From Geitlerinema sp. PCC 7407 (GTDB lineage: Bacteria > Cyanobacteriota > Cyanobacteriia > PCC-7407), in NCBI RefSeq assembly GCF_000317045.1, contig NC_019703.1, forward strand, positions 670,501-734,500: a stretch of DNA of 64,000 nucleotides. The letters run 5' to 3'. Position numbers and translations under genes: made by a program. Positions within the stretch are counted from its first letter, which is position 1. Each line of letters starts with the position of its first letter. The notes beneath the pieces were generated by a model. It was not told the DNA's origin and searched no databases. It worked only from the letters and a program-made list of their open reading frames with translations. This document shows positions 1 through 64,000 of the stretch, piece by piece.

Positions 1-578
1 ACATCATCGGTGCCTAGCTCTGCGATCGCCTCGGAGCGGGCCTCTAGCTGTAAGACTTTTTCCTCCATCCGCTCAAAGGCCGCCATGGAGCCAGCGGTAT
101 TGGTGCGATCGAGCATCGAGTTGAGGCGCTCTGAGGCCTTGGCCGATCGCGCCCGGGCAATGTACAGATCTTTCTTGGTTTTCGCCTCAGAGATTTTGCT
201 CTCTAGGGCCAGCATGTCCTTTTTGAGCTTGTCGATGACGCCTATCTGCTGGCCGAGCTGGGCCTGGAGGGAGTCCGCCGTCTGCTTGTAGGTTTGGCGC
301 CGCGTCAGGGCCTCGCGGGCCAGGTTGTCGTCGCCCTGCTGTAGGGCGAGCTGGGCGCGGCGGTACCATTCGTCGGCGGTGGCGTTGGCCTGGGACTGCT
401 GGCGCTCGGTGCGCTTTTGGGTGGCGATCGCCTGGGCCACCGCCTGCCGCAAGTGAATCAGATCCTCCTGCATGTCCGAGACGATCTGCTCCAGCATCTT
501 CTCTGGATCTTCGGCTTGATTCACTAGGCTGTTGAGATTGGCGCGAATCACGCGCATGACCCGGTCAAAGAGTCCCAT
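1..578 (-). CDS. vipp1: IM30/Vipp1 (PspA family) protein, 3' end cut by window edge
   Basis: Membrane-remodelling coiled-coil protein of the PspA/IM30 (ESCRT-III-like) family. It maintains thylakoid and plasma membranes in cyanobacteria. I translated the leftward frame from the ATG at 578; it begins MGLFDRVMRVIRANLNSLV, the amphipathic helix 0 typical of the family. Long charged helices follow, with EDPEKMLEQ, a Q/A-rich hairpin and the AKASERLN motif. About 192 codons are visible and the frame is still open at base 1, so the C-terminal part lies outside the window. That missing part decides PspA versus Vipp1 (extra C-terminal helix); Vipp1 is inferred from the cyanobacterial setting. It lies about 160 bases downstream of the SPOR-domain gene on the same strand. 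Confidence 0.88.
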   Translation of the reverse strand, partial: MGLFDRVMRVIRANLNSLVNQAEDPEKMLEQIVSDMQEDLIHLRQAVAQAIATQKRTERQQSQANATADEWYRRAQLALQQGDDNLAREALTRRQTYKQTADSLQAQLGQQIGVIDKLKKDMLALESKISEAKTKKDLYIARARSAKASERLNSMLDRTNTAGSMAAFERMEEKVLQLEARSEAIAELGTDD

Positions 579-737
579 ACTGGAGTCTCTCCTTGCGTCG
601 AACAATCAAGCGTTAGCAGGCGGTCAGCCGTCTAATTTCATCTGCTGAGGCCCAAAATTGGGCACGCTAATGAAACTCAGACTTTAGTCTTATCGTACCG
701 TACCGACCTACCATGCCCCTCTGTCCCAGGGGTATCA

Positions 738-2108
738 CTAGGGCTGGTACACCTCAGCGGAGAGTCCCTGCTGCTGCAAGCGCTCTGCGAGCTCCTCGGC
801 CCCAGCCGCATCGGTAAAGGCTCCGTACTGAATCTGGGCGCCGCTGTCGAAGTTGCGAACGTAGGCGCTGGGTACTGCGCCTTGGGCCTCTTCGAGGCTG
901 CGATCGCCGCTGTAGTTACCGACCACGTAGTAGTAGTCGGTATCGGGGGCCGTGGGCGCTGCGGCCACCTCAGCGGGCGGCTCGGGCGGCGCAGGCTCAG
1001 CGGCCTGAGGCTCGACACTCGGCGGCTCGGGGGCCTGGGGCGGAGCGGGGGGCTGGTAGGCAGGGGCCTGGGGCACCGACACCACGGGCGGCGGATTGTA
1101 GGCGGCGGGGGGCTGGGCCGGTGCGGGCTGGACTGGCGCAGGCTGAACCGGCGCTGGCGCCACAGCGGGAGTTCGAGGCCGGATGCCCACCGCCGAGGCC
1201 AAAGAAGACAGCACGCCCGATCCGGTAGCGGGCCGCGAGGGCGATCGCCCAGCAGCCGGAGTCGTGGCCGTCTGGGGCGGCGTCAGGGCAGACGGCACTG
1301 GCACCGTCGAGCCTGCGGCTGGCGCAGTAGGCTTGCCTTTGGTGTCTAGGGTGCTCAGGCTGCCCAGCTGAAGATCGACAAATTCTTGGGACGCCAAGTT
1401 GGGCGACTGGGGCAGGCTCTTGGGATCGACGGTCTCGGGCTGGGTCTCGGCCGTCGAGGTGGCTGGAGCCGATCGCCGCGCCAAAATCGACGGATTGACA
1501 ATCACGACCCCAAAGCTGACGCAAGCTAGAAGAAACAGCACCATGGAGCCGATGCCCAGGGGCGTCATCACCTTGGCGGCCCACGAGGCATCAGCGGGCG
1601 AGAGTTCTGTCTGGTCCTCCAGGCTACGGAGCAGCTCTTCTGAGGACTCCAGGTAGTCATCCAGCGGTGCTGCCACCGACGGGTCCACCAGCTGACCCCC
1701 CGCTGCGGGGGGCTCGGGAGCGGCCTGGGCTTGGGGCTCTTCGGTGGGCAGGGCCACTAGGGCACCGCCCGTGAAAGTTTGGGCTTCGGCCTCGGTCCCC
1801 AGACCGGGCGTCAGCGGCAAGACGACGGTCGACACATCGGGGGAGGCTTCGGCTGCTGGGGCCGGCTGCTGCGGCTGAGTCCGGCCGCCCACGGCCTTGA
1901 TGTTGATCAGATCTAGGGATTTACGGGCAGGCGATCGCGGCACAGTCCGGCGAGGCGCCGAGGGCTTACCAGCGCGCGATCGCCGGTAGCGAGTCAGCTC
2001 TTCCTCAAGCTGCACATCCAGCCCCTGCAATGCCTGCTGAAGAGCAGGCTTGAGCGCTGACCCTTGGGCCGCGCGCGGGGGAGACTCCATCGTGGGGAAT
2101 TGACTCAT
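738..2108 (-). CDS. SPOR-domain single-pass membrane protein
   Basis: A 456-residue protein. It has a cytoplasmic N-terminal region of about 180 residues, one membrane segment (around GIGSMVLFLLACVSFGVVIV), a long Pro/Ala/Gln-rich linker containing repeated APVQPAPVQPAP units, and a C-terminal SPOR-like fold starting near DTDYYYVVGNY. SPOR domains bind denuded peptidoglycan at division or wall-remodelling sites, so a periplasmic wall-sensing role is inferred. The ATG at 2108 is chosen because AGGAG lies 7 bases upstream; an in-frame ATG at 2126 lacks this. The low-complexity linker explains several long open frames on the other strand. The exact partner and function are unknown. Confidence 0.7.
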   Translation of the reverse strand: MSQFPTMESPPRAAQGSALKPALQQALQGLDVQLEEELTRYRRSRAGKPSAPRRTVPRSPARKSLDLINIKAVGGRTQPQQPAPAAEASPDVSTVVLPLTPGLGTEAEAQTFTGGALVALPTEEPQAQAAPEPPAAGGQLVDPSVAAPLDDYLESSEELLRSLEDQTELSPADASWAAKVMTPLGIGSMVLFLLACVSFGVVIVNPSILARRSAPATSTAETQPETVDPKSLPQSPNLASQEFVDLQLGSLSTLDTKGKPTAPAAGSTVPVPSALTPPQTATTPAAGRSPSRPATGSGVLSSLASAVGIRPRTPAVAPAPVQPAPVQPAPAQPPAAYNPPPVVSVPQAPAYQPPAPPQAPEPPSVEPQAAEPAPPEPPAEVAAAPTAPDTDYYYVVGNYSGDRSLEEAQGAVPSAYVRNFDSGAQIQYGAFTDAAGAEELAERLQQQGLSAEVYQP

Positions 2109-2356
2109 TGCCGTGCTCCTACCCATTGTGTCTAGTCAATCTACAGAAATATTTGACAAATCTTTGGCTTAAATCTTACACAGGTTGTCGCCGTTGCCAG
2201 GCAAAGCATACGTTTTGCAACAGGCAAAGATCAAAAGCGGCGATCGCGGGCACCCTAGCGCTGACGAAAATTGATATTACCGGCTGTCCTCAGCTCGATT
2301 GCTTGACGGCGGCCAATAACGCTTAATGGGTTCAACAATGCATTGGAGGCGCGAAT

Positions 2357-2914
2357 TTGTCCATGGGTTTTGATCAGATTCACAACCTTTTGACCCATCT
2401 CGAAACGCGATCGCGCTGGCACCAGCGACAGCAGTACCAGCAAGCGGTGACCGCGTGGGCCGCGATCGTCGGCCCAGTGGTGGCGGCCCAAACCCGGCCA
2501 GTCACCATCTACCGAAATGTCTTGCAAGTCGCGACCTCCAGCGCCAGCTGGGCACAAACCCTCGTCTTCGAGCGAAAGCGCATCCTCAAAAAGCTCAACG
2601 ACCAGATCGAGACGCCCCTAGACGATATCCGCTTCTCGACGGCCCAGTGGCGCGCCGCCAGAGCTGCCGCGCGCAGAGACAGCACCAGCGTGACGTCGAC
2701 CCTCTGGCAGGGGCACCCCAGCCGCCTTCCCCAGCCGCTCCAGCCCGCCAGTCCGCCCGCAGACTCACCCCAAGCTGCCTATGAAAACTGGGCCGCCTCG
2801 ATTCAGGCGCGATCGCGGCACCTGCCCCTGTGCCCCCGCTGCCAGTGCCCAGCACCCCCGGGCGAGCTTGAGCGCTGGTCGATGTGCGCCACCTGCGCCG
2901 CCAAGGAGTGGTAG
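2357..2914 (+). CDS. DUF721/DciA-like protein with C-terminal Cys-pair motif
   Basis: About 185 residues. The N-terminal 95 residues match the DUF721/DciA pattern: a helix with QAVTAWAAIVGPVVAAQT, then a strand-rich part with VLQVATSSASWAQTLVF. DciA proteins load or assist the replicative helicase in bacteria lacking DnaC. After a Ser/Pro-rich linker, the C-terminus carries CPRCQCP and CATCA, two Cys pairs suggesting a zinc ribbon. Two starts are possible: TTG at 2357 with GGAGG 7 bases upstream, or ATG at 2363 with a long 13-base spacing. It stands alone and is divergent from the SPOR-domain gene. The family assignment is good; the helicase role is inferred. Confidence 0.72.
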   Translation: MSMGFDQIHNLLTHLETRSRWHQRQQYQQAVTAWAAIVGPVVAAQTRPVTIYRNVLQVATSSASWAQTLVFERKRILKKLNDQIETPLDDIRFSTAQWRAARAAARRDSTSVTSTLWQGHPSRLPQPLQPASPPADSPQAAYENWAASIQARSRHLPLCPRCQCPAPPGELERWSMCATCAAKEW

Positions 2915-3270
2915 ACCGAGCGATCGCTTCTAGCATTGACGCTATGCGCTTTAGGAATATCGTTTTGCCTTATCAATAACCCTCAAACAGGACACAAATC
3001 TCTCAATCCTGAAAATCTGTTCAATTATTTTTTGGTTGATCCCCGCTAATTTTTAAGCCAAATCACCCGCTTTGGTAGCGATAGAAAGATCTTTTTTTAA
3101 AGTCCTATATGTCCCTTTTTAACAAGATTCTAAAGACAAAGTGAAGCGGGAATTGCGCTTGGGGATCGCTAGAATCTAGGCTTCATCATATCTTGAAAGC
3201 TCTTTTAAGGGATTTTGTCCTCTTTGACAAGGCTCGATGATAGGCAATAGATAAGCTTTTTCAGACGCCT
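2915..3270. other. Intergenic region, AT-rich
   Basis: About 356 bases without a convincing gene, clearly more AT-rich than its surroundings. Its right end carries a sigma70-type promoter for the next gene. I see no tRNA or long inverted repeat; the left part is unexplained. Confidence 0.6.
3224..3253 (+). promoter_or_regulatory. Sigma70-type promoter of the Cys-motif gene
   Basis: TTGACA at 3224-3229 and TAGATA at 3248-3253 are separated by 18 bases. The first hexamer is a perfect -35 and the second is one or two changes from TATAAT. The ATG at 3271 lies 17 bases further on, so the leader would be only about 10 bases. Confidence 0.55.
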
Positions 3271-3588
3271 ATGCGAACCTTTAACACGCTAGCTACGGCC
3301 TGCCGTCACTGTCGGTATTACACCCCAGAAGGGCGTCGAGGGGGTCAATGCGGCCCGCTCGGGGTACCGGTACAAGGGCAATGGAAGGCCTGCTCATTGG
3401 CGATGCCCCCCTTTGCGCCCTCTTGGGAACGGATTGAGGAAGTGGTCCACTGGCATCAGGCGCTGCTTGAGCCCCAGCTAGCGATCGCGATGCAGCCTCT
3501 GTTAGAGAAATTTGCCCGCGAAGATGACACTCTCGCCACGCCTTTAGGAGGCCGAGAAAGCGCCTCTGATTCTCTAGCAGTTTGCTAG
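3271..3588 (+). CDS. Conserved small protein with four-cysteine N-terminal motif, function unknown
   Basis: A 105-residue soluble protein. Its N-terminal half contains CRHCRYY, GGQCGP and WKACSLA, so four cysteines are arranged as C-x2-C ... C ... C, like a small zinc or iron-sulfur site. The C-terminal half is a helix with WERIEEVVHW and an acidic, Ser-rich tail. No enzyme motif is visible. I believe proteins like this are widespread in cyanobacteria, but I cannot name the family with certainty. It has its own promoter (3224-3253) and terminator (3644-3678), so it appears to be monocistronic. Confidence 0.6.
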   Translation: MRTFNTLATACRHCRYYTPEGRRGGQCGPLGVPVQGQWKACSLAMPPFAPSWERIEEVVHWHQALLEPQLAIAMQPLLEKFAREDDTLATPLGGRESASDSLAVC

Positions 3589-3643
3589 GCATTATTGCTT
3601 AGAAATTCAGCTCCAGAACATCTTTAAAAGCAACTCAAATTTT

Positions 3644-3678
3644 AGACGTGACTCTATCTCAGACACGTCTTTCTTTTT
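3644..3678 (+). terminator. Rho-independent terminator
   Basis: AGACGTG (3644-3650) pairs with CACGTCT (3664-3670) and is followed at once by TTTCTTTTT. It is placed correctly to end the Cys-motif gene transcript. Confidence 0.65.
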
Positions 3679-3838
3679 GCCTAAAATTGGCTGTAAAAAG
3701 TTATTTTTTTGGATTAAAACTCAATAAATCTGACACAAAAGTTTCTACGAATTTGAGGCGATTGAGCCCTTTGAGTCAGGGTGAGTTTGCTTTGTAGGTC
3801 CTAGGGGTTAAGCATTATCTGAGGCTCGCTAGAGCCAT

Positions 3839-3876
3839 AAAAAACGAGCGATCGCCCCTTACAGAGGCGATCGCTC
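3839..3876 (-). terminator. HIP1-built rho-independent terminator of menB
   Basis: GAGCGATCGCC (3846-3856) and GGCGATCGCTC (3866-3876) form a perfect 11-bp stem with a 9-base loop. Read leftward, the stem is followed by six T residues (the A run at 3839-3844). It ends the menB transcript, and both stem arms are extended HIP1 palindromes. Confidence 0.75.
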
Positions 3877-3898
3877 ATGAATAATTTCGCCATTGGCC

Positions 3899-4732
3899 CT
3901 AGGGCAGCCAGGGATATTGCCGGAAGTCAGGCGATCGCTTGTCGAGAAATGCCTGTTTGCCCTCGGAGCCTTCCTCCGTCATGTAGTAGAGCATGGTTGC
4001 GTTGCCGGCCAGCTCCTGGAGACCCGCCTGCCCATCGCAGTCCGCATTGAAGGCAGACTTGAGGCAGCGAATCGCGATCGGGCTTTTTTCCAGGACTTCC
4101 TGAGCCCAGCGAATTCCCTCCGCTTCCAGGTCCGCCACGGGCACCACGCAGTTGACAAGGCCCATCTCCAGGGCTTGCTGAGCGTCGTACTGGCGGCAGA
4201 GATACCAGATTTCCCGGGCTTTCTTTTGGCCTACGATGCGCGCCAGGTAACTGGCCCCAAAGCCACCGTCGAAGCTGCCCACCTTGGGGCCAGTCTGACC
4301 AAAGATCGCGTTGTCTGCGGCGATCGTGAGGTCACAGAGCAGGTGCAAAACGTGGCCGCCCCCAATGGCATAGCCAGCAACTAGGGCGATCACGACCTTG
4401 GGAATAGAGCGAATGAGGCGCTGGAGATCCAGCACATTCAGACGGGGCACCCCTTCGTCGTCGAGGTAGCCCGCTTCGCCCCGCACACTCTGGTCTCCGC
4501 CGGAGCAAAAGGCGTACTTGCCGTCGGTGTGAGGCCCAGCGCCCGTCAGGAGGATCACGCCGATGCGACTGTCTTCGCGGGCGTTGACAAAGGCGTCGTA
4601 GAGCTCAAAGACCGTTTTGGGCCGGAAGGCGTTGCGCTTGTGCGGACGGTTGATGGTGATTTTGGCGATGCCGTCTGCCTTGTGATACAGAATGTCTTCG
4701 TAGGTTTTGACCGGGTGCCAGTCGATTTGCAT
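3899..4732 (-). CDS. menB: 1,4-dihydroxy-2-naphthoyl-CoA synthase
   Basis: Crotonase-fold enzyme that cyclises o-succinylbenzoyl-CoA to DHNA-CoA in phylloquinone synthesis; soluble. About 277 residues from the ATG at 4732 (MQIDWHPVK), the usual family start; an in-frame ATG 21 bases upstream adds only seven unusual residues. Visible signatures are [20 protein letters not shown] (oxyanion hole), [11 protein letters not shown] and [13 protein letters not shown]. The QTG sequence plus the Trp in REIWYLCR are features of bicarbonate-dependent (type I) MenB. It is the terminal gene on the left arm of the men cluster and ends at a strong terminator. Confidence 0.95.
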
Positions 4733-4859
4733 ACTTTCGGGGCGATCGCACATTTCAACAGCCCAGAAATCCTGGCGCGACGGCGGGCCGAGGCCTCGGT
4801 CTGGGCACAGGCATTTTAGCGCATTGGGGCGATCGCCGCGTGGCAGCCCCCAAACACGA

Positions 4860-4889
4860 ACCCCCAGACTGAGATCCAGACCTGGGGGT
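4860..4889 (-). terminator. Hairpin, probable terminator of the Lys/Ala/Pro-rich gene
   Basis: ACCCCCAG (4860-4867) pairs with CTGGGGGT (4882-4889) around a 14-base loop. Read leftward it is followed by a weak T-rich tail. It lies between the 4965-5684 gene and menB, so menB may have its own promoter. Confidence 0.45.
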
Positions 4890-4964
4890 CACTCTGCCAC
4901 GATCTGACGGCTTTACAGCATCCCGAATCGTGCAAAAAATAATGAGCTCTAAAGCGCGATCGCC

Positions 4965-5684
4965 CTAGTCTAGGAAGCCCATCAGCTCGCGCGGATCGTC
5001 AATCTCGTTCGAGGCGATGGGGCGCGCATTGGGCAGGGGGCTGTCTTCCTGGAGGGGAAGCCGGCGAGCCTGCACAGGGCGGTTGCCGTAGAAGTGATCC
5101 TCGAGCAGCTGCAAGCCGCTGGCCACAATGGGACGGTGCTCCGGCAGGCTGGAGGTATCGATAATCACTAGACCCGCAGATTCTACGGGACGGCTGTAGA
5201 AGTAGGAAGAGGTGCTGAGCTGAATCGCGCCGGACTCAGACTTTTTGGTATCGGATTTGTTGGAGAGAGTCATCGCTTTTTCGGCCTTAGGTGCTTCGGG
5301 CTTGGAAGGGGTGGACACTTTGGAAGAGGCAGCCTTGGGAGCCTCAGCTTCGCGCGCTGGAGCTTTGGGCGTTTCCGGCTTGGGGGCCGGGGCCTTAGCC
5401 ACTTCAGCTTTGGGCGCCGGGGCTTTGGGAGCCTCCGATTTGGCAGGCTCGGCCTTGGGAGCCTCAGGCTTGGGCGTCTCCGCTTTGGGCGGTGCCGCAG
5501 GCGCAGGCTTTTCCGATGCTTTCGCTTCGGCGGCCTTTATGGGCGCGGGGGTGGCCTCCTCTTTGACAGCGCGGCCTTCAACATCAATGGTGGGGGTTTC
5601 AGCAGGCGGCTTGGGAGCCGAGCTGCGAGCCCGCCGACCATTGCTTGGGCCGGTTGACGAGGAGGAATTAGAACTAGAGCTCAT
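4965..5684 (-). CDS. Lys/Ala/Pro-rich protein with RPI-motif C-terminus, unknown
   Basis: A 239-residue protein of unknown function. It starts with a Ser/Asn tract. Residues of about 40-135 are low-complexity repeats such as PKAETPKPEAPKAE, like a basic linker or decoy for acidic partners. The C-terminal 80 residues are different: they repeat a short pattern (SRPVESAG, HRPIVASG, NRPVQARR, ARPIASNE) and end in DDPRELMGFLD. The RP repeats suggest a folded or peptide-binding module. There is no signal peptide or membrane segment. It sits between menB and menD on the same strand but has no recognised quinone-related motif. The initiation ATG at 5684 is preceded by a purine-poor region. Confidence 0.6.
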   Translation of the reverse strand: MSSSSNSSSSTGPSNGRRARSSAPKPPAETPTIDVEGRAVKEEATPAPIKAAEAKASEKPAPAAPPKAETPKPEAPKAEPAKSEAPKAPAPKAEVAKAPAPKPETPKAPAREAEAPKAASSKVSTPSKPEAPKAEKAMTLSNKSDTKKSESGAIQLSTSSYFYSRPVESAGLVIIDTSSLPEHRPIVASGLQLLEDHFYGNRPVQARRLPLQEDSPLPNARPIASNEIDDPRELMGFLD

Positions 5685-6145
5685 GAACGAAGACCTTAAA
5701 ACGTCCGTATCGCTATTTCTAAAAGGGGAATCTTACAGAATTTCGTGCAAAACCCATCAAGGTGTCGGTGAGTTAGCAGCTAGCAATAAGGGCTAGCAAT
5801 GCTTTACAGACTTTTATTGTTCCTGAAAAGGCAATTCAAGTCTGAGGTTTGCCGGTTATTTGAACTTTATCAGCAAAGAGTTGGGCCCCCAACTCTAAGA
5901 CGAAAGATATAAAACAGGCAGGGTCTATCTTTTTGCCTTGAGATCCGATCGCCACAACCAAAGCTCGCGGGAATGGCTCCAAAGCTATTGCGTTTTTGTA
6001 GGCTAAGACCTCAAACCTTAAGCAAATATTATAGGAGTCCTACCAATACCAAAGCGCGAATCTTCAACAAATAGCAAGGCTCAGCGTATCAGAGAATTTT
6101 ATGGTGGGTAGAGCCGTGGCTTTTGAGTGAGCTTGGGAGAGCTTT
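5685..6145. other. Intergenic region with a compact hairpin
   Basis: About 461 AT-rich bases between menD and the Lys/Ala/Pro-rich gene with no convincing coding frame. It contains a 9-bp hairpin at 5877-5896 and repeated GCTAGCAAT words near 5780-5805. A small RNA or a long leader for the 4965-5684 gene is possible but unproven. Confidence 0.5.
5877..5896. repeat. Near-perfect hairpin in intergenic region
   Basis: AGAGTTGGG (5877-5885) and CCCAACTCT (5888-5896) are perfect complements separated by two bases. Read leftward the hairpin is followed by TTT, so it may terminate a leftward transcript (menD) or belong to a small RNA. Confidence 0.45.
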
Positions 6146-7888
6146 TCAGGAGAGGGTGCGGGCGATCGCCTCTAGGGTTTCCTGGCGCCACTGGCGATCG
6201 CGGCGGCGCGAGGTCTGGATTTCGAGGAGCCGGATGCCCGTGGTGGGCCAAGTGCTCAGGGTCTGCTGGAGCGCTTCCCAGGTGGTGATGTAGTGGTGCT
6301 CGACGCCGTAGGTGGCGCAGAGCTGGGCAAAGGAAATGTCTTGGGGAGTGGCGAAAAATTCCTCGAAGGGCGGCTCAAACTGGGCAATGGGCAGCATCTC
6401 GAAGATGCCGCCGCCGTTGTTGTTGAGCAGGACGATGGTGAGGTGGCCCCGGAATTTTTGGCGCAGCAGGAAGCCGTTGGTGTCGTGGAGCAGGGCCAGA
6501 TCGCCGGTCAGCAGCACTGCTGACCGGCCGTGGGCCACGCCCAGAGCCGTGGAGAGGGTGCCGTCGATGCCGTTGGCGCCCCGGTTGAAGTAGGGCTGAA
6601 TGGCGGTGTTGTCGGGCGGCCAAAACCACTCGACGTCGCGCACGGGCATGCTGTTGGCGATAAAGAGCGGGGTGCCGAGGGGGAGCGATCGCCCCAGCAG
6701 CCAGGCGACTTTGCTCTCGATCAGGTCCGTCGTTGTGGTCATGGTGCGGGCGATCGCCTGCTGGACTTTGCTGTCGGCCTGGCACCAGCGATCGAGGTAG
6801 GGCGCGGGCGGCGCGGGCGACCGATCGGCCAAAGCGTGGGCCAGCTGCTCGACGCTGAGGCGCAGGGACTGGCTGGGGCCGTGGAGCGGATCGAGATTTT
6901 GGTCGCTGGGGTCCAGGAGCCAACGCTGGGGCTGCGATCGCTCCAGCCAAAGGCGCAGCTCTTTGCTGGTGGGCAGCTCGCCGATCTGAAGCACCATGCG
7001 CGGCACCATCGCCGCCCCAAAGTCCCGGTTGCGCAGCAGCAGGTCGTAGCTGGCGATCAGGTAGGGGTTGAGGTCGGCGTAGTTGCGCAGGGGCGAGAGG
7101 CCCTCCGCCAGCACCGGCCAGCCCAAGACGCGAGAAATCTGGGCGATCGCCTCGCAGTAGGCCCGCGGGAGTCGGGGCTGGGCCGGACCCGCCACGATCA
7201 GGCCGCGATCGCACCCCTGCCAGGCCGCGCAAACCGCCGGGGCGATCGCCGCTAGGTCGGGCCGCACCGGCGGCCGCACCGACGCAAAAAACGCTGCTGA
7301 ATCAAAGGTCTCGGCCCAGGCCAAGGCCGCCGAGTCCGGCAGCGGCGGCAGGGGATCGCGCAGGGGCAGATTGAGGTGCACCGGCCCCGGCGTCGGAAAC
7401 AGCGATCGCTCCCAGGCGTGGGTGAGGGTCCGGCGCAGATAGTGCAGCAGGTCCAGGCTCAGTTCGGGGACCGCCACCTCCGCCTGCCAGGTAGGATAGG
7501 CGCCATAAAGCTTGATTTGGTCGATCGCTTGGCCTGCGTGGCAGTCCCGCAGTTCCGGCGGGCGATCGGCCGTCAGCACCAGCAGCGGCACCTGGCTTTG
7601 GCGCGCCTCGATCACCGCCGGGAAAAAATTCGCGGCGGCCGTGCCCGAGGTGCACACCAGGGCCACCGGCTTGCCGGTCTGGCGCGCCACCCCCAGGGCA
7701 AAAAAAGCAGCCGATCGCTCATCCAAAACCGGAATCGCTTCGATGGCCGGATGGCGCGCCAAAGCCACGGTCAGGGGCGTCGAGCGCGACCCCGGCGAAA
7801 TCACCGCCAGCTCTAGCCCCAGACGGGCCAGCGTCTCAGCCAAAACCGACGCCCAAATCGAGTTGGGATTGCTAAAATCCACCGCCAT
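6146..7888 (-). CDS. menD: 2-succinyl-5-enolpyruvyl-6-hydroxy-3-cyclohexene-1-carboxylate synthase
   Basis: Thiamine-diphosphate enzyme that joins isochorismate with 2-oxoglutarate in phylloquinone synthesis. 580 residues, normal family length. Visible signatures are SPGSRSTPLTVALA near the N-terminus, LVCTSGTAAANFFPAV, LTADRPPELRDCHAGQAIDQ, and the ThDP/Mg site LLTGDLALLHDTNG followed by LLNNNGGGIFEMLP. The start ATG at 7888 gives MAVDFSNPNSIWASVLAETL, as expected. It lies 9 bases downstream of menF on the same strand, so the two are almost certainly cotranscribed and catalyse consecutive steps. Confidence 0.96.
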   Translation of the reverse strand: MAVDFSNPNSIWASVLAETLARLGLELAVISPGSRSTPLTVALARHPAIEAIPVLDERSAAFFALGVARQTGKPVALVCTSGTAAANFFPAVIEARQSQVPLLVLTADRPPELRDCHAGQAIDQIKLYGAYPTWQAEVAVPELSLDLLHYLRRTLTHAWERSLFPTPGPVHLNLPLRDPLPPLPDSAALAWAETFDSAAFFASVRPPVRPDLAAIAPAVCAAWQGCDRGLIVAGPAQPRLPRAYCEAIAQISRVLGWPVLAEGLSPLRNYADLNPYLIASYDLLLRNRDFGAAMVPRMVLQIGELPTSKELRLWLERSQPQRWLLDPSDQNLDPLHGPSQSLRLSVEQLAHALADRSPAPPAPYLDRWCQADSKVQQAIARTMTTTTDLIESKVAWLLGRSLPLGTPLFIANSMPVRDVEWFWPPDNTAIQPYFNRGANGIDGTLSTALGVAHGRSAVLLTGDLALLHDTNGFLLRQKFRGHLTIVLLNNNGGGIFEMLPIAQFEPPFEEFFATPQDISFAQLCATYGVEHHYITTWEALQQTLSTWPTTGIRLLEIQTSRRRDRQWRQETLEAIARTLS

Positions 7889-7897
7889 CGCGATCGC

Positions 7898-9319
7898 CTA
7901 AACCAGTGCTGACAGGAGAGCTTGAAGCTTTAGTTTAATCTCTGCCAGCTCCCGTTCAGGCTCCGACCCGGCCACGATGCCCACGCCAGCGTACAGGCGC
8001 GCGTGGCGTCCTTCGAGCAGGGCAGATCGAATTCCCACAATAAATTCACTGTTGCCCTGGTAGTCCACCCAGCCCAGGGGTGCGGCGTAGAGCGATCGCG
8101 CAAAAGGCTCGTGGTGGCCGATCTGCTGGCAGGCGATCGCCCGCGGCGTCCCGGCCACAGCAGGCGTCGGGTGCAGCGCCGCCACGATTTCGAGGGGGTG
8201 GACATCCGGCGGCACCGGCGCCTGGATCGGCGTCCACAGGTGCTGAATATTCGACAGGGTCAAGATCCGGGGCAGGGGCGATCGCTGGGGCACCAAGCCC
8301 AGGGCCAGCAGCTGCTGCAAAATGAAATCCAGCACCAGCTGGTGTTCGTGGCGCTCCTTGACGCTCTGGCGCAGATCCTGGGCCAGCCGCAGGTCCTCCT
8401 GGGGCGTGGCGCCGCGCGGCGCTGACCCGGCCAGGGCATCGGTTTTGAGGCGCTGCTGACGGATGCTGATCAGGCGCTCGGGACTGGCTCCCAGGAAGTT
8501 TTGGCCCTGGCCGTTGCCCATGGAAAAGACGTGGCAGTCGGGGTAGAGGCGGCGCAGGTTATCTAGGCAGGCCGGCAGCCGAAAGGCCCGCGCCGCCGTC
8601 ACGTCCACCGCGTGGGCCAAGACCACTTTGTGAAATGCCTGATCGGCGATGTCCTGAAGTACGCGCTGCACCGACGCCTGGAACTGGCTGACCGGCACCA
8701 CGTCCCGCTGCTGGAAGGTCTGGGACGGCCGCGATCGCGGGGAGGGCGAAAGGGAAGAGACGGCCTGGATCGCCTGAATGCGCTGCCACAGCAGGTCGGC
8801 CAAAGGCTCCGGCGAATCCTGGGGCGCGATCGCCACATTGGCCACCAGCACCGTGCGCTGGTAGTGGCGGGCCACCTGCCAGCGCGGCAAAAACACCGTC
8901 GCCGCCGGAAAAGGCGCCTTGGGCGATCGCTCAGCCTCCGAGAAGGTAAAGCCACAGAAAAAGTGCGGGCCAGCAAAGGGCGTTTCTGATGCGCCAACAG
9001 CAACAATTTTCTTGAGCTCTTGTTGGATTCGCTGCTGCGCAATTTGAAAGCGATTTTGGCCCTCTAATTGAAAGTGAATAACGCTGTCGATTGCGGCGAT
9101 CGCCACAGATTGACAGGGCTTTTCAAAATAGAAATGAAGCTGATTTTCTTGGTAGAAGTTTTCTAAAAATGCAAGCGGATCAATTGTGTTGATCTCCAGA
9201 GAAATACTAATGAGCTGCTGTTGATTTTCATGGCTCGCCACTTGGTGAGAAGCCAGCAGAAGATTCAACAGTTCTCGACGGCTTTGAAGAAGATTCGCGC
9301 AAGACGGTGTAGCTGGCAT
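7898..9319 (-). CDS. menF: Isochorismate synthase
   Basis: Chorismate-utilising enzyme that makes isochorismate, the entry step to phylloquinone. The frame is open upstream to 9598, but the added 93 residues look non-coding, so I place the start at the ATG at 9319 (MPATPSCANLLQSRRELLNL), giving 473 residues, the usual length. Signatures of the chorismate-binding domain: FSMGNGQGQNFLGASPERLI, ALAGSAPRGATPQED, VAALHPTPAVAGTPR and VGIVAGSEPERELAEIKLK. It is the first gene of the leftward menF-menD unit and divergent from menA, with a 467-base gap between them. Confidence 0.93.
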   Translation of the reverse strand: MPATPSCANLLQSRRELLNLLLASHQVASHENQQQLISISLEINTIDPLAFLENFYQENQLHFYFEKPCQSVAIAAIDSVIHFQLEGQNRFQIAQQRIQQELKKIVAVGASETPFAGPHFFCGFTFSEAERSPKAPFPAATVFLPRWQVARHYQRTVLVANVAIAPQDSPEPLADLLWQRIQAIQAVSSLSPSPRSRPSQTFQQRDVVPVSQFQASVQRVLQDIADQAFHKVVLAHAVDVTAARAFRLPACLDNLRRLYPDCHVFSMGNGQGQNFLGASPERLISIRQQRLKTDALAGSAPRGATPQEDLRLAQDLRQSVKERHEHQLVLDFILQQLLALGLVPQRSPLPRILTLSNIQHLWTPIQAPVPPDVHPLEIVAALHPTPAVAGTPRAIACQQIGHHEPFARSLYAAPLGWVDYQGNSEFIVGIRSALLEGRHARLYAGVGIVAGSEPERELAEIKLKLQALLSALV

Positions 9320-9786
9320 GGAGAGATGAATCACGAAGGTTTCTGCAATCCTGCAAACGGGATTAAACAATGTGGCGTCACCCGAGGGAAAACCCCCGGC
9401 TCTCATCCAAGCACCGAAGCTCAGGCAGTCCGCAGTCTGCAATCGCACCGAAGCTCTATGTAGTATTGTGCCGTGTCTGCTTCCCTCCTTAGCCATCAAA
9501 GGAGATCTCGCAACCGTTGGCCAGTCGACTAGCGGCGGTTTTTGGCGATCGGGCCTCTTCTCCAGCGCCCATTCGTCCGGGTACCCAAGCAGCCTCAAAG
9601 CTCCAGTTTACAAGGCTTGAGGGCGATCGCTCCCTTTGTGCCTTGCTCTAATCTACGACGCTAGGCGATCCCAAGGCGATCGCTCGAATTGCGAAGCTTA
9701 GTTAAGCTAGGCCCGTAGAAATATCCCGGCACTGGCCTCCAGATCGTAGAATTAGTGGGCTTGTGCCTATCACCTCCCATGGTCGA
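9320..9786. other. Divergent intergenic region menF/menA
   Basis: About 467 bases containing HIP1 sites. The menF frame stays open here but has no family-like sequence. It must hold the promoters for both arms of the men cluster; I cannot assign clear -35/-10 pairs. A GTG at 9763 is an alternative menA start. Confidence 0.5.
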
Positions 9787-10695
9787 ATGACAACACAATC
9801 GCTTACGCCAACTAACAGAAAAAAACTGTGGATGGCAGCAATCAAACCTCCCATGTATACCGTTGCTGTCATTCCGATTTGGGTCGGAACTGCGATCGCA
9901 TTCTTCGATCTTCAAGGTATTAATCAAACTATTTTCTGGACCTTCTTAGGATCCGCTGTTTTGATCATTGCGTGGCTCAATTTGAGCAACGATGTTTTTG
10001 ATTCTGAAACCGGCATCGACGTTAATAAACCCCATTCGGTTGTCAATCTCACGGGCAATAAGTCCCTAGTCTTTTGGATTGCCAACTTGGCCCTGATTTC
10101 TGGCATTCTCGGCGTGCTTTCCATTGCTTGGTGGCAGCAGGATTTCACCGTCATTGGCTTGGTGCTGGTGGCCTGCGCCCTGGGCTACACCTACCAAGGC
10201 CCGCCGTTCCGGCTGGGCTACCAGGGGCTGGGCGAGATTATTTGCTTCTTTACCTTCGGGCCGCTGGCGGTGGCGGCAGCCTACTACAGTCAGGCCCAAA
10301 CCTGGTCCAGCAACAGCCTGGCCGCCTCGGTGATTGTTGGTGTGCTCACGAGCGTGATTCTGTTTTGCTCCCACTTTCACCAGGTCAAAGAAGACGTCGC
10401 CGCTGGCAAGCGATCGCCCATTGTGCGGCTGGGAACCCTGCGCGGGGCGCGGCTTTTGCCGTGGATCTGCGGGGTCACCTACGGCCTGAATGCGATGCTG
10501 GCGATCGCCGGGATTTTGCCGCCGTGGACGCTGCTGAGCCTGATTAGCGTGCCCCTGGCCCACAAGCTCGTACGCCACGTCCGGCAGTTCCACGACCAGC
10601 CCGAGAAGGTCAGCAACTGCAAATTTATCGCGGTGGGGCTGCACTTCTGGTACGGCCTGATGTTTGGCCTGGGCTACTGGGTCGCGGCTGCTTGA
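9787..10695 (+). CDS. menA: 1,4-dihydroxy-2-naphthoate phytyltransferase
   Basis: UbiA-family integral membrane prenyltransferase that attaches the phytyl (or other prenyl) chain to DHNA. About 302 residues from the ATG at 9787 (MTTQSLTPTNRKKLW); a GTG 24 bases upstream is in frame. The two Asp-rich metal/diphosphate motifs are visible: NLSNDVFDSETGID and, later, HQVKEDVAAGKRSP. About eight or nine hydrophobic segments follow the UbiA pattern, including GYTYQGPPFRLGYQGLGE. The stop codon overlaps the menC start by four bases, so translation of the rightward menA-menC-menE unit is coupled. Confidence 0.94.
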   Translation: MTTQSLTPTNRKKLWMAAIKPPMYTVAVIPIWVGTAIAFFDLQGINQTIFWTFLGSAVLIIAWLNLSNDVFDSETGIDVNKPHSVVNLTGNKSLVFWIANLALISGILGVLSIAWWQQDFTVIGLVLVACALGYTYQGPPFRLGYQGLGEIICFFTFGPLAVAAAYYSQAQTWSSNSLAASVIVGVLTSVILFCSHFHQVKEDVAAGKRSPIVRLGTLRGARLLPWICGVTYGLNAMLAIAGILPPWTLLSLISVPLAHKLVRHVRQFHDQPEKVSNCKFIAVGLHFWYGLMFGLGYWVAAA

Positions 10696-11663
10696 TCGCC
10701 TATCGCTGCGAGTTTCGCCGCTACCGCCGCCCCTTTCAGCGGCCCCTGTGCACCCACCACGGGAGCTGGACGGCCCGGGAGGGCATTTTGGTGCGGCTGA
10801 CGAGAGACAGCGGCGAGGTCAGCTTTGGAGAGATCGCGCCGATTCCCTGGTTTGGCACCGAAACCCTCGAGGAGGCCTGGAGCCTGTGTCAGGCGCTCGG
10901 TCCAACCGTGAGTCCAGGGGCGATCGCCGCCATTCCCGAGACGCACCCAGCCTGTCAGTTTGGCCTAGAGTCTGCCCTGCTGGGGCTGCGATCGCCCCTG
11001 GGTAAGCGGCCCTGCTGTCACCTCCTGCCCACCGGTCCCGCTGCCCTGAGCGCCTGGCAAGCACCCGTCACAGCAGGCGTCCGCACCCTCAAGGTCAAGG
11101 TCGGGATGGCAGAGCCGCAGGACGAAATAGTCTGGCTGCAAACCCTCGCCCGCCAGCTCCCCGAGGGGGTCAAGCTGCGCCTCGACGCCAACGGGGGCCT
11201 CAGCCTGGAGCAGGCGCAGCAGTGGCTGGCGATGGGCGATCGCCTGCCCAATCTCGAATTTCTTGAGCAGCCCCTGGCTCCAGGCCAGCTGGACCTCATG
11301 CTGGCGCTGGCGGCCCAGTTTCGCACGCCCCTGGCCCTCGACGAGTCCGTGGCCACGCTGGCGCAGCTGCGGGATTGCCACGATCGCGGCTGGCGGGGCA
11401 TTGTGGTGATCAAGCCTGCGATCGCCGGGTTTCCGTCCCAGGTGCGCCAGTTTTGCCAGCAGCACGCCCTGGACGTGGTGGTCTCCTCGGCCCTCGAAAC
11501 CGTCGTCGGCCAGCAAGCTGGCCTCGCTCTGGCTGCTGAAATAGGTACGCCGGGCCGCGCCGTGGGCTACGGCATTGATCACTGGTTTGCCAACGCTTCC
11601 GAAACTCCATGGTTTTTTCGTCCCCCCTTCGAGGACCTCTGGCGTCACCTGCCGCCGTCCTAG
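10692..11663 (+). CDS. menC: o-Succinylbenzoate synthase
   Basis: Enolase-superfamily dehydratase forming o-succinylbenzoate. 323 residues beginning at a TTG (10692) that shares TTGA with the menA stop. The conserved barrel residues are all visible: the KVKVG lysine pair, LDANGG (first metal Asp), LEQPL (Glu), ALDESVA (Asp) and VIKPAI (catalytic Lys). The N-terminal capping domain contains FGEIAPIPWFG. Its 3' end overlaps menE by 55 bases in another frame. The TTG start and overlaps imply coupled translation with both neighbours. Confidence 0.93.
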   Translation: MIAYRCEFRRYRRPFQRPLCTHHGSWTAREGILVRLTRDSGEVSFGEIAPIPWFGTETLEEAWSLCQALGPTVSPGAIAAIPETHPACQFGLESALLGLRSPLGKRPCCHLLPTGPAALSAWQAPVTAGVRTLKVKVGMAEPQDEIVWLQTLARQLPEGVKLRLDANGGLSLEQAQQWLAMGDRLPNLEFLEQPLAPGQLDLMLALAAQFRTPLALDESVATLAQLRDCHDRGWRGIVVIKPAIAGFPSQVRQFCQQHALDVVVSSALETVVGQQAGLALAAEIGTPGRAVGYGIDHWFANASETPWFFRPPFEDLWRHLPPS

Positions 11664-13141
11664 CCCAGCGCGCCCAGGATGACTGGCTGATCGGCGGCGA
11701 TCGCGCGGCCTTCTGGGCTCATTTCGGGCACTATCAGGCCCAGCTTGGCCCCGAGCCCCGGCGCATCCTGCTAGCAGAAGCCGACCCCGTCAAGTTCTTG
11801 GCGGGGTTCATGGCTGCCTGCGCTGCTGGGCACCCCGTCTTTTTGGCCAATCCCCGCTGGGCAGACCGGGAATGGGCAACGGTCCTGGAGCAGGTCCAGC
11901 CCGACGCGATCTGGGCAGAGGCCGACACCGTCGCCCGCAGCCCCGCCTGGAAGCGCCCAACTCAGGGCGATCGCCCGCCTGCCCAGGGCATCCTGATTCC
12001 TACGGGCGGATCGTCGGGCCAGATTCGCTTTGTCGTCCACACCTGGGAGACCCTGATGGCCTCCGTCGCGGGCTTTCAGCAGCACTTCCAGGCATCGCAG
12101 GTCAATGCCTGCTGCGTGCTGCCCCTCTACCACGTCAGCGGCCTGATGCAGTTTTTGCGGGCCTTCTGCTCGGGAGGCCAGCTGGTCTTGGGCCAGCGCC
12201 TAGAGGAGGTGTTGGCCGATCTTCACCGTGCCCCCCGCTTTGAGGCGCCAGATTTTTTCCTGTCCCTGGTGCCCACCCAGCTCCAGCGTGCCCTGGCTGA
12301 TGCCGAGGCGATCGCGCTTTTACGGCCATTTCGGGCGATTTTGCTGGGAGGCGCTCCCGCTTGGCCCAGTTTGCTGCACGAGGCTCGGCGCTCCGGCCTA
12401 CCGCTAGCGCCTACCTACGGCATGACCGAAACCGCGTCCCAAATTGTCACGCTCCGGCCCGCAGACTTTTTGGCTGGGCAGACCGGCAGTGGGCCAAGCT
12501 TGCCCCACGCCGCGATCGCCCTTGACCCGCCCGACAGCACGGCTGAAGCCCCCGGCCTGATTACGATTCGAGCAGCTTCCCTGGGGCTTGGCTACTACGG
12601 CGATCGCCCCTTTAACGGCGTCTTTCAGCCGGGAGATCTGGGCTTTTGGGATGACCAGGGCAGCCTGCACGTGGTCGGTCGCCAGCAGGAGCAAATTCTG
12701 ACGGGGGGCGAAAATGTCTTTCCGGCGGAGGTCGAGGCCGCTATCCGGGCCACCCAACGGGTGGCAGATGTGGCTGTGGTGGGCTTGCCCGATGACGAGT
12801 GGGGAGAGGTCGTCGTCGCGGTTTACGCGCCCTGGCCCGATCGCCCCGTCACGCCTTCTGATCTCCAACAGGCGATCGCCCCCGCGCTTAGCCGCTTCAA
12901 GCAGCCCAAGCACTGGTTCGTCCGCGCTCCTCTGCCCCGCAACCGCCAGGGCAAACTCGATCGGGCCGAGCTGCGAGCCTGGGCCATCACCCAGCGGACT
13001 CTTGCCACTGCCCCAGCCAGCGCTGTAGCTCCTCCGTCAGCGGCACCCGCTGCCGAGGCTCCGTCTGGATGCACACATGGCGCGTCAGCACGTGGGCCAC
13101 AGACTGAGGCAGGGGGTCCTGCTCAAACTCGATGCGGCTGA
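11609..13141 (+). CDS. menE: o-Succinylbenzoate-CoA ligase with atypical C-terminal tail
   Basis: ANL-superfamily acyl-CoA synthetase that activates o-succinylbenzoate. 510 residues. Signatures are IPTGGSSGQIRFVVHTW (phosphate loop), PTYGMTETASQI, FQPGDLGFWDDQGSLHVVGR and GGENVFPAEVEAA; the C-terminal lysine region is NRQGKLDRAELRAW. The recognisable family sequence ends near residue 460. The remaining 51 residues are Ala/Pro/Gly-rich and lie exactly antisense to the thioesterase gene (12987-13141), so the tail is probably neutral read-through rather than a domain. It is the third gene of the menA-menC-menE unit. Confidence 0.92.
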   Translation: MVFSSPLRGPLASPAAVLAQRAQDDWLIGGDRAAFWAHFGHYQAQLGPEPRRILLAEADPVKFLAGFMAACAAGHPVFLANPRWADREWATVLEQVQPDAIWAEADTVARSPAWKRPTQGDRPPAQGILIPTGGSSGQIRFVVHTWETLMASVAGFQQHFQASQVNACCVLPLYHVSGLMQFLRAFCSGGQLVLGQRLEEVLADLHRAPRFEAPDFFLSLVPTQLQRALADAEAIALLRPFRAILLGGAPAWPSLLHEARRSGLPLAPTYGMTETASQIVTLRPADFLAGQTGSGPSLPHAAIALDPPDSTAEAPGLITIRAASLGLGYYGDRPFNGVFQPGDLGFWDDQGSLHVVGRQQEQILTGGENVFPAEVEAAIRATQRVADVAVVGLPDDEWGEVVVAVYAPWPDRPVTPSDLQQAIAPALSRFKQPKHWFVRAPLPRNRQGKLDRAELRAWAITQRTLATAPASAVAPPSAAPAAEAPSGCTHGASARGPQTEAGGPAQTRCG

Positions 13142-13421
13142 CCGTGTAGGAGATTTCAAACTCCGACTCCCGCAGCAGGACTGGGCTCAGATTCACCCGA
13201 ACGCGATCGCCGCAAAACAGAGGCTTCTGGAAATCGCTCTCTGCGTGAATCACCGGCACCGCCACCGAGCCCCCGCCAAAAAATTGCTTGAGCCTGATTC
13301 CGGATGCCGCCAGAGAAGCCTCGTAAGCCTCATGGCAGAGCGTGAGCAGGTTTGCGAAGTACACGACGCCCGCTGCGTCAGTTTCCTGGAAGCGGATGAT
13401 TCGGGTGTAGGTAAAAGCCAT
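12987..13421 (-). CDS. 1,4-dihydroxy-2-naphthoyl-CoA hydrolase (hotdog thioesterase)
   Basis: Hotdog-fold (4HBT) thioesterase of 144 residues from the ATG at 13421 (MAFTYTRIIRFQETDAAG). The catalytic motif is QETDAAGVVYFANLL, where the Asp is the active-site residue, followed by HEAYEASLAASG. It hydrolyses DHNA-CoA made by MenB. An in-frame ATG at 13475 would add 18 atypical residues. It is convergent with menE and overlaps it by 155 bases, an unusually large antisense overlap. Its presence next to the other men genes makes the DHNA-CoA assignment strong. Confidence 0.9.
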   Translation of the reverse strand: MAFTYTRIIRFQETDAAGVVYFANLLTLCHEAYEASLAASGIRLKQFFGGGSVAVPVIHAESDFQKPLFCGDRVRVNLSPVLLRESEFEISYTVSRIEFEQDPLPQSVAHVLTRHVCIQTEPRQRVPLTEELQRWLGQWQESAG

Positions 13422-13652
13422 TAGACCGGTGTAGCTGGGGGCACGCTGAAAAACAGAGATTCCTCTCTGACACAAGGGTACAAGCTTGAGGAATCGGATG
13501 CAGAGGTAGACCCATCAGGCACCCAAAATTCCTGGCTGGCTCGGCTTTTTTTCAGCTTCTTTAATGCCCTGCAAGACTCAAAGGATGAGGCGAGGTCTCG
13601 CTCCCTCGCGCAGGAGCATCTACAACCATGGACAGATTCTGATTAAATCGCT

Positions 13653-13676
13653 CTATCACCATTAATCACTTGATAG
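13653..13676. promoter_or_regulatory. Candidate operator: CTATCA-N12-TGATAG dyad
   Basis: CTATCA (13653-13658) and TGATAG (13671-13676) are perfect inverted half-sites about 50 bases upstream of the ArsR-type gene. ArsR/SmtB repressors often bind inverted repeats in their own promoter, so autoregulation is plausible. The match is short and could be chance. Confidence 0.35.
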
Positions 13677-13726
13677 AATTGAACTGCTAGAATCTGGGGA
13701 TCAATGCTTTTGATGACAGGACGGGC

Positions 13727-14140
13727 ATGGATTTAGGAAAGCCTGTGGCCCAAGAGGTTGTACAGCAGGTCGCAGAGTACTTTAGTATTCTGGGCGAGCC
13801 CATGCGGCTGCGCATCCTCAACCTCCTGCGGGATGAAGAGAAATGTGTGCAGGATCTAGTTGTCGCAACGGCGACAAGCCAGGCGAATGTGTCCAAGCAC
13901 CTCAAGGTGATGCTGCAAGCGGGTATCCTCAGCCGACGCACCGAAGGGACATCGGCCTATTACCGAGTCGCAGACGAGCTGACCTTCGAGCTGTGCACGC
14001 TGGTGTGCGATCGCCTCGCGAGCCGTATCGAAGAGCAGGCGCGCCAGTTCCGAGACTTCAGCATGGCCAGCCGCGCCACCGCCAGCATTTACGAAGATGC
14101 ACCAGGGGTAGAGCGGGCCGTATCAGACGCCACCCCCTAG
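13727..14140 (+). CDS. ArsR/SmtB-family transcriptional regulator
   Basis: A 137-residue winged-helix regulator. The DNA-binding part reads YFSILGEPMRLRILNLL, then CVQDLVVATATSQANVSKHLKVM (recognition helix SQANVSKHL), then the wing GILSRRTEGTSAYYRV. The type-1 metal site of SmtB/ArsR (ELCVCDL) is reduced to one cysteine (EKCVQDL). Two further cysteines lie in the last helix (ELCTLVCDRL), so a metal or redox signal is possible but not shown. No obvious target gene lies beside it. The ATG at 13727 follows a dyad that may be its operator. Confidence 0.82.
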   Translation: MDLGKPVAQEVVQQVAEYFSILGEPMRLRILNLLRDEEKCVQDLVVATATSQANVSKHLKVMLQAGILSRRTEGTSAYYRVADELTFELCTLVCDRLASRIEEQARQFRDFSMASRATASIYEDAPGVERAVSDATP

Positions 14141-14214
14141 TTCGCCCAGCCCAAATTTAAGCGTTTTGCGAGTCCAGGACCGCCGACAGAGCTGCGGCTC
14201 CGGACAGCAAAATT

Positions 14215-14249
14215 GCTCTAGGAAGCGGCGTGGGAGCACTTCCTAGAGC
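14215..14249. terminator. Perfect 11-bp hairpin between convergent genes
   Basis: GCTCTAGGAAG (14215-14225) and CTTCCTAGAGC (14239-14249) form a perfect stem with a 13-base loop. Read leftward it is followed by AATTTTGC, a short T tract, so it should terminate the GerMN gene. It may also stop the ArsR transcript. Confidence 0.6.
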
Positions 14250-14270
14250 CTGATCAAACTTCTGAAAAAT

Positions 14271-14885
14271 CTAGAGGCGGAAATCTTGCTGGAAAGCCTC
14301 GCGGGTCAGAGGCTGAGCAACCGTAATGCCTTCACCGCCCAAGACTTCGAGCGGCTTCCCTTCTATGGAGATCCAAACGGGTGCATCTGGATCCAGGCTG
14401 GTGGCTGTGTAGAGCACCTGGGCCACCCGACCCGTCATCGAGGCGCTACCGCCCCCTTGGGTAAAGTTCTCGGACAAATCCACGTGTACGCCGTCTTCTT
14501 TGACGCTGAGGCTGCGCAGCTGAGTGCCAGCAGGAATCGTCGAGGCCTGCTCACCCGTCGGCTGAGCCGTCAGCAGGGTGGTAAAGGCTCGCTCAAGGGC
14601 CACAGAAGGAGAAGCGTTGGCGGCGACCTGCACAGGGCGGGGCGCAAGCTCTAGGCTCGTGCCGGTGTCCTGGAGCCAGTACACTCGCGCGGTGGACTCG
14701 GAGGCCGGATCAAGGGCCTGGTCTGAGGGGCCTTGGGTGGTCTGGGTCGACTGAGGCAATAGGGCCTGCCGAGACAAGAAAGCCGCTGTACCACCCCCAA
14801 GGGCAACGACTAGGGCTGAGACTCCCGCAACCAAGATGATGGGCAAGCGAGAAGTGTGCTCAGAGTAACGGGAATGGTCTTGCAT
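14271..14885 (-). CDS. GerMN-domain membrane-anchored protein
   Basis: A 204-residue protein. It has an N-terminal membrane anchor (LPIILVAGVSALVVALGGG) followed by a Ser/Thr/Gln linker and a GerMN (sporulation/germination) domain from about residue 65. The domain shows the characteristic VYWLQDTG opening, the LERAFTTLLTAQPTG helix, GVHVDLSENF and TGRVAQVLYTATSL. GerMN domains occur on extracytoplasmic proteins in many non-sporulating bacteria, where their ligand is unknown. The start ATG at 14885 has GGAGA upstream. The adjacent genes do not suggest a pathway. Confidence 0.8.
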   Translation of the reverse strand: MQDHSRYSEHTSRLPIILVAGVSALVVALGGGTAAFLSRQALLPQSTQTTQGPSDQALDPASESTARVYWLQDTGTSLELAPRPVQVAANASPSVALERAFTTLLTAQPTGEQASTIPAGTQLRSLSVKEDGVHVDLSENFTQGGGSASMTGRVAQVLYTATSLDPDAPVWISIEGKPLEVLGGEGITVAQPLTREAFQQDFRL

Positions 14886-15104
14886 GATTTGAGTCTCCTA
14901 CACCGATGGGACTGATTTTGAAGCGGGAGATAGGGCCTTTGTCGCTTTCTGTTGGATGGCCTTTTGGCGGAAAGCTACGCTGGCAATTTCTCGAAGTACA
15001 CCCTAGGTCTAACTGTGCGAACCCTGATTGTTTGCGTTGTCCTGGGTCGGAAGCGATCGCCCAGGGACAAAAGGGGCGCTACTAATCTCTACAGGCCCCA
15101 AGGA

Positions 15105-15902
15105 TCATTTTCCTGATACTAGGACGCTGGGTTCTGCGCGAACAAATACGGCAGCTTGCAGTTGGTCAGCATCTATCTCCAATTGTAGAAGGCGAGCAAC
15201 GATGCCGCCCTCTGCCAGACGACCCAAATCTACGCGATCGCGAATGCCTTTGGAGATGGACTGGACCAGACGGTCCGGAACCGCCTGACCGTCCACGGTC
15301 ATCACGGGCTCAATGAGGTTGAGGCGCTGACCGGCCAAGACTTCGAGACCCGTCTCCGCCACCACCACCGTGGGCTGGGTGTCGCCCTCCTGCAAAAGCC
15401 CCACTTGGACCCGCAGGCGATTGTTGCCCAGGAATTCGATCTGGGGCTCGATGAAGTCGTAGCGCTCGATTTCCTGGGCTTCTTGATCGCGAAAAAAGCT
15501 GATGCCGAATTTTTGCAGGCGCTGGACGGCGGTAGGCGATCGCAGGGCGCGGTTGAGGTCTTCTTCGGTGAGGGCAAGCCGCACTCCGGCCTGGACGGGT
15601 GCTTCGAGGCGCGGCTTGCCCTGGCGCAGGGCCTGGGGGTCGAGGTGGATCGGGTCGGTCTCCACCTCTAGCTCGGCAATGCGCACTTCGGGAATCGGAA
15701 ACACGCCCCGCCCGGCAATGCGCACCTGATCCAGGTTGCCCTGGAGCACCTGGTGGGTGGGGCTGTTGTCAATGCGAACCTGGAGCTGCTCAACGGACGA
15801 GAGCTGGTTGCGGATTGCTTTTTCGGCTAGCTGGTCCGCCACAAAGCCAGCGGGCGAGACCAGACCCAGCAGGCCAGACAGCAAAATCGCCAGAAATTCC
15901 AT
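15105..15902 (-). CDS. DUF2993 (LmeA-like) protein
   Basis: About 265 residues from the ATG at 15902 (MEFLAILLSGLLGLV). A hydrophobic N-terminus is followed by ADQLAEKAIRNQLSSVEQLQVRIDN and a beta-rich fold containing GNLDQVRIAGRGV, VQAGVRLALTEEDLNRAL and LLQLEIDADQLQAAVFVRA, typical of cyanobacterial DUF2993 proteins. The family includes mycobacterial LmeA, which binds phospholipid, so lipid binding in the periplasm or membrane is inferred. It lies upstream of GerMN and downstream of proS on the same strand with gaps of over 50 bases, so an operon is uncertain. Confidence 0.8.
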   Translation of the reverse strand: MEFLAILLSGLLGLVSPAGFVADQLAEKAIRNQLSSVEQLQVRIDNSPTHQVLQGNLDQVRIAGRGVFPIPEVRIAELEVETDPIHLDPQALRQGKPRLEAPVQAGVRLALTEEDLNRALRSPTAVQRLQKFGISFFRDQEAQEIERYDFIEPQIEFLGNNRLRVQVGLLQEGDTQPTVVVAETGLEVLAGQRLNLIEPVMTVDGQAVPDRLVQSISKGIRDRVDLGRLAEGGIVARLLQLEIDADQLQAAVFVRAEPSVLVSGK

Positions 15903-15956
15903 GGGTTCCCCCAAGACACTGCAACGAACGGGAGCGGCTCTGGCCTGCGATCGCCC

Positions 15957-17765
15957 TTAGACGCGGCAAGCCTCAGCAATCCACTGCTGGAGGGTAGAGA
16001 CCACCGCTTCCACGGGAAGTTCCTGGGATTCGCGGGTGGCGCGCTGCACCACTTCGACCTTGCCGTCCTTGAGCGATCGCCCGGTGACGATGCGGTAGGG
16101 AATGCCGATCAGGTCCGCGTCTTTGAACTTGAAGCCTGCGCGGCTGTCGCGATCGTCGAGCAGGGTCTCAATGCCCGCCGCATTCAGCTCGGTGTAGAGC
16201 TTCTCGGCGGCGGCCATCTGGTCGGCGTCGGCGATGTTGGGCACCACCACGATGGCGTGGTAGGGGGCGATCGCCACCGGCCAGACAATGCCGTCTTTGT
16301 CGTGGGACTGCTCCACCGCCGCCTGGGCCAGACGAGACACCCCGATGCCGTAGCAGCCCATCACCAGGGGCACCGATTCTCCGGCCTCGTTGGTGAAGGT
16401 GGCTCCCATGGCGCTGGAGTACTTGGTGCCGAGCTGGAAAATGTGGCCCGCCTCGATGCCCCGCGCTGTCTCCAGGGTCTGGGTGGGGTCATGCACTGCG
16501 CGATCGCCTGCTTTGGCGGTGCGCACGTCGACCTGCTGTTTCGGCAGGGCAAAGTCCTCGCCCCAGTTCGCGCCGACTACGTGGTAGCCCGCCTCGTCAG
16601 CTCCCGTGACAAAGTTCTGGAGGGCGATCGCCGTCGCGTCCACAAAGCGCAGGAACTTCGGACTCACGTCCTGGCCGCCGCGAATGAAGTCATCGGCCAG
16701 GGCTGGCGACATGTAGCCGAGGGGCAGGGGCTTGGCGGCCCACTTTTGTTGGGCCTCGGCATCCGGCACCGTCAGCGCAATCAGGGTTTTCGCGCCGTAG
16801 TCGCCCGCCCGCTTGGTTAGCTCGTTGGTCAGCTTCACTTCATTCACGTCCTGGTCGGCCCGGATGCTCACCAGCACCAGTAGGGTCTTGCCATTGTCCA
16901 AGACGGCCTGGTAGAGGACGTTTTTCACCACCTGGGTGGGCGAGCACTGGAGGAAGGCGCACAGCTTCTCGATGGTGTCGGTGTCGGGGGTGGCGCGCTT
17001 TTCGCAAGCTCTAAAGGTCGAGGGCTCAGCGTCCGCTGGCAGGGACACCGCTTTTTCGACGTTGGCGGCGTAGCGGCCATCGGCGGTGTAGAGAATTTCG
17101 TCTTCGCCCGCCTCCGCCAGGATCATGAACTCCTGGGAGCCCGACCCGCCGATCGCCCCGGAGTCTGCCTCGACCGCCCGGAAGGCCAGCCCGCATCGGC
17201 TCAGAATCTTGCGATAGGCGCCGTCCATGGCGCGGTAGGTTTCCTTGAGACTGGCTTCGTCAGCGTGGAAGGAGTAGGCGTCCTTCATGATGAATTCGCG
17301 ACCGCGCATCAGGCCGAAGCGGGGCCGGATTTCGTCGCGGAACTTGGTCTGGATTTGGTAAAGGTTGACGGGAAGCTGGCGGTAGGAGCGCACCATGTCC
17401 CGCGCAACGGCGGTGATGACTTCTTCGTGGGTGGGACCGAGGCCCATGTCCTGCTGAACGCGATCGCTCAGGGCAAACATGATGCCTTCGGCTTTGGTGT
17501 AGGTGTCCCAGCGACCGGACTCTTGCCACAGTTCGGCAGGCTGAAGCTGGGGCAGCAGGCACTCTTGCGCCCCGGTGGCGTTCATTTCCTCGCGCACGAT
17601 TTGGGAGACTTTTTGGAGGACGCGCCACATCATGGGCAGATAGGCGTAGATGCCCCGCCCGATCCGGCGAATCAATCCGGCCCGCAGCAGCAGCTTGTGG
17701 CTTGGGATTTCTGCCTCTGACGGATCTTCCTTGAGGGTGACAAAGAGCATCTGAGACAGTCGCAT
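15957..17765 (-). CDS. proS: Prolyl-tRNA synthetase, bacterial type with editing domain
   Basis: Class II aminoacyl-tRNA synthetase charging tRNA-Pro. About 602 residues from the ATG at 17765 ([19 protein letters not shown]). Motif 1 region [19 protein letters not shown], motif 2 [17 protein letters not shown] and motif 3 [19 protein letters not shown] are all visible. Between motifs 2 and 3 sits the YbaK-like INS editing domain, including [18 protein letters not shown], which removes misacylated Ala. The C-terminal anticodon-binding domain contains AIVVVPN and [20 protein letters not shown]. Upstream in-frame codons to 17801 do not resemble the family. Confidence 0.96.
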
Positions 17766-18073
17766 CGCTGGTTTCCTTTTGGTGTCCGATTTCAATAACA
17801 CCCCAGTTTACAGCGGTTTTTCGGTCGCTTTGTGGCGGGTCTGGGGACAAAACTTTGGGCAAAATGAGCACAGGATGGGCGATCGCGCGTCTCAAAACTC
17901 TTGGCAGGCGATCGCCCGATGGGGGAAACACGGATTTTCTTCAGCTTTTTTCTAGGGAAGGGTTGGGGATTTCTTTCCAAGATTAAAGAAACCGAGACGG
18001 CTCCCGGGCCCGATAGCGCTACAAGGTCCGGGCGCTCAATCTCGCTTTCTCACGCCTATTCAATTTTTTCAAC
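17766..18073. other. Divergent intergenic region proS/GH31
   Basis: About 308 bases with HIP1 sites and T-rich stretches. It must contain promoters for proS and the glucosidase; no clear hexamer pair is assigned. I see no gene. Confidence 0.5.
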
Positions 18074-20407
18074 ATGCCTGAGTTTTTTGGACAGCTGCCC
18101 CGTCTGGAGCAGCCGTGGACGATGCTGGGTGCCGTTACAGCCGTAGAATCCCTCCCCCAAGGGGTCTTGCTGCAATGTGACTCTGCCCTCCTCAGCATCC
18201 AGATTTTGGCCCCGAACCTTGTGCACGTCCGCCTGAGCCCCGAAGAGCCTCTGAGGCCGCGGCGATCCTGGGACGTGACCCAACCCGACGAGGCGTGGTC
18301 CGCCTGTCCCTGGCACCTCAAGGAGCCGGGCGACGCCCTAGAGCTGCAAACCGATCAGCTATCGGTGCGCGTGGAAAAAACGCCGTGCCGCGTCAGTTTC
18401 TGCGATCGCGATGGTCGGACGTTTGCGGAGGATACCGACTTTGGGATGGGCTGGCGGACCGGGGCGATCGCCGCCTGGAAGCACCTGCACCCAGAGGAGC
18501 ACTTCTTCGGGCTGGGGGAGCGGTGCAGCAACCTCGATCAGCGGGGCGATCGCCGCACCCACTGGACCTTTGACAGTCTGGACTACACCGTCCTCAGCGA
18601 CGAGATGTACCAGGCCATTCCCGTCTTTCTGTCCCTGCGGCCCGGCCTGGGCTACGGCCTCTTTTTCAACACCACCTACCGCAGCCACTTCGACCTGGGA
18701 GCTAGCGAAATCCAGCAGTGGTCCATGGAAACCCAGGGCCCGGAGCTGGACTACTACGTGATCTATGGGCCGACGCCCGCACAGATTCTCCAGACCTACA
18801 GCGAGCTGACGGGCCGGATGCCGCTGCCGCCCCGCTGGGCCTTGGGCTATCACCAGTCGCGCTGGAGCTACGGCTCCGATGCCGAAGTGCAGCAGCTCGC
18901 CAAGGAATTTCGGCGGCGCCAGATTCCCTGCGACGTGATCCACCTCGACATTGACTACATGCAGGGGTTTCGGGTCTTTACCTGGCACAGGCAGCGCTTT
19001 GCTAACCCAGCCCGGCTCTTGGACGACCTCCGGGACCATGGGTTTCGGGTGGTGACCATCGTCGATCCCGGCATCAAGTACGACCCCGAGGCCAGCTACC
19101 AAGCCCTCGATGACGCGCTGGAGCGAGACTATCTGGTGCGCGATCGCGCAGGGAAGGTCTTTCACGGGTATGTCTGGCCCGATCGCGCCGTTTTCCCGGA
19201 CTTTTTGCGGCCCGAGGTGCGCCAGTGGTGGGGCCAGCTCCAGGGCGCCCTGACCGAGGCCGGGGTCGCGGGCGTCTGGAATGACATGAATGAGCCCGCC
19301 ATGAACGATCGCCCCTTTGGCGATCCGGGCCAGAAGGTCTGGTTCCCCGAGGACGCCCCCCAGGGGCCGCCCGAGGAGCAGGGAACCCACGCCGAAACCC
19401 ACAATCTCTATGGCCTGATGATGGCGCGGGCTTCGGCGGAGGGCTTGGCCCGTCTGCGGCCCCAGGAGCGGTCCTTTGTGCTGACGCGATCGGGCTTTGC
19501 CGGGGTGCAGCGCTGGTCGGCGGTGTGGACCGGCGACAACCACTCGCGCTGGGAATACCTAGAGCTGTCCCTGCCCATGCTGATGAACCTGGGGCTGTCG
19601 GGGGTGCCCTTTGTGGGGGCGGATATCGGCGGCTTCGCCGGGAATGCCAGCCCGGAGCTGTTTGCGCGATGGATGCAGATGGGCATGCTCTACCCCTTGA
19701 TGCGGGGGCACTCGATGATTGGCACCCATCGCCACGAGCCCTGGAGCTTCGGCGATCGCGTCGAAGAAATCTGTCGGCGCTACATCGAGCTTCGCTACCG
19801 CCTGATGCCCTACCTGTACACCCTCTTTTGGGAGGCGGCGACTACCGGCGCGCCGATCCTGCGGCCGCTGCTCTACCACTTCCCCAACAACCCCAAGACC
19901 TACAGCATCAACGACCAAGCCATGCTGGGGCCGTCCATCATGGCGGCGCCGGTGTGCCGGGCCGGGGTGGAGTGCCGCACGGTCTATCTGCCGGAAGGGA
20001 TTTGGTACAACTGGTGGAACGGCCAGCGCTATGTGGGTCCGGGCTACTTCCTGGCCGATGCGCCTCTAGAGGTTTTGCCGCTGTACGTGCGGGCTGGGGC
20101 CGTGGTTCCCTTGGGGCCAGTGATGCAGCACACCGAGGAGCGGCCCCTAGACGAGCTGCGGCTGCGGGTCTGGCCGGGACACGGTACCTGGAAGCTCTAC
20201 GAAGACGACGGACGCAGCCTGGGACCCGACAGTCCCTGGGCCACCACGACCTACCGGGTGTCCCAGACGCGGGGCGACGTGGTGGTCGAGATCGCGCCTC
20301 GCGCTGGCACCTGGCAGCCCCCCACGCGGGATCTGATCGTGGAGGTGGTGGGTCTGGGCGAGCAGCGACTGGTGGATGACGGTCAGGGCCAGCGGCTGGT
20401 GTTTTAG
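18074..20407 (+). CDS. GH31 family alpha-glucosidase
   Basis: Glycoside hydrolase of 777 residues. The N-terminal galactose-mutarotase-like domain contains EHFFGLGERCSNLDQRG. The barrel carries GYHQSRWSYGSDAEV, DVIHLDIDYMQGFRVFTW, the nucleophile motif GVWNDMNEPAM (about residue 400), LTRSGFAGVQRWSAVWTGDN with the acid/base Asp (about residue 486), GADIGGFAG and MRGHSMIGTHRHEPWSF. The C-terminus has the usual beta domains. It releases glucose from alpha-glucosides or oligosaccharides derived from glycogen; the exact linkage cannot be read. No signal peptide is seen, so it is probably cytoplasmic. It meets the TPR gene tail-to-tail with a four-base overlap. Confidence 0.9.
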   Translation: MPEFFGQLPRLEQPWTMLGAVTAVESLPQGVLLQCDSALLSIQILAPNLVHVRLSPEEPLRPRRSWDVTQPDEAWSACPWHLKEPGDALELQTDQLSVRVEKTPCRVSFCDRDGRTFAEDTDFGMGWRTGAIAAWKHLHPEEHFFGLGERCSNLDQRGDRRTHWTFDSLDYTVLSDEMYQAIPVFLSLRPGLGYGLFFNTTYRSHFDLGASEIQQWSMETQGPELDYYVIYGPTPAQILQTYSELTGRMPLPPRWALGYHQSRWSYGSDAEVQQLAKEFRRRQIPCDVIHLDIDYMQGFRVFTWHRQRFANPARLLDDLRDHGFRVVTIVDPGIKYDPEASYQALDDALERDYLVRDRAGKVFHGYVWPDRAVFPDFLRPEVRQWWGQLQGALTEAGVAGVWNDMNEPAMNDRPFGDPGQKVWFPEDAPQGPPEEQGTHAETHNLYGLMMARASAEGLARLRPQERSFVLTRSGFAGVQRWSAVWTGDNHSRWEYLELSLPMLMNLGLSGVPFVGADIGGFAGNASPELFARWMQMGMLYPLMRGHSMIGTHRHEPWSFGDRVEEICRRYIELRYRLMPYLYTLFWEAATTGAPILRPLLYHFPNNPKTYSINDQAMLGPSIMAAPVCRAGVECRTVYLPEGIWYNWWNGQRYVGPGYFLADAPLEVLPLYVRAGAVVPLGPVMQHTEERPLDELRLRVWPGHGTWKLYEDDGRSLGPDSPWATTTYRVSQTRGDVVVEIAPRAGTWQPPTRDLIVEVVGLGEQRLVDDGQGQRLVF

Positions 20408-21129
20408 GGCGACAAGATCAGGCGATCGAGGGCTTGGATTTGCTCAGGGCTGAAGGCGGCGGCCTGGAGATCCTCCTGCAAAAAGGCGCGATCGCCAAAC
20501 TGGGGGGCGAGGTCCAGGGTTTCTTGGATTAGGGCCTGGGCCGCAGGGCGATCGCCCCGATCCCAGAGGGCCAGCGCCTGAATCCAGCGGGGGTGGGGGT
20601 TGGTGGGCTCCAGAGCCGCCGCCCGCTCCGCCGCCGCGATCGCCAAATCATGGGTCCCGACGCGATGAAACGCCAGGGCCAAGTTGTACCAGGCAATTTC
20701 GTTGTCCGGGGCCAGGCAGGCCGCCCAGGTGTGGGTCCACACCGCCGATCGCAGCTCTCCCTGGACCAGGTACACGATCCCGAGGGCATTGAGCACCGGT
20801 ACGGCTCCCGGCTGACGGAGCCAGGCCGCCCGCAGGGTTTCGGCCGCAGCCACCTCTTGGCCCGCTAGGTGCTGGGTCCAGCCCAAAAGCACTCGCCCAT
20901 CGAGGTTCTCGGGCTCTAGAGCCACCGCCTGCTCAAAGGCGGCGATCGCCTCTGGCAGCTGGCCCTGCTGGCGATACTGGAGGCCCAGGGCGCGGTACTC
21001 GCTCGCGGAGGGCGTCGCTGAGGAGGCGATCGCCGAGCCCAGCATACCCAGAGCCGCTCCCAGCAGACTGGGGAGGCTGCGGCCTAGACTGGAAAACAGA
21101 AGCTTGCAGGAGGAAAAGCCGTGGCTCAT
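20404..21129 (-). CDS. TPR-repeat protein with hydrophobic N-terminus
   Basis: About 241 residues from the ATG at 21129 (MSHGFSSCKLLFSSLGRSL). The N-terminus is signal-like (LPSLLGAALGMLGSAIASS), so export or membrane anchoring is likely. It is followed by at least four or five TPR helices: YRALGLQYRQQGQLPEAIAA, FEQAVALEPENLDGRVLLG, NALGIVYLVQGELRSAVW and WYNLALAFHRVGTHDLAIA. The frame runs open further upstream, but that part is antisense to the neighbouring gene and not TPR-like. Its start overlaps the start of the divergent metallo-hydrolase gene by nine bases. It probably mediates protein interactions; partners are unknown. Confidence 0.75.
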   Translation of the reverse strand: MSHGFSSCKLLFSSLGRSLPSLLGAALGMLGSAIASSATPSASEYRALGLQYRQQGQLPEAIAAFEQAVALEPENLDGRVLLGWTQHLAGQEVAAAETLRAAWLRQPGAVPVLNALGIVYLVQGELRSAVWTHTWAACLAPDNEIAWYNLALAFHRVGTHDLAIAAAERAAALEPTNPHPRWIQALALWDRGDRPAAQALIQETLDLAPQFGDRAFLQEDLQAAAFSPEQIQALDRLILSP

Positions 21130-21999
21130 CTTCATCAACGGCGTCTCGAAAACGTGAAGGGCGATTTCTACGTTGATACCACCTGCATCGACTGCGACAC
21201 CTGTCGCTGGATGACGCCGGAGGTTTTTCGGCAGGCGGGAGATCAGTCGGCAGTCTATCACCAACCGACCACCCCAGCGGAGCGTCAGCGCGCCCTCCAG
21301 GCGCTGCTGGCCTGCCCCACCGGCTCCATTGGCACCGTCGAGAAACCCACCGACATTCAGGCGGCCCAGGCCAGTTTCCCGCTGGCGATCGCCGACACGG
21401 TCTACCACTGCGGCTACCACGCCCGCTCGTCCTTCGGAGCCGCTAGCTACTTCATCACGCGCCCCGAGGGCAACGTGATGGTGGATTCTCCCCGGTTCAC
21501 GCCGCCCCTGGTGAAGCGCCTCGAGGAGCTCGGCGGCGTGCGCTATCTCTACCTGACTCACCGGGATGATGTCGCCGACCACGCCAAGTTTCACGAGCAT
21601 TTCGGGTGCGATCGCCTACTGCACGTAGACGACATGACCGAGGCCACCCGCCAAGTGGAGATTCCCCTGACGGGCCAAGACCCGATCGCTCTGGCCCCCG
21701 ATCTGACGATCATTCCCGTTCCTGGCCACACTCGCGGCCACACCGTGCTCTGGTACGCCCAGCGGTTTCTGTTTAGCGGCGACCACTTGGCCTGGTCCCC
21801 GGATCTGGGCCATCTCCACGCCTTTAAGCAGGCCTGCTGGTACTCCTGGCCGGTCCAGATCGACTCCATGCGTCGCCTCTTGGACTATCCCTTTGAGTGG
21901 GTCTTGCCGGGCCATGGACACCGCCACCAGGGCGATCGCGAGACGATGCACCGCTCCCTAGAAGCCTGCATCGCCTGGATGGGATCTCAGGCCAGCTAA
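21121..21999 (+). CDS. Ferredoxin-like domain fused to metallo-beta-lactamase-fold hydrolase
   Basis: About 292 residues starting at GTG 21121 (or GTG 21154, MKGDFYVDTTC). Residues of about 14-75 look like a one-cluster ferredoxin module: CIDCDTCRWMTPEVF and, further on, LLACPTGSIG supply four cysteines. The rest is a metallo-beta-lactamase-fold domain: LYLTHRDDVADHAKFHEHF replaces the usual HxHxDH with HRDDVADH, then PVPGHTRGHTVLWY, LFSGDHLAWS and LPGHGHRHQGD. This combination suggests a redox-linked hydrolase or electron-transfer protein. The substrate is unknown. It is divergent from the TPR gene. Confidence 0.78.
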   Translation: MAHLHQRRLENVKGDFYVDTTCIDCDTCRWMTPEVFRQAGDQSAVYHQPTTPAERQRALQALLACPTGSIGTVEKPTDIQAAQASFPLAIADTVYHCGYHARSSFGAASYFITRPEGNVMVDSPRFTPPLVKRLEELGGVRYLYLTHRDDVADHAKFHEHFGCDRLLHVDDMTEATRQVEIPLTGQDPIALAPDLTIIPVPGHTRGHTVLWYAQRFLFSGDHLAWSPDLGHLHAFKQACWYSWPVQIDSMRRLLDYPFEWVLPGHGHRHQGDRETMHRSLEACIAWMGSQAS

Positions 22000-22177
22000 C
22001 CCCCAAACGGTCGCCAGATAAACAGATTTTCCCCTCGGGGGGCTGCTAGGGTGCTCACAAACGTCTTCTCCTGTCACTCAGGCATCTGCGATCGCCCCTG
22101 GCTCTCAGCGCTAGGGTGCTCTCGTTCAGCAAAAGGGCGATCGCCGGTGCCCTTGCCGTGAATCCAGAGGCAGAACC

Positions 22178-22540
22178 ATGACCCTTAGCGAAACCGATCG
22201 CCAAAACATCCGACTCATCGTAGAGCAGCAGCTAGAAGCCTTTCAGCGCGATGATGCAGCCGGAGCCTTTGCCCTCGCGAGCCCCGGTATTCAGGCCCAG
22301 TTCAGCACGCCCGAAAAGTTTGTCGCGATGGTGAAATCTTCCTACAGCGCCGTCTACCGTCCCCGGGCCGTGATCTTTGAGCAAGTGGCTATCATCGACG
22401 GCACCCCCTCCCAAAAGCTCTTTTTGCTGAGCCCCAACGGCCATCTCGTCAGCGCCCACTACCCCATGGAAAAGCAGCCCAGTGGCACGTGGCGCATTCA
22501 GGGCTGCTTCCTCAATCCCATCGAAGGAAAAACCGTCTAA
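22178..22540 (+). CDS. DUF4864 family protein
   Basis: A 120-residue soluble protein resembling the DUF4864 family: an N-terminal helix IRLIVEQQLEAFQRDDAAGAF, then FALASPGIQAQFSTPEKFVAM, and a beta half with FEQVAIIDGTPSQKLFLLSPNG ending in GTWRIQGCFLNP. The fold looks like the SnoaL/NTF2 cone, but no catalytic residues are known. The ATG at 22178 is preceded by AGAGGCAGAACC, a modest ribosome site. Its stop overlaps the convergent mutL stop by four bases. The function is unknown. Confidence 0.75.
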   Translation: MTLSETDRQNIRLIVEQQLEAFQRDDAAGAFALASPGIQAQFSTPEKFVAMVKSSYSAVYRPRAVIFEQVAIIDGTPSQKLFLLSPNGHLVSAHYPMEKQPSGTWRIQGCFLNPIEGKTV

Positions 22541-24210
22541 ATGCCGTGACTTTTGCCGATCACCCAGTGACGGCGAAAAAAGCGAGCGAGGGAGGATTCT
22601 TCGAGGGACAGATAGATGGGGCGTCCGTGGGGACAGGTGCGGGGATTTTGGGTATGCTGCCAGCGATCGAGCAGGGTCTGCATTTCCGGCAGGCTTAGGG
22701 GCGTCCCGTTGCGAATCGCTGTGCGGCAGGCCACCGCCACCAGCGCCGTCTCCAGATCCCCGCCCAGGCTCAGCTCGATCAAGGCATCGGCGCAGTCTGG
22801 CCGCGCCGCCAAAGGCTCGGGGGCTGAGCGCACCGCCCAGAGGTCTTCCCCAAACAGATCAACGTCTAGGCCGAGCCGCTGGAGCTGCTCGCGCTGGGCC
22901 GGGCTGAGGTGGCTCAGCACAACGGGCGTCGGCAAAGGCACCGTCTGCCAGCGATCGCGCAGTTCCTCATAGAGCACCCGCTCGTGGGCGATGTGCTGCT
23001 CCACCAGCCACACCCCGCTGGGGTGCTCCGCCAAAATATACATATTGTGGACCTGGGCGATCGCCCGCAGGCCCCGGAGACTGGGCGGAGTGTCGGCGGG
23101 CTGGACCGTGCGACTGGCGTGATAAGCCCCGCCCGCCTCGGCGGCCTTGAGGACGCTGCCCACCCGGTCGGCGTAGTGGCCCGCCGGAAGCTGGGCCGCG
23201 CTGAGGTGCAGGGCTTGGGCGATCGCCTCTCGGGCGCAGTCTTGCCAGCGCTCCGCCTGGTGGAGGTAAATCTCGGCCTTGGCGGGGTGGCGGTTCCAGT
23301 CGATCGCCTCCGGCGGCACCTGGAGGTGCAAAAAGCACACCGGATGGCGATCGCGCGGGAGGGTGCGCCGAAACGCCCCCAGAGCCGCCTGTTCCAGCTC
23401 GGGCGATCGCACCATGCGGCCATTCATCGCCACGCACACCCAGTCCGGGCGGCGACGATGGCAGCGATCGGGCAGCCCCACCACCGCCTCGATCTGGCCT
23501 GCGGGCAGGTCATCCTCGAGCAAGACCGGCAGCGTCACCGTCTGGAGATCGCCGGGGCGCACCTCTCGCAGCATCTGCGGAATCAGGGCCTGAGCCGTTT
23601 CTCCCGGCCACAGACTAAACCAGGGGCGATCGCGCTGCTCCACCTGCCACGTCACCGTCGGATGACACAGCGCCATTTGCTGAATCACTCGCTGGATCGC
23701 CCGCAGCTGCTGGGCCAGCGGCGGCAGCCCTTCCCGACGGGCTGGCCAGATTTCAAACAGTCGGGCGATCGTCACGATCGTCCCCGGCGCCATGGCCACC
23801 GCCTCCGGGGTCTGGGCCGTCCCGTCCCCGTCATAGGCCACGCGCCACCCCGCCCCGTCGCTGGCTTGGCGACTGCAAATTTCCAAAGACGCCAGCTGAG
23901 CCAAGCTGTGGAGGGCTTCCCCACGAAAGCCAAGACTTTTGATTTTCCATAGATCGTCGCGATCGCGGATTTTGCTGGTGCTGTGGGGCGTCGCCGCCCG
24001 GCGCAAATCCGCCAGCCCCATCCCGGCCCCGTTATCCGCCACCCGCACGCGCCACTGGTCCGGCCACACCGAGACGGCCACCCGCGTCGCCCCCGCGTCC
24101 AGGCTATTTTCGGCCAGCTCCCGCACCACCGCCGCCAGGGAATCAATCACTTCCCCCGCCGCGATCAGGTGCACCACCTCCGCCGGTAATGTTTGAATCA
24201 AAGACTCCAT
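22537..24210 (-). CDS. mutL: DNA mismatch repair protein MutL
   Basis: GHKL-ATPase that couples MutS mismatch recognition to strand incision. About 557 residues from the ATG at 24210 (MESLIQTLPAEVVHLIAAGE). N-terminal ATPase motifs are AAGEVIDS, ELAENSLDAGATRV, DNGAGM and LGFRGEALHSLAQLA. The transducer region contains IHLHQ-like NRHPAKAEIYLHQAERW. The C-terminal domain has the metal-endonuclease region EQHIAHERVLYEE (a variant of DQHAxxExxxxE), ACRTAIRNG and CPHGRPIYL, so it probably has nicking activity as in other MutH-less bacteria. The frame is open to 24354, but that stretch lacks family character. Confidence 0.94.
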   Translation of the reverse strand: MESLIQTLPAEVVHLIAAGEVIDSLAAVVRELAENSLDAGATRVAVSVWPDQWRVRVADNGAGMGLADLRRAATPHSTSKIRDRDDLWKIKSLGFRGEALHSLAQLASLEICSRQASDGAGWRVAYDGDGTAQTPEAVAMAPGTIVTIARLFEIWPARREGLPPLAQQLRAIQRVIQQMALCHPTVTWQVEQRDRPWFSLWPGETAQALIPQMLREVRPGDLQTVTLPVLLEDDLPAGQIEAVVGLPDRCHRRRPDWVCVAMNGRMVRSPELEQAALGAFRRTLPRDRHPVCFLHLQVPPEAIDWNRHPAKAEIYLHQAERWQDCAREAIAQALHLSAAQLPAGHYADRVGSVLKAAEAGGAYHASRTVQPADTPPSLRGLRAIAQVHNMYILAEHPSGVWLVEQHIAHERVLYEELRDRWQTVPLPTPVVLSHLSPAQREQLQRLGLDVDLFGEDLWAVRSAPEPLAARPDCADALIELSLGGDLETALVAVACRTAIRNGTPLSLPEMQTLLDRWQHTQNPRTCPHGRPIYLSLEESSLARFFRRHWVIGKSHGI

Positions 24211-24353
24211 ATTTTCCAGTTTAGGGGGCCGTTTAGAGGGCAGTTGGGTGAGAACTCCGCAATTTCCGAGGGCCGACGACAGACCCCTAACTTTGTTACG
24301 ATTCGTATGAATTCTGCCCGCCCTTTTGCCGACCCTCGTCTGGAGACTTCCCA

Positions 24354-26072
24354 ATGCTGCGACTCGAACACATCAGCAAGATCTATCCCACTGGGGAAGT
24401 CCTCAAAGACGTGAGCTGGGAGGTCAAGCCGGGCGATCGCATTGGTCTGGTGGGCGTCAACGGCGCTGGCAAATCCACCCAGCTCAAGATCATCGCTGGC
24501 GAAATGGAGCCGACCAGCGGCGAAATCATTCGGCCCAACAGCCTTCACATCGCTTACCTGACGCAGGAATTCGAAGTGGATCCCACCCGGACCGTGCGGG
24601 AAGAGTTTTGGACCGTCTTCACGGAGGCCAACGAAGCCCAGCGGCAAATCCATCTGGTGTCCCGGCAAATGGAAGACGCCGATCCTGACACCCTCGATCA
24701 GCTGATCCGCAAACTCGATCGCGCCCAGCGCCAGTTTGAGGCCCTCGATGGCTACGGCCTCGAAGCCCGCATCGAGAAAATCTTGCCAGAAATGGGCTTT
24801 GAGGCCGAAGACGGCGATCGCCTAGTGAGCGCCTTTAGCGGCGGCTGGCAGATGCGCATGAGCTTGGGCAAAATCCTGCTGCAAGCCCCCGATCTTCTGC
24901 TTCTGGACGAGCCGACCAACCACCTGGACCTCGAGACCATCGAGTGGCTCGAAAACTATCTGCGCAACCTCACCACTCCCATGGTGATCGTCTCCCATGA
25001 CCGGGAATTTCTCGATCGCCTCTGCACCCAGATCGTCGAGACCGAGCGCGGCGTCTCCACGACTTATTTGGGCAACTACTCCGCCTATCTCCAGCAAAAA
25101 GCCGAGCTGCGCGACGCCCAGATGAGTGCCTTCGAGCGCCAGCAAAAGGAACTCGAAAAGCAGCAAGCCTTTGTCGATCGCTTCCGGGCCAGCGCCACCC
25201 GCAGCACCCAGGCCAAGAGCCGCGAGAAGCAGCTCGACAAAATCGATCGCATCGACGCTCCCGTTGCCGACGTGCGCAGTCTGCACTTCCGATTTCCTCC
25301 GGCCCCGCGCAGCGGCCGGGAAGTCGTGATCATTCGGGAGCTGACCCACACCTACGGCGACAAGATCCTGTTCCTCGGCGCTGACCTGCTGATCGAGCGG
25401 GGCGATCGCGTGGCCTTCCTCGGCCCCAACGGCGCTGGCAAGTCCACGCTGCTGCACCTGATGACGGGCATGGAGCAGCCCACCGACGGCGTCGTCAAGT
25501 TAGGGGATCATAACGTCATCCCCGGCTACTTCGAGCAAAATCAGGCCGAGGCGCTAGACTTGAGCAAAACTGTCATGGACACGATTCATGACGAGGTGCC
25601 AGACTGGAAAAACGAGGAAGTCCGGACCTTGCTGGGCCGTTTCCTCTTCAGCGGCGAGACTGTTTTCAAACAGGTCGAAGCCCTGAGCGGGGGCGAGAAA
25701 GCCCGCCTTGCTCTGGCCAAGATGTTGCTACAGCCGGCCAACTTGCTAATTTTGGATGAGCCGACCAACCACCTCGACATCCCAGCCAAAGAGATGCTGG
25801 AGGGTGCGCTGCGAGAGTACGACGGCACGGTGATTTTGGTCTCCCACGACCGGTACTTTATCTCTCAGGTTGCTAACAAGATTGTTGAGATCCGCGATGG
25901 CGAATTCCGCGTGTATCTCGGGGATTATCACTACTACCAAGCGAAGCTGGTGGAAGAGCGGGAGCGGGCGCATCTAGAAGCTGTCGAAGCTGCCAAGGCC
26001 GCTAAAGCCGCCGCCAAGCGCGACAAGCAAAAGGCCAAGGAACGGGAGCGCAAGACGCGCAGCGCCAACTAG
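24354..26072 (+). CDS. ABC-F family ATP-binding protein
   Basis: A 572-residue soluble tandem ATPase of the ABC-F class; these act on the ribosome rather than in transport. First cassette: Walker A GVNGAGKST near residue 32-40, signature FSGGWQMRMSLGK, Walker B LLLLDEPTNHLDLE. Then comes the charged interdomain linker (P-site tRNA interaction motif region) around residues 240-320. Second cassette: GPNGAGKSTLLHLM, LSGGEKARLALAK and LLILDEPTNHLDIPA. The C-terminus is a Lys/Ala/Glu-rich basic helix. There is no membrane domain and no permease next to it. It is divergent from mutL across 143 bases. The subfamily is not decided; resistance versus translation-factor role is open. Confidence 0.92.
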   Translation: MLRLEHISKIYPTGEVLKDVSWEVKPGDRIGLVGVNGAGKSTQLKIIAGEMEPTSGEIIRPNSLHIAYLTQEFEVDPTRTVREEFWTVFTEANEAQRQIHLVSRQMEDADPDTLDQLIRKLDRAQRQFEALDGYGLEARIEKILPEMGFEAEDGDRLVSAFSGGWQMRMSLGKILLQAPDLLLLDEPTNHLDLETIEWLENYLRNLTTPMVIVSHDREFLDRLCTQIVETERGVSTTYLGNYSAYLQQKAELRDAQMSAFERQQKELEKQQAFVDRFRASATRSTQAKSREKQLDKIDRIDAPVADVRSLHFRFPPAPRSGREVVIIRELTHTYGDKILFLGADLLIERGDRVAFLGPNGAGKSTLLHLMTGMEQPTDGVVKLGDHNVIPGYFEQNQAEALDLSKTVMDTIHDEVPDWKNEEVRTLLGRFLFSGETVFKQVEALSGGEKARLALAKMLLQPANLLILDEPTNHLDIPAKEMLEGALREYDGTVILVSHDRYFISQVANKIVEIRDGEFRVYLGDYHYYQAKLVEERERAHLEAVEAAKAAKAAAKRDKQKAKERERKTRSAN

Positions 26073-26407
26073 CGCGATCGCCCACAGGCCAGATCTAGGG
26101 CTCAGGTGCCCCCCAGAGCCAAAACGCAGCGCGATCGCCCCCTTCGCAAACTACCAGCCGCCATTTTGAGATTTTTGAGCGTTCCCGATCGGGATCGAGC
26201 ATCAGCGTGAAATTTGCCGGACTCAGAATCCGTTTCCATGCAGGTTCTGTCATAGCTGGAATCATTACCACTTCGCTTTGTGAGCGTCTTTTGGCATGGA
26301 TTGTCAAGCTCAAGAATCGCTGAAAGTCCCGTATTGTCGCATTTTTAAGGATGTAAACGCGAATGGTATCATTGCTGAGGAATTCAAGAACGGAAGGGCG
26401 ACTGAAT
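26073..26407. other. Intergenic region ABC-F/gpmI
   Basis: About 335 bases. It holds the gpmI promoter region and a doubtful leftward small frame (26095-26265). No clear terminator for the ABC-F gene is seen. Confidence 0.45.
26095..26265 (-). CDS. Possible 56-residue protein, doubtful
   Basis: A short leftward frame from ATG 26265, beginning MIPAMTEPAWKRILSPANF and ending in FWLWGAPEP. The sequence has a plausible protein composition (WKRIL, DPDRERSKISKW). There is no good ribosome site and the frame stays open upstream into the gpmI start. It may be a real small cyanobacterial protein or chance; homologues would decide. Confidence 0.28.
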   Translation of the reverse strand: MIPAMTEPAWKRILSPANFTLMLDPDRERSKISKWRLVVCEGGDRAAFWLWGAPEP

Positions 26408-28006
26408 ATGGCTGAAGCACCTGTTTCACCGGTGGTGCTCGTCATCCTAGATGGTTGGGGTCATCGAGAAGATGCCAGAGCTAATGCCATTGCTGCTGCC
26501 AAGACGCCGGTGATGGATAGCCTCTGGGAGGTATACCCTCACACCTTGATCCGTACCTCCGGCAAAGACGTGGGCCTGCCGGAGGGACAAATGGGCAACT
26601 CCGAGGTCGGACACCTCAACATTGGGGCAGGTCGCATCGTCCCCCAAGAATTGGTGCGCATTTCGGACGCTGTGGAAGACGGCACGCTGCTGCAAAACCC
26701 AGCGCTGCTGAAGGTGTGTCACGACGTGCGCGATCGCAACTCCAAGCTGCACCTGGTGGGGCTGTGCTCCGAGGGCGGCGTCCACTCCCACCTCAATCAT
26801 TTGATGGGCCTGCTGGATCTGGCCAAAGCCCAGGGCATTACGCAGGTCTGCATCCACGCCATTACCGACGGCCGCGACACCAATCCCACCGAGGGAGTGG
26901 AGGCGATCGCCAAGCTAGAGAGCTACATCGCCCAGGCTGGCGTCGGCCAGATTGTTACCCTCTCAGGCCGCTACTACAGCATGGACCGCGACCATCGCTG
27001 GGACCGGACCGAGCGCGCCTATCGCGTCATGACCGAGGACGGTCCGGGCACGGGACTCTCGGCCCTCGAAGCCCTCAAGGCTTCCTACGAGGCTGGCAAA
27101 ACCGACGAGTTTGTTGATCCCACGCGCTTGGCGCCGGGAGCGGTGGAGCCCGAAGACGGCCTGATTTTCTTCAATTTCCGACCCGATCGCGCCCGCCAGC
27201 TGACCCACGCCCTGGCGAGCGAGGGGTTTGCGGGCTTCGAGCGCAAGTTCGTTACGCCCCTAACCCTGGTGACCTTCACCCAGTACGATCCGGAGCTACA
27301 GGTCACGGTCGCCTTTGAGCCCCAGAACCTGAGCAATATCTTGGGTGAGGTGGTCGCTCGCCACGGCCTCAAGCAGTTTCGCACCGCCGAGACCGAGAAA
27401 TACGCCCACGTCACGTACTTTTTTAATGGCGGGATCGAGGAGCCCTTTGAGGGCGAAGACCGGGCGCTCGTGTCGAGCCCGATGGTGGCGACCTACGATC
27501 GCGCGCCAGCGATGTCAGCCCAAGAGGTGACGCGAGGGGCGATCGCCGCCGTTGAGCAACGCATTTACTCGCTGATCGTCATCAACTACGCCAACCCCGA
27601 CATGGTGGGCCACACTGGCAACATGGAGGCCACCGTCGAAGCCATTCAAACGGTTGACCAGTGCCTGGGCGAGCTGATCAGCAGCGTCAACCGCGCCGGA
27701 GGCACCGTGCTGATCACAGCGGACCACGGCAACGCTGAAACCATGGAGGACGAGCAGGGGAATCCCTGGACGGCCCACACCACCAATCTGGTGCCGTTTA
27801 TCCTCGTAGAAGGCGAAAAAATCAAGATCCCGGGCCACGGCGCTGAGGTCCAGCTGCGATCCGATGGCTGCCTTGCCGACATTGCCCCCACGATTTTGGA
27901 GATCCTTCAGCTGCCGCAGCCCGCTGAGATGACCGGACGATCGATGCTGAAGCCGGTCCAAGTTGAATTTCGCGCGAGCCGGACCCCTGTGCAGATCTCT
28001 GGCTAG
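26408..28006 (+). CDS. gpmI: 2,3-bisphosphoglycerate-independent phosphoglycerate mutase
   Basis: Alkaline-phosphatase-superfamily glycolytic enzyme interconverting 3- and 2-phosphoglycerate. About 532 residues from the ATG at 26408 (MAEAPVSPVVLVILDGWGHRE). Metal/catalytic signatures: VLVILDGWG, the phosphoserine-site region GQMGNSEVGHLNIGAGR, AITDGRDTNPTEG, GRYYSMDRDHRWDR, FNFRPDRARQLT, YANPDMVGHTGNMEATVEA and TADHGNAETM. The C-terminus carries GCLADIAPTILEILQLP. All the expected blocks are present in order, and the length is normal. It is followed by secG 47 bases downstream on the same strand. Confidence 0.96.
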   Translation: MAEAPVSPVVLVILDGWGHREDARANAIAAAKTPVMDSLWEVYPHTLIRTSGKDVGLPEGQMGNSEVGHLNIGAGRIVPQELVRISDAVEDGTLLQNPALLKVCHDVRDRNSKLHLVGLCSEGGVHSHLNHLMGLLDLAKAQGITQVCIHAITDGRDTNPTEGVEAIAKLESYIAQAGVGQIVTLSGRYYSMDRDHRWDRTERAYRVMTEDGPGTGLSALEALKASYEAGKTDEFVDPTRLAPGAVEPEDGLIFFNFRPDRARQLTHALASEGFAGFERKFVTPLTLVTFTQYDPELQVTVAFEPQNLSNILGEVVARHGLKQFRTAETEKYAHVTYFFNGGIEEPFEGEDRALVSSPMVATYDRAPAMSAQEVTRGAIAAVEQRIYSLIVINYANPDMVGHTGNMEATVEAIQTVDQCLGELISSVNRAGGTVLITADHGNAETMEDEQGNPWTAHTTNLVPFILVEGEKIKIPGHGAEVQLRSDGCLADIAPTILEILQLPQPAEMTGRSMLKPVQVEFRASRTPVQISG

Positions 28007-28053
28007 AGCGTAGTGGCTCCCTTGTTAAACCGTTTTGGAATGAATGGACGACG

Positions 28054-28284
28054 ATGATTAGCAACATTGTGGAAGCGATTTGGGCCTTTTCGGCGCTGGG
28101 TTTGACGGTGCTGGTTTTGCTCCATAGCCCCAAGGGCGACGGCCTGGGCGGCCTGGGCGGTCAGGCGCAGCTGTTTACCAGCACCAAGAGCGCTGAAACC
28201 ACGCTCAACCGTTTGACCTGGGCGCTGACGGTGATTTTTCTTGGCCTGACCGTGGTCCTCGGCGCTGGCTGGATTCCTGGCTAG
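28054..28284 (+). CDS. secG: Preprotein translocase subunit SecG
   Basis: A 76-residue membrane protein with two hydrophobic segments (AIWAFSALGLTVLVLL and LTWALTVIFLGLTVVLGAG) separated by the conserved Gly-rich loop HSPKGDGLGGLGGQAQLF. It stimulates SecYEG-dependent export of proteins across the plasma or thylakoid membrane. It follows gpmI, a common arrangement in cyanobacteria, and precedes the zincin gene by 16 bases, so the three may be cotranscribed. Confidence 0.93.
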   Translation: MISNIVEAIWAFSALGLTVLVLLHSPKGDGLGGLGGQAQLFTSTKSAETTLNRLTWALTVIFLGLTVVLGAGWIPG

Positions 28285-28300
28285 GGGATCTGGGATCGCT

Positions 28301-29062
28301 GTGGCAGCGTTTGTCTGGCCCAAAATTGCGCGAGCCCGGCAGTGGCGGCCCCGAGGGGCGGCCCTGCTGGGCTTTGTGGTTTTGGTGCTCAGCTTGGTGG
28401 GGGGCGGAGGCGATCGCGCCTGGTCCCAGAGCCCCGCTGCGCTCCATCCGCTGCCGCCGGGGCTGGTGCAGTGGCAGCCCACGCCAGCGGGGGACTACTT
28501 CGAGGCGATCGAGCCGACGGACGCTGGCTATTTGCAGTGGTCGCAGTTTCCGATCTGGGTGTACGTCGAGCCGCCGCCCGCTGAGGGCAATGCGTTTGCG
28601 CTCCAGAAGGCCCGCCAGTGGGAGACAGCAGTCCTAGCCGCGATCGCAGAGTGGCAGCCCTTTTTGCCGATGGAGCGCGTCGACGATCGCGCGATCGCCG
28701 ATATCGAAATCTTGCGATCGCCCCCGCCCCTGCGGCGACGCCCCGACGGCACCCTCGACCGGATTCGCTCCGCCGAAACCCGCTACGAACTGGTCAAAAA
28801 GCGCGATCGCCAGGGGGTTTTGGCGCTGCTACCTCGCTGCACCCTCCGATTCAATCCCCACCAAACGCCGGCCTATCTCCAGGCCGCCGCCCGCCACGAG
28901 CTGGGCCACGCCCTCGGGATCTGGGGTCACAGCCCCGTCGCCACCGATGCCCTGTATTTTGCTCAGGTCCGCGAACCCGCCGCCATCTCCGAGCGAGACC
29001 TCAATACGCTGCGCCGCGTCTACGAGCAGCCCACTCGTCTGGGCTGGCCCCTAGGGCAATAG
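28301..29062 (+). CDS. Putative secreted zincin-type metalloprotease with offset third ligand
   Basis: A 253-residue protein starting at GTG 28301. The N-terminus has a basic stretch and a long hydrophobic segment (AALLGFVVLVLSLVGGGG), i.e. a signal peptide. The domain contains WQFPIWVYVEPP-like sequence, a helix WETAVLAAIAEWQPFLPM typical of matrixin-like folds, and the zinc motif HELGHALGIWGHS. The third His is one residue later than in the canonical HExxHxxGxxH. The Met-turn position reads ATDALYF without Met. The end, SERDLNTLRRVYEQP, matches M10-like C-termini. Substrate unknown. It overlaps the convergent glycosyltransferase by 12 bases. Confidence 0.7.
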   Translation: MAAFVWPKIARARQWRPRGAALLGFVVLVLSLVGGGGDRAWSQSPAALHPLPPGLVQWQPTPAGDYFEAIEPTDAGYLQWSQFPIWVYVEPPPAEGNAFALQKARQWETAVLAAIAEWQPFLPMERVDDRAIADIEILRSPPPLRRRPDGTLDRIRSAETRYELVKKRDRQGVLALLPRCTLRFNPHQTPAYLQAAARHELGHALGIWGHSPVATDALYFAQVREPAAISERDLNTLRRVYEQPTRLGWPLGQ

Positions 29063-30223
29063 GGGTGACGGCGTTCCCGTCGGCAGCACTCCCCGGTGGC
29101 GCGGCTCCCGCAGCGTCTGGTCATAGAGCGCTTCGAGCTGCGTGATGTTGCTGTCGAGGGTGTAGCGATCGAGCACACGCTGGCGCGCATTATCGGCCAG
29201 CATCTTGCGCCAGTGGGGGTGATTTTGCAGCTGAGGCAGCAGGGTCTTCAGCTCCGACGCCACTCGCTGCGTGCTGATCACCACCCCCGCCTCTTGCTCC
29301 AGGACCTCGCCGTCGGCCCCCGCGTCAGTCGCCAGGCAAGTCACGCCGCAGGCCATTGCCTCCAGGAGCGACAGCGACAGGCCCTCGACTAGCGACGGCA
29401 GCACAAACACATCGGACCCCCGCAAAATATCAATGCGCTCGTCCTCGCTGGCCACAAATCCTTTCCAAATAATCCCCAGCTCTTCCCCATAGAACGCCTC
29501 TAGGGAAGACTTCAGCGGACCATTGCCCACAATCACCAGGCGACTGTTTTTGCCCATGCCCGCCTGACGCCAGGCCCGTAGCAGCGACTCGACATTTTTC
29601 TCTGGGGCGATGCGTCCCTGATAGACGAAGACGCAGTCCACGTTGAGGCTGTCGCGCAGCTTTGAGGGGCCGGGAGCATACTTCTGGGAGTCCACGCCGT
29701 TGGGAATCACCACCACCCGCGACAGGGGCACGCCCAGCCGTACCAGCAAATCTTGCTGAATCCGCGAAAAGACAATCACGCGGTCATAGTTGGCCAAGAA
29801 GGGCGCGTAGAGCCGGTAGGTCAGGTGTTGGGTGCCGGAGGTGATGTTGTGGAGTTTGCGGTTAAAGGCTGGGTGAAAAGTCGCCACCAGGGGCAAGTCC
29901 AGCTCTTCGCAGATCTCCGGCAGCAAAAAGTCCAGGGGCGACAGGGTCAAGGAGGCGTGGACGATGTCTGGCCGCAGCGCTTCGAGGGCCTGGGAGAGCA
30001 CTTCTTTGGAGCGGGGTGCTGGAATGGTATAGATTTGCGATTTGAACAGGAAGGGCAGGGAAACTTCCTGGAAGTCGGGGGAGTTGGGAACGAACTTTTC
30101 GTCTTGGGTGAAGTGCAAAAAGCTAACCTGGTGTCCCCGGTCTAGAAGAGCGTTGGTAACTTCGCGACCATAGGTGACGTTGCCACAAAAAGGCGATTTT
30201 TTTCCCAGCCAGGCGATATGCAT
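29051..30223 (-). CDS. Glycosyltransferase, family GT4 type
   Basis: A 390-residue GT-B enzyme. N-terminal domain: MHIAWLGKKSPFCGNVTYGREV, then RPDIVHASLTLSPLDFLLPE and VATFHPAFNRKL. C-terminal donor-binding domain: VVVIPNGVDSQKYAPG, FVYQGRIAPEKNVESLLRAW, SRLVIVGNGPL, and the GT4 E-x7-E motif LVEGLSLSLLEAMACGVTCL. It probably transfers a sugar from a nucleotide donor to a lipid or polysaccharide. It lies 40 bases downstream of the MFS gene on the same strand, in the deoC-recO-MFS series. The acceptor cannot be read from sequence. Confidence 0.88.
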   Translation of the reverse strand: MHIAWLGKKSPFCGNVTYGREVTNALLDRGHQVSFLHFTQDEKFVPNSPDFQEVSLPFLFKSQIYTIPAPRSKEVLSQALEALRPDIVHASLTLSPLDFLLPEICEELDLPLVATFHPAFNRKLHNITSGTQHLTYRLYAPFLANYDRVIVFSRIQQDLLVRLGVPLSRVVVIPNGVDSQKYAPGPSKLRDSLNVDCVFVYQGRIAPEKNVESLLRAWRQAGMGKNSRLVIVGNGPLKSSLEAFYGEELGIIWKGFVASEDERIDILRGSDVFVLPSLVEGLSLSLLEAMACGVTCLATDAGADGEVLEQEAGVVISTQRVASELKTLLPQLQNHPHWRKMLADNARQRVLDRYTLDSNITQLEALYDQTLREPRHRGVLPTGTPSPLLP

Positions 30224-30263
30224 TAAAGAGGTAATTTGAAAGGAAGAGAGAAAGAGGGGATTT

Positions 30264-31922
30264 TCAAAACGGCGGTTGGTCGAGAGGCGTGAGTTCTGCG
30301 TCGGAGGCCGTTGATCCTGTACCGGAAATATACCAGGTCAACAGACCAGCGGCGAGGGTAATGGCAGCCAGAATCAAGAAAACGGTCTTGAGGCCCAGCC
30401 ACGATTCTGCCACGCCAGCGAGAGCCAGAGGCAAGCTCAGGGCGATGTTGATGGCGTTGTTCTGGAGGCCAAAAACTTTACCCCGCATCTCTTCGGGGGT
30501 CTCTTCCTGGATGGTGGTCTGCATGGGGATGGCAACGACGGCGGCAAAGGTGCCAAGACCGGCGATCGCCCCCAAGGTTGGCCACAGCTGATGGGTAAAC
30601 AGGGACAGGGCCGTCAGGGACAGGGTCATGCCCACCGAGCCGAACAGGTTTAGCTGCGATCGCGAAAAGCGCTGGCCAAACTGCCCAATTAGCCCTGCAC
30701 CCACGGCCATTCCCAGGCCGCCAGCCGCTAGCAGCACCCCAAACTGGGGCGCCTTTAGATCAGGAATAATCTCGGCTAGGCGCACCGCTAGCACCGCTAG
30801 GGCCGCAAAAATCGAGAACAAAATCACCAGCTGTAACAAAGCGCTGCGCACCTGATGCTGTTTGCCCAAGTAGCGCAATCCATCTTGAATATCGGCCCAG
30901 ACGTGGGGCGGCTCTTGGGCTGAGGCGGGACGCTGCTCGCGGCTCTGGAGCAGCAGCAAGAGGCCCCCGGCGATCGCATAGCTGCCCCCGACGAGTAGCT
31001 CTTTGCCCAGGTCGGCGCTACCCAAGCTCGCCAGCAGAGAATCGGCGATCGCCAGCACCGGCTCTCCCACCGCAAAGCCAATAATCATCGCCACCATCAT
31101 CGTGGTGGTGTAGAGCGAGTTGGCCGACAGCAGGTGCCGCCGCTCCACAATCAGCGGAATCGCCGACTGCTCCGCGGGCGCGAAAAACTGCGTCAGCGTC
31201 GAGACCAAAAAGGTCACGCCCAGCAAGAAGCAAAAGCCCAAGGGCATCCCGGCCAGTCCCGTGTGGCCCTGGGACAGCCACAGCAAGATCGGCAAAATCA
31301 GCACCAGCCCCGCCCGCAGCAGGTTAGTAGCCGCCAGCACCGTTTTTTTGGACCAGCGATCGACATAGACCCCGGCCACCGAGCCGAAAAGCACCGCTGG
31401 CACCGTAAAGGCAATCATGATCGAGGAGACCCAGCCGCTGATCGGCTGCCCCTCCACCTGAAATCGGCTGGCGATCAGGGCGATCATCAGCACGAGATAC
31501 ACCTTGTCCGCGAGCTGAGAAAAAACTTGACCGCTCCAGAGCACCAGGAACTGACGGTTTTTGAGCACCGCCAGGATGCCGCTCTCTGGCTCGGGGTCAT
31601 CGGCGATCGCCTCGGGCGGGTCTCCATCCGCCGGTCCCTCACCCGATTCCTGAGTCGGTGATGGCCCTACAGGCTCCGCAGGCTCCTCTGCGGGCGGTGC
31701 CCAGCTGGGCCAGGCAGGCTCTGCCTCCGCAGGCGCCGCCTTGATTTCCGTAGTCTCTTGCTCCGCCTGACACTCTTTCTGAAACGGGTCCGCCGCCATG
31801 GTTTCCATCACCCGACCAGTCGTTTGAGGCCTTTCATAGTTTCCTTCGTCACGCAAGTGATGCCATCGGTGGGACTGGGAAAGGCTGAGAACGTCCGGGT
31901 CGGGGTTAGGCAAGTGCTTCAT
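30264..31922 (-). CDS. Major facilitator superfamily transporter with long cytoplasmic N-terminus
   Basis: About 552 residues from the ATG at 31922 (MKHLPNPDPDVLSLS); a TTG at 31940 is an alternative. The first 120 residues are polar, Pro/Glu-rich and carry no membrane segment. From NRQFLVLWSGQVFSQLADKV onward there are about 12 hydrophobic helices, with the MFS motif A-like GVYVDRWSKKTVLA after helix 2, as in MFS_3 exporters. The substrate is unknown. It follows recO within 25 bases and precedes the glycosyltransferase by 40 bases, so it could export that enzyme's product, but this is only inference. Confidence 0.86.
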   Translation of the reverse strand: MKHLPNPDPDVLSLSQSHRWHHLRDEGNYERPQTTGRVMETMAADPFQKECQAEQETTEIKAAPAEAEPAWPSWAPPAEEPAEPVGPSPTQESGEGPADGDPPEAIADDPEPESGILAVLKNRQFLVLWSGQVFSQLADKVYLVLMIALIASRFQVEGQPISGWVSSIMIAFTVPAVLFGSVAGVYVDRWSKKTVLAATNLLRAGLVLILPILLWLSQGHTGLAGMPLGFCFLLGVTFLVSTLTQFFAPAEQSAIPLIVERRHLLSANSLYTTTMMVAMIIGFAVGEPVLAIADSLLASLGSADLGKELLVGGSYAIAGGLLLLLQSREQRPASAQEPPHVWADIQDGLRYLGKQHQVRSALLQLVILFSIFAALAVLAVRLAEIIPDLKAPQFGVLLAAGGLGMAVGAGLIGQFGQRFSRSQLNLFGSVGMTLSLTALSLFTHQLWPTLGAIAGLGTFAAVVAIPMQTTIQEETPEEMRGKVFGLQNNAINIALSLPLALAGVAESWLGLKTVFLILAAITLAAGLLTWYISGTGSTASDAELTPLDQPPF

Positions 31923-31943
31923 GATCTTGGCTAGGGACAACTA

Positions 31944-32858
31944 TCAAAGACAGGCATCAATCAGGCTGGCAGAACGAATGGTGCGATCGAAATGGTACTG
32001 AGCATACTGGCGCAGCAGCTGCTCTAGGGTGCGCCACGTCTCTGGAGCGAGAAACGTCACCCCCTCTGGCAATTCTTCCATCCTCTGGGCCGCTGGAGCA
32101 TCCGTCGGGAACAAATAGGGCTGGGGCAGCTGCTGCAGCAGCGACAGCTCAGCGGCGCTGAGGGTAGACACTGCGGCGATCGCCCGGGGGGCTAGCTTGG
32201 GGCGGGGCTTGGCTGGGGCTGACTGGGGAGCAGCAGCGCGAGAAATCGCGGGCGATCGCCGCACCACCCCGCCTTCTTGGAGAAGCTGGTCGAGGGCCTC
32301 GGGGTGCACCACTCCCCCCGCCTGAATACTAAAACCCGCCTGCCAATCGGCACCGCTGAGATCCGGCAGCACCGGCTGCTGGGACAGGCAGCACACCTGA
32401 ACATTGGGAGCCACCCCCGCCAAGGCCATGAGGTGATACAGGCCATGGGTGAGCCGGGGCAGCACCTCTGTTGCAGGCGATCGCTCCAGACGTCCCAAAT
32501 GCTCGGTTAACAGGCTAAACAGCTCCGGCTGCGGATGATCGTCAAGGGCCTGACACAGCGCCAGCTCTGCCAAATACTGGCTGGCCGTCAGCTTGCCCAG
32601 ATCCAGACTCAGCCCAGGATAAGAAGCGAGTGTTTCAGCCTGGGTAATCCGATCGAGCGATCGCCCCTTAGAAATCAGCAGCTCATTGACTACAAACAGG
32701 CCGCTGCGGCCTCCCAGCCGCGACTGATGTTTGCGCGCTCCCGGCGCCGCCACCCGGATCAGTCCTTGCTCCTGCGTCAAAATCGTCAACAGCCGATCCG
32801 ATTCCCCCAGCGGCATTCCCTTGAGATTGATCCCAGTGACTTTATAGGTCCGACTCAT
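31944..32858 (-). CDS. recO: DNA repair protein RecO
   Basis: RecFOR-pathway mediator that loads RecA on SSB-coated DNA. 304 residues. The N-terminal OB fold reads YKVTGINLKGMPLGESDRLLTILT, then GLIRVAAPGARK and LGGRSGLFVVNELLISKGRSLDRI. The helical C-terminal domain has LGKLTASQYLAELALC and HGLYHLMALAGVAPNVQVC. The Cys-Cys zinc site of some RecO proteins seems incomplete (only VCCLSQQP is left). It is preceded by deoC on the same strand, 97 bases away. Slightly longer than typical because of an Ala/Pro-rich insert near residue 220. Confidence 0.92.
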   Translation of the reverse strand: MSRTYKVTGINLKGMPLGESDRLLTILTQEQGLIRVAAPGARKHQSRLGGRSGLFVVNELLISKGRSLDRITQAETLASYPGLSLDLGKLTASQYLAELALCQALDDHPQPELFSLLTEHLGRLERSPATEVLPRLTHGLYHLMALAGVAPNVQVCCLSQQPVLPDLSGADWQAGFSIQAGGVVHPEALDQLLQEGGVVRRSPAISRAAAPQSAPAKPRPKLAPRAIAAVSTLSAAELSLLQQLPQPYLFPTDAPAAQRMEELPEGVTFLAPETWRTLEQLLRQYAQYHFDRTIRSASLIDACL

Positions 32859-32955
32859 AGAGGGAATTGCGTCTCATCTGCACAACAATCTAGAGACATG
32901 GGCCGCTTGAGGAGCGCTCCACAAAGATTAACCTGAAGTGGACGATTTTCTTAAG

Positions 32956-33648
32956 TTACGTTGCGGTCTCTTCTCCTAGCCTATCGCGCTGGCGCAGGAT
33001 TTCGACGCCCCGCGAAGTCCCGATGCGAGTGGCTCCAGCCAACACTAATTCTAGAACTTGTTCGAAGGTCCTGATTCCCCCAGAAGCCTTAATCCCCACC
33101 CGATCTTTCGTAATATTTCTTAAGAATTTTACGTCTTCCACCGTCGCGCCGCCCTGCCAGCCCGTACTCGTTTTCAGAAACGCCACCCCCGCATCCATGC
33201 ACACCTCGGCAGCCAGGCGCTTTTCGTCGGGGGTCAGCAGCGCCATCTCCAAAATGGCCTTGACCGGCCGACCCGTTGCGTCACAGATCTGGGCAATGTC
33301 GTGGTGCAGCGCATCCGTCTGGCCACTCTTGAGAAATCCCAAATTGATCACCACATCCAGCTCTGTCGCGCCGTACTCCGCCGCCTCTTGGGCTTCGTAG
33401 AGCTTGACGGCGCTGGTGGTCGCCCCCATCGGAAACCCAATCACAGCGCAGATCTGCGTCGACTTGCCGTGGAGAAGATCCACCGCTTGCTTGACGTGGA
33501 CCGGCGCCAGGCACACCGACGCAAACTTGAACTGCTGGGCAATGTCGCAGGCCTGCTGAATATCGCGGGGCGTGGCCGCTGGATGCAGGACCGCATGGTC
33601 GATTAGCGGCGCTAGGTCGATGTCTTGATGGTCTGAAACGAGGCTCAT
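32956..33648 (-). CDS. deoC: Deoxyribose-phosphate aldolase
   Basis: Class I aldolase splitting 2-deoxyribose-5-phosphate to glyceraldehyde-3-phosphate and acetaldehyde. About 230 residues from the ATG at 33648 ([20 protein letters not shown]). TIM-barrel signatures: [49 protein letters not shown] (catalytic Asp), [32 protein letters not shown] (Schiff-base Lys) and [11 protein letters not shown]. The frame is open to 33780, but the extra N-terminus does not fit the family. It is the first gene of the leftward deoC-recO-MFS-glycosyltransferase run. Confidence 0.95.
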
Positions 33649-33842
33649 GGGTACCAACCGATTCCTAGGGTGTGGGGTGCGCTGCGGGGACGGCGGCCCA
33701 CCGCTCTCGGCACAACGCGAGTTTCCCGATGCAAAAGCAGCCGCCTCGATCATTTTGCCATTCCTGCTGGCTAACCTCACCCCTACAGTCCTATGGCACG
33801 CGCAGACCTAGCGGCCCCTGCCCAGAAGCGCCGGCCAGGGTT

Positions 33843-34820
33843 TCAGTTGGTGGGGCTGGCCGGAAAAGGAGCGTCCTGGCCGCCCAGAGCCTTCACGATG
33901 CTGCGGGTGTTAGAGACGATCATCTTCAGGTAAGAGTCGCCTGGGGTCCCTGGCGCTCCGACGGAGTCGGAGTAGAGAGGCGGATCAGCGAGCTGGACCT
34001 TGGCTTCTTCGGCGACGGTGGTGATGAGCTGGGGATTGATGGTGGTTTCGGCAAAAATCGCGGGTACGCCGGTTTGCTGAATGGCCTGGACGAGGCGCTG
34101 TACGGTCTGGGCGCTGGGCTGCTCCTCGGTGCTGATGCCGATCAGGGTGCCAGCGATGGTCAGGCCGTAGGCGTTGGCGTAGTACTGGAAGGCGTCGTGG
34201 GTGGTGATGAGCTGGCGATTTTGGGGCGGGATGGTGGCGATGCGATCGCCCACCCAAGCGTCGAGCTGGCGCAGCTCCTGAATCAGGCGATCGGCGTTTT
34301 GGCGAAAGCGATCGCCGTCCTCGGGCGAGATCTCGATCAGGGCGTCGCGGATCGCCTCGGTCATGGCGATCGCATTGCTGACATCGCCCCAAACGTGGGG
34401 GTCGGGGACTTTCTGGCCTTCTTTTTCGAGGTCCAGGGGGGTGACCACTTCACCGACGGCCAGCTGGCGGGCCTGGGTACCGGACGCTTTCATGAGCTTG
34501 ATCAGGCCAGGCTCTAGGTTGTAGCCGTTGTAGAGGATGAGATCAGCTTGTTCGAGGGCGCGGCTGTCCTGGGGGACGGGCTCGTAGACGTGGGGATCGG
34601 CTCCGGGCCGCAGGAGGCTGGTGAGCTGGATGTCGTCGCCGCCGACTTCGGCGGTCAGACTGGCAATGATCGTGCTGGTGGCTACCACATTGGGCTCGGC
34701 AGGGGCGGGGTCACTCCCCTGGGGCGTGGCGCAGCCAGTCAGGCAGAGGCCCAGCACCCAGGGCCACACCTTGGCCCACCGCTGGCCGCTAGAGAAGGTT
34801 GATTGCAGGGTTGATGGCAT
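33843..34820 (-). CDS. mntC: Manganese/zinc ABC transporter substrate-binding lipoprotein
   Basis: Cluster A-I periplasmic binding protein (MntC/ZnuA/PsaA family), about 325 residues from the ATG at 34820 (MPSTLQST). The lipobox VLGLCLTGCATP gives a lipidated Cys. Metal ligand regions are DPHVYEPVPQD (first His), PDPHVWGDVSNA (second His), IGISTEEQPSAQ (Glu) and the late Asp region YSDSVGAPGTPGDSYLK. The absence of a long His-rich loop favours Mn over Zn. Unlike the collinear mntCAB of some cyanobacteria, it is divergent from the ATPase and permease genes, sharing a 212-base regulatory region. Confidence 0.9.
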   Translation of the reverse strand: MPSTLQSTFSSGQRWAKVWPWVLGLCLTGCATPQGSDPAPAEPNVVATSTIIASLTAEVGGDDIQLTSLLRPGADPHVYEPVPQDSRALEQADLILYNGYNLEPGLIKLMKASGTQARQLAVGEVVTPLDLEKEGQKVPDPHVWGDVSNAIAMTEAIRDALIEISPEDGDRFRQNADRLIQELRQLDAWVGDRIATIPPQNRQLITTHDAFQYYANAYGLTIAGTLIGISTEEQPSAQTVQRLVQAIQQTGVPAIFAETTINPQLITTVAEEAKVQLADPPLYSDSVGAPGTPGDSYLKMIVSNTRSIVKALGGQDAPFPASPTN

Positions 34821-34922
34821 GGGCAGGGCTCCCAATTTCTCAAGTTGACTTGTTTTTGGCGTGTTTTTGGTCGCGATATTGCGCGCCTGTGAGTCGGGAC
34901 TGCGATCGCCGCTTCACATTTG

Positions 34923-34982
34923 TTTTCATAATTCTTTCACTTTCTCAGGCCAGGTTCGCTAGAATTTTTCATAATTCTTTCA
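34923..34982. promoter_or_regulatory. Tandem direct repeats in the mntC/mntA divergent region
   Basis: A 17-base word, TTTTCATAATTCTTTCA, occurs exactly twice, at 34923-34939 and 34966-34982. Each copy itself holds two TTTCA words 11 bases apart (34924, 34935; 34967, 34978), and the copies are 43 bases apart, about four helical turns. Such head-to-tail half-sites on one DNA face are what OmpR/PhoB-type response regulators bind. The ManS/ManR two-component system controls mntCAB in cyanobacteria, so ManR is the natural candidate; the binding is inferred. Confidence 0.6.
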
Positions 34983-35032
34983 TTTATTGTCGAGTTACCT
35001 CGACGCCTTGGCCTATCCCGGAGACTGCTTGC

Positions 35033-35800
35033 ATGGGAACCCTCGCCTTTCCAAACCTGCGCTCGATGCCGATGCTGACGGTGGAGCACCTGGATGTGCG
35101 CTATCGGGACGTTCACGCCCTCAGTGACGTCAGCCTTCGGATTGCGCCCGGTCGCCTGACGGGCATCATCGGCCCCAACGGGGCCGGCAAGAGCACGCTG
35201 ATGAAAAGCTTGCTGGGACTGGTTCCCATGACGGCGGGCGAGGTGATCTACGGCGATCGCCCCCTGGTCGAGCAGCGGCAGCGCGTGGCCTACGTGCCCC
35301 AGCGCACCCAGATCGACTGGCAATACCCCGCGACGGTCTGGGATGTGGTGATGATGGGCCGAGTGCGGCAGTCGGGCTGGTTTCGGCGGTTCTCGGCGGT
35401 GAGTCGGCAGGCGGCCCTGGCGGCCCTAGAGCGCGTGGGCATGGCCGAGCTTCGCGATCGCCCGATTGGTCAGCTGTCGGGCGGCCAGCAGCAGCGCGTC
35501 TTTTTGGCTCGGTCCCTGGCCCAGGAAGCCGACATTTTCTGCTTTGACGAGCCCTTTGTGGGCGTGGACCAAAAAACCGAGGCGATCCTGTTTGGGATTT
35601 TTCAGGAGCTCGCCGCCGAGGCCAAGATCGTGCTGGTGGTCAACCACGACCTCGGAGAGTCGATCACCCATTTTGACGATCTGGTGCTGCTCAATCGCAC
35701 GTTGCTGGCCCACGGACGGCGCCAGGAGGTGCTCAACCGCGACAATCTGGACCGGGCCTATGGCGGGCGGGTCCAGTTCTTTGCGGCGGGGGCGGCTTGA
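35033..35800 (+). CDS. mntA: Manganese ABC transporter ATP-binding protein
   Basis: ATPase subunit of the Mn importer, about 255 residues from the ATG at 35033, chosen because GGAG lies 9 bases upstream; ATGs at 35066 and 35072 are also in frame. Motifs: Walker A IIGPNGAGKSTLMKSLLG, Q-loop YVPQRTQIDWQYP, signature QLSGGQQQRVFLARSLAQ, Walker B IFCFDEPFVGVDQ and H-loop VVNHDLGES. The sequence is typical for the Mn/Zn/Fe chelate-uptake subfamily. The TGA stop overlaps the mntB ATG by one base, so the subunits are translationally coupled. Confidence 0.92.
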   Translation: MGTLAFPNLRSMPMLTVEHLDVRYRDVHALSDVSLRIAPGRLTGIIGPNGAGKSTLMKSLLGLVPMTAGEVIYGDRPLVEQRQRVAYVPQRTQIDWQYPATVWDVVMMGRVRQSGWFRRFSAVSRQAALAALERVGMAELRDRPIGQLSGGQQQRVFLARSLAQEADIFCFDEPFVGVDQKTEAILFGIFQELAAEAKIVLVVNHDLGESITHFDDLVLLNRTLLAHGRRQEVLNRDNLDRAYGGRVQFFAAGAA

Positions 35801-36690
35801 TGGAGGCGCTCTTGGAGCCTTTGCAGTACGGCTTCATGCAGCGATCGCTGATTATTGCCGTGCTGGTGGGCATCGTGTGCGCCTTGGTGGGCAGCTATCT
35901 GATGGTGCAGCGCCTCGCTTTGCTGGGGGACGCGATTAGCCACTCTGTCTTGCCGGGGCTGGCGATCGCCTTTTTGCTGGATCTCAATTTATTTATTGGC
36001 GCCTTTATTGCTGGGATGCTCAGCACGGTGGCGATCGCCTGGATTCGCACGCGATCGCCCATCAAAGAAGACGCCGCCATGGGCATTGTTTTTTCGGCCT
36101 TCTTTGCCCTGGGCATCACGCTGATCACCGTGGTGCAAAAAGACAACAAAATCGACCTCAACCACTTCTTGTTCGGCAACATCCTCGGCGTGACCGGGGG
36201 CGACGTGCGCGACACCGCCATTATTGCCGCCATCGTCGTGATCACCGTCGGCCTGCTGTACAAAGAGCTGCTGTTTTATACCTTTGACCCCCTGGGTGCC
36301 CAGGCCGTGGGCCTGCCGGTCAACCTGCTGAACTTCGGCCTGATGGCCCTAATCGCCCTCACCGTCGTCGCTAGCCTCAAAGCCGTTGGCGTCGTCCTGG
36401 TGCTGTCTCTGCTGATCACGCCGGGCGCAACGGCCTACCTGCTGGTGCCGCGCCTGCATCAGGTGATGCTGCTGGGAGCCGTGATTGGCGTGATTTCCAG
36501 CATCAGCGGCATGTACCTGAGCTACTGGTACAACCTCCCGTCGGGGCCGGCCATCGTGCTGGTGGTGTCGGGTTTTTTTGTGCTGGCGCTGCTGTTTAGC
36601 CCGCTCTATGGGGTGCTGACCCAGCCGGGGCGGGGCAGCCTGGAGATTCCGCTGTGGCGAGAGATCCGGACTCTGTGGCGATCGCGCTAG
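35800..36690 (+). CDS. mntB: Manganese ABC transporter permease
   Basis: ABC-3 family membrane subunit, 296 residues from ATG 35800 (TGATG overlap with mntA). About eight to nine membrane segments are visible. Family motifs: EPLQYGFMQRSLIIAVLVG, VGSYLMVQRLALLGDAISHS (conserved cytoplasmic loop), LPGLAIAFLL, AMGIVFSAFFALGI and the ATPase-contact region VLSLLITPGATAYLL. Together with MntA and MntC it imports Mn needed for the photosystem II oxygen-evolving centre. Confidence 0.93.
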   Translation: MEALLEPLQYGFMQRSLIIAVLVGIVCALVGSYLMVQRLALLGDAISHSVLPGLAIAFLLDLNLFIGAFIAGMLSTVAIAWIRTRSPIKEDAAMGIVFSAFFALGITLITVVQKDNKIDLNHFLFGNILGVTGGDVRDTAIIAAIVVITVGLLYKELLFYTFDPLGAQAVGLPVNLLNFGLMALIALTVVASLKAVGVVLVLSLLITPGATAYLLVPRLHQVMLLGAVIGVISSISGMYLSYWYNLPSGPAIVLVVSGFFVLALLFSPLYGVLTQPGRGSLEIPLWREIRTLWRSR

Positions 36691-36778
36691 CATGGGAAAC
36701 ATTCATTACGCTCGGCGGCAGACAAGGGCGATCGCTCCCTTAGCCGCCATCTTTTGTTGACCCAACCTTTGAAAAACC

Positions 36779-37255
36779 ATGGCATCTAACTCCGCAGTCA
36801 ACGGCAAAGTCCAAGTCGGCGACGTCGCCCCCGACTTCACCCTGGCCAGCCAAACTGGTGAATCCGTCAGCCTCCAAGACTTTCGCGGCAAGTCCGCCGT
36901 GGTGCTGTACTTTTATCCCAAGGACGACACGCCGGGCTGCACCACCGAATCCTGCGCTTTCCGGGACCAGTACACCGTGTTTCAGCAGGCCGGTGCCGAG
37001 GTCCTCGGCGTCAGCGGTGACTCCGCCGACTCTCACCAGCGCTTCGCCGCCAAGTACCAGCTTCCCTTCAAGCTGCTGAGCGACACCAACAACGAGCTCC
37101 GCAAGCGCTACGGCGTTCCCAGCACCCTCGGCCTGCTGCCCGGTCGCGTCACCTACGTGATCGATCGCGAGGGCGTGGTGCGCCACATTTTCTCCTCCCA
37201 GTTCAAGCCCAAGGCCCACATCGAAGAGGCCCTGGCCATTCTCAAGACGCTCTAG
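36779..37255 (+). CDS. prxQ: Thiol peroxidase of PrxQ/BCP type
   Basis: Thioredoxin-dependent peroxiredoxin reducing H2O2 and alkyl hydroperoxides. 158 residues; soluble. The active site is KDDTPGCTTESCAFRD: the peroxidatic Cys is in PGCT and the resolving Cys lies five residues later in ESCAF, the PrxQ alpha-type arrangement. Other blocks are DVAPDFTLASQTGESVSL, VVLYFYPKDD, VLGVSGDSADSH and TYVIDREGVVRHIF. It follows the mnt genes in the same direction, 89 bases away. Mn and peroxide defence are often linked, but cotranscription is not shown. It ends at a strong bidirectional hairpin. Confidence 0.93.
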   Translation: MASNSAVNGKVQVGDVAPDFTLASQTGESVSLQDFRGKSAVVLYFYPKDDTPGCTTESCAFRDQYTVFQQAGAEVLGVSGDSADSHQRFAAKYQLPFKLLSDTNNELRKRYGVPSTLGLLPGRVTYVIDREGVVRHIFSSQFKPKAHIEEALAILKTL

Positions 37256-37279
37256 ACCAAGCAAATCTAGCTAACAGAA

Positions 37280-37308
37280 AACCCCCCGAGTTCTGGATTC
37301 GGGGGGTT
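37280..37308. terminator. Bidirectional terminator hairpin prxQ/hpf
   Basis: AACCCCCCGA (37280-37289) and TCGGGGGGTT (37299-37308) form a 10-bp GC-rich stem with a 9-base loop. Read leftward it is followed by TTCTGTT after the TT of the stem, read rightward by a short TT. It lies between two convergent genes and serves both. Confidence 0.75.
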
Positions 37309-37428
37309 CATGCTGAGAAAGGAAGTCTTCTAGAGAAAACAATCGCCGATTGAGGGCAGGCAGGCTAGAAAGTTTTGCGCCAACTTCGGAGCGGGGGCCA
37401 CGCTTTCTAGCCTTGCCGTCAAAGGGCT

Positions 37429-38076
37429 TTAGACCTGAGATGGATTTGCCTTCTTCTCCTCCGTTGCGTGAGCGGTCTTCCCATTTCTGCCGTTGGTGCC
37501 TTCGCCGTGGGGCTGAAGGAGGCCGTATCCACCATGATTACGCTCGTAGATGACGTTGATTTCGCCCGTTTCTGCGTTGCGGAACATGTAGAAGTCGTGG
37601 TCCACAAGCTCCAGCTGTTCGAGGGCTTCTTCGACCGTCATCGGCGGCATCGCAAAGTACTTGGTCCGGATGACCTCGGGCGGCAGTTCGGGCGCGCGAT
37701 CGCCAATCAAGTCAGGCACACTAAAAGAGGCGTCCGCAGTGCCGGTTTCCACGCGGGCCGAGGGTTGGCCCTTGTGATTGTTGCGCTTTTCTTTGTACTT
37801 GCGCAGCTGGCGAGCAATCTTGTCTGCTACCAGGTCAATGCTGGCGTACAGGTTTTCGCTGCTCTCCTCTGCCCGGATGATCGTGCCGTTTGCGTAGATG
37901 GTGACTTCGGCAGATTGTTTGGGGTTTATCCGGGGATTGCGGGCCACTGACAGATGGACATCAACTTCCATCGTTAGATTCTGAAAGTGGTTAACCGCCT
38001 TTTCGATTTTTTGATGCACATACTCACGGATAGCATCAGTGATTTCGATGTTTTTTCCCTGGATAACAAGCTTCAT
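37429..38076 (-). CDS. hpf: Long-form ribosome hibernation promoting factor (LrtA)
   Basis: Ribosome-binding factor that dimerises 70S ribosomes into inactive 100S particles in darkness or starvation. 215 residues. The N-terminal domain starts [20 protein letters not shown] and contains [13 protein letters not shown]-like sequence, [28 protein letters not shown]. After a linker, the C-terminal dimerisation domain reads [40 protein letters not shown]. The tail is Gly/Asn-rich. In cyanobacteria the gene is called lrtA (light-repressed transcript). Its leader holds two tandem hairpins at 38101-38139, and GGAGGAAG lies just before the ATG. Confidence 0.93.
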
Positions 38077-38100
38077 AAAGCTTCCTCCCCGTTTAAGTTT

Positions 38101-38146
38101 GGGTGATCTTCCACCCTAGACTGGGTGATACTTTCACCCTAGCACT
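38101..38146 (-). promoter_or_regulatory. Tandem hairpin repeats in hpf/lrtA leader
   Basis: Two near-copies of a 22-24-base unit lie head to tail, GGGTGATCTTCCACCCTAG (38101-38119) and GGGTGATACTTTCACCCTAG (38123-38142). Each folds on itself: GGGTG/CACCC in the first, GGGTGA/TCACCC in the second. They sit 25 to 70 bases upstream of the hpf ATG, just before its ribosome site. The lrtA leader of other cyanobacteria is known to control mRNA stability in light and dark; a role here is inferred. Confidence 0.5.
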
Positions 38147-38296
38147 TTGTATTCTGGCGAACAGGCCCCTTCAAAATCTTTTGCATCCCTTGATAATTCT
38201 TGATTACGGGTTCTTGACTCAAGAGACAAATTGCTGTTATCTACGGTTGTTTTTTTGCCAAAATAGATAGTTTTGAGGACAAAAAAGGGGATTTTT

Positions 38297-39001
38297 TTGA
38301 AGGAATTAAGAGATTGTTTACTTTATGAATTAGGGTTGACTTCCTATGCTCAGGCTTGGGCTTGGCAGCGCTTTTTGGTGGGGGAGCGGCGCGATCGCCC
38401 AGATCTCCCCGATGCCTTGATGCTGCTGGAGCACCCAGAGATCTACACCCTGGGCCAGGGGGCTACGGAGGCGTTTCTGCGCTTTGACCCTCAGGGCTCG
38501 CCCTGGGAGGTGGTGCGCATTGAGCGGGGCGGGGAGGTGACCTATCACTGTCCGGGGCAGCTCGTGGGCTACCCGATTTTGAATTTGGGCCGTCACCAGA
38601 AAGATTTGCACTGGTATCTGCGGCAGCTGGAGGAGGTGTTGATCCAGGCGCTGGCGGTGCACGGCCTGAAGGGCGATCGCCTGGAAGGGCTGACGGGGGT
38701 CTGGGTTGAGGGACGGAAGGTGGCTGCGATCGGCATCAAGGTGAGTCGCTGGATCACGATGCACGGCTTCGCGCTGAATGTGTGCCCGGATCTGTCAGGG
38801 TTTGGCCGGATCGTGCCCTGCGGCATTGGCGATCGCCCCGTGGGCAGCCTGGCCGAGTTTTTACCGGGGATCTCTCTAGGCGAGGTTCAGGAGACGGTTA
38901 AGGCGGCCTTTGAGGCGGTGTTTGAAGTGCAGCTTGTGGCGCCGGCGATCGCCTTGCCCAGCACAGTTTCCCCCAACACAGTTTCCCAAAGTCTTGCGTG
39001 A
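38297..39001 (+). CDS. lipB: Octanoyltransferase LipB
   Basis: Transfers octanoate from acyl carrier protein to lipoyl domains. About 234 residues. I choose TTG 38297 because AAGGGG lies six bases upstream; TTG 38273 is in frame and open. Signatures: [55 protein letters not shown] (catalytic Lys) and [17 protein letters not shown] (catalytic Cys). The C-terminal 20 residues are a Ser/Thr/Val tail with no family match. It is divergent from hpf. Confidence 0.93.
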
Positions 39002-39150
39002 CCTGAGTTCACGACTTTCCGTGATCCGCAATCGTTCATCTACGGAAAGATGGCGATATATTGAAAACATCGTGACTTCTGAGTCTCTGGTTGGGTGTAT
39101 CTCCTGCCTGAATGTGACGTGCTCCTTTGAGGAGCTATGAAAAAAGGCTT

Positions 39151-39267
39151 CTAGACGGCCTCGAGCTTCCTGTGTTCTCCAGACAGAGCATCCTGTAGCG
39201 CTTCAGCCAGGGTGCTGAAATTCGGCTTTGGAGCCTGCGTTTCTTGCGTTCTCCGCAACGCATCCAC
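39151..39267 (-). CDS. Possible 38-residue protein, very doubtful
   Basis: Leftward frame from GTG 39267: MDALRRTQETQAPKPNF, then a helix STLAEALQDALSGEHRKLE, ending AV. The composition is protein-like, and the frame remains open upstream, where it is antisense to the next gene. No good ribosome site precedes the GTG. It could be a small helical protein, a remnant, or chance. Confidence 0.2.
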   Translation of the reverse strand: MDALRRTQETQAPKPNFSTLAEALQDALSGEHRKLEAV

Positions 39268-39286
39268 TGGATTGGGACCACGATTG

Positions 39287-39631
39287 ATGTCGATGACCTC
39301 CTTTGGCGACGAAAATGCTCTGTTTTTGGCAGAGCTGATTGGTTTTCGCCTACAAAGCGATTTTCAGGCCGCTGCGCGCAATCAGGGTAGCGCTCACCGG
39401 CCATCGGGGAGTAGGGGACAGCCTCTCTCCCCGCAGTGGACCCTTTCTCTGTTTGAGGGCGAGGTGGCCTCGGTGCGCCTGCGTCGCCGCGACTGGCACG
39501 AGCTGGCGTCCATGTTTGACCTAGAGAATATCAGCGATATTGAAGCGGATATTCTGAGTCATCTTGATCGGCTTTGGCCAGAGCCGTGCTGGGAAGAAGA
39601 TCCCTTTGATTTTCTGCGGGACTATCTGTGA
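39287..39631 (+). CDS. Small hypothetical protein (DRLWPEP C-terminus), unknown
   Basis: About 114 residues from ATG 39287 (MSMTSFGDENALFLAELIGF); an upstream GTG at 39212 is open but less likely. Recognisable parts are an N-terminal helix ALFLAELIGFRLQSDFQAAA, a variable Ser/Gly/Arg stretch, a strand WTLSLFEGEVASVRLRRRDW and a C-terminal helix ISDIEADILSHLDRLWPEP, ending acidic. I recognise no catalytic motif or membrane segment. It lies between lipB and the next small gene on the same strand. Unknown function. Confidence 0.5.
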   Translation: MSMTSFGDENALFLAELIGFRLQSDFQAAARNQGSAHRPSGSRGQPLSPQWTLSLFEGEVASVRLRRRDWHELASMFDLENISDIEADILSHLDRLWPEPCWEEDPFDFLRDYL

Positions 39632-39768
39632 GGGGCGATCGCCCGCTCGGTCAGGATTCCGCAGCAAAAGGGGCATTATGTATTGCCCATCACTCTTCTT
39701 TTTTGGGCTCTGGGACGAAGATCGAGGACAGCGATCGCCCCTTGAGCCAGCCTCAGACTAGGATCTCT

Positions 39769-39963
39769 ATGCAACTCGACCCCGCCCAAGCGCTCCGCCA
39801 GAGCTCGCCCGAAGCCTCTTTTAACCGCCTCTCTGACCCCGATCTGCAAGCGCTGCACGAGCTGTTTTCTGATGTGGACATCCGAGCAGTCGACGCCGAG
39901 TATGAGCGGGTACCCCAAATGGGTTTGCTGCTGGAAGAAGATTTTGTGAGCTTGGCGGCCTAG
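39769..39963 (+). CDS. Small acidic protein of 64 residues, unknown
   Basis: From ATG 39769 (MQLDPAQALRQSSPEASFNR), preceded by AGGA 7 bases upstream. The sequence continues LSDPDLQALHELFSDVDIRAV and ends PQMGLLLEEDFVSLAA, an acidic two-helix protein. The frame is open upstream to 39628, but that part contains HIP1-derived text and no protein-like pattern. Unknown function; it converges on ssb with a strong hairpin in between. Confidence 0.5.
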   Translation: MQLDPAQALRQSSPEASFNRLSDPDLQALHELFSDVDIRAVDAEYERVPQMGLLLEEDFVSLAA

Positions 39964-39980
39964 GGCGATCGCTTCAGATC

Positions 39981-40027
39981 GCGCTCTCACCCTGGAAGCC
40001 ACGAGTCTGGCCCCAGGGTGAGAGCGC
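39981..40027. terminator. 15-bp hairpin between convergent genes
   Basis: GCGCTCTCACCCTGG (39981-39995) and CCAGGGTGAGAGCGC (40013-40027) are perfect complements with a 17-base loop. It lies between the 64-residue gene and ssb. No clear T tract follows on either side, so termination is likely but the mechanism may be non-classical. Confidence 0.55.
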
Positions 40028-40039
40028 CTCAAGCTAGGT

Positions 40040-40516
40040 TTAGAAGGGAATATCGTCGTAGTCGGGCTCTGGCGTCGAAGGCATCGAGCGGGGAGCCGGA
40101 GCGCTGCTGTAGGACGGAGCGCTGGGAGCCATGCTGGCCGGAGCGGGCCGGTAGTCGCTCGGCGTCGGGATAGCGCCCCCCGTGGACTGGGTCACCGTCG
40201 AGGCACCAAAACCGGCACCGTCGAGGGTGTGAATCCGCTGGGCCACGAGCTCCGCCCGCTTTTCGCGAAAGCCTTCGGGGCGCTCGACGGTGGTCATTTT
40301 GAGGCGACCTTCGACGATGATGCGATCGCCCTGGTGATAGCGCTCCTGAATTTCCTGAGCCAGATTCCCAATGCCCACGACATTCATCTCAGACATGCGG
40401 TCGTCGGCACGCAAGCCCGGGAACTGGACTTTCATCTCCGCAATCGCCAAATTATCGGTCGTGTAGCGCAGTTGGGGATCTTGAATGATTTCCGCCATCA
40501 AAACGAAGTTATTCAC
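40040..40516 (-). CDS. ssb: Single-stranded DNA-binding protein
   Basis: 158 residues. The OB fold reads MNNFVLMAEIIQDPQLRYT, LAIAEMKVQFPGLR, VVGIGNLAQEIQERYHQGDRI and VEGRLKMTTVERPEGFREK. A Pro/Ser/Ala-rich linker follows and the protein ends in the acidic tail DYDDIPF, the docking tip for RecO, PriA and other partners. It protects single-stranded DNA in replication and repair. It lies leftward, 223 bases from the fusion gene that follows on the same strand. Confidence 0.92.
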   Translation of the reverse strand: MNNFVLMAEIIQDPQLRYTTDNLAIAEMKVQFPGLRADDRMSEMNVVGIGNLAQEIQERYHQGDRIIVEGRLKMTTVERPEGFREKRAELVAQRIHTLDGAGFGASTVTQSTGGAIPTPSDYRPAPASMAPSAPSYSSAPAPRSMPSTPEPDYDDIPF

Positions 40517-40739
40517 AGCGCCAAGATCTCCTGAGATGCCAACACAAAAAGTCTACGGGCTATTTGGCGATCGCGCTTATGTGCATTGCGATCGCCAAAC
40601 AAACTCACGTTCTCTACCAGTTTAACGTTCTTCGATTCACGCTCAATTCACCCTCAACTCACTCTTGATTATAGTACAAAAGATCTAATTAAGGAGCGCC
40701 GCTACTCTCCCCAGCCAGCCGCAGCGCCCCTCACTCCCG

Positions 40740-43277
40740 CTATTCCATGGACGTGCGAGCCGCCTCGATGCCTTGCTCCCGCTCCACAAAATCCTGCACG
40801 CGATTGCGATAGTCTCGCAGCGTGTCGTCTACCCAGTCGCGGTCCTCGCTATCCGCAAAAATGTGCACCAGCGGCTCCCCTGCATCCGGCAGGATCAGCA
40901 CCCAGCCGCCACTCTTGGCGTCGACGACCTTCACGCCATCCACTAGCTGGAGCATCTCCGCCGGGTGCGTTTCCACCAGGTGACGCATCAGCGCCCCTTT
41001 CACCGTCCAGGGACAGCGCACCGTGGCCGTCCGGTGAGCCACTCGCGGCAGCTCCGCCCGAATCTGGCCCAGCGATCGCTCCTGTAGCGTCAGCATCTCC
41101 ATCAGCTTGGCAATGCAGAACATGGCGTCAAATCCGGGATGGAGCTGGGGGAAAATGAAGCCCATGTCTCCACTGCCGCCCAGCACCACATTGCTGTTGG
41201 ACTGACAGGCCTCCATCAGCGCTGTGGGGTTGGCCTTGGTGCGGATCACGCGGCCATCGTGGCGGCGGGCAATCTGCTCCACGGCGCTCGAGGTATGGAT
41301 GGGCACCACCACCGTCCCTCGGGGATGGGAAGTCAAAATGGTATTCACCATCAGGGCCGTCAGCATCTCCCCTCGAATCGGCGATCCCGACTCATCCACC
41401 AAGATCAGCTGCTCGCCATTGGCCGAAACCTGCACGCCGAAGTTGGCCCGCAGCGCCTCCACCACGTGCCCGAGCTGAATCAGCAGCGTCTCGCGCTCCG
41501 CCATCGACAGCACATTTTGGCTGAGGCTGGCGTTGAGCACCACTGCATCCGAGCTGAACTTGCCCAGCAGCTGGGGCAGGATGGCACCGGACACCGCGTA
41601 CACATAGTCGATGACCACCTTGAACTTGCTGTTGCGAATGGCCTCTACGTTGAGGTGATGCTCAAAGCCCGTGGTGTAGGTCTCGATGAGCTGACTGGGA
41701 TAGGACATGGTGCCGATTTCGTGGATGAGGGCGCGGCGAATGTCTTCCTTGAAGAAAGCGCCTTCGATCTTCTTTTCGCGGGCCTTGGGGATGTCGATGC
41801 CCTTTTCATCGAAGAATTCGATCAGGATATGGTCAGGGCGATCGGGGTGCACACGCACGTGAATGCCGCCGACCACCTGCAGGGTTGGGATCACCAGACG
41901 CGCCACCGGAATTGCCGTCGCTTCGAGGTTCTGGACATGGACCCCCACCGACATGAGGCCAGCGATCAGCGATCGCGACACCATGCGAGAAATGCTGCGC
42001 TGATCGCGCGACACCGTCACCAGCGAACCCGGCTTGAGGGTCGAGCCGTAGGCAGCGCCTAGCTTGACCGCAAACTCCGGCGTGATGTCGATATTGGCTA
42101 GGCCCGAGACGCCCCGCTGCCCGAACAGATTGCGGTGAGCCGTGTTGCCCCAGATCAGGTTCATGTTGAGGGTGGCGCCGGACTCGATCTTTTTGCTGGG
42201 CCACACCCGGACACCGGGGCTCACCTGGGCCTCTTCACCGACGGTGGAGAGCGCGCCGACCACGGCCCCTTCTAGGACGTGGGCGCGGCGATCGACCCGA
42301 GTGCCGCGAGAGATCACACAGGCCCGCAGATGCACCTCTTCCCCGACGATCGCCCCATTCCAGATGATGGGTCGCTTGAGGTCGGCGTCGGCCCCCACGG
42401 TGACGTTGTCGCCGATCACGGTGCCCGCCTCGATGGTGACCCGTGCTCCCACCCGGCAGTTGCTGCCGATCAGGGCCGGCGCTTCGAGGGTCGCCGAGGA
42501 GTCAATGTAGGTGTTTTGGCCCACCCAAATCCCGGGCGATCGCTCCTCATAGTCCACTTCCAGCTTGACCTTGTGGCGCAGCGCATCGTACTGGGCCTCT
42601 CGGTAGGCGTCCAAGTGACCCACATCGCACCAGTAGCCCTCGGCGATGTAGCCGTACATCGGCACATCTTTTTCCAGCAGCAGCGGGAACAGGTCTTTCG
42701 AAAAATCGCATTCTTGATTGGCTGGCAGGTAGTCCAGCAGCTCAGGCTCGAGAATATAAATCCCGGTATTAACAGTGTCAGAGAAAATTTCGCTAGAAGA
42801 AGGTTTTTCTAAAAATCGGCGAATGCGCAGGTTTTCATCGGTAATGACCACGCCAAACTCAATGGGGTTGGGCACATGGGCCAAAACCAGGGTCGCTTTC
42901 GAGCCGCGATCGCGGTGGAACTGGATCGCCGCACTCAGATCAAAATCGGTAATGCAGTCCCCGCTGATCACCATAAAGGTGTCATCCAGCAGTTCAGCAA
43001 TATTCTTGACGCAGCCCGCCGTCCCCAGAGGCTGATCCTCCTCCACGGCGTAGGTCATCTGCACCCCAAAGTCCGCGCCATCTTGAAAATATTCGCGCAT
43101 CACATCCGGCAAATAATGCAGGGTTGCGATCACCTCTGTGATCTGATGTCGCTTGAGCAAATTGATGATGTGCTCTGCAATCGGCCGGTTGAGCACCGGC
43201 ACCATCGGCTTGGGGAGATCACAGGTCAGCGGTCTGAGCCGCGTACCTGAGCCACCGGCCATCAGCACTGCTCGCAT
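40740..43277 (-). CDS. Sugar nucleotidyltransferase fused to a degenerate phosphohexomutase
   Basis: 845 residues. Residues 1-235: NTP transferase, with MRAVLMAGGSGTRLRPLT, DLPKPMVPVLNRP, EDQPLGTAGCVKN, VISGDCITDF and GYWCDVGHLDAY; closest in type to mannose-1-phosphate guanylyltransferase or glucose-1-phosphate thymidylyl/uridylyltransferases. Residues of about 250-370: left-handed beta-helix with hexapeptide-like IGDNVTVGADADL. Residues of about 380-845: phosphoglucomutase/phosphomannomutase-like fold, but the phosphoserine loop (TASHNP) is replaced by VRVHPDRPD. The metal loop (DGDxDR) is SANGEQ. So the mutase is probably inactive. It likely makes a nucleotide sugar for envelope polysaccharide. 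Confidence 0.85.
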   Translation of the reverse strand: MRAVLMAGGSGTRLRPLTCDLPKPMVPVLNRPIAEHIINLLKRHQITEVIATLHYLPDVMREYFQDGADFGVQMTYAVEEDQPLGTAGCVKNIAELLDDTFMVISGDCITDFDLSAAIQFHRDRGSKATLVLAHVPNPIEFGVVITDENLRIRRFLEKPSSSEIFSDTVNTGIYILEPELLDYLPANQECDFSKDLFPLLLEKDVPMYGYIAEGYWCDVGHLDAYREAQYDALRHKVKLEVDYEERSPGIWVGQNTYIDSSATLEAPALIGSNCRVGARVTIEAGTVIGDNVTVGADADLKRPIIWNGAIVGEEVHLRACVISRGTRVDRRAHVLEGAVVGALSTVGEEAQVSPGVRVWPSKKIESGATLNMNLIWGNTAHRNLFGQRGVSGLANIDITPEFAVKLGAAYGSTLKPGSLVTVSRDQRSISRMVSRSLIAGLMSVGVHVQNLEATAIPVARLVIPTLQVVGGIHVRVHPDRPDHILIEFFDEKGIDIPKAREKKIEGAFFKEDIRRALIHEIGTMSYPSQLIETYTTGFEHHLNVEAIRNSKFKVVIDYVYAVSGAILPQLLGKFSSDAVVLNASLSQNVLSMAERETLLIQLGHVVEALRANFGVQVSANGEQLILVDESGSPIRGEMLTALMVNTILTSHPRGTVVVPIHTSSAVEQIARRHDGRVIRTKANPTALMEACQSNSNVVLGGSGDMGFIFPQLHPGFDAMFCIAKLMEMLTLQERSLGQIRAELPRVAHRTATVRCPWTVKGALMRHLVETHPAEMLQLVDGVKVVDAKSGGWVLILPDAGEPLVHIFADSEDRDWVDDTLRDYRNRVQDFVEREQGIEAARTSME

Positions 43278-44448
43278 AAATCCTCCTTATTTATCGACTT
43301 TTTGGCTGCAAGATATTCGACAACAGAATTTTTCTTCACCCAGTCTCCTACGGGATCAAATTTGCGTTATCCCTCGACGGATATGCTTCATCCCTCAACC
43401 GGGAAATATTTTGGCTCAATCTAGAGAGTGGCTTTGTCAGCCGACCCCTGGGTTTAAGGGGAGTTTTGAGAAGGGTCTGGGTGGTCAGCTTTGGCCAGTT
43501 CATTCCTCTGGGAGCGCGTTGGCTAGGGGTGATCCAGGATGAAGATCGACGACCGTTATTCACGCAGATTTTAGGTTAAGAAAAATATCAGACTCTAAGC
43601 CTGAACAGGGATTGGTTAACGCCATCTAGGCGCCCTAAATTTAGCAACGAATGGGCGAGCTGGAGCCCATCAGTGAAGGTTCAATCCCCATAAATAGATC
43701 AAGCAAAATTTCGAATCACGATCATCCAAATAAGTCATAGATATCGCTCCTTTTTCTCGATATCAGATGGCTATCTCTTAAGGAGAGTTAGTTGGGATTA
43801 ATTCCCGAAAATTGACTTACTGCGTTCAGGAAATTTTCCTTGAAAAAGCATCTGTAATCTAAGACGGCTTGATAATTTGCTCTCTTCGATTTAATTTTTC
43901 TGACTTTGATGGACTGGAGCAGTGGCGATCGCGCCGTTTGATCAAAGATAGACAGCTTTTTAGATAGCCGAAGTACGTTAGGGTACTCATTACTTGAAAT
44001 GGTACAGCAACTCCTCCTTTTGTGGGTCAGCAAACCGCTCTTGAAAAGCTTAGCCAGTGAAGATTATGATGAGGTGTTGAGCAGATCTCTAAAAGCCCAA
44101 TATGCCCAAACAAATGACAGAGATAGGGCGTTGCGGAGAGATTGCAGCAGAGCGATCGCCCACATCCGGTCACTTTCTTAGGAGAACTCTTGGGCCGGTT
44201 TCTATTAGGAAGGCCTGCTGCTCAACTGTTGCGATCGCCCTTGATTGAGCCCTGACTTCCCTGACCCATTGAAAGGTTTTGTAAACAATTGTTGCGGTTC
44301 TTGGTTTCAGAGCTGGGCCCAGTGTCGCTAGAATTGGACTGTCTCCCAAGAAACCTCAGGACGCTGATTCTCCTTGGAGAGCGGCCTTCGGTGCCCGGTG
44401 CGACAGCCGATACCCTTTTCAAAACTTGGTTGAACAAAGGATCTGAGC
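43278..44448. other. Long intergenic region without a supported gene
   Basis: About 1.17 kb, notably AT-rich in 43580-44200. The first 300 bases hold a start-less open frame that reads like protein (43300-43579). A short hairpin ATGGGC/GCCCAT lies at 43651-43670. Frames at 43788-44033 and 43999-44181 look like chance. No tRNA or IS end is seen. Confidence 0.5.
43300..43579 (+). pseudogene. Start-less open frame, possible gene remnant
   Basis: Rightward frame ending at TAA 43577-43579. It reads protein-like (for example LDGYASSLNREIFWLNLES and SFGQFIPLGARWLGVIQ, ending RRPLFTQILG), but no ATG, GTG or TTG occurs near a suitable start; only late TTG or GTG codons exist. It may be the 3' end of a decayed gene. 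I cannot name the family. Confidence 0.25.
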
Positions 44449-44628
44449 ATGGTGAACCTACTTATCATCGCGTTGGTGGTTGGCTACGTGGGTGTGGCCT
44501 GGAAGTTCTGGAGCGGATTCCAGCGCACCAGCTTCAGCCAGGGACGCATTTACCTGGGCCTGCTGTGGCCTGTGCTGGTGCTCAACCCTTCCTATCGCCA
44601 AAATTTCCGCAAGGCGCTCAAAGGCTAG
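44449..44628 (+). CDS. 59-residue small membrane protein
   Basis: From ATG 44449: MVNLLIIALVVGYVGVAWKF, then WSGFQRTSFSQGRIYLGLLW, then PVLVLNPSYRQNFRKALKG and a TAG. One clear membrane segment opens the protein and a second shorter one (IYLGLLWPVLVL) follows, with a basic end. The sequence has a strong protein signature that I associate with short conserved cyanobacterial proteins, though I cannot name a family. A larger frame (44289-44657) covers the same DNA in another phase and looks like a shadow. It precedes the methyltransferase gene by 105 bases. Function unknown. Confidence 0.62.
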   Translation: MVNLLIIALVVGYVGVAWKFWSGFQRTSFSQGRIYLGLLWPVLVLNPSYRQNFRKALKG

Positions 44629-44733
44629 CCATTGCGCTGGACGCTCAGGCGGGCTAGGGTTCGGACACCCAGGAGGCGATCGCGGACCGATTGAGCGTCC
44701 TCGCCTCCCAGTTGCCATCGAAAGGAGCACTCC

Positions 44734-45483
44734 ATGTCGAAATCAAGCCAGCGTCCGCCCCAGGGCGCAGCCTTTTCGGGCTACCAAATCCCTGGGGCGG
44801 CCAGCGACGCCGCCGCGGCGGTCCAAGCCCAGCTTCAGGCGGTCGCCACTCGCTACAACCGGGAGTTTAGCGGCGCGGCCTTCGAGCTGCCTGCCGAAGT
44901 GGAAGCGATGCCGATTTTTCAGGACTGGGCCGCGGGCAAGCTGCAAAACCGCATTGCGTCGCCTTTTTGGGAGTTGGCAAAGCCCAAGAAAAATCAGCGC
45001 TGCCTGGATTTAGGGTGCGGGCTGAGTTTCTTGGTCTATCCGTGGCGGGAGTGGGAAGCGCTCTTTTATGGCCAAGACATTAGCTCCGTGGCCCAGGAGG
45101 CGGTGAATTCGCGCGGCCCCCAGCTCAACTCCAAGTTGTTTAAGGGCGTGGTGGCGGCGCCAGCCCATGTGGTGAACTACGAGGCGGGGCAGTTCGACTT
45201 GGCGATCGCCACGGGCGTGAGCGCCTATTTCTCGCGGGACTACTGGAGCCAGGTCCTCGCGGCCGTGAAGCGCGTGCTCAAGCCCGAGGGATTTTTTGTC
45301 TTTGATGTGGTGGACCCAGAGGCGGCGCTGGCGGAGAACTGGGCCATTCTGGAGACCTATTTGGGGGCTGAGGTCTTTTTGGAAGACGCCAAGGCCTGGG
45401 AAGAGACGATCAAGGCAGCAGGCGGCAAGGTGGTCAAAACCCAGCCGGGCGAGCTGTTCAAGCTGTATAAAGTGCGGTTTTAG
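44734..45483 (+). CDS. Class I SAM-dependent methyltransferase
   Basis: A 249-residue protein; AAAGGAG precedes the ATG. The first 85 residues form a variable helical region. The Rossmann fold carries motif I RCLDLGCGLSFLVYP, then WREWEALFYGQDISSVA (motif II area), FDLAIATGVSAYFSRDYW and the post-core LKPEGFFVFDVVDPEAA. The substrate is unknown; an amphipathic N-terminus and Phe/Trp-rich sections suggest a small-molecule or lipid substrate. Its stop shares one base with the cobK start, so the two are translationally coupled. Confidence 0.85.
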   Translation: MSKSSQRPPQGAAFSGYQIPGAASDAAAAVQAQLQAVATRYNREFSGAAFELPAEVEAMPIFQDWAAGKLQNRIASPFWELAKPKKNQRCLDLGCGLSFLVYPWREWEALFYGQDISSVAQEAVNSRGPQLNSKLFKGVVAAPAHVVNYEAGQFDLAIATGVSAYFSRDYWSQVLAAVKRVLKPEGFFVFDVVDPEAALAENWAILETYLGAEVFLEDAKAWEETIKAAGGKVVKTQPGELFKLYKVRF

Positions 45484-46268
45484 TGGCGATCGCGGGAAAA
45501 ATCTGGCTGATTGGCGGCACCCAGGAAAGCGCGCGGCTAGCAAGGCAGCTGGCCCAGGCGGGGCTGCCCTGCATTGTCTCTGTGACCACGGAGGCGGCGC
45601 GATCGCTCTACCCCGAGACTCCCGAGATTGAGGTTTGGGTGACGCGCTTTGATGCGCCCACGCTGGCGAGCTTTCTGGACACCCAGGACATTCGGGGCAT
45701 CTTGGACGCCTCCCACCCCTTCGCGACGGAGATTTCCCAACAGGCGATCGCCGCTGCCAGCGCCCAGGATGTGCCGTACCTGCGCTACGAGCGGCCCGAT
45801 CTGAGCCTAGAAAATTTGTCTCCTGGCGTGCAAACCGTTCCCAGCTTCGAGGCGCTGCTCCAGCAAGGGACCCTCGTCGGCCAGCGAGTTCTGCTCATCG
45901 TCGGCTACCGGCCCCTGGGACTGTTTCGCGGCCTCCAGGCCCAGGCCACGCTGTTTGCGCGGCTGCTGCCGTCGATTCCGGCCCTGGAGGCGGCGCTGGC
46001 GGCGGGCTTTAGCCCCGATCGGCTGATGGCGCTGCGACCGCCGGTTTCCGAGGACTTGGAGCGATCGCTGTGGCAGCACTGGGGCATTACCCACGTCGTC
46101 ACCAAAGCCTCTGGCCAAGCCGGCGGCGAAGACATCAAGCGGCGAGTCGCGGCGGATCTGGGCATTCCCTTGACCCTGGTGCAGCGGCCTCGCCTGGACT
46201 ATCTCGCCCAAACCGAGGACCTCCAGAGGGCGATCGCCTTTTGCCAAGCCTGTCTTCAGAAGGCCTGA
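45483..46268 (+). CDS. cobK: Precorrin-6A/cobalt-precorrin-6A reductase
   Basis: NADPH-dependent reductase in cobalamin synthesis. 261 residues starting at GTG 45483 inside the methyltransferase stop. Signatures: IWLIGGTQESARLARQLA, VWVTRFDAPTLASFL, GILDASHPFATEISQQA, RYERPDLSLE and VTKASGQAGGEDIKRRVAA. Length and order fit CobK/CbiJ. No other cobalamin gene is in the window, and no B12 riboswitch is visible upstream. It overlaps the convergent YCII gene by 13 bases. Confidence 0.92.
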   Translation: MAIAGKIWLIGGTQESARLARQLAQAGLPCIVSVTTEAARSLYPETPEIEVWVTRFDAPTLASFLDTQDIRGILDASHPFATEISQQAIAAASAQDVPYLRYERPDLSLENLSPGVQTVPSFEALLQQGTLVGQRVLLIVGYRPLGLFRGLQAQATLFARLLPSIPALEAALAAGFSPDRLMALRPPVSEDLERSLWQHWGITHVVTKASGQAGGEDIKRRVAADLGIPLTLVQRPRLDYLAQTEDLQRAIAFCQACLQKA

Positions 46269-46525
46269 ATCCACTCCTTCACGCTGTACTCTGTCCAGAT
46301 CCCGTTTTGCCAATAGGGATCGGCTTCGATCAGCTGGCGCACCGCTGCCTCGTCTTCCGCTTCATAGATGCCGAAGACCATGGTCACATCCTGAGTCGGG
46401 CCGAGGGTGATCAGCACCCCCGACTCCTTTTGCTGGGCCAAGCCATCGAGATGAGCCTGGCGAAAGGGAGCCCGCTTTTCCAGGACATCTTCGCAGTAGC
46501 TCCCCCACATCACGTATTTGGGCAT
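46256..46525 (-). CDS. YCII-related protein
   Basis: An 89-residue protein of the YciI fold (ferredoxin-like): MPKYVMWGSYCEDVLEKRAP, then RQAHLDGLAQQKESGVLITLGP, and VFGIYEAEDEAAVRQLIEADPYW. The conserved His in RQAHLDGL and the Asp before P in EADPYW are the family's putative active-site residues. The reaction is not established in general; some members dehydrochlorinate or act as small enzymes. It converges on cobK with a 13-base overlap. Confidence 0.85.
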   Translation of the reverse strand: MPKYVMWGSYCEDVLEKRAPFRQAHLDGLAQQKESGVLITLGPTQDVTMVFGIYEAEDEAAVRQLIEADPYWQNGIWTEYSVKEWIQAF

Positions 46526-46641
46526 AGATCGGTCTCCGTGGTGCCAAACAAGAACGCTTCAAACCTTAGCAGACGTCAAAGGGCAAAAAGCGTTCTTGCA
46601 GCAGGCGATCGCTTGAAAGGCGGTCTCTCGAAAGGCGATCG

Positions 46642-49600
46642 CTAGTTGACCCGCGCCCGGAACCGAATCACCCGGACATTTTGCCCCGTCGTCTGAGACA
46701 CCTCACCCAGATTGACCACCAGTGCCCCCGTGGGATTGTTCTGGTCGGGGCAGGCGTTGCCCGCAGGCGGCGGCGTCAGCGGCGGCACATAGGTCACCTC
46801 ATCGGTATCGGCCTGGTTTGTCTTGCCGAGCAGCGATCCGGGCGCACCCACCACCGTCCCTTGGCCGCCGCCAAAGGCATCCGGCAAGAAGGTCATCTCC
46901 GCCGGAATCGGATCGCAGGCATTCACGCCCTGGACGGGCGCTGTCCCGTCCGACAGCAGATAGATCGTGTACTCGACAATGTCGCCACTTTGCAGGGGCG
47001 TGCTTTCGGTGATGCGAGGCACTCCAATCGGGCCAGAAGATCCCCAGCCCGGCACCGTGTCATTGGGGTCCGCCGGGTCATCCACCACTTGGCTAAAGTC
47101 CACACCGCCCAAGGGAGCCCCGTTGCGCGTCACCGCCGTCACGCGCTTCACCACCCGCAGATTGCCTGTACCCGGCGTCGTCCCCACAGGATTGACGATT
47201 ACGCCTGCCTGGTCATCTTCATCAGCACTGCTGTTGCCCGGTGTGGAGTCGGGGTCCGTTTGATCGGTGCTGCTGACCTGAGCGGTATTGGTAATGGCAT
47301 CAGGCCCCACGGTCCCGCTCACCGTCAGCGTCGTTTGCGCTCCCACGCCCAAGCTCGGCAAGCTCCAAAGACCGGTGTTGTTGTCATAGGTGCCCGTGGC
47401 AGGCGTCACCGTCACATTGGTCAGGCCCGCCGGAATCGGATCGCTGACTTCAATGTTGGTCGCAGTGTCGGGTCCCGCATTCGCCAGGGTCACCGTGAAA
47501 GTGATCACCTCTCCCACGTTGGGCGCAGTGTTGTCTACTGTCTTGGTAATGGACAGATCCGCCACTCGCGCCGGAATTGTCACGCTCGCGCGATCGTCTT
47601 CGGTGGTACTGCCATTGCCGGGGGTTGAGTCCGGATCGGGCTGGTCAGAGCCAGTCACCTCGGCCACGTTGGTGCTGGTGCCTGCCGCGTTGAAGGTGCC
47701 GTTCAGGGTCAAGGTCACCGAGGCCCCATTGGCCAGGCTGGGAATGCTCCAAAGACCGGTCGCGTTGTCGTAGGTGCCCGCGCTGACCGTCACCGTGGCA
47801 TTGGTCAATCCGCTGGGGACGGGGTCGCTCACCCGCACATTGGTGGCGGTGGAGGGGCCACTGTTGGTCAGCACTACCGTGAAGGTGACCGGGTCTCCCG
47901 GACTGGGATTGGCGTTGTCGACGGCTTTGGTCAGGCTGAGGTCCGCGATGGGCGGCGTGATGGTGGCGATCGCGCGATCGTCTTCGTTGGGGTCGTTGTT
48001 ACCAGGGGTCGAGTCCGGATCGGGCTGGTCAGAGCCAGTCACCTCAGCCACGTTGGTGGTGGGTGCCGTTGCCGTCACGGTCCCTTCGAGGGTGAGGGTC
48101 GCCGTCGCGCCACTGTCGATCGCCGGCACGCTCCACACCCCCGTCGCCGCGTCGTAGGTTCCCACGCTTGGCGTCACCACCGGATTGGCCAAGCCCGTCG
48201 GCACCGGATCGCTGAGGCGCACATTGGTTGCTGTGGATGGCCCTGCGTTGCTGAGGGTGACGGTGAAGGTGACCCGCTCTCCCACATTGGGGGTCGTGTT
48301 GTTGACCACCTTCGCCACGCTCAGATCCGCCGAAGCCTGGGGCACGATGGTCACCGTTGACTGATCGTCCTCGGTCGGCACATTGTTGTTGGGCCGAGAA
48401 TCAAGATCCGGCACATCCGAAGTCGTGATCTGGGCCGTATTGGCATAGTCCCCGGTCGGGTTCACGCGCGCTGTGATTTGCAACTGCTGACTCTGGCCAT
48501 TCCCTAGGAAATTGACGGTCCAGTTGCCGGTCGCCGGGTCGTAGGTACCGCCGCTATTATCCGAAACGTAGGTCAGCCCCGAGGGCAGCTGATCGTTAAC
48601 CGTGATGCCCCCCGCTGTGTCAGGCCCCCGGTTTGTCAGGGTGAGGGTGTAGGTGATGTTTTGACCCACCGCTGGCGTGGTTGTGTCTACGGTTTTGACC
48701 AGCTCTAGGTCAGCTGCTCGCGTTCTTGCGCCGATCACGGCCGCCGCCAAAATGACCAGGTCCGTTCCGGTGGCAATTGTGCCTGTGACCTCCGTTGCTC
48801 CTGCTGCGGTGAAGTTCGACACATCAAACGTGTCGAGGTCAACGCCGTAGGTGACATTCGGACCTAGGCCTAGTGAGTTGATGCTTGAGCTGAAGGGATT
48901 TTGAAGCGGATTTTGAGCGTCAGATAGGGTATTTCCCTCAAATTGGTAAACTTCTGTAACCTGTCCTGGGGGTGGGTTTTGGTCACCTTCCCACACGAGG
49001 CCTGTAAATTTTGTAACTGGTGTATCGGGGGCGCTGAGCCCTGACAGGACAAAGTCTGCCCTTTCGTTTTGCAGGACCGTGAAGCCATCGTAGACATTCA
49101 CGATATTGGTGAAGGGAACGGCAACCGGATCTTCGTAGACAACGATGAGACTCCAGGCAGACAACACAGCTCGCCCAAAACACCAAGGATCTCCTGTTGC
49201 TACAGTCAGATCTGCAAAGGTGTAGTTGCCATTGCGACTGGTGGCCACAATGGATGTGACATCAGCGAACCCGCCAAACCATTGAAAGTTGCGGACGGGA
49301 GGTCCGGGCAAAACAAAGGTGTCTGTTTGGGTTTGCTGGGATGCAATCGTCTGCCCTTGGAAAGTGATGGATGTGTCTGGTGTATTCCCAGAACCGGACC
49401 AGTAGAGGTAGGCAGCCCGAATGGTTGCTCCCGCTGGAATCCCATTGAGCGGCGAAGTGCTGGTGTTTGTGACTGTACAGGAAGGTGCTTGCGTGTTGCC
49501 CCCAGGAACGTCAGCCTGGGTGCGTAGGGTGCCGCCGGTGACGACGTAGTCAAAGGGACCAATGAAATCTTGGCGCAGGGGCAGGGCGGCTGTTTGGGCG

Positions 49601-49752
49601 GCGGCGCGGGGAGCGAGGAGGAGAGAACTGGCGGTGAGGGCGATCGCGCTGGTTGCTGGGAGCCAGCGGGGGGCGATCGCGCTGAGGGCAGCAGACAACC
49701 AAACTGGTTGGCGCAGAAACAGGGCTTTGCGGGAAGACTTCATGAACTGCAT
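46642..49752 (-). CDS. Large secreted DUF11-repeat surface protein
   Basis: 1036 residues, starting MQFMKSSRKALFLRQPVW, with a signal peptide to about residue 53 (LLLAPRAAAQ). Residues of about 55-345 are a beta-rich domain (DYVVTGGTLRTQADVPGG, IRAAYLYWSGSGNTPDTS, AWSLIVVYED) resembling DUF3344. Then four DUF11 Ig-like repeats begin near 346, 474, 602 and 730, each about 128 residues, with ADLSLTKAVDN-type starts and VTFTVVLTNSGPSTATNV. Residues from 870 on form another such domain with NLRVVKRVTAV. Two DNA segments 384 bases apart are almost identical. It is the last gene of a four-gene leftward operon. I infer a surface adhesin or stalk. Confidence 0.8.
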   Translation of the reverse strand: MQFMKSSRKALFLRQPVWLSAALSAIAPRWLPATSAIALTASSLLLAPRAAAQTAALPLRQDFIGPFDYVVTGGTLRTQADVPGGNTQAPSCTVTNTSTSPLNGIPAGATIRAAYLYWSGSGNTPDTSITFQGQTIASQQTQTDTFVLPGPPVRNFQWFGGFADVTSIVATSRNGNYTFADLTVATGDPWCFGRAVLSAWSLIVVYEDPVAVPFTNIVNVYDGFTVLQNERADFVLSGLSAPDTPVTKFTGLVWEGDQNPPPGQVTEVYQFEGNTLSDAQNPLQNPFSSSINSLGLGPNVTYGVDLDTFDVSNFTAAGATEVTGTIATGTDLVILAAAVIGARTRAADLELVKTVDTTTPAVGQNITYTLTLTNRGPDTAGGITVNDQLPSGLTYVSDNSGGTYDPATGNWTVNFLGNGQSQQLQITARVNPTGDYANTAQITTSDVPDLDSRPNNNVPTEDDQSTVTIVPQASADLSVAKVVNNTTPNVGERVTFTVTLSNAGPSTATNVRLSDPVPTGLANPVVTPSVGTYDAATGVWSVPAIDSGATATLTLEGTVTATAPTTNVAEVTGSDQPDPDSTPGNNDPNEDDRAIATITPPIADLSLTKAVDNANPSPGDPVTFTVVLTNSGPSTATNVRVSDPVPSGLTNATVTVSAGTYDNATGLWSIPSLANGASVTLTLNGTFNAAGTSTNVAEVTGSDQPDPDSTPGNGSTTEDDRASVTIPARVADLSITKTVDNTAPNVGEVITFTVTLANAGPDTATNIEVSDPIPAGLTNVTVTPATGTYDNNTGLWSLPSLGVGAQTTLTVSGTVGPDAITNTAQVSSTDQTDPDSTPGNSSADEDDQAGVIVNPVGTTPGTGNLRVVKRVTAVTRNGAPLGGVDFSQVVDDPADPNDTVPGWGSSGPIGVPRITESTPLQSGDIVEYTIYLLSDGTAPVQGVNACDPIPAEMTFLPDAFGGGQGTVVGAPGSLLGKTNQADTDEVTYVPPLTPPPAGNACPDQNNPTGALVVNLGEVSQTTGQNVRVIRFRARVN
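47627..48058 (-). repeat. 384-base periodic duplication within the DUF11 protein gene
   Basis: A 35-base segment at 47627-47661 is identical to 48011-48045. One mismatch follows and then another 12 identical bases. The interval, 384 bases, equals exactly one 128-residue DUF11 repeat. The copies code for the VAEVTGSDQPDPDS junction. It suggests recent tandem duplication or gene conversion of repeats. Confidence 0.7.
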
Positions 49753-49784
49753 GGGTGATGTGTCAGCGTTGCCAAAGGGGCCAA

Positions 49785-51389
49785 TCAGTTGGATGGGAGG
49801 GGCCGGAGGCGGATGGTGAGGGCTGGCTCTGAGGTGCCGTAGTTCGGATGGTGGGCGATCGCGCTGAGCTGCAAGGACGGGAGCAGCGATGACTCGGGAT
49901 CGTCCGGTGCCTCGATTTCCAGGGAGAAGCGGCCGTTTTCGTCAGCGGTGACCGTGGGACCCAGCAGACTCAAGGGGGCGTACTGCCCAACGGTGGCCTC
50001 GCTGGCCTCGACGTAGTAGAAGGTGACCTCTGCCCCGGGCAGCGCTGTGCCCAAAATTTCGGCTCGGCGATCGCGCATCCAGAAAAACTCTGGGCTGACG
50101 AACTGGGGCGCATCCAGGCCAAAGTTGGCAGTCTTGTTGCGCCGCTGGAAGCTGTTGGTCAGGGGGTTGGGGCCGTCGCCCTGGGTGTAGGCTGTCGGAT
50201 CGGTTTGCTGCTGGGTGACCAGGTCAATGCTCAGGCCCTGGAGATTTTGGAAGGTGTTGCCGGTCAGCCGGTTGCGATCGCTGCGGGGGTAAGCCGCAAC
50301 GACGATGCCGGGGCCATTTTGATCGGCGATCGCGTTTTCGGTGACCTCGTGGCCGCTGCCCATCAGGTAGATCGCTGCGCGCGATCGCTGCGCCCCATTC
50401 CCCGCTAGGGAGTTGCCCTGGATGCGCACCGTTCCGTCGGGTTTGTAGAGAAAAATGCCGCTGCCCGCATTGTCAATCAGGCGGTTGCTCTCGAGGAGCA
50501 GGCCCTGGACTTGGCCCTCTAGGCGCACAGCGTCCGGCATCCCTGCAAAGCCATTGCGGGTGATCAGGTTGCCGCGAATCACGCTATCGGTGGCCTGACG
50601 GCTCGTCAGGATGGCGCTGCCCTGGTGGCCGCTCAGGTAGTTGCTGCGGATCGTCAGGCCCTGGGCGTCGAGGACATAGATGCCGAAGGAAGAAGGGAGG
50701 GAATCAGCCGGTCGGGGCTGGGGCTCGGTTGCCGACGAGTCTCGGGGGGATAGGCCCAGCCAGTTGCGCTCAATGGTGACGTTTTCTGGCGGCGCGATCG
50801 CCCCTTCTGGCACGCCGAGGGAGGCGGGCGACCCGACGAGAATATTGCCGCTGGGCAGGCTGCCCGTCTCGGTGGCCTGGCCCCGGAACCCGTAGAGGCT
50901 GAGGCCGCGCACCGTGACGTCATTGGCGGCGATCGCCAGTCCGTAGGGAATCACCGCGTCCGGAGCCGGGGCGATCGCCACCACCGGGGACAGATCCACT
51001 AAGGCTTCCTCGGGCGCCTCCTCGGGATAGTCCGGCTGGCTGGTGCCGTCGAGGGTCAAGCCGGCCGTCGTCAAGATCGGCAGGGGTTCGAGCAGCTCAA
51101 TGGTGGTCGCCTCGGCGGGCAGATTAAACAGCACCACTGCCTCGGGGACCTCTTGGCCGTCGACCTGGGCTGCCTCAGCGGGGCTGAGCTGATCGAGGGT
51201 CAGGCTGCCCTGGGCCAGGGCGATCGCCTCTCGCAGCGTCAGCTGATCATCCGGCTGAATTGGGCCGTCTTGGGCGCTGTTGACCACGATTTGCAGCGCT
51301 GCCGCTGGTGCCGCGAAGCCCAGTCCCCAGGCGATCGCCAGCAGTCCTAGAACCCCCCGAATTGGCTGGGGGCGATCGCGTCTTGGCAT
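49785..51389 (-). CDS. Secreted right-handed beta-helix protein with CSLREA-like start
   Basis: About 534 residues from ATG 51389 (MPRRDRPQPIRGVLGLLAI), supported by AGGAGAG upstream. A signal peptide (LLAIAWGLGFAAPAAA) is followed by LQIVVNSAQDG and DQLTLREAIALAQG, the CSLREA-type domain seen at the N-terminus of large surface proteins. Then come beta-helix (NosD/pectate-lyase-like) turns such as VTIERNWLGLS, LTIRSNYLSGHQG and VRIQGNSLAGNG. The C-terminus contains a beta-sandwich with DENGRFSLEIEAPDD. It is third in the four-gene operon, 22 bases after the barrel gene and 32 before the DUF11 gene. No catalytic residues are obvious; surface polysaccharide binding is a guess. Confidence 0.75.
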   Translation of the reverse strand: MPRRDRPQPIRGVLGLLAIAWGLGFAAPAAALQIVVNSAQDGPIQPDDQLTLREAIALAQGSLTLDQLSPAEAAQVDGQEVPEAVVLFNLPAEATTIELLEPLPILTTAGLTLDGTSQPDYPEEAPEEALVDLSPVVAIAPAPDAVIPYGLAIAANDVTVRGLSLYGFRGQATETGSLPSGNILVGSPASLGVPEGAIAPPENVTIERNWLGLSPRDSSATEPQPRPADSLPSSFGIYVLDAQGLTIRSNYLSGHQGSAILTSRQATDSVIRGNLITRNGFAGMPDAVRLEGQVQGLLLESNRLIDNAGSGIFLYKPDGTVRIQGNSLAGNGAQRSRAAIYLMGSGHEVTENAIADQNGPGIVVAAYPRSDRNRLTGNTFQNLQGLSIDLVTQQQTDPTAYTQGDGPNPLTNSFQRRNKTANFGLDAPQFVSPEFFWMRDRRAEILGTALPGAEVTFYYVEASEATVGQYAPLSLLGPTVTADENGRFSLEIEAPDDPESSLLPSLQLSAIAHHPNYGTSEPALTIRLRPLPSN

Positions 51390-51411
51390 CTTTCTCTCCT
51401 GCTCCCGACCA

Positions 51412-54400
51412 CTACAGCGCTTCATGATTCACCTCCTCGGCCTCGGAGCGGACCGGCACAGCCTCCACCAGCGGCGGCGACAGCACATCCGCACTCAGCA
51501 CAATCGGCTCTTCCTCTTCGGCTGTCGGCTGCTCCGCCGTCGTCGCCTCCTCGCTGGGGGGCCGCTCAGGCCGCAGGCGCTGCCGCCCAAAGCCATCAAA
51601 CAGCTCATTCACCTTAAAGGACACATTCAGGTACACACCGCCATCCGAGCGATAGCCCGTGAAATCGCGATCGTCCACGCTGCCGAAGCTGTAGCCCAAG
51701 GCCACCCGCAAATCCGGCGTCACGTAGTACCCCGCCTCCAGCGCCCAGCCCAGCTCATCAAAATTTGCCCCGGGCTGACTAATCCAGCGCACCTCCCCCG
51801 CCACATCCGTGCGATAGCCAATGCGGTGGGTTGCCCGCAGCTGCGCCAGGGAAATCGTGCTGTCATTGCTAAAGTTGCGGGCCTGGTAGGTCTTGCTGTT
51901 GCGCAGGGCGTACTTGCCGTAGAACTCCCAGCGGAAGGTCGGCGCGTAGATCGCCTCCAGCCCAAACAGGTGGTCCCGAGAGCCCGTCCCGTTCTCAAAC
52001 AGCAGCGTATCGGGAATCGTCGAGGGATTTTCTCGGTATTCGTAGCGCAGCAGCGCATTGAAGCGATCGTCCCTCGGGTTGCGGTAGGCCAGGCCCAGCT
52101 TGAGCGTTTTGCTGTTGCCCAGCAGATCGAGCAGCTGATTGGTCGCATCCGCTTGCTGATAGCGCAGCAGCGCCGTCAGCGCGGGCGTCAGCTTGCCCGC
52201 GGCGGCCCCCGAGATCACCGTATTGTCGCCATCGGAGGAGTCCCGGTGCTCCAGGCGAGCGCTGGCCTGGAACTTGGGATTGTCGGTGTACTCGATCCCG
52301 ACGCTGTAGGTATCCCCGCCCGCTAGGGCCAAGGCCGCAGCGCTCTGGCCGGTGGCGTAGGGCTGCAAGAAGCGATCGCCCGCCGCTGTCGGCTCCAGCA
52401 GATCCCGGAAAACGTGCTCATAGCCCAAATTCACCCGCAGGCCCGGCGCGATCGTCCAGCGATGGTTTAGGCCCACCGCCCCCTGACCCGCCATTTGGTT
52501 GTAGGCGTTGATCAGGGAGTAGCGGCCCGTGATGCTGGTGTTCTCCGTCAGGTCATGCTCCAGAATCGTGTCCAGGCTAGTGATCGCGTTCTCCCGGAAC
52601 AGCCCCCCCTCAAAGAACTGGTGAGCCAGCCGGACCGTCACCCCCGGATAGGCATCCCAGTCGAGGCCCAGGGTCGTGCGATCGGGATAGAGCGGATCGT
52701 CGTCGCCCCCCAGATTCAGCTCGTTCTGGGCGCGGAAGGTCAGGGTGTCCACAATGGGCACCGCCAGCCGAGAAACCAGCTGGCTGGTATCGCGATCGAA
52801 CAGGGTTTCCCCGGTGCGGTCTTCCCGCGATCGGTTCACGTACTCCAGGCTCAGATCCGCCGTCCCGACCTTTTGCTGCACCCCGGCCCGGAGGGTCGTC
52901 AGGGTATTGTCCAGACGGCTGCCCGGAATCGGCTCCGGCTCCGGATTGAACAGGTCCACAAACTCCGTCCGCACCAAGGGAGCAATGCCGAAATTGGTTT
53001 CCCGATCGAACTCCGCAAACAGGCGCGTCGTCTCAGCCACATCCGCCGTCAGCGCGCCGCCGTAGCGAGTCTGCCCCGGCGTAAAGCTGGAGGTGGCGTT
53101 GTTGACAAAGTTCTCCTCCACCGACCGGTAGAAAGCGCGGCCCCACACAATCGGCGAAATATTGCCGTCTACTTCCAGGCGATAGGCCGAGCCGTCGACC
53201 GTTCCCAAAAAGATGGAGTCATTGGTGGAGTGGGCGTATTCCCCGACAAAGCGGCCATTGTCGCCCAGGGGCACCAAAAAGTCTGCGCCGTACAGCTCAA
53301 AATCTGCGTCCCCCTGGTCTTCGCGGAGGTAGGTGGCGGCCACCCAGCTTTCGCGCTCGAAGGTGCGGGAGAAGTTGTACTGGAGACGACCCGCGTAGAG
53401 GTTCGTGGTGTCGCGATCGGAGTCGTACTGGTAGGTGACCACCAGCCGCCGCACCAGCGTTGTGCCAAAGGGGTTCAGCTCGGTCGCCAGGACAGGCCGC
53501 CGAAACCTCAGGGTGCCGCGATCGTAGTCGATTTCATAGTCCGGGCCTCGCAGGAGCTGCTTGCGCTCCAGGACCGTTCCCGGCCGGTTGATTTCCTCGG
53601 CCTCCAGGAAAACGACCTCGCTGCCCGGAATCACCAGCCGCCGCGCCAAGAAATAGTCGCCGCTGGTGCCGTTGGGGACGAGGGTGTCCCGCTGGAAGCC
53701 CTCGACGTCGTTGCTGAAGAAGGCCGAAAGCTGGAAGTTGCCGAGGCTGTAGTTGCCCTTGAAGCCGTGGAGCTGGCGCGTGGTGGCGGTGAACTGCTGG
53801 GACGCGCGGGCAAACTCGAAGGTGTCGTAGTCGCCCCACATGCCGTAGTCGGCTTCGGCCCCGGCCTCCGGCGAGGAGCGCTCGAAGCGCAAAAAGAGGC
53901 TGTCGCGGGACGGCGTGGTTTTCTGGACGGTGGAGCTGTCGCCGTAGACGGGGTAGTCCTGCTCGCAGAACTGGACGTCCTGGTAGAGGCGATTGCCGTC
54001 GCAGGTCTCGTTGAGGGCGCGCGAGCTGTTGTAGGCGCCGGTAAAGAGCCATTCACCGACGCGGCCGGTGGCAAAGGCAGCCGCGTCTAGGTCGACTTCG
54101 GTGCCGTCGTCGATGATGTCCGGGTCGAGGAACTCGCGGAGGCTGCCCCAGTAGTTGGTCCCGGCCTCCCCAATGCGCAGATTGACCACCCCCGTGGCGA
54201 TCGAGGGCCGCAGGTTCGTGACAAACTCGACCTGGGTGAAGGTTTCGAGGGGATTTTCCTGGGGGCCGAGGTCGATGGGCAGGGGCTCCAGCGTGGTGCG
54301 ATCGCCCTTCCCAAAGACCTCGTCTCGGTCTACCGCAGCCCGCACCTGGACCTTTTGGGCGTTGGTGGTGGACTGTAGGCGCGCGGTGAACTGGCCGTCC

Positions 54401-55230
54401 CGGGCGATCGCCTGGAAGCCCGGCCGATCTTCGTCGGCATCTGCGCCCAGGAACTGGCCCGCCGTGCTGGTCAGCGTCACCGTTGACGTTTGGGTCAGGG
54501 GGTTGCCCTGGGCATCGAGGAGCGAACCCCGCAGGGTGAGCGCGGAGCGGCCATCGGCCATGATCCGGCCTTCGTCCTCGGCTTCCAGGCTGATCTGGAT
54601 TTCTGGCTCTTCTAGGGTGAGGGTGACTGTGCTGGTCTGGCCGCCGTCGACGCGGGCGCTGAGCACGTTTTCCCCAGCCTGTAGCGGGACGCTGTACCAG
54701 ATCTGAGTCACCAAGCTGCGATCGCTGTCGGTGCTCGTCTGGGTGGGCAGATCGGGGTCGAGGGGCCGACCATTGAGGGTCACCAAGACGCGATCGCCCG
54801 CGTGAAACTCCACCACCACGCTGGTTTTGGCTGTGGTCACGCTGCCTGAGTCGGGCGTGAGGATGCGCACCTCGCCCGGGGCGATCGCCGGTCCGACCTG
54901 AGTCGCCGGGGCTGCCGTTTCTCCTAGGCCCTCTGGCGCAATTTCTGGCGCAATTTCTGGCGCGAGCTCTGCCTCTGCCTCGCTTGAGGTGGGGGCAGCC
55001 TCCAGCTCTTCCGACGGGAGCACCGGGGGTTCGTCTGCCAAGGGCCGCAGCCGAGAATCTGGGGCCGAAATCTCTTCAGCGCCCTCAGTCAGGGCCTCTG
55101 GGGTCTCTGGGGCTGGGGCCGAGGACTGGGCCGACGCAGCAGGCGCCATTACCGCCGCGATCGCCGCGCTCAGCACCCCTAGCCACAGCCCTTCGGAGGG
55201 CCAACGAAACGAGCCTGTTCCGCGTTTCAT
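51412..55230 (-). CDS. Very large outer-membrane beta-barrel protein with Ig-like N-terminus
   Basis: About 1272 residues from ATG 55230 (MKRGTGSFRWPSEGLW), with GGAGG upstream. Signal peptide to about residue 35 (MAPAASAQ), then an acidic Pro/Glu-rich region with APEIAPEIAPE repeats. Two Ig-like domains follow (VVVEFHAGDRVLVTLNGRPLD; MADGRSALTLRGSLLDAQG). From about residue 300 to 1209 the sequence alternates as in barrel strands, e.g. RGPDYEIDYDRGTLRFRRP and WEFYGKYALRNSKTY. A last strand ends in NVSFKVNELF, an outer-membrane beta signal-like Phe. A 63-residue acidic tail follows. No TonB box or OmpA motif is seen. Second gene of the operon. Confidence 0.75.
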   Translation of the reverse strand: MKRGTGSFRWPSEGLWLGVLSAAIAAVMAPAASAQSSAPAPETPEALTEGAEEISAPDSRLRPLADEPPVLPSEELEAAPTSSEAEAELAPEIAPEIAPEGLGETAAPATQVGPAIAPGEVRILTPDSGSVTTAKTSVVVEFHAGDRVLVTLNGRPLDPDLPTQTSTDSDRSLVTQIWYSVPLQAGENVLSARVDGGQTSTVTLTLEEPEIQISLEAEDEGRIMADGRSALTLRGSLLDAQGNPLTQTSTVTLTSTAGQFLGADADEDRPGFQAIARDGQFTARLQSTTNAQKVQVRAAVDRDEVFGKGDRTTLEPLPIDLGPQENPLETFTQVEFVTNLRPSIATGVVNLRIGEAGTNYWGSLREFLDPDIIDDGTEVDLDAAAFATGRVGEWLFTGAYNSSRALNETCDGNRLYQDVQFCEQDYPVYGDSSTVQKTTPSRDSLFLRFERSSPEAGAEADYGMWGDYDTFEFARASQQFTATTRQLHGFKGNYSLGNFQLSAFFSNDVEGFQRDTLVPNGTSGDYFLARRLVIPGSEVVFLEAEEINRPGTVLERKQLLRGPDYEIDYDRGTLRFRRPVLATELNPFGTTLVRRLVVTYQYDSDRDTTNLYAGRLQYNFSRTFERESWVAATYLREDQGDADFELYGADFLVPLGDNGRFVGEYAHSTNDSIFLGTVDGSAYRLEVDGNISPIVWGRAFYRSVEENFVNNATSSFTPGQTRYGGALTADVAETTRLFAEFDRETNFGIAPLVRTEFVDLFNPEPEPIPGSRLDNTLTTLRAGVQQKVGTADLSLEYVNRSREDRTGETLFDRDTSQLVSRLAVPIVDTLTFRAQNELNLGGDDDPLYPDRTTLGLDWDAYPGVTVRLAHQFFEGGLFRENAITSLDTILEHDLTENTSITGRYSLINAYNQMAGQGAVGLNHRWTIAPGLRVNLGYEHVFRDLLEPTAAGDRFLQPYATGQSAAALALAGGDTYSVGIEYTDNPKFQASARLEHRDSSDGDNTVISGAAAGKLTPALTALLRYQQADATNQLLDLLGNSKTLKLGLAYRNPRDDRFNALLRYEYRENPSTIPDTLLFENGTGSRDHLFGLEAIYAPTFRWEFYGKYALRNSKTYQARNFSNDSTISLAQLRATHRIGYRTDVAGEVRWISQPGANFDELGWALEAGYYVTPDLRVALGYSFGSVDDRDFTGYRSDGGVYLNVSFKVNELFDGFGRQRLRPERPPSEEATTAEQPTAEEEEPIVLSADVLSPPLVEAVPVRSEAEEVNHEAL
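54933..54962 (-). repeat. 12-base tandem repeat in barrel gene
   Basis: CTGGCGCAATTT occurs at 54933-54944 and 54945-54956, followed by a partial third copy. It codes for the APEI repeats of the protein's acidic linker and may vary in copy number between strains. Confidence 0.6.
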
Positions 55231-55232
55231 CC

Positions 55233-56195
55233 TCACTCCTCCCCTGCCGCAGGCGTCACCGCAAAATTCATTCGCACCAGTCCCCCGGGCTCTAGGCGCA
55301 CCAGGCGAGACTGGCTATTGCCCTCAATGCGAACCCGGTTGGGGGCCAGGGTGTAGTCGGGAATGCTCGTCAGATCCAGCACGCCGCTGCGATACCCAGA
55401 AATGACGTTCGCCACCGAGAACAGGCCCTCTTCATCGGTCGTGATGCGGTTGCCATCATCGAGAAACACCACCGCATTGGGAACACCGGGCTCTCCCGGC
55501 TGCTGCTCTCCGTCAAAATTCTTGTCCACAAACACCCGGCCAAGCAGGGTGCCGCAATCCGACAGAATGCCGGGGCGAATGCGCAGCAGGTGGCTGGCCT
55601 GATTGCTCTGGATCGGCTGACCGCCCGACAGGCCCGCAGAAACTGCCAGGTTGCGCCCCGAACCCCGCACCGAGTCCGGCGTCAGCAGCGCCGCGTAAAC
55701 AATATTGAGAACTTGTCCGGGTGCGAGGCTAACAGTGCTGTTAAAGGTAATCGTCCCGTCGGTGACTGGCCCCGGCGTGAGGGTCACCGGCACTGTCCCC
55801 GTCTCTGAGGTGAACGAGCCTTGCAGGGAACTCGGCACAAACTGCAATCCCAGCGGCAGCTTGTCAGTCACAGACACGTTGTTGACCGTTGCCGTGCCGC
55901 TGTTGCGTACCAGCAGGCGATAGACCACGGTGTCTCCAGGCTCTGCCGCTGCGCGATCGCCCGTCTTGATCAGCTCCAGTACCGGCTGCCCCTGGTTCGC
56001 AACCACCGTCGTCGGATTCGACGGCACAGGCTGAGGCGGAGCCGTAGGCGTTGGGCGATAGATCGCGTTCGCCGTATTCGTAATCGTGACTGCCTGCTGT
56101 GCATTCGCGGGCAGTGTCAGCGTTGGTAAATAGCCGTGCAAGAGAAGGGCCTGGATCGCTAATCCAGCCCATCGCGGCCACGTCGCGTTCCGCAT
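55233..56195 (-). CDS. Secreted DUF11/SdrD-like protein, first gene of surface operon
   Basis: 320 residues with a signal peptide (LPTLTLPANAQQA cleavage area). Residues of about 70-190 form one DUF11 domain (LELIKTGDRAAAEPGDTVVY, NNVSVTDKLPLGLQFVPSS). Residues of about 215-290 form a SdrD-B/carboxypeptidase-regulatory-like domain with GRVFVDKNFDGEQQPGEPGV and GNRITTDEEGLFSV. This pattern is common on cell-surface proteins that can be calcium-dependent. Its stop codon lies 2 bases before the barrel gene's ATG, and a GTG overlap also exists, so the two are coupled. It probably presents a small surface module linked to the barrel protein. Confidence 0.75.
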   Translation of the reverse strand: MRNATWPRWAGLAIQALLLHGYLPTLTLPANAQQAVTITNTANAIYRPTPTAPPQPVPSNPTTVVANQGQPVLELIKTGDRAAAEPGDTVVYRLLVRNSGTATVNNVSVTDKLPLGLQFVPSSLQGSFTSETGTVPVTLTPGPVTDGTITFNSTVSLAPGQVLNIVYAALLTPDSVRGSGRNLAVSAGLSGGQPIQSNQASHLLRIRPGILSDCGTLLGRVFVDKNFDGEQQPGEPGVPNAVVFLDDGNRITTDEEGLFSVANVISGYRSGVLDLTSIPDYTLAPNRVRIEGNSQSRLVRLEPGGLVRMNFAVTPAAGEE

Positions 56196-56298
56196 GTGCG
56201 CTCAGTTGTCACCCCACACCAAAAAAGCCGAAAACGTAGATGCTTTTGCCCCACACAAATCCTCGGATCCAAGAAAATCATCCGGGGAATTACAGTCA

Positions 56299-56326
56299 TC
56301 TATAACAGTTCAGCGATTAGATGGAA
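56299..56326 (-). promoter_or_regulatory. Candidate extended -10 promoter of the surface operon
   Basis: Read leftward: TTCCAT (56321-56326) as a weak -35, 16-base spacing, then TGTTATAGA with an extended -10 (TGnTATAGA, 56299-56307). The ATG of the first operon gene is about 95 bases downstream. The match is moderate. Confidence 0.35.
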
Positions 56327-56497
56327 ATAGGCTTTAAAAAATAATCAAAATCTGGGGATGCCGAAATTCGGCACTTTGACGGATTGCGCTGGACGATTTC
56401 AGCCAAAACTCCGGTGGCCGATCGCCCCCTCAGAAACTTTGAGTCAAGCCGGGGCTCTCCCCCAAGACGAGCAGGGAAGCGGGCGATCGCCTTGATC

Positions 56498-56569
56498 AGA
56501 CAAGGGCTTAGGACAGATTGCTTCGCCGTGGCAATCCTTGTGGTGCGGGGAGCCAGTAGGCCCTTGTCT
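56498..56569. repeat. Structured inverted repeat with nested hairpin
   Basis: AGACAAGGGC (56498-56507) and GCCCTTGTCT (56560-56569) are perfect complements, with 52 bases between. Inside, GATTGC pairs with GCAATC. The fold looks like a branched RNA or a miniature palindromic element. Confidence 0.4.
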
Positions 56570-56716
56570 TGGTGAGGCTCTGAAGGCTTTTGGGTGGCTA
56601 GTTGAGGAAGAGGTTTAGATGCGGTGCCTTTCGCCCCCTCTCCGGTGGTTTCGGGGGCGATTGTGCGGTCACCCCTTTGTGCTAGAAACGATGCATCTAC
56701 ATTCAGGAGACCACCC

Positions 56717-57133
56717 ATTCTAAAAGCTGCACTCTCTCTCTCAATCGCTGCTTTACCCCTAGCCGCTGGGAGCGCGATCGCCAACCCTGCGCCTCACTTC
56801 TACCCAAGCTCGACCGTAGAGGCTTGGCAAACGGTCTATAGCGGCAACAGCGGCGAGATCTATGTTGATGCCTGGTCGGTACAGGACGGGCAAAAAGGCG
56901 AGGTGTTTTTTTGGTACCAAATGCACTTCAGTCAGCCCCTTAACCAAGTCAGCCACATGCAGATTTTTGCTAGCGCCAACTGTGCTGACGGCGTCGTTAC
57001 CGATCGCTATGTGAACTACTTGGATACCACTGGCCGCGTCATCAGCAGCAAGAACGACGGAGCTGATGGGAAGAAGACAGCGCTAGCCGCTGTTGCTGAC
57101 ATAGCTTGTGCCCAGAGTCGCTACCGAAATTAG
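56717..57133 (+). CDS. Small secreted protein resembling surface-adhesin E type, possible ATT start
   Basis: From an ATT codon at 56717 preceded by AGGAG 7 bases upstream, the protein reads (M)LKAALSLSIAALPLAAG, then SAIANPAPH: a clean signal peptide followed by a mature part of about 115 residues. A GTG at 56624 would add 31 atypical residues. The mature part has YVDAWSVQDGQKGEVFFWY, VSHMQIFASANCADG and VADIACAQ, resembling the small SAM-independent surface-adhesin E family by pattern only. Two cysteines may form a disulfide. It lies divergent from the surface operon. Function unknown. Confidence 0.5.
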   Translation: MLKAALSLSIAALPLAAGSAIANPAPHFYPSSTVEAWQTVYSGNSGEIYVDAWSVQDGQKGEVFFWYQMHFSQPLNQVSHMQIFASANCADGVVTDRYVNYLDTTGRVISSKNDGADGKKTALAAVADIACAQSRYRN

Positions 57134-57317
57134 TAAGCCTGAGATATCGCGCTTCCGGTTTTGATCGGAAATTTAGGCCAAGAAATTTCAGCCAAATGTC
57201 GGATCGATCGCCCATCCCCTGCCTATGCCCTCGGGTTGAAGAGGGGGACCGCTCCTTTGGGCTGCCCGGGACGCCCTTGCTGCGCCCCGGGCGATCGCCG
57301 ATAAAAGCAAACAGCCG

Positions 57318-58112
57318 TTAGGCGATCGCGGCTTTCAGCTCCCGGCAAAACTCCGCCACCGAGGCCACGCCTTCTTCGGGCGTGCCCTCAGCTAGGCGCT
57401 TCACAAAGGCGCTGCCCACAATCACCGCGTCTGCGCCCCAGTCCTTGACCTGGCGCGCCTGCTCCGGCTGAGAAATCCCAAAGCCCACACCAACTGGCTT
57501 CGCGCTGACCTCCCGCAGGTCCACCAGCAGATCCTTGACGCGGCTCTGGATTTCGGAGCGTATCCCCGTCACGCCGGTCACGCTGACGAGGTAGACGAAG
57601 CCCTGGGCCTGCTGGGCGATCGCCCGAATGCGATCTTGAGAGCTCGTAGGAGCAACCAGCAGAATCACATCAATGCCCTTTTCGGCGGCTGGCTTGAGCA
57701 GACTGTCGGCTTCCTCCAGCGGCAAGTCGGGCACCACCAGGCCCTTGGCACCGGCTGCCACCGCCTGATCGAGGAATGTCTCAATGCCCCGATTCAAAAT
57801 CGGGTTGTAGTAGGTAAACAGCACCACAGGTGCCTTGAGCTCCGGCGTCACCTCCCGCAGCATCTCCAGCACCATCTCGAGGCGCACGCCCTTGCTGAGG
57901 GCTCGCGTTGCCGCTGCCTGAATGACGGGTCCGTCGGCTAGGGGATCAGAATAAGGGACTCCCAACTCGATCAAGTCTGCGCCGTTTTGATCGAGAGCCC
58001 GCAGCGCTTTTGCCGTGGTTTCCAAATCTGGATCGCCTGCCGTAATGAAGGGAATCAGCGCACACTGCTGGCGATCGCGCAAAGACTGGAAGCAATCCGA
58101 GATAGCTGTCAT
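57318..58112 (-). CDS. trpA: Tryptophan synthase alpha subunit
   Basis: TIM-barrel enzyme splitting indole-3-glycerol phosphate to indole. About 264 residues from ATG 58112 ([17 protein letters not shown]). Active-site Glu and Asp lie in [19 protein letters not shown]. Other blocks are [53 protein letters not shown] and [10 protein letters not shown], with [12 protein letters not shown] near the end. A GTG at 58124 is in frame. It lies leftward after ndhL and DUF3007, about 276 bases away; trp genes are dispersed in cyanobacteria. Confidence 0.95.
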
Positions 58113-58388
58113 GATTGAACTCACTACAAAGCGGCAGAGACAAACATAGGACGCCTTTTCCCGGAGGCACTGCGGTCACCGCCGCCACACCCCGGCAAAG
58201 TTTCTCATCCGACGATCTAGCTTACAGAACTTTAAGCAAAGCCCATCGCTTTTGCGTGGGGGATGGGGGGTAGCCTCGCCGCACAGCCGGTCAGCGCACC
58301 CTCAAAAAGAAACTGGGCGATCGCCTCTAGCCCAGAAGCGCGCCCAGTCTCGTCGCTATTGTGAACCCTGGAGGAGTGGGTGACGCGC

Positions 58389-58712
58389 CTAGGTCAGCGA
58401 GTCGGGCGATCGCGTCTCCTCAGCCTCGATCTGGGCTTGCAAAGCCGCCAACTCTTCCGGCGACAGCTCTTCTAGCTGCTTTTGCAGCACAGCGTCTTTG
58501 TAGTCCTGCACCTGCCGGTTGTAGGTCATCTGCTGCGTCACTGCCCGAAACAGATAGCTGGCCAGCCAGCCCAGCAGCGCCAAAACCAGAATCACCTGAC
58601 TCCAGATTCCAGCATCGGTCGCCTCTAGGCCCAGCACCTTGAGCAGCACGTAGGCGCCGCCGCCCAGGGCAAACACCCCAACCCCAATCAACAGAACATC
58701 AATTCGCCGCAT
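58389..58712 (-). CDS. DUF3007 membrane protein
   Basis: 107 residues with two membrane segments (IDVLLIGVGVFALGGGAYVLL and IWSQVILVLALLGWLASYLF), then a helix FRAVTQQMTYNRQVQDYKD and an acidic Glu/Ala-rich tail with LSPEELAALQAQIE. It matches the DUF3007 family, found in cyanobacteria and plastid-related proteins. It follows ndhL by 21 bases on the same strand, so a link to the thylakoid NDH-1 complex is plausible. The role is unproven. Confidence 0.78.
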   Translation of the reverse strand: MRRIDVLLIGVGVFALGGGAYVLLKVLGLEATDAGIWSQVILVLALLGWLASYLFRAVTQQMTYNRQVQDYKDAVLQKQLEELSPEELAALQAQIEAEETRSPDSLT

Positions 58713-58733
58713 AGCTGACTCGTTTAATTCCGT

Positions 58734-58946
58734 TTAGGCCTGGATCTGCCGAGGCTTTGGGCGCAGGTTCAAAAAGGGTGCCAGCAGCAAGAGGCCCGGG
58801 AAGCAAAAGAACACCACAAAGTACATGAAGAGCCGCTCAATGGAGCTTGCCACATACCAGCGGCTCTTGAGATAAACGTAGGTTCCAGCCGGAATCACCA
58901 GCAAGTACGCACCCGCCAGGGCCAAGTAAAGCAGCGCGATCGTCAT
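58734..58946 (-). CDS. ndhL: NAD(P)H-quinone oxidoreductase subunit L
   Basis: A 70-residue hydrophobic subunit of the cyanobacterial NDH-1 complex, involved in cyclic electron flow and CO2 uptake (formerly ictA). It starts [20 protein letters not shown], contains [19 protein letters not shown] and a second membrane segment [19 protein letters not shown], and ends RPKPRQIQA. It is the first gene of the leftward ndhL-DUF3007 pair. Confidence 0.9.
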
Positions 58947-59129
58947 GGGTTTTTACTAAATTTGGGTGAGCGGATTTAGGGACCATTCTATCGCGATCGC
59001 GCAACCACCCCAGCGATCGCCCCCACAAACAAGCCTTACTAGCCGCAATCTTCACCCCCCAAGGCTCACTTGCATCCCGAGACAGTTAATGGTGAAATAA
59101 GCAGATGGCAATCATAAGCCAATTTAACT

Positions 59130-59458
59130 GGGGGCGTGGCGGAATGGTAGACGCTACGGACTTAAGGAAATTGAGCCTTGGCGGAGAAATCTGCTAAGTG
59201 AATGCTCTCAAACTCAGGGAAACCTAAATCTGCCCCAAATCGGCAGACACGGCAATCCTGAGCCAAGCCGAAGCCAAACGCTTCGGAAGGTGCAGAGGCC
59301 CGACGGGAGCTACCCTAACGTCAAGCCGAGGGTAAAGGGAGGGTCCAATTCTCAAAGCCCGCTCGCCAAAGGCGAAGCGGCGCAGTGGCGAAAGCTACGC
59401 GGGAATGAAAATCCGTTGACCCTAAACGGTCGTGAGGGTTCGAGCCCCTCCGCCCCCA
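59130..59458 (+). tRNA. trnL: tRNA-Leu(UAA) interrupted by a group I intron
   Basis: Acceptor GGGGGCG (59130-59136) pairs with CGCCCCC (59451-59457) and the discriminator is A59458. The anticodon stem ACGGA pairs with TCCGT, and the spliced loop reads CUUAAAA, giving anticodon UAA. The intron sits between U34 and A35 (exon 1 59130-59163, exon 2 59408-59458). A long variable arm follows, then the T arm with GGTTCGAGCC. CCA is not encoded (A is followed by TCC). Confidence 0.93.
59164..59407 (+). ncRNA. Group I intron in tRNA-Leu(UAA)
   Basis: 244 bases, beginning AAGGAAATTGAGCC and ending with G (59407), as group I introns do. The conserved catalytic core reads ACGGGAGCTACCCTAACGTC (P7-J region), followed by GAGGGTAAAGGGAGGGTCCA. 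Hairpins such as CCGAAGC/GCTTCGG precede it. It closely resembles the trnL intron shared by cyanobacteria and plastids and should self-splice with guanosine. Confidence 0.93.
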
Positions 59459-59474
59459 TCCATGTCAGCCCAGC

Positions 59475-59522
59475 GCGATCGCCCTTCTCCCAGTCAGGGT
59501 GCCTTTTCGAGAAGGCGATCGC
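59475..59522 (+). terminator. HIP1-based hairpin after trnL
   Basis: GCGATCGCCCTTCTC (59475-59489) pairs with GAGAAGGCGATCGC (59509-59522) except for one bulged C. No T tract follows, so it may act as a processing or termination structure for the tRNA transcript. Confidence 0.45.
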
Positions 59523-59855
59523 CTTGCTCAATTCCACTCAGCCGAAATTGCCGTAAACGCTGCAGCGTTAGTTAAATTTCGTGGGTGTTTTCTAGGTTCT
59601 ACCCAGTTTCGATGAATACAATCGATACCGTAGCCCTTAGAGGCAACTTGCCCCGTCTTTTCCCGAGTTGCTCGTGGCTGCCTGATTTTGCGATCGCCAA
59701 CTTTACTCAGCCATGAAGTCTTAGTAAAGCTTCTTTGAGATGTGCCTTTCGACCGAATAGCGCATTGAAACGGAAAGTGTAGAGTGGCAGCGGCGGTCTA
59801 GATCCTAGATCCGCTCCCCAATATTTTTCACCCCAAGCAGGAATTTTGAGGAGAC

Positions 59856-59874
59856 CGCCTGTAGTCTACAGGCG
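59856..59874. promoter_or_regulatory. 19-base odd palindrome upstream of 492-residue gene
   Basis: CGCCTGTAG, one T, then CTACAGGCG: a perfect dyad about 120 bases upstream of the next start codon. Its size suits a dimeric repressor operator, though a stem-loop is also possible. Confidence 0.4.
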
Positions 59875-59992
59875 AACTCACGCTCTTCATCCAGCATTTA
59901 TTCGGAGGGAGGAGCGTGACATCCGTCACCAGCTGAGACCGCCAATCTCACACAGCCCCTAGTTCCCCGTCACCGGCCCCAGCCCCAGAGCC

Positions 59993-61471
59993 ATGGATAC
60001 TAAGGGCGCGCCTCCCCCCAAGCCGCTCGGCCCGCGCAAGCTGTTCTTGAGCGCACCGGACCCCTTACACTCAACAGTCCTGCCAAAAACCATGATCAGG
60101 GATGTCATACCGAGGAGATCACAGCTTGATTTGTTGAGTAAGAGTAACCAGCCCAAGCGGTCAATTCAAGAATCGCAGGAGGTTATTTTTCGCTACCTCC
60201 TGACTATCGTCAAAGAGTGGCAACCTAGCGAAGTTCTAGGGGAATTCAAGCGCCTATTTATCTATCACGTTGATTCCGCTAGCTCTGAGGCTTTGCAGGC
60301 TCTCTACGAAGTCGTTTTTGCGAATAACGATCAAGAGTTTCGCAACACCCTCAAGCGATCGTGCTACATCCTGATCAACAACTGGGATGCCACCCGGCAG
60401 CACCAGCCGATTCGGGAGCTAGTGGGTCTCTTTGAAGATGCGGCGGTCACGCGACAAACGGCTTCCCCCACCCTCAAGCGGCTGCGGCAGTGGATCCACG
60501 ACTTTGCCAAAAGCAAAGACTACGACGATCTCAAGCTCTTCGTTGCCAAGTACGACGGGCCAGACCAGTCTCACTGGAGTCAGCGCTACACCTCCTACCT
60601 GCTTGTCCCCCAGTACACCGATCTCCAGAACCCGCGAGAGCAGCGGGAGGCGGCCCGGGCTCTGGCCAAGCAGCTGCGCGACAAATTTAAGTTTGATTTG
60701 GCGATGTACATCGCGCGATCGCAGTCTGGCTCGCAGCCCCAGGGCAAAAACCCCCAGAACCCAACGACCCTGGGGGATGGTGTCTTGCGCCTGATCAAAA
60801 CGGTCGTGGCGCGGCGCGGCCCCTTTAGCTACGTCAATTTAGCCAACATTTTTATTAATCAAACGCGAGATCTCAAGTATCGAGATTTCAAAAAAAGTCT
60901 TCTAGAATATCTGCTGTTTTCGATTAATAATCCGGAGCTAGTCGAGCTCCTGCGCAAGCGCTTACCCGAAAAGCTAGAGGGGCTCTACGATCGCTATGAT
61001 GATGAGCCGATTCAGAGCGCGCTGCTGCTGCGGACCTGCAATCGGCTGATTGATTTTTTGACGATCGAAAATGGCCAAGAGCCTTCGTCTTTGTTTGCCC
61101 AGTTGCTGTCCCAGGGCAATCCTTTAACGATTGTGATTGTGCTGCTCAAAATCATTTTGATTTGTCGCAATGCGCGCACCTATCTAGAGACGCGGATTGG
61201 GGAACTGGTGCGCTACTACGGCAACTATCCAGAAGAAGAGTGTCAGTGGATTGTGCACTTTATGGAGGTATTTAATATCACCTTCACAATCTACGCAGAG
61301 AACGTCCGCTACAACCTAGTGCGCATGCCGGAGGATGTGCCGCTTCCAGACAACAATCAGTACAAAATTTTCTCGCAGCTTCGGTACGAGGAAGGCGCAG
61401 AAGCCGAGGTGGAGGAGCTGCCTGAGGTGGCGATCGAGCCAGACCTGAACCCCGAAGAAGGGGCAGACTAG
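59993..61471 (+). CDS. Large conserved cyanobacterial-type protein, unknown function
   Basis: 492 residues from ATG 59993, or 459 from ATG 60092 (MIRDVIPRRSQLDLLSKSN), which I consider the more conserved start. Mostly alpha-helical, with EVIFRYLLTIVKEWQPSEVL, LKRSCYILINNWDATRQHQ, FSYVNLANIFINQTRDLKYR and LLRTCNRLIDFLTIENGQ, and an acidic Glu-rich end. A helix with hydrophobic ILICRNARTYLETRIG follows. No signal peptide, clear membrane segment or enzyme motif is seen. It may be a helical-repeat scaffold. It converges on the LPG-synthase-like gene with a four-base overlap. Function unknown. Confidence 0.62.
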   Translation: MDTKGAPPPKPLGPRKLFLSAPDPLHSTVLPKTMIRDVIPRRSQLDLLSKSNQPKRSIQESQEVIFRYLLTIVKEWQPSEVLGEFKRLFIYHVDSASSEALQALYEVVFANNDQEFRNTLKRSCYILINNWDATRQHQPIRELVGLFEDAAVTRQTASPTLKRLRQWIHDFAKSKDYDDLKLFVAKYDGPDQSHWSQRYTSYLLVPQYTDLQNPREQREAARALAKQLRDKFKFDLAMYIARSQSGSQPQGKNPQNPTTLGDGVLRLIKTVVARRGPFSYVNLANIFINQTRDLKYRDFKKSLLEYLLFSINNPELVELLRKRLPEKLEGLYDRYDDEPIQSALLLRTCNRLIDFLTIENGQEPSSLFAQLLSQGNPLTIVIVLLKIILICRNARTYLETRIGELVRYYGNYPEEECQWIVHFMEVFNITFTIYAENVRYNLVRMPEDVPLPDNNQYKIFSQLRYEEGAEAEVEELPEVAIEPDLNPEEGAD

Positions 61472-62388
61472 CGGCGATCGTCGAGATAGGCGAGTCCGGC
61501 GCCGAGGGCTTCGGCCAGGACGCTGATCAGGCGATAGAGGGTGACGGCGCTGAGCAGGATGCCGGGGGACAGGATGGACCGAAAAAGGGCGATCGCCGTG
61601 GCCTCAAAGACGCCGATGCCGCCGGGAGCCCCAGGAACCACCAGCCCCAGCAGCCAGGCAAAGCTGAAGCCGCTCAGGAGCAGGGGCAGCTGCGAGGGTT
61701 CGGGGGTGGTGACTGCCAGCAGGGTCAGCAGGAAACCGGCTCCCCGCAACAGCAAAAAGCCCATCTCGCCCAGGAGTGGCAACAGCGGGTAGCGGCGCAG
61801 ACGTAGGGGCGACGCTGGGGTCGGCGCTGCTTCCTGGTTGGGGAGCTTGAGGCGGCTGAGGCGCTGAAGCAGGGGATTGAGCAGGCGCGGATGCAGGGCT
61901 AAAAGGGCGATCGCCAGGCCCACCAGAGGGAGTCCGGTCACCGGACTCTCGGGGCTCAGCCCAAAGCCCCCCAGGGTCACCAACAGGGCCGCCGTGGCCA
62001 TGAGCAGGGGCTCGAGGACAACGCTGAGGGTGGCAGTTCCTAGGGGCACCCCGGCGTTTTTGGCCGCCATGACCCGCCCATAGAAGTGCCAAACATTGCC
62101 GGGGAGGTACTTAGCGATGTTGGTTTTGAGATAAATCAGGGTCGCCTGGGGGCCGCTAAGGCGAGCGTCAAATTCGCGGACGATCCAGCCCCAGACCCAG
62201 CCAGAGCAGAGGTGGGCCAGGAGGGTGACGCCCAGGGCGATCGCCAGGGAAGCCCAGCCTGTCTCGGTGATCCGGAGAGCAGTGACTTCTTGCCAGTTGT
62301 CTTTGAGGGCCTTGAGCAGAAAAAAGAGGGTGCCCCCGAGAATGACCCAGCGGAGGTAGGGCTTGAGTCGGGAGAGAACAGCTTTCAT
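61468..62388 (-). CDS. Lysylphosphatidylglycerol synthase TM-like (UPF0104) membrane protein
   Basis: 306 residues with about eight membrane segments. Signature regions: [20 protein letters not shown], the conserved [20 protein letters not shown], and [20 protein letters not shown], the block shared by the membrane half of MprF flippases and related UPF0104 proteins. The aminoacyl-transferase domain of MprF is absent, so it may flip or transport a lipid rather than modify it. Its start overlaps the larC stop by four bases, so it is coupled to larC. Confidence 0.8.
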
Positions 62389-63875
62389 GCAGGGGTGATC
62401 GCGAAATCGGCAACGGCAGCGTACCAGGCCTGGAGGGCGAGGCGGTGAATTTCCCGCCAGGCAACTTGGTGCTGACGGGCGAGGCGAGCGCAGTCTTCGT
62501 ATTCAGGCTGGACGTTGGCGATCGCCCCTTGACTCGGTTCCCCAGCCCACGCCACCTTGACGGCGATCGCCCCGTAGGGAGTTTCCACCCTCTGAAAAGC
62601 CCGCTGCAAGATCGTGCGCTCTTGGCGGCGATGGCGGATACCCAGGGTCGTCGTCTCCCGAAAAATCAGGGCCTCACAGGCTGCCTGCAAGGCCACCGGG
62701 CAAATCACCGTCAGCAGCAGCCCCGTCCGAGACTTTTTCATGGTCACCGCCTGGGTGTAGACATCCAGCGCCCCGGCCTCTAGCAAGCGCTCCATCACGT
62801 AGGCGATCGCCTGGGGACTGAGGTCGTCAATCTGGGTTTCCAGCACGACAATGCTCTGGGGTGTCTCTGGGGCTTGAGCAGGAGCGGGTTCCGGAACCCG
62901 TTCAGGGGCGATCGCTGAGGGCTCCGCCGGTGCGTGATCGTGGGCATGATCGTGGGCGTGACCGCGGGAATGATCGTGGGGGTGTGAGTGATCATGGGCG
63001 TGGGTATGCTCCTGGGCCTGGACATAACTCGTTCCGCCCGAGTTCTCGACCTCATACCCCAGCCACAGCTGCAAAATATTGGGCAGCAGCAGGTCCCGCG
63101 ACCCAGCCCCCAGACCCACCTTGCGCAGCGTCATCGGCGGCACCGGCCCAAACTGCTTGGCCAGGGTCACCGCGATCGCCGCTCCCGTCGGCGTCACCAG
63201 CTCCCGCGCAATGCCGTTGCTGTACACCGGCACCTGACGAGACTCCCACAGCTTCAGCACCGCAGGCGTCGGCACCGGCAGCCGCCCGTGGGCCGCCCGC
63301 ACCGTGCCGCCCCCCGTGGGCAGCGCCGAGCAGTAGATTTCATCCACGCCCAGCCAGTCCAGCCCCAGACAGGTCCCCACGATGTCCACAATGGCATCGG
63401 CGGCCCCCACCTCATGGAAGTGCACCGCCTCCGGCGCAATCCCGTGGACCGCTCCCTCCGCCTCCGCCAGCGATCGAAACACCGCCAGCGCCCAGGTCGC
63501 GGCCCGCTCCGGCAACCCCGCCGACCGGATCATGTGCTCGATTTCGGGCAAGTGCCGGGACGCGCGGCCCGCTTGAGCCGTGCCCCCCCCAGAAGATTCG
63601 TGGCCTTGAAACGTGGGGTAGGGGTCTTCGCCCGCTGCCGCCGCGATCGCAGCCTCAGCGCTATGCTGATCAGCAGTGAGGTCTACGTGAAACTTCGTAG
63701 CCTGGAGACCATTGCGCTGGACTTTTTCGGTCCACAGACGGTACTCATCGGCCACGCCGAGACGCTGGAGCTGCTCTACCAGGTACTCCAGCGGGACTCC
63801 GGCATCCACAAGGGCTCCCAGGCACATATCTCCCGCAATTCCCGTCGGACACTGTAGGTAGGCTAACTTCTTCAT
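62385..63875 (-). CDS. larC: Nickel-insertion protein LarC with His-rich loop
   Basis: 496 residues. N-terminal [20 protein letters not shown] and [19 protein letters not shown], then [19 protein letters not shown] and [18 protein letters not shown], are the DUF111/LarC signatures; the C-terminal half contains [18 protein letters not shown] and [14 protein letters not shown]. LarC inserts nickel into the pincer nucleotide cofactor of lactate racemase-type enzymes. Between the halves, near residue 290-320, lies a run of His-Asp/His-Ala/His-Ser, likely a nickel store. The protein is a single frame, unlike the frameshifted LarC1/LarC2 of some lactobacilli. No larA, larB or larE is in the window. 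Confidence 0.88.
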
Positions 63876-64000
63876 AGATCACTCTTTGGTTCAGCAGTCT
63901 TCGAATCAAACGTGGACGCAGGTCATCGTGACACCGGAGACAGCAGAAAGCCACCGTGCCTTTTGATGCCCAGCCTCGGTCCGCTTTTACGGACCCCGGG

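Follow-up and report, generated by a model that had tools for sequence, protein, structure and literature searches.

A conserved cyanobacterial operon that probably encodes a DUF11 surface fibre and its own giant outer-membrane barrel

We analysed a 64,000-nucleotide stretch of Geitlerinema sp. PCC 7407 DNA (contig NC_019703.1, positions 670,501 to 734,500; here called the window) and conclude that four of its genes, G1 to G4, probably form an operon for a fibrillar surface adhesin with its own giant outer-membrane barrel as the base. In the proposed arrangement, G2 would be the barrel base, with an Ig domain at its N-terminal and probably periplasmic end, and G1, with one DUF11 and one SdrD_B/transthyretin-like domain, would be an adaptor docking on G2. 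G4 would be the exposed fibre, made of a head, an isopeptide-stapled DUF11 stalk, and a C-terminal domain that would connect the fibre to the base, most likely via G1. G3 would be an optional secreted beta-helix that either shares the base or decorates the fibre. This reading is based on the pairing of G1 with G2 at every full-length locus, their fusion in Acinetobacter, the tendency of the G4 C-terminal domain to occur where the barrel does, and the role of DUF11 domains in stalks. Within it, we infer that the fibre passes through the barrel and is exposed at the surface, that the parts dock, and that the structure is adhesive, as well as secretion and attachment of the stalk by the barrel.

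The region from 56195 to 46642 is filled by four intact minus-strand open reading frames (ORFs), transcribed in the order G1 to G4 with gaps or overlaps of at most 32 bp, which bears out an earlier note that described four tightly spaced leftward genes here. G1 (55233..56195, minus strand) encodes 320 aa. G2 (51412..55236, minus) encodes 1,274 aa from a GTG codon or 1,272 aa from an ATG at 55230, the latter leaving a 2-bp gap after the G1 stop. G3 (49785..51425, minus; 546 aa) overlaps G2 by 14 bp, or follows it by about 22 bp if its second ATG is used, and G4 (46642..49752, minus; 1,036 aa) begins after a further 32 bp. Judged by eye, each protein has a Sec signal peptide-like N terminus, as the earlier note had also claimed. 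A promoter and terminator scan of the operon gave matches no better than chance, so the proposal of one transcript for G1 to G4 rests on the spacing and the conserved gene order. Upstream on the same strand lies trpA, for tryptophan synthase alpha (57318-58124, minus), which is also upstream in several relatives (loci L031-L033, L035, L040, and L043). The flanking genes in the window that were scanned with Pfam were trpA, cbiJ, and a methyltransferase gene, with no TonB or uptake gene among them. A 492-aa ORF at 59993-61471 on the plus strand had no Pfam match at E 1e-4, and PADLOC matched nothing. The complete 4.68-Mb genome has a single copy of the G2 barrel, and its DUF11 matches are confined to G1 and G4.

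The DUF11 domain, since renamed CLIPPER, is an Ig domain stapled by an isopeptide bond and is found in the stalks of fibrillar adhesins (PMC12617251). In G1, the signal peptide is followed by an orphan TITNTANAIY motif (containing N40), a DUF11 domain (Pfam 5e-15, aa 73-175) with the predicted isopeptide triad K77/D111/N182, and a domain from aa 220 to about 310 that matched SdrD_B below its cut-off (8e-5). The description of G1 as DUF11/SdrD-like is thus clear in its first part and sub-threshold in its second. G3 consists of a signal peptide, a weak CSLREA-like stretch, a right-handed beta-helix (Beta_helix, 1e-14), and a C-terminal region with no Pfam match; the beta-helix assignment made earlier stands, and the CSLREA match is weak. 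G4 is clearly the DUF11-repeat protein that it had been taken for (Pfam 8e-129). Its four repeats (47179..48714, minus; aa 347-858) all carry a Lys-Asp-Asn isopeptide triad by sequence (K353/D387/N438, K481/D515/N567, K609/D643/N695, and K737/D771/N822). They are preceded by a signal peptide and an N-terminal head, whose approximately 290 residues match no Pfam family at cut-off and which varies from one relative to another. As judged from its sequence, G4 has the tandem, triad-bearing DUF11 domains behind a signal peptide (by eye) that mark DUF11/CLIPPER fibrillar adhesins, and no known sorting domain was found on it in Pfam or NCBIfam. In a PDB sequence search, G1 and G4 each matched the DUF11 structure 9IFR weakly, and nothing useful came up for G2 and G3.

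We modelled G2 residues 213-1226 with AlphaFold2 using an alignment of only 32 related sequences (pLDDT 76.4, pTM 0.69). The model begins with an Ig domain (54322..54600, minus; aa 213-305), which follows the signal peptide and a linker, and continues with 8 to 9 strands, a small hairpin domain, and then 32 long strands; the barrel region (51607..54249, minus; aa 330-1210) is followed by a short C-terminal tail. The top PDB matches in Foldseek were outer-membrane barrels: Deinococcus SlpA (E 1.8e-9), SprA, the Mtr complex barrel, LptD, TonB receptors, and PapC. TM-scores to known barrels were low (at most 0.24 on the query), as expected since barrel sizes differ. Scored with a simple hydropathy measure of our own, 26 of the 43 strands of at least 7 residues were clearly amphipathic, from model residue 118 on. 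We read the model as roughly 36 to 40 transmembrane strands and predict that G2 is an outer-membrane barrel. The same claim in the earlier note, for a protein of about 1,272 aa, agrees with both AlphaFold2 and Foldseek, and the structure check did not contradict it.

Family searches did not place this barrel in a known class. No Pfam cut-off was reached, with near-cut-off, sub-threshold Invasin_D3/Big_1 matches (aa 218-303) and a weak Porin_4 match as the only hits, and NCBIfam gave no match. Neither database found a TonB-receptor or plug domain in G2, nor a POTRA/TpsB or autotransporter barrel domain of the type V secretion system (T5SS). T5SS barrels have far fewer strands than are predicted for G2. 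SprA, the translocon of Type IX secretion (T9SS) and the second-ranked protein in Foldseek (E 1.5e-8), is likewise a giant outer-membrane barrel, and its cargo carries Ig-like C-terminal domains; however, G2 has no Pfam or NCBIfam match to the SprA family and a low TM-score to it, and no T9SS gene, plug or partner, was seen beside G2. Aureispira secretes through a T9SS. The best Foldseek match, SlpA of the Deinococcus S-layer deinoxanthin-binding complex, differs from G2 in having a TM-score of only about 0.24 and 11% identity, and the operon partners of G2 are DUF11 proteins.

Among 96 genomes sampled from the class, 33 had the G2 barrel, as did 34 of 291 genomes of a phylum-wide sample, where matches outside the class were weak. 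A species-level genome collection yielded 440 occurrences, the best 80 of which were all cyanobacterial. At each of the 38 loci examined that have a full-length barrel, the gene directly upstream of G2 was G1, and the two often overlapped by 4 bp; G3 followed G2 in 20 of the 38. This recurrence of gene order across the class is far above chance. Two forms of the locus were seen. The short form resembles the window and lies beside trpA in several genomes, and the long form has a longer G1 with two extra genes upstream, for a protein of about 830 aa and a DUF11-like protein of about 190 aa; many loci carry this extra pair. The approximately 830-aa protein contained DUF7925 in both examples scanned. 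The bodies of G4 proteins were very unlike one another across relatives. The gene-order check proposed in the earlier note thus did not contradict its reading; the invariant unit supported by these data is G1 plus G2, along with proteins carrying the C-terminal domain of G4, and G3, found in about half of the loci, is optional. Two diverged loci come from other classes of the phylum. One (L170, 310-5793, genome G120) has a barrel followed by three secreted-looking proteins of about 200 aa, all ending in a strand such as AIRFRVRIN. In the other (L168, genome G133), the barrel is apparently split over two ORFs and is flanked by proteins ending in GEVRFRVQIN and GEVSFSVMIQ.

The last approximately 185 residues are the best-conserved part of G4. 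This C-terminal domain (46645..47205, minus; aa 850-1036; K869, D947) ends with the strand RVIRFRARVN, and profile matches to it stopped 0 to 2 residues before the C terminus in 29 loci. It is DUF11-like by sequence (hhalign E 3e-7). Foldseek with its model listed 9IFR among the matches, none of them at E 0.001; the best was the uncharacterised Thermus thermophilus protein TTHA1873 (E 1.6e-3), which we did not find named in the open-access papers searched. The domain was found in 33 of 33 genomes with the barrel versus 4 of 63 without it (Fisher's test on genomes, P ~1e-21, a value that ignores common descent and linkage), and the co-occurrence partly reflects operon linkage and shared ancestry. 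In several genomes, two or more genes carry the domain. The four barrel-less genomes with a domain-like end belong to one genus (G028, G078, G042, and G090; loci L161-L164); their matches were weaker or partial, and the G2 profile detected no barrel in them. Upstream of the DUF11 protein gene, L163 and L164 have two similar but smaller genes.

The optional nature of G3, the great differences among G4 bodies, and one genome in which a G4-like gene sits upstream of the operon and points the other way (L167) would all fit a looser set, in which an independent barrel and separately acting secreted proteins merely share an operon. We consider this unlikely, as the G4 C-terminal domain stays conserved and tracks the barrel, and G1 and G2 are fused in Acinetobacter. 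The notion of a barrel with partner adhesins, as put forward in the earlier note, is partly supported, by the predicted barrel fold and the conserved gene set, and has to give up G3 as a constant member.

A search of plasmid records beyond the phylum found distant G2 relatives (22-29% identity) on proteobacterial plasmids. A single 2,008-aa protein of Acinetobacter haemolyticus holds G1-like and then G2-like regions, in the same order as in the operon. In Roseovarius and Phyllobacterium, the gene for a giant DUF11 protein (about 4,300 and 3,550 aa, respectively) overlaps the barrel gene, and the C-terminal end of the giant matches G1; a comparable giant with a G1-matching C-terminal end lies beside a related barrel in Eleftheria. 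In Vibrio campbellii, a giant protein of at least 2,900 aa, a barrel, and an OmpA-family protein are encoded in a row. From these arrangements, the association of a fibre, a G1 module, and a barrel looks old.

Several of these proteobacterial relatives are annotated as "TonB-dependent receptor," and in Phyllobacterium the barrel gene is followed by exbB, exbD, a TonB-family gene, and a gene for a siderophore-interacting protein. Together with the TonB receptors among the Foldseek matches, this might indicate a role in nutrient transport for the barrel, which would then resemble a TonB-dependent receptor or a porin and have the DUF11 and beta-helix proteins as substrate-binding accessories. We regard such a function as very improbable: Pfam found no TonB-receptor or plug family in G2 or in four scanned relatives from Proteobacteria, the Pfam-scanned genes flanking the operon in the window are trpA, cbiJ, and a methyltransferase gene rather than TonB or uptake genes, and a DUF11 protein is the constant partner of the barrel across phyla. 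The receptor labels are probably wrong, despite the exbB, exbD, and TonB-family genes near the Phyllobacterium barrel.

In some G2 proteins, the barrel is followed by a long tail that contains an OmpA-like domain (loci L063 and L046, E 6e-7 and 4e-7, above cut-off), and weaker matches of this kind were seen at L160 (Synechococcus NIES-970) and L065. Where such domains occur on a barrel protein or next to one, they suggest a link to peptidoglycan. All of the proteins could conceivably stay in the periplasm and connect the outer membrane to peptidoglycan, as a structural envelope tie instead of an exposed fibre, which would agree with the OmpA-like domains on G2 tails and neighbouring proteins, with conservation without an obvious dedicated adhesive domain, and with the probable periplasmic orientation of G1 and the G2 Ig domain. 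This explanation has a low probability in our view. Giant relatives of several thousand residues outsize the width of the periplasm, the G2 of the window has only a short tail with no OmpA match, and exposed adhesins and hook filaments are known to have DUF11 stalks (PMC12617251 and PMC13319060). A fibre displayed on the barrel base is the reading that we prefer.

How the fibre might be joined to its base is suggested by three features: the G4 C-terminal domain has an invariant Lys and an invariant Asp without an Asn of the same kind, the AlphaFold2 model of the domain has a beta-strand at the very end of the chain, and a motif resembling the Asn-bearing last strand of DUF11 occurs soon after the signal peptide in other proteins of the system. 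These features suggest donor-strand joining of G4 to G1, perhaps covalent, by analogy with archaeal threads (PMC9715654). More broadly, and as a tentative and rather doubtful proposal, the fibre may be built from parts split within the DUF11 fold, so that a donated strand, possibly sealed by a Lys-Asn bond without a sortase, links tip, stalk, G1, and the approximately 40-strand barrel in a Gram-negative, SpyTag/SpyCatcher-like manner. The acceptors would be G4 and, in the long form, the approximately 830-aa and 190-aa proteins, each with a DUF11 fold at its end that lacks the last strand, and the acceptor end of G4 would retain the reactive Lys and the catalytic Asp. The donors would be G1 and the approximately 830-aa protein, which would carry the missing Asn-bearing strand at the N terminus; insertion of this strand would join the subunits, perhaps with a covalent Lys-Asn bond between them.

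The N-terminal motif was present in 34 of 37 G1 proteins and 22 of 23 of the approximately 830-aa proteins, with about 2 expected in each class from shuffling. Elsewhere, it was seen in 0 of 37 G2, 0 of 19 G3, 1 of 23 approximately 190-aa, and 6 of 30 G4 proteins (2.4 expected) and in 30 of 159 other ORFs. The pattern was composed after some of the N termini concerned had been viewed, and the contrast between classes therefore outweighs the raw counts as evidence. Alignment of the motif to the last DUF11 strand was weak (E 0.023, probability 2%). A profile search for the missing last strand in the final 24 or 50 residues was not significant for the G4 domain and was only suggestive for the approximately 830-aa and 190-aa proteins. 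The motif was absent from the N termini of the only three fully fused proteobacterial giants that were read, as the split-strand idea predicts.

Chaperone-usher pili and archaeal threads offer only a functional analogy, in that the following subunit supplies the strand that completes an Ig domain. The intermolecular isopeptide bond proposed for the threads runs from Asn57 to an N-terminal amine, not to a Lys (PMC9715654). The operon has no chaperone or usher family, and donor-strand joining is a hypothesis here. The DUF11/CLIPPER adhesin of Acinetobacter silvestris (B9T28_05395, PDB 9IFR) resembles the operon in its signal peptide, head, and triad-bearing DUF11 repeats, and it has an OmpA-like anchor domain, a type of domain that we found on or beside several relatives (PMC12617251). 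The operon, by contrast, divides stalk, adaptor, and base among separate genes and has a giant barrel as the base; the text consulted on that adhesin describes no barrel partner. The grappling-hook filament proteins GhpA (Aureispira) and GhlA (Litorilinea) are likewise long bead-on-string DUF11 surface proteins (PMC13319060, citing Lien et al. 2024). They differ in their size of about 5,900 to 6,600 residues, in forming multimeric hook filaments, and in their secretion, GhlA having no signal peptide (PMC13319060). A paper on type XI secretion cargo was discarded as a DUF11 lead since nearly all of its "DUF11" matches are to different DUF numbers that start with 11, such as DUF1194. We recognised no cyanobacterial DUF11-barrel operon in the open-access papers searched, and the view that this gene set has no named system agrees with Pfam, NCBIfam, and the same papers.

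A giant-barrel partner of DUF11 fibrillar adhesins is thus apparently undescribed. The G2 barrels appear to be a family of outer-membrane partners of DUF11 fibres that is widespread in cyanobacteria, reaches no Pfam or NCBIfam cut-off, and is distantly related to proteins labelled "TonB-dependent receptor," and G2 may rank among the largest single-chain barrels. Should the split-strand joining prove true, its partners would be a natural self-joining protein pair. If the G2 family does serve DUF11 fibres, it would explain how bacteria with two membranes can display DUF11 stalks without a sortase anchor.
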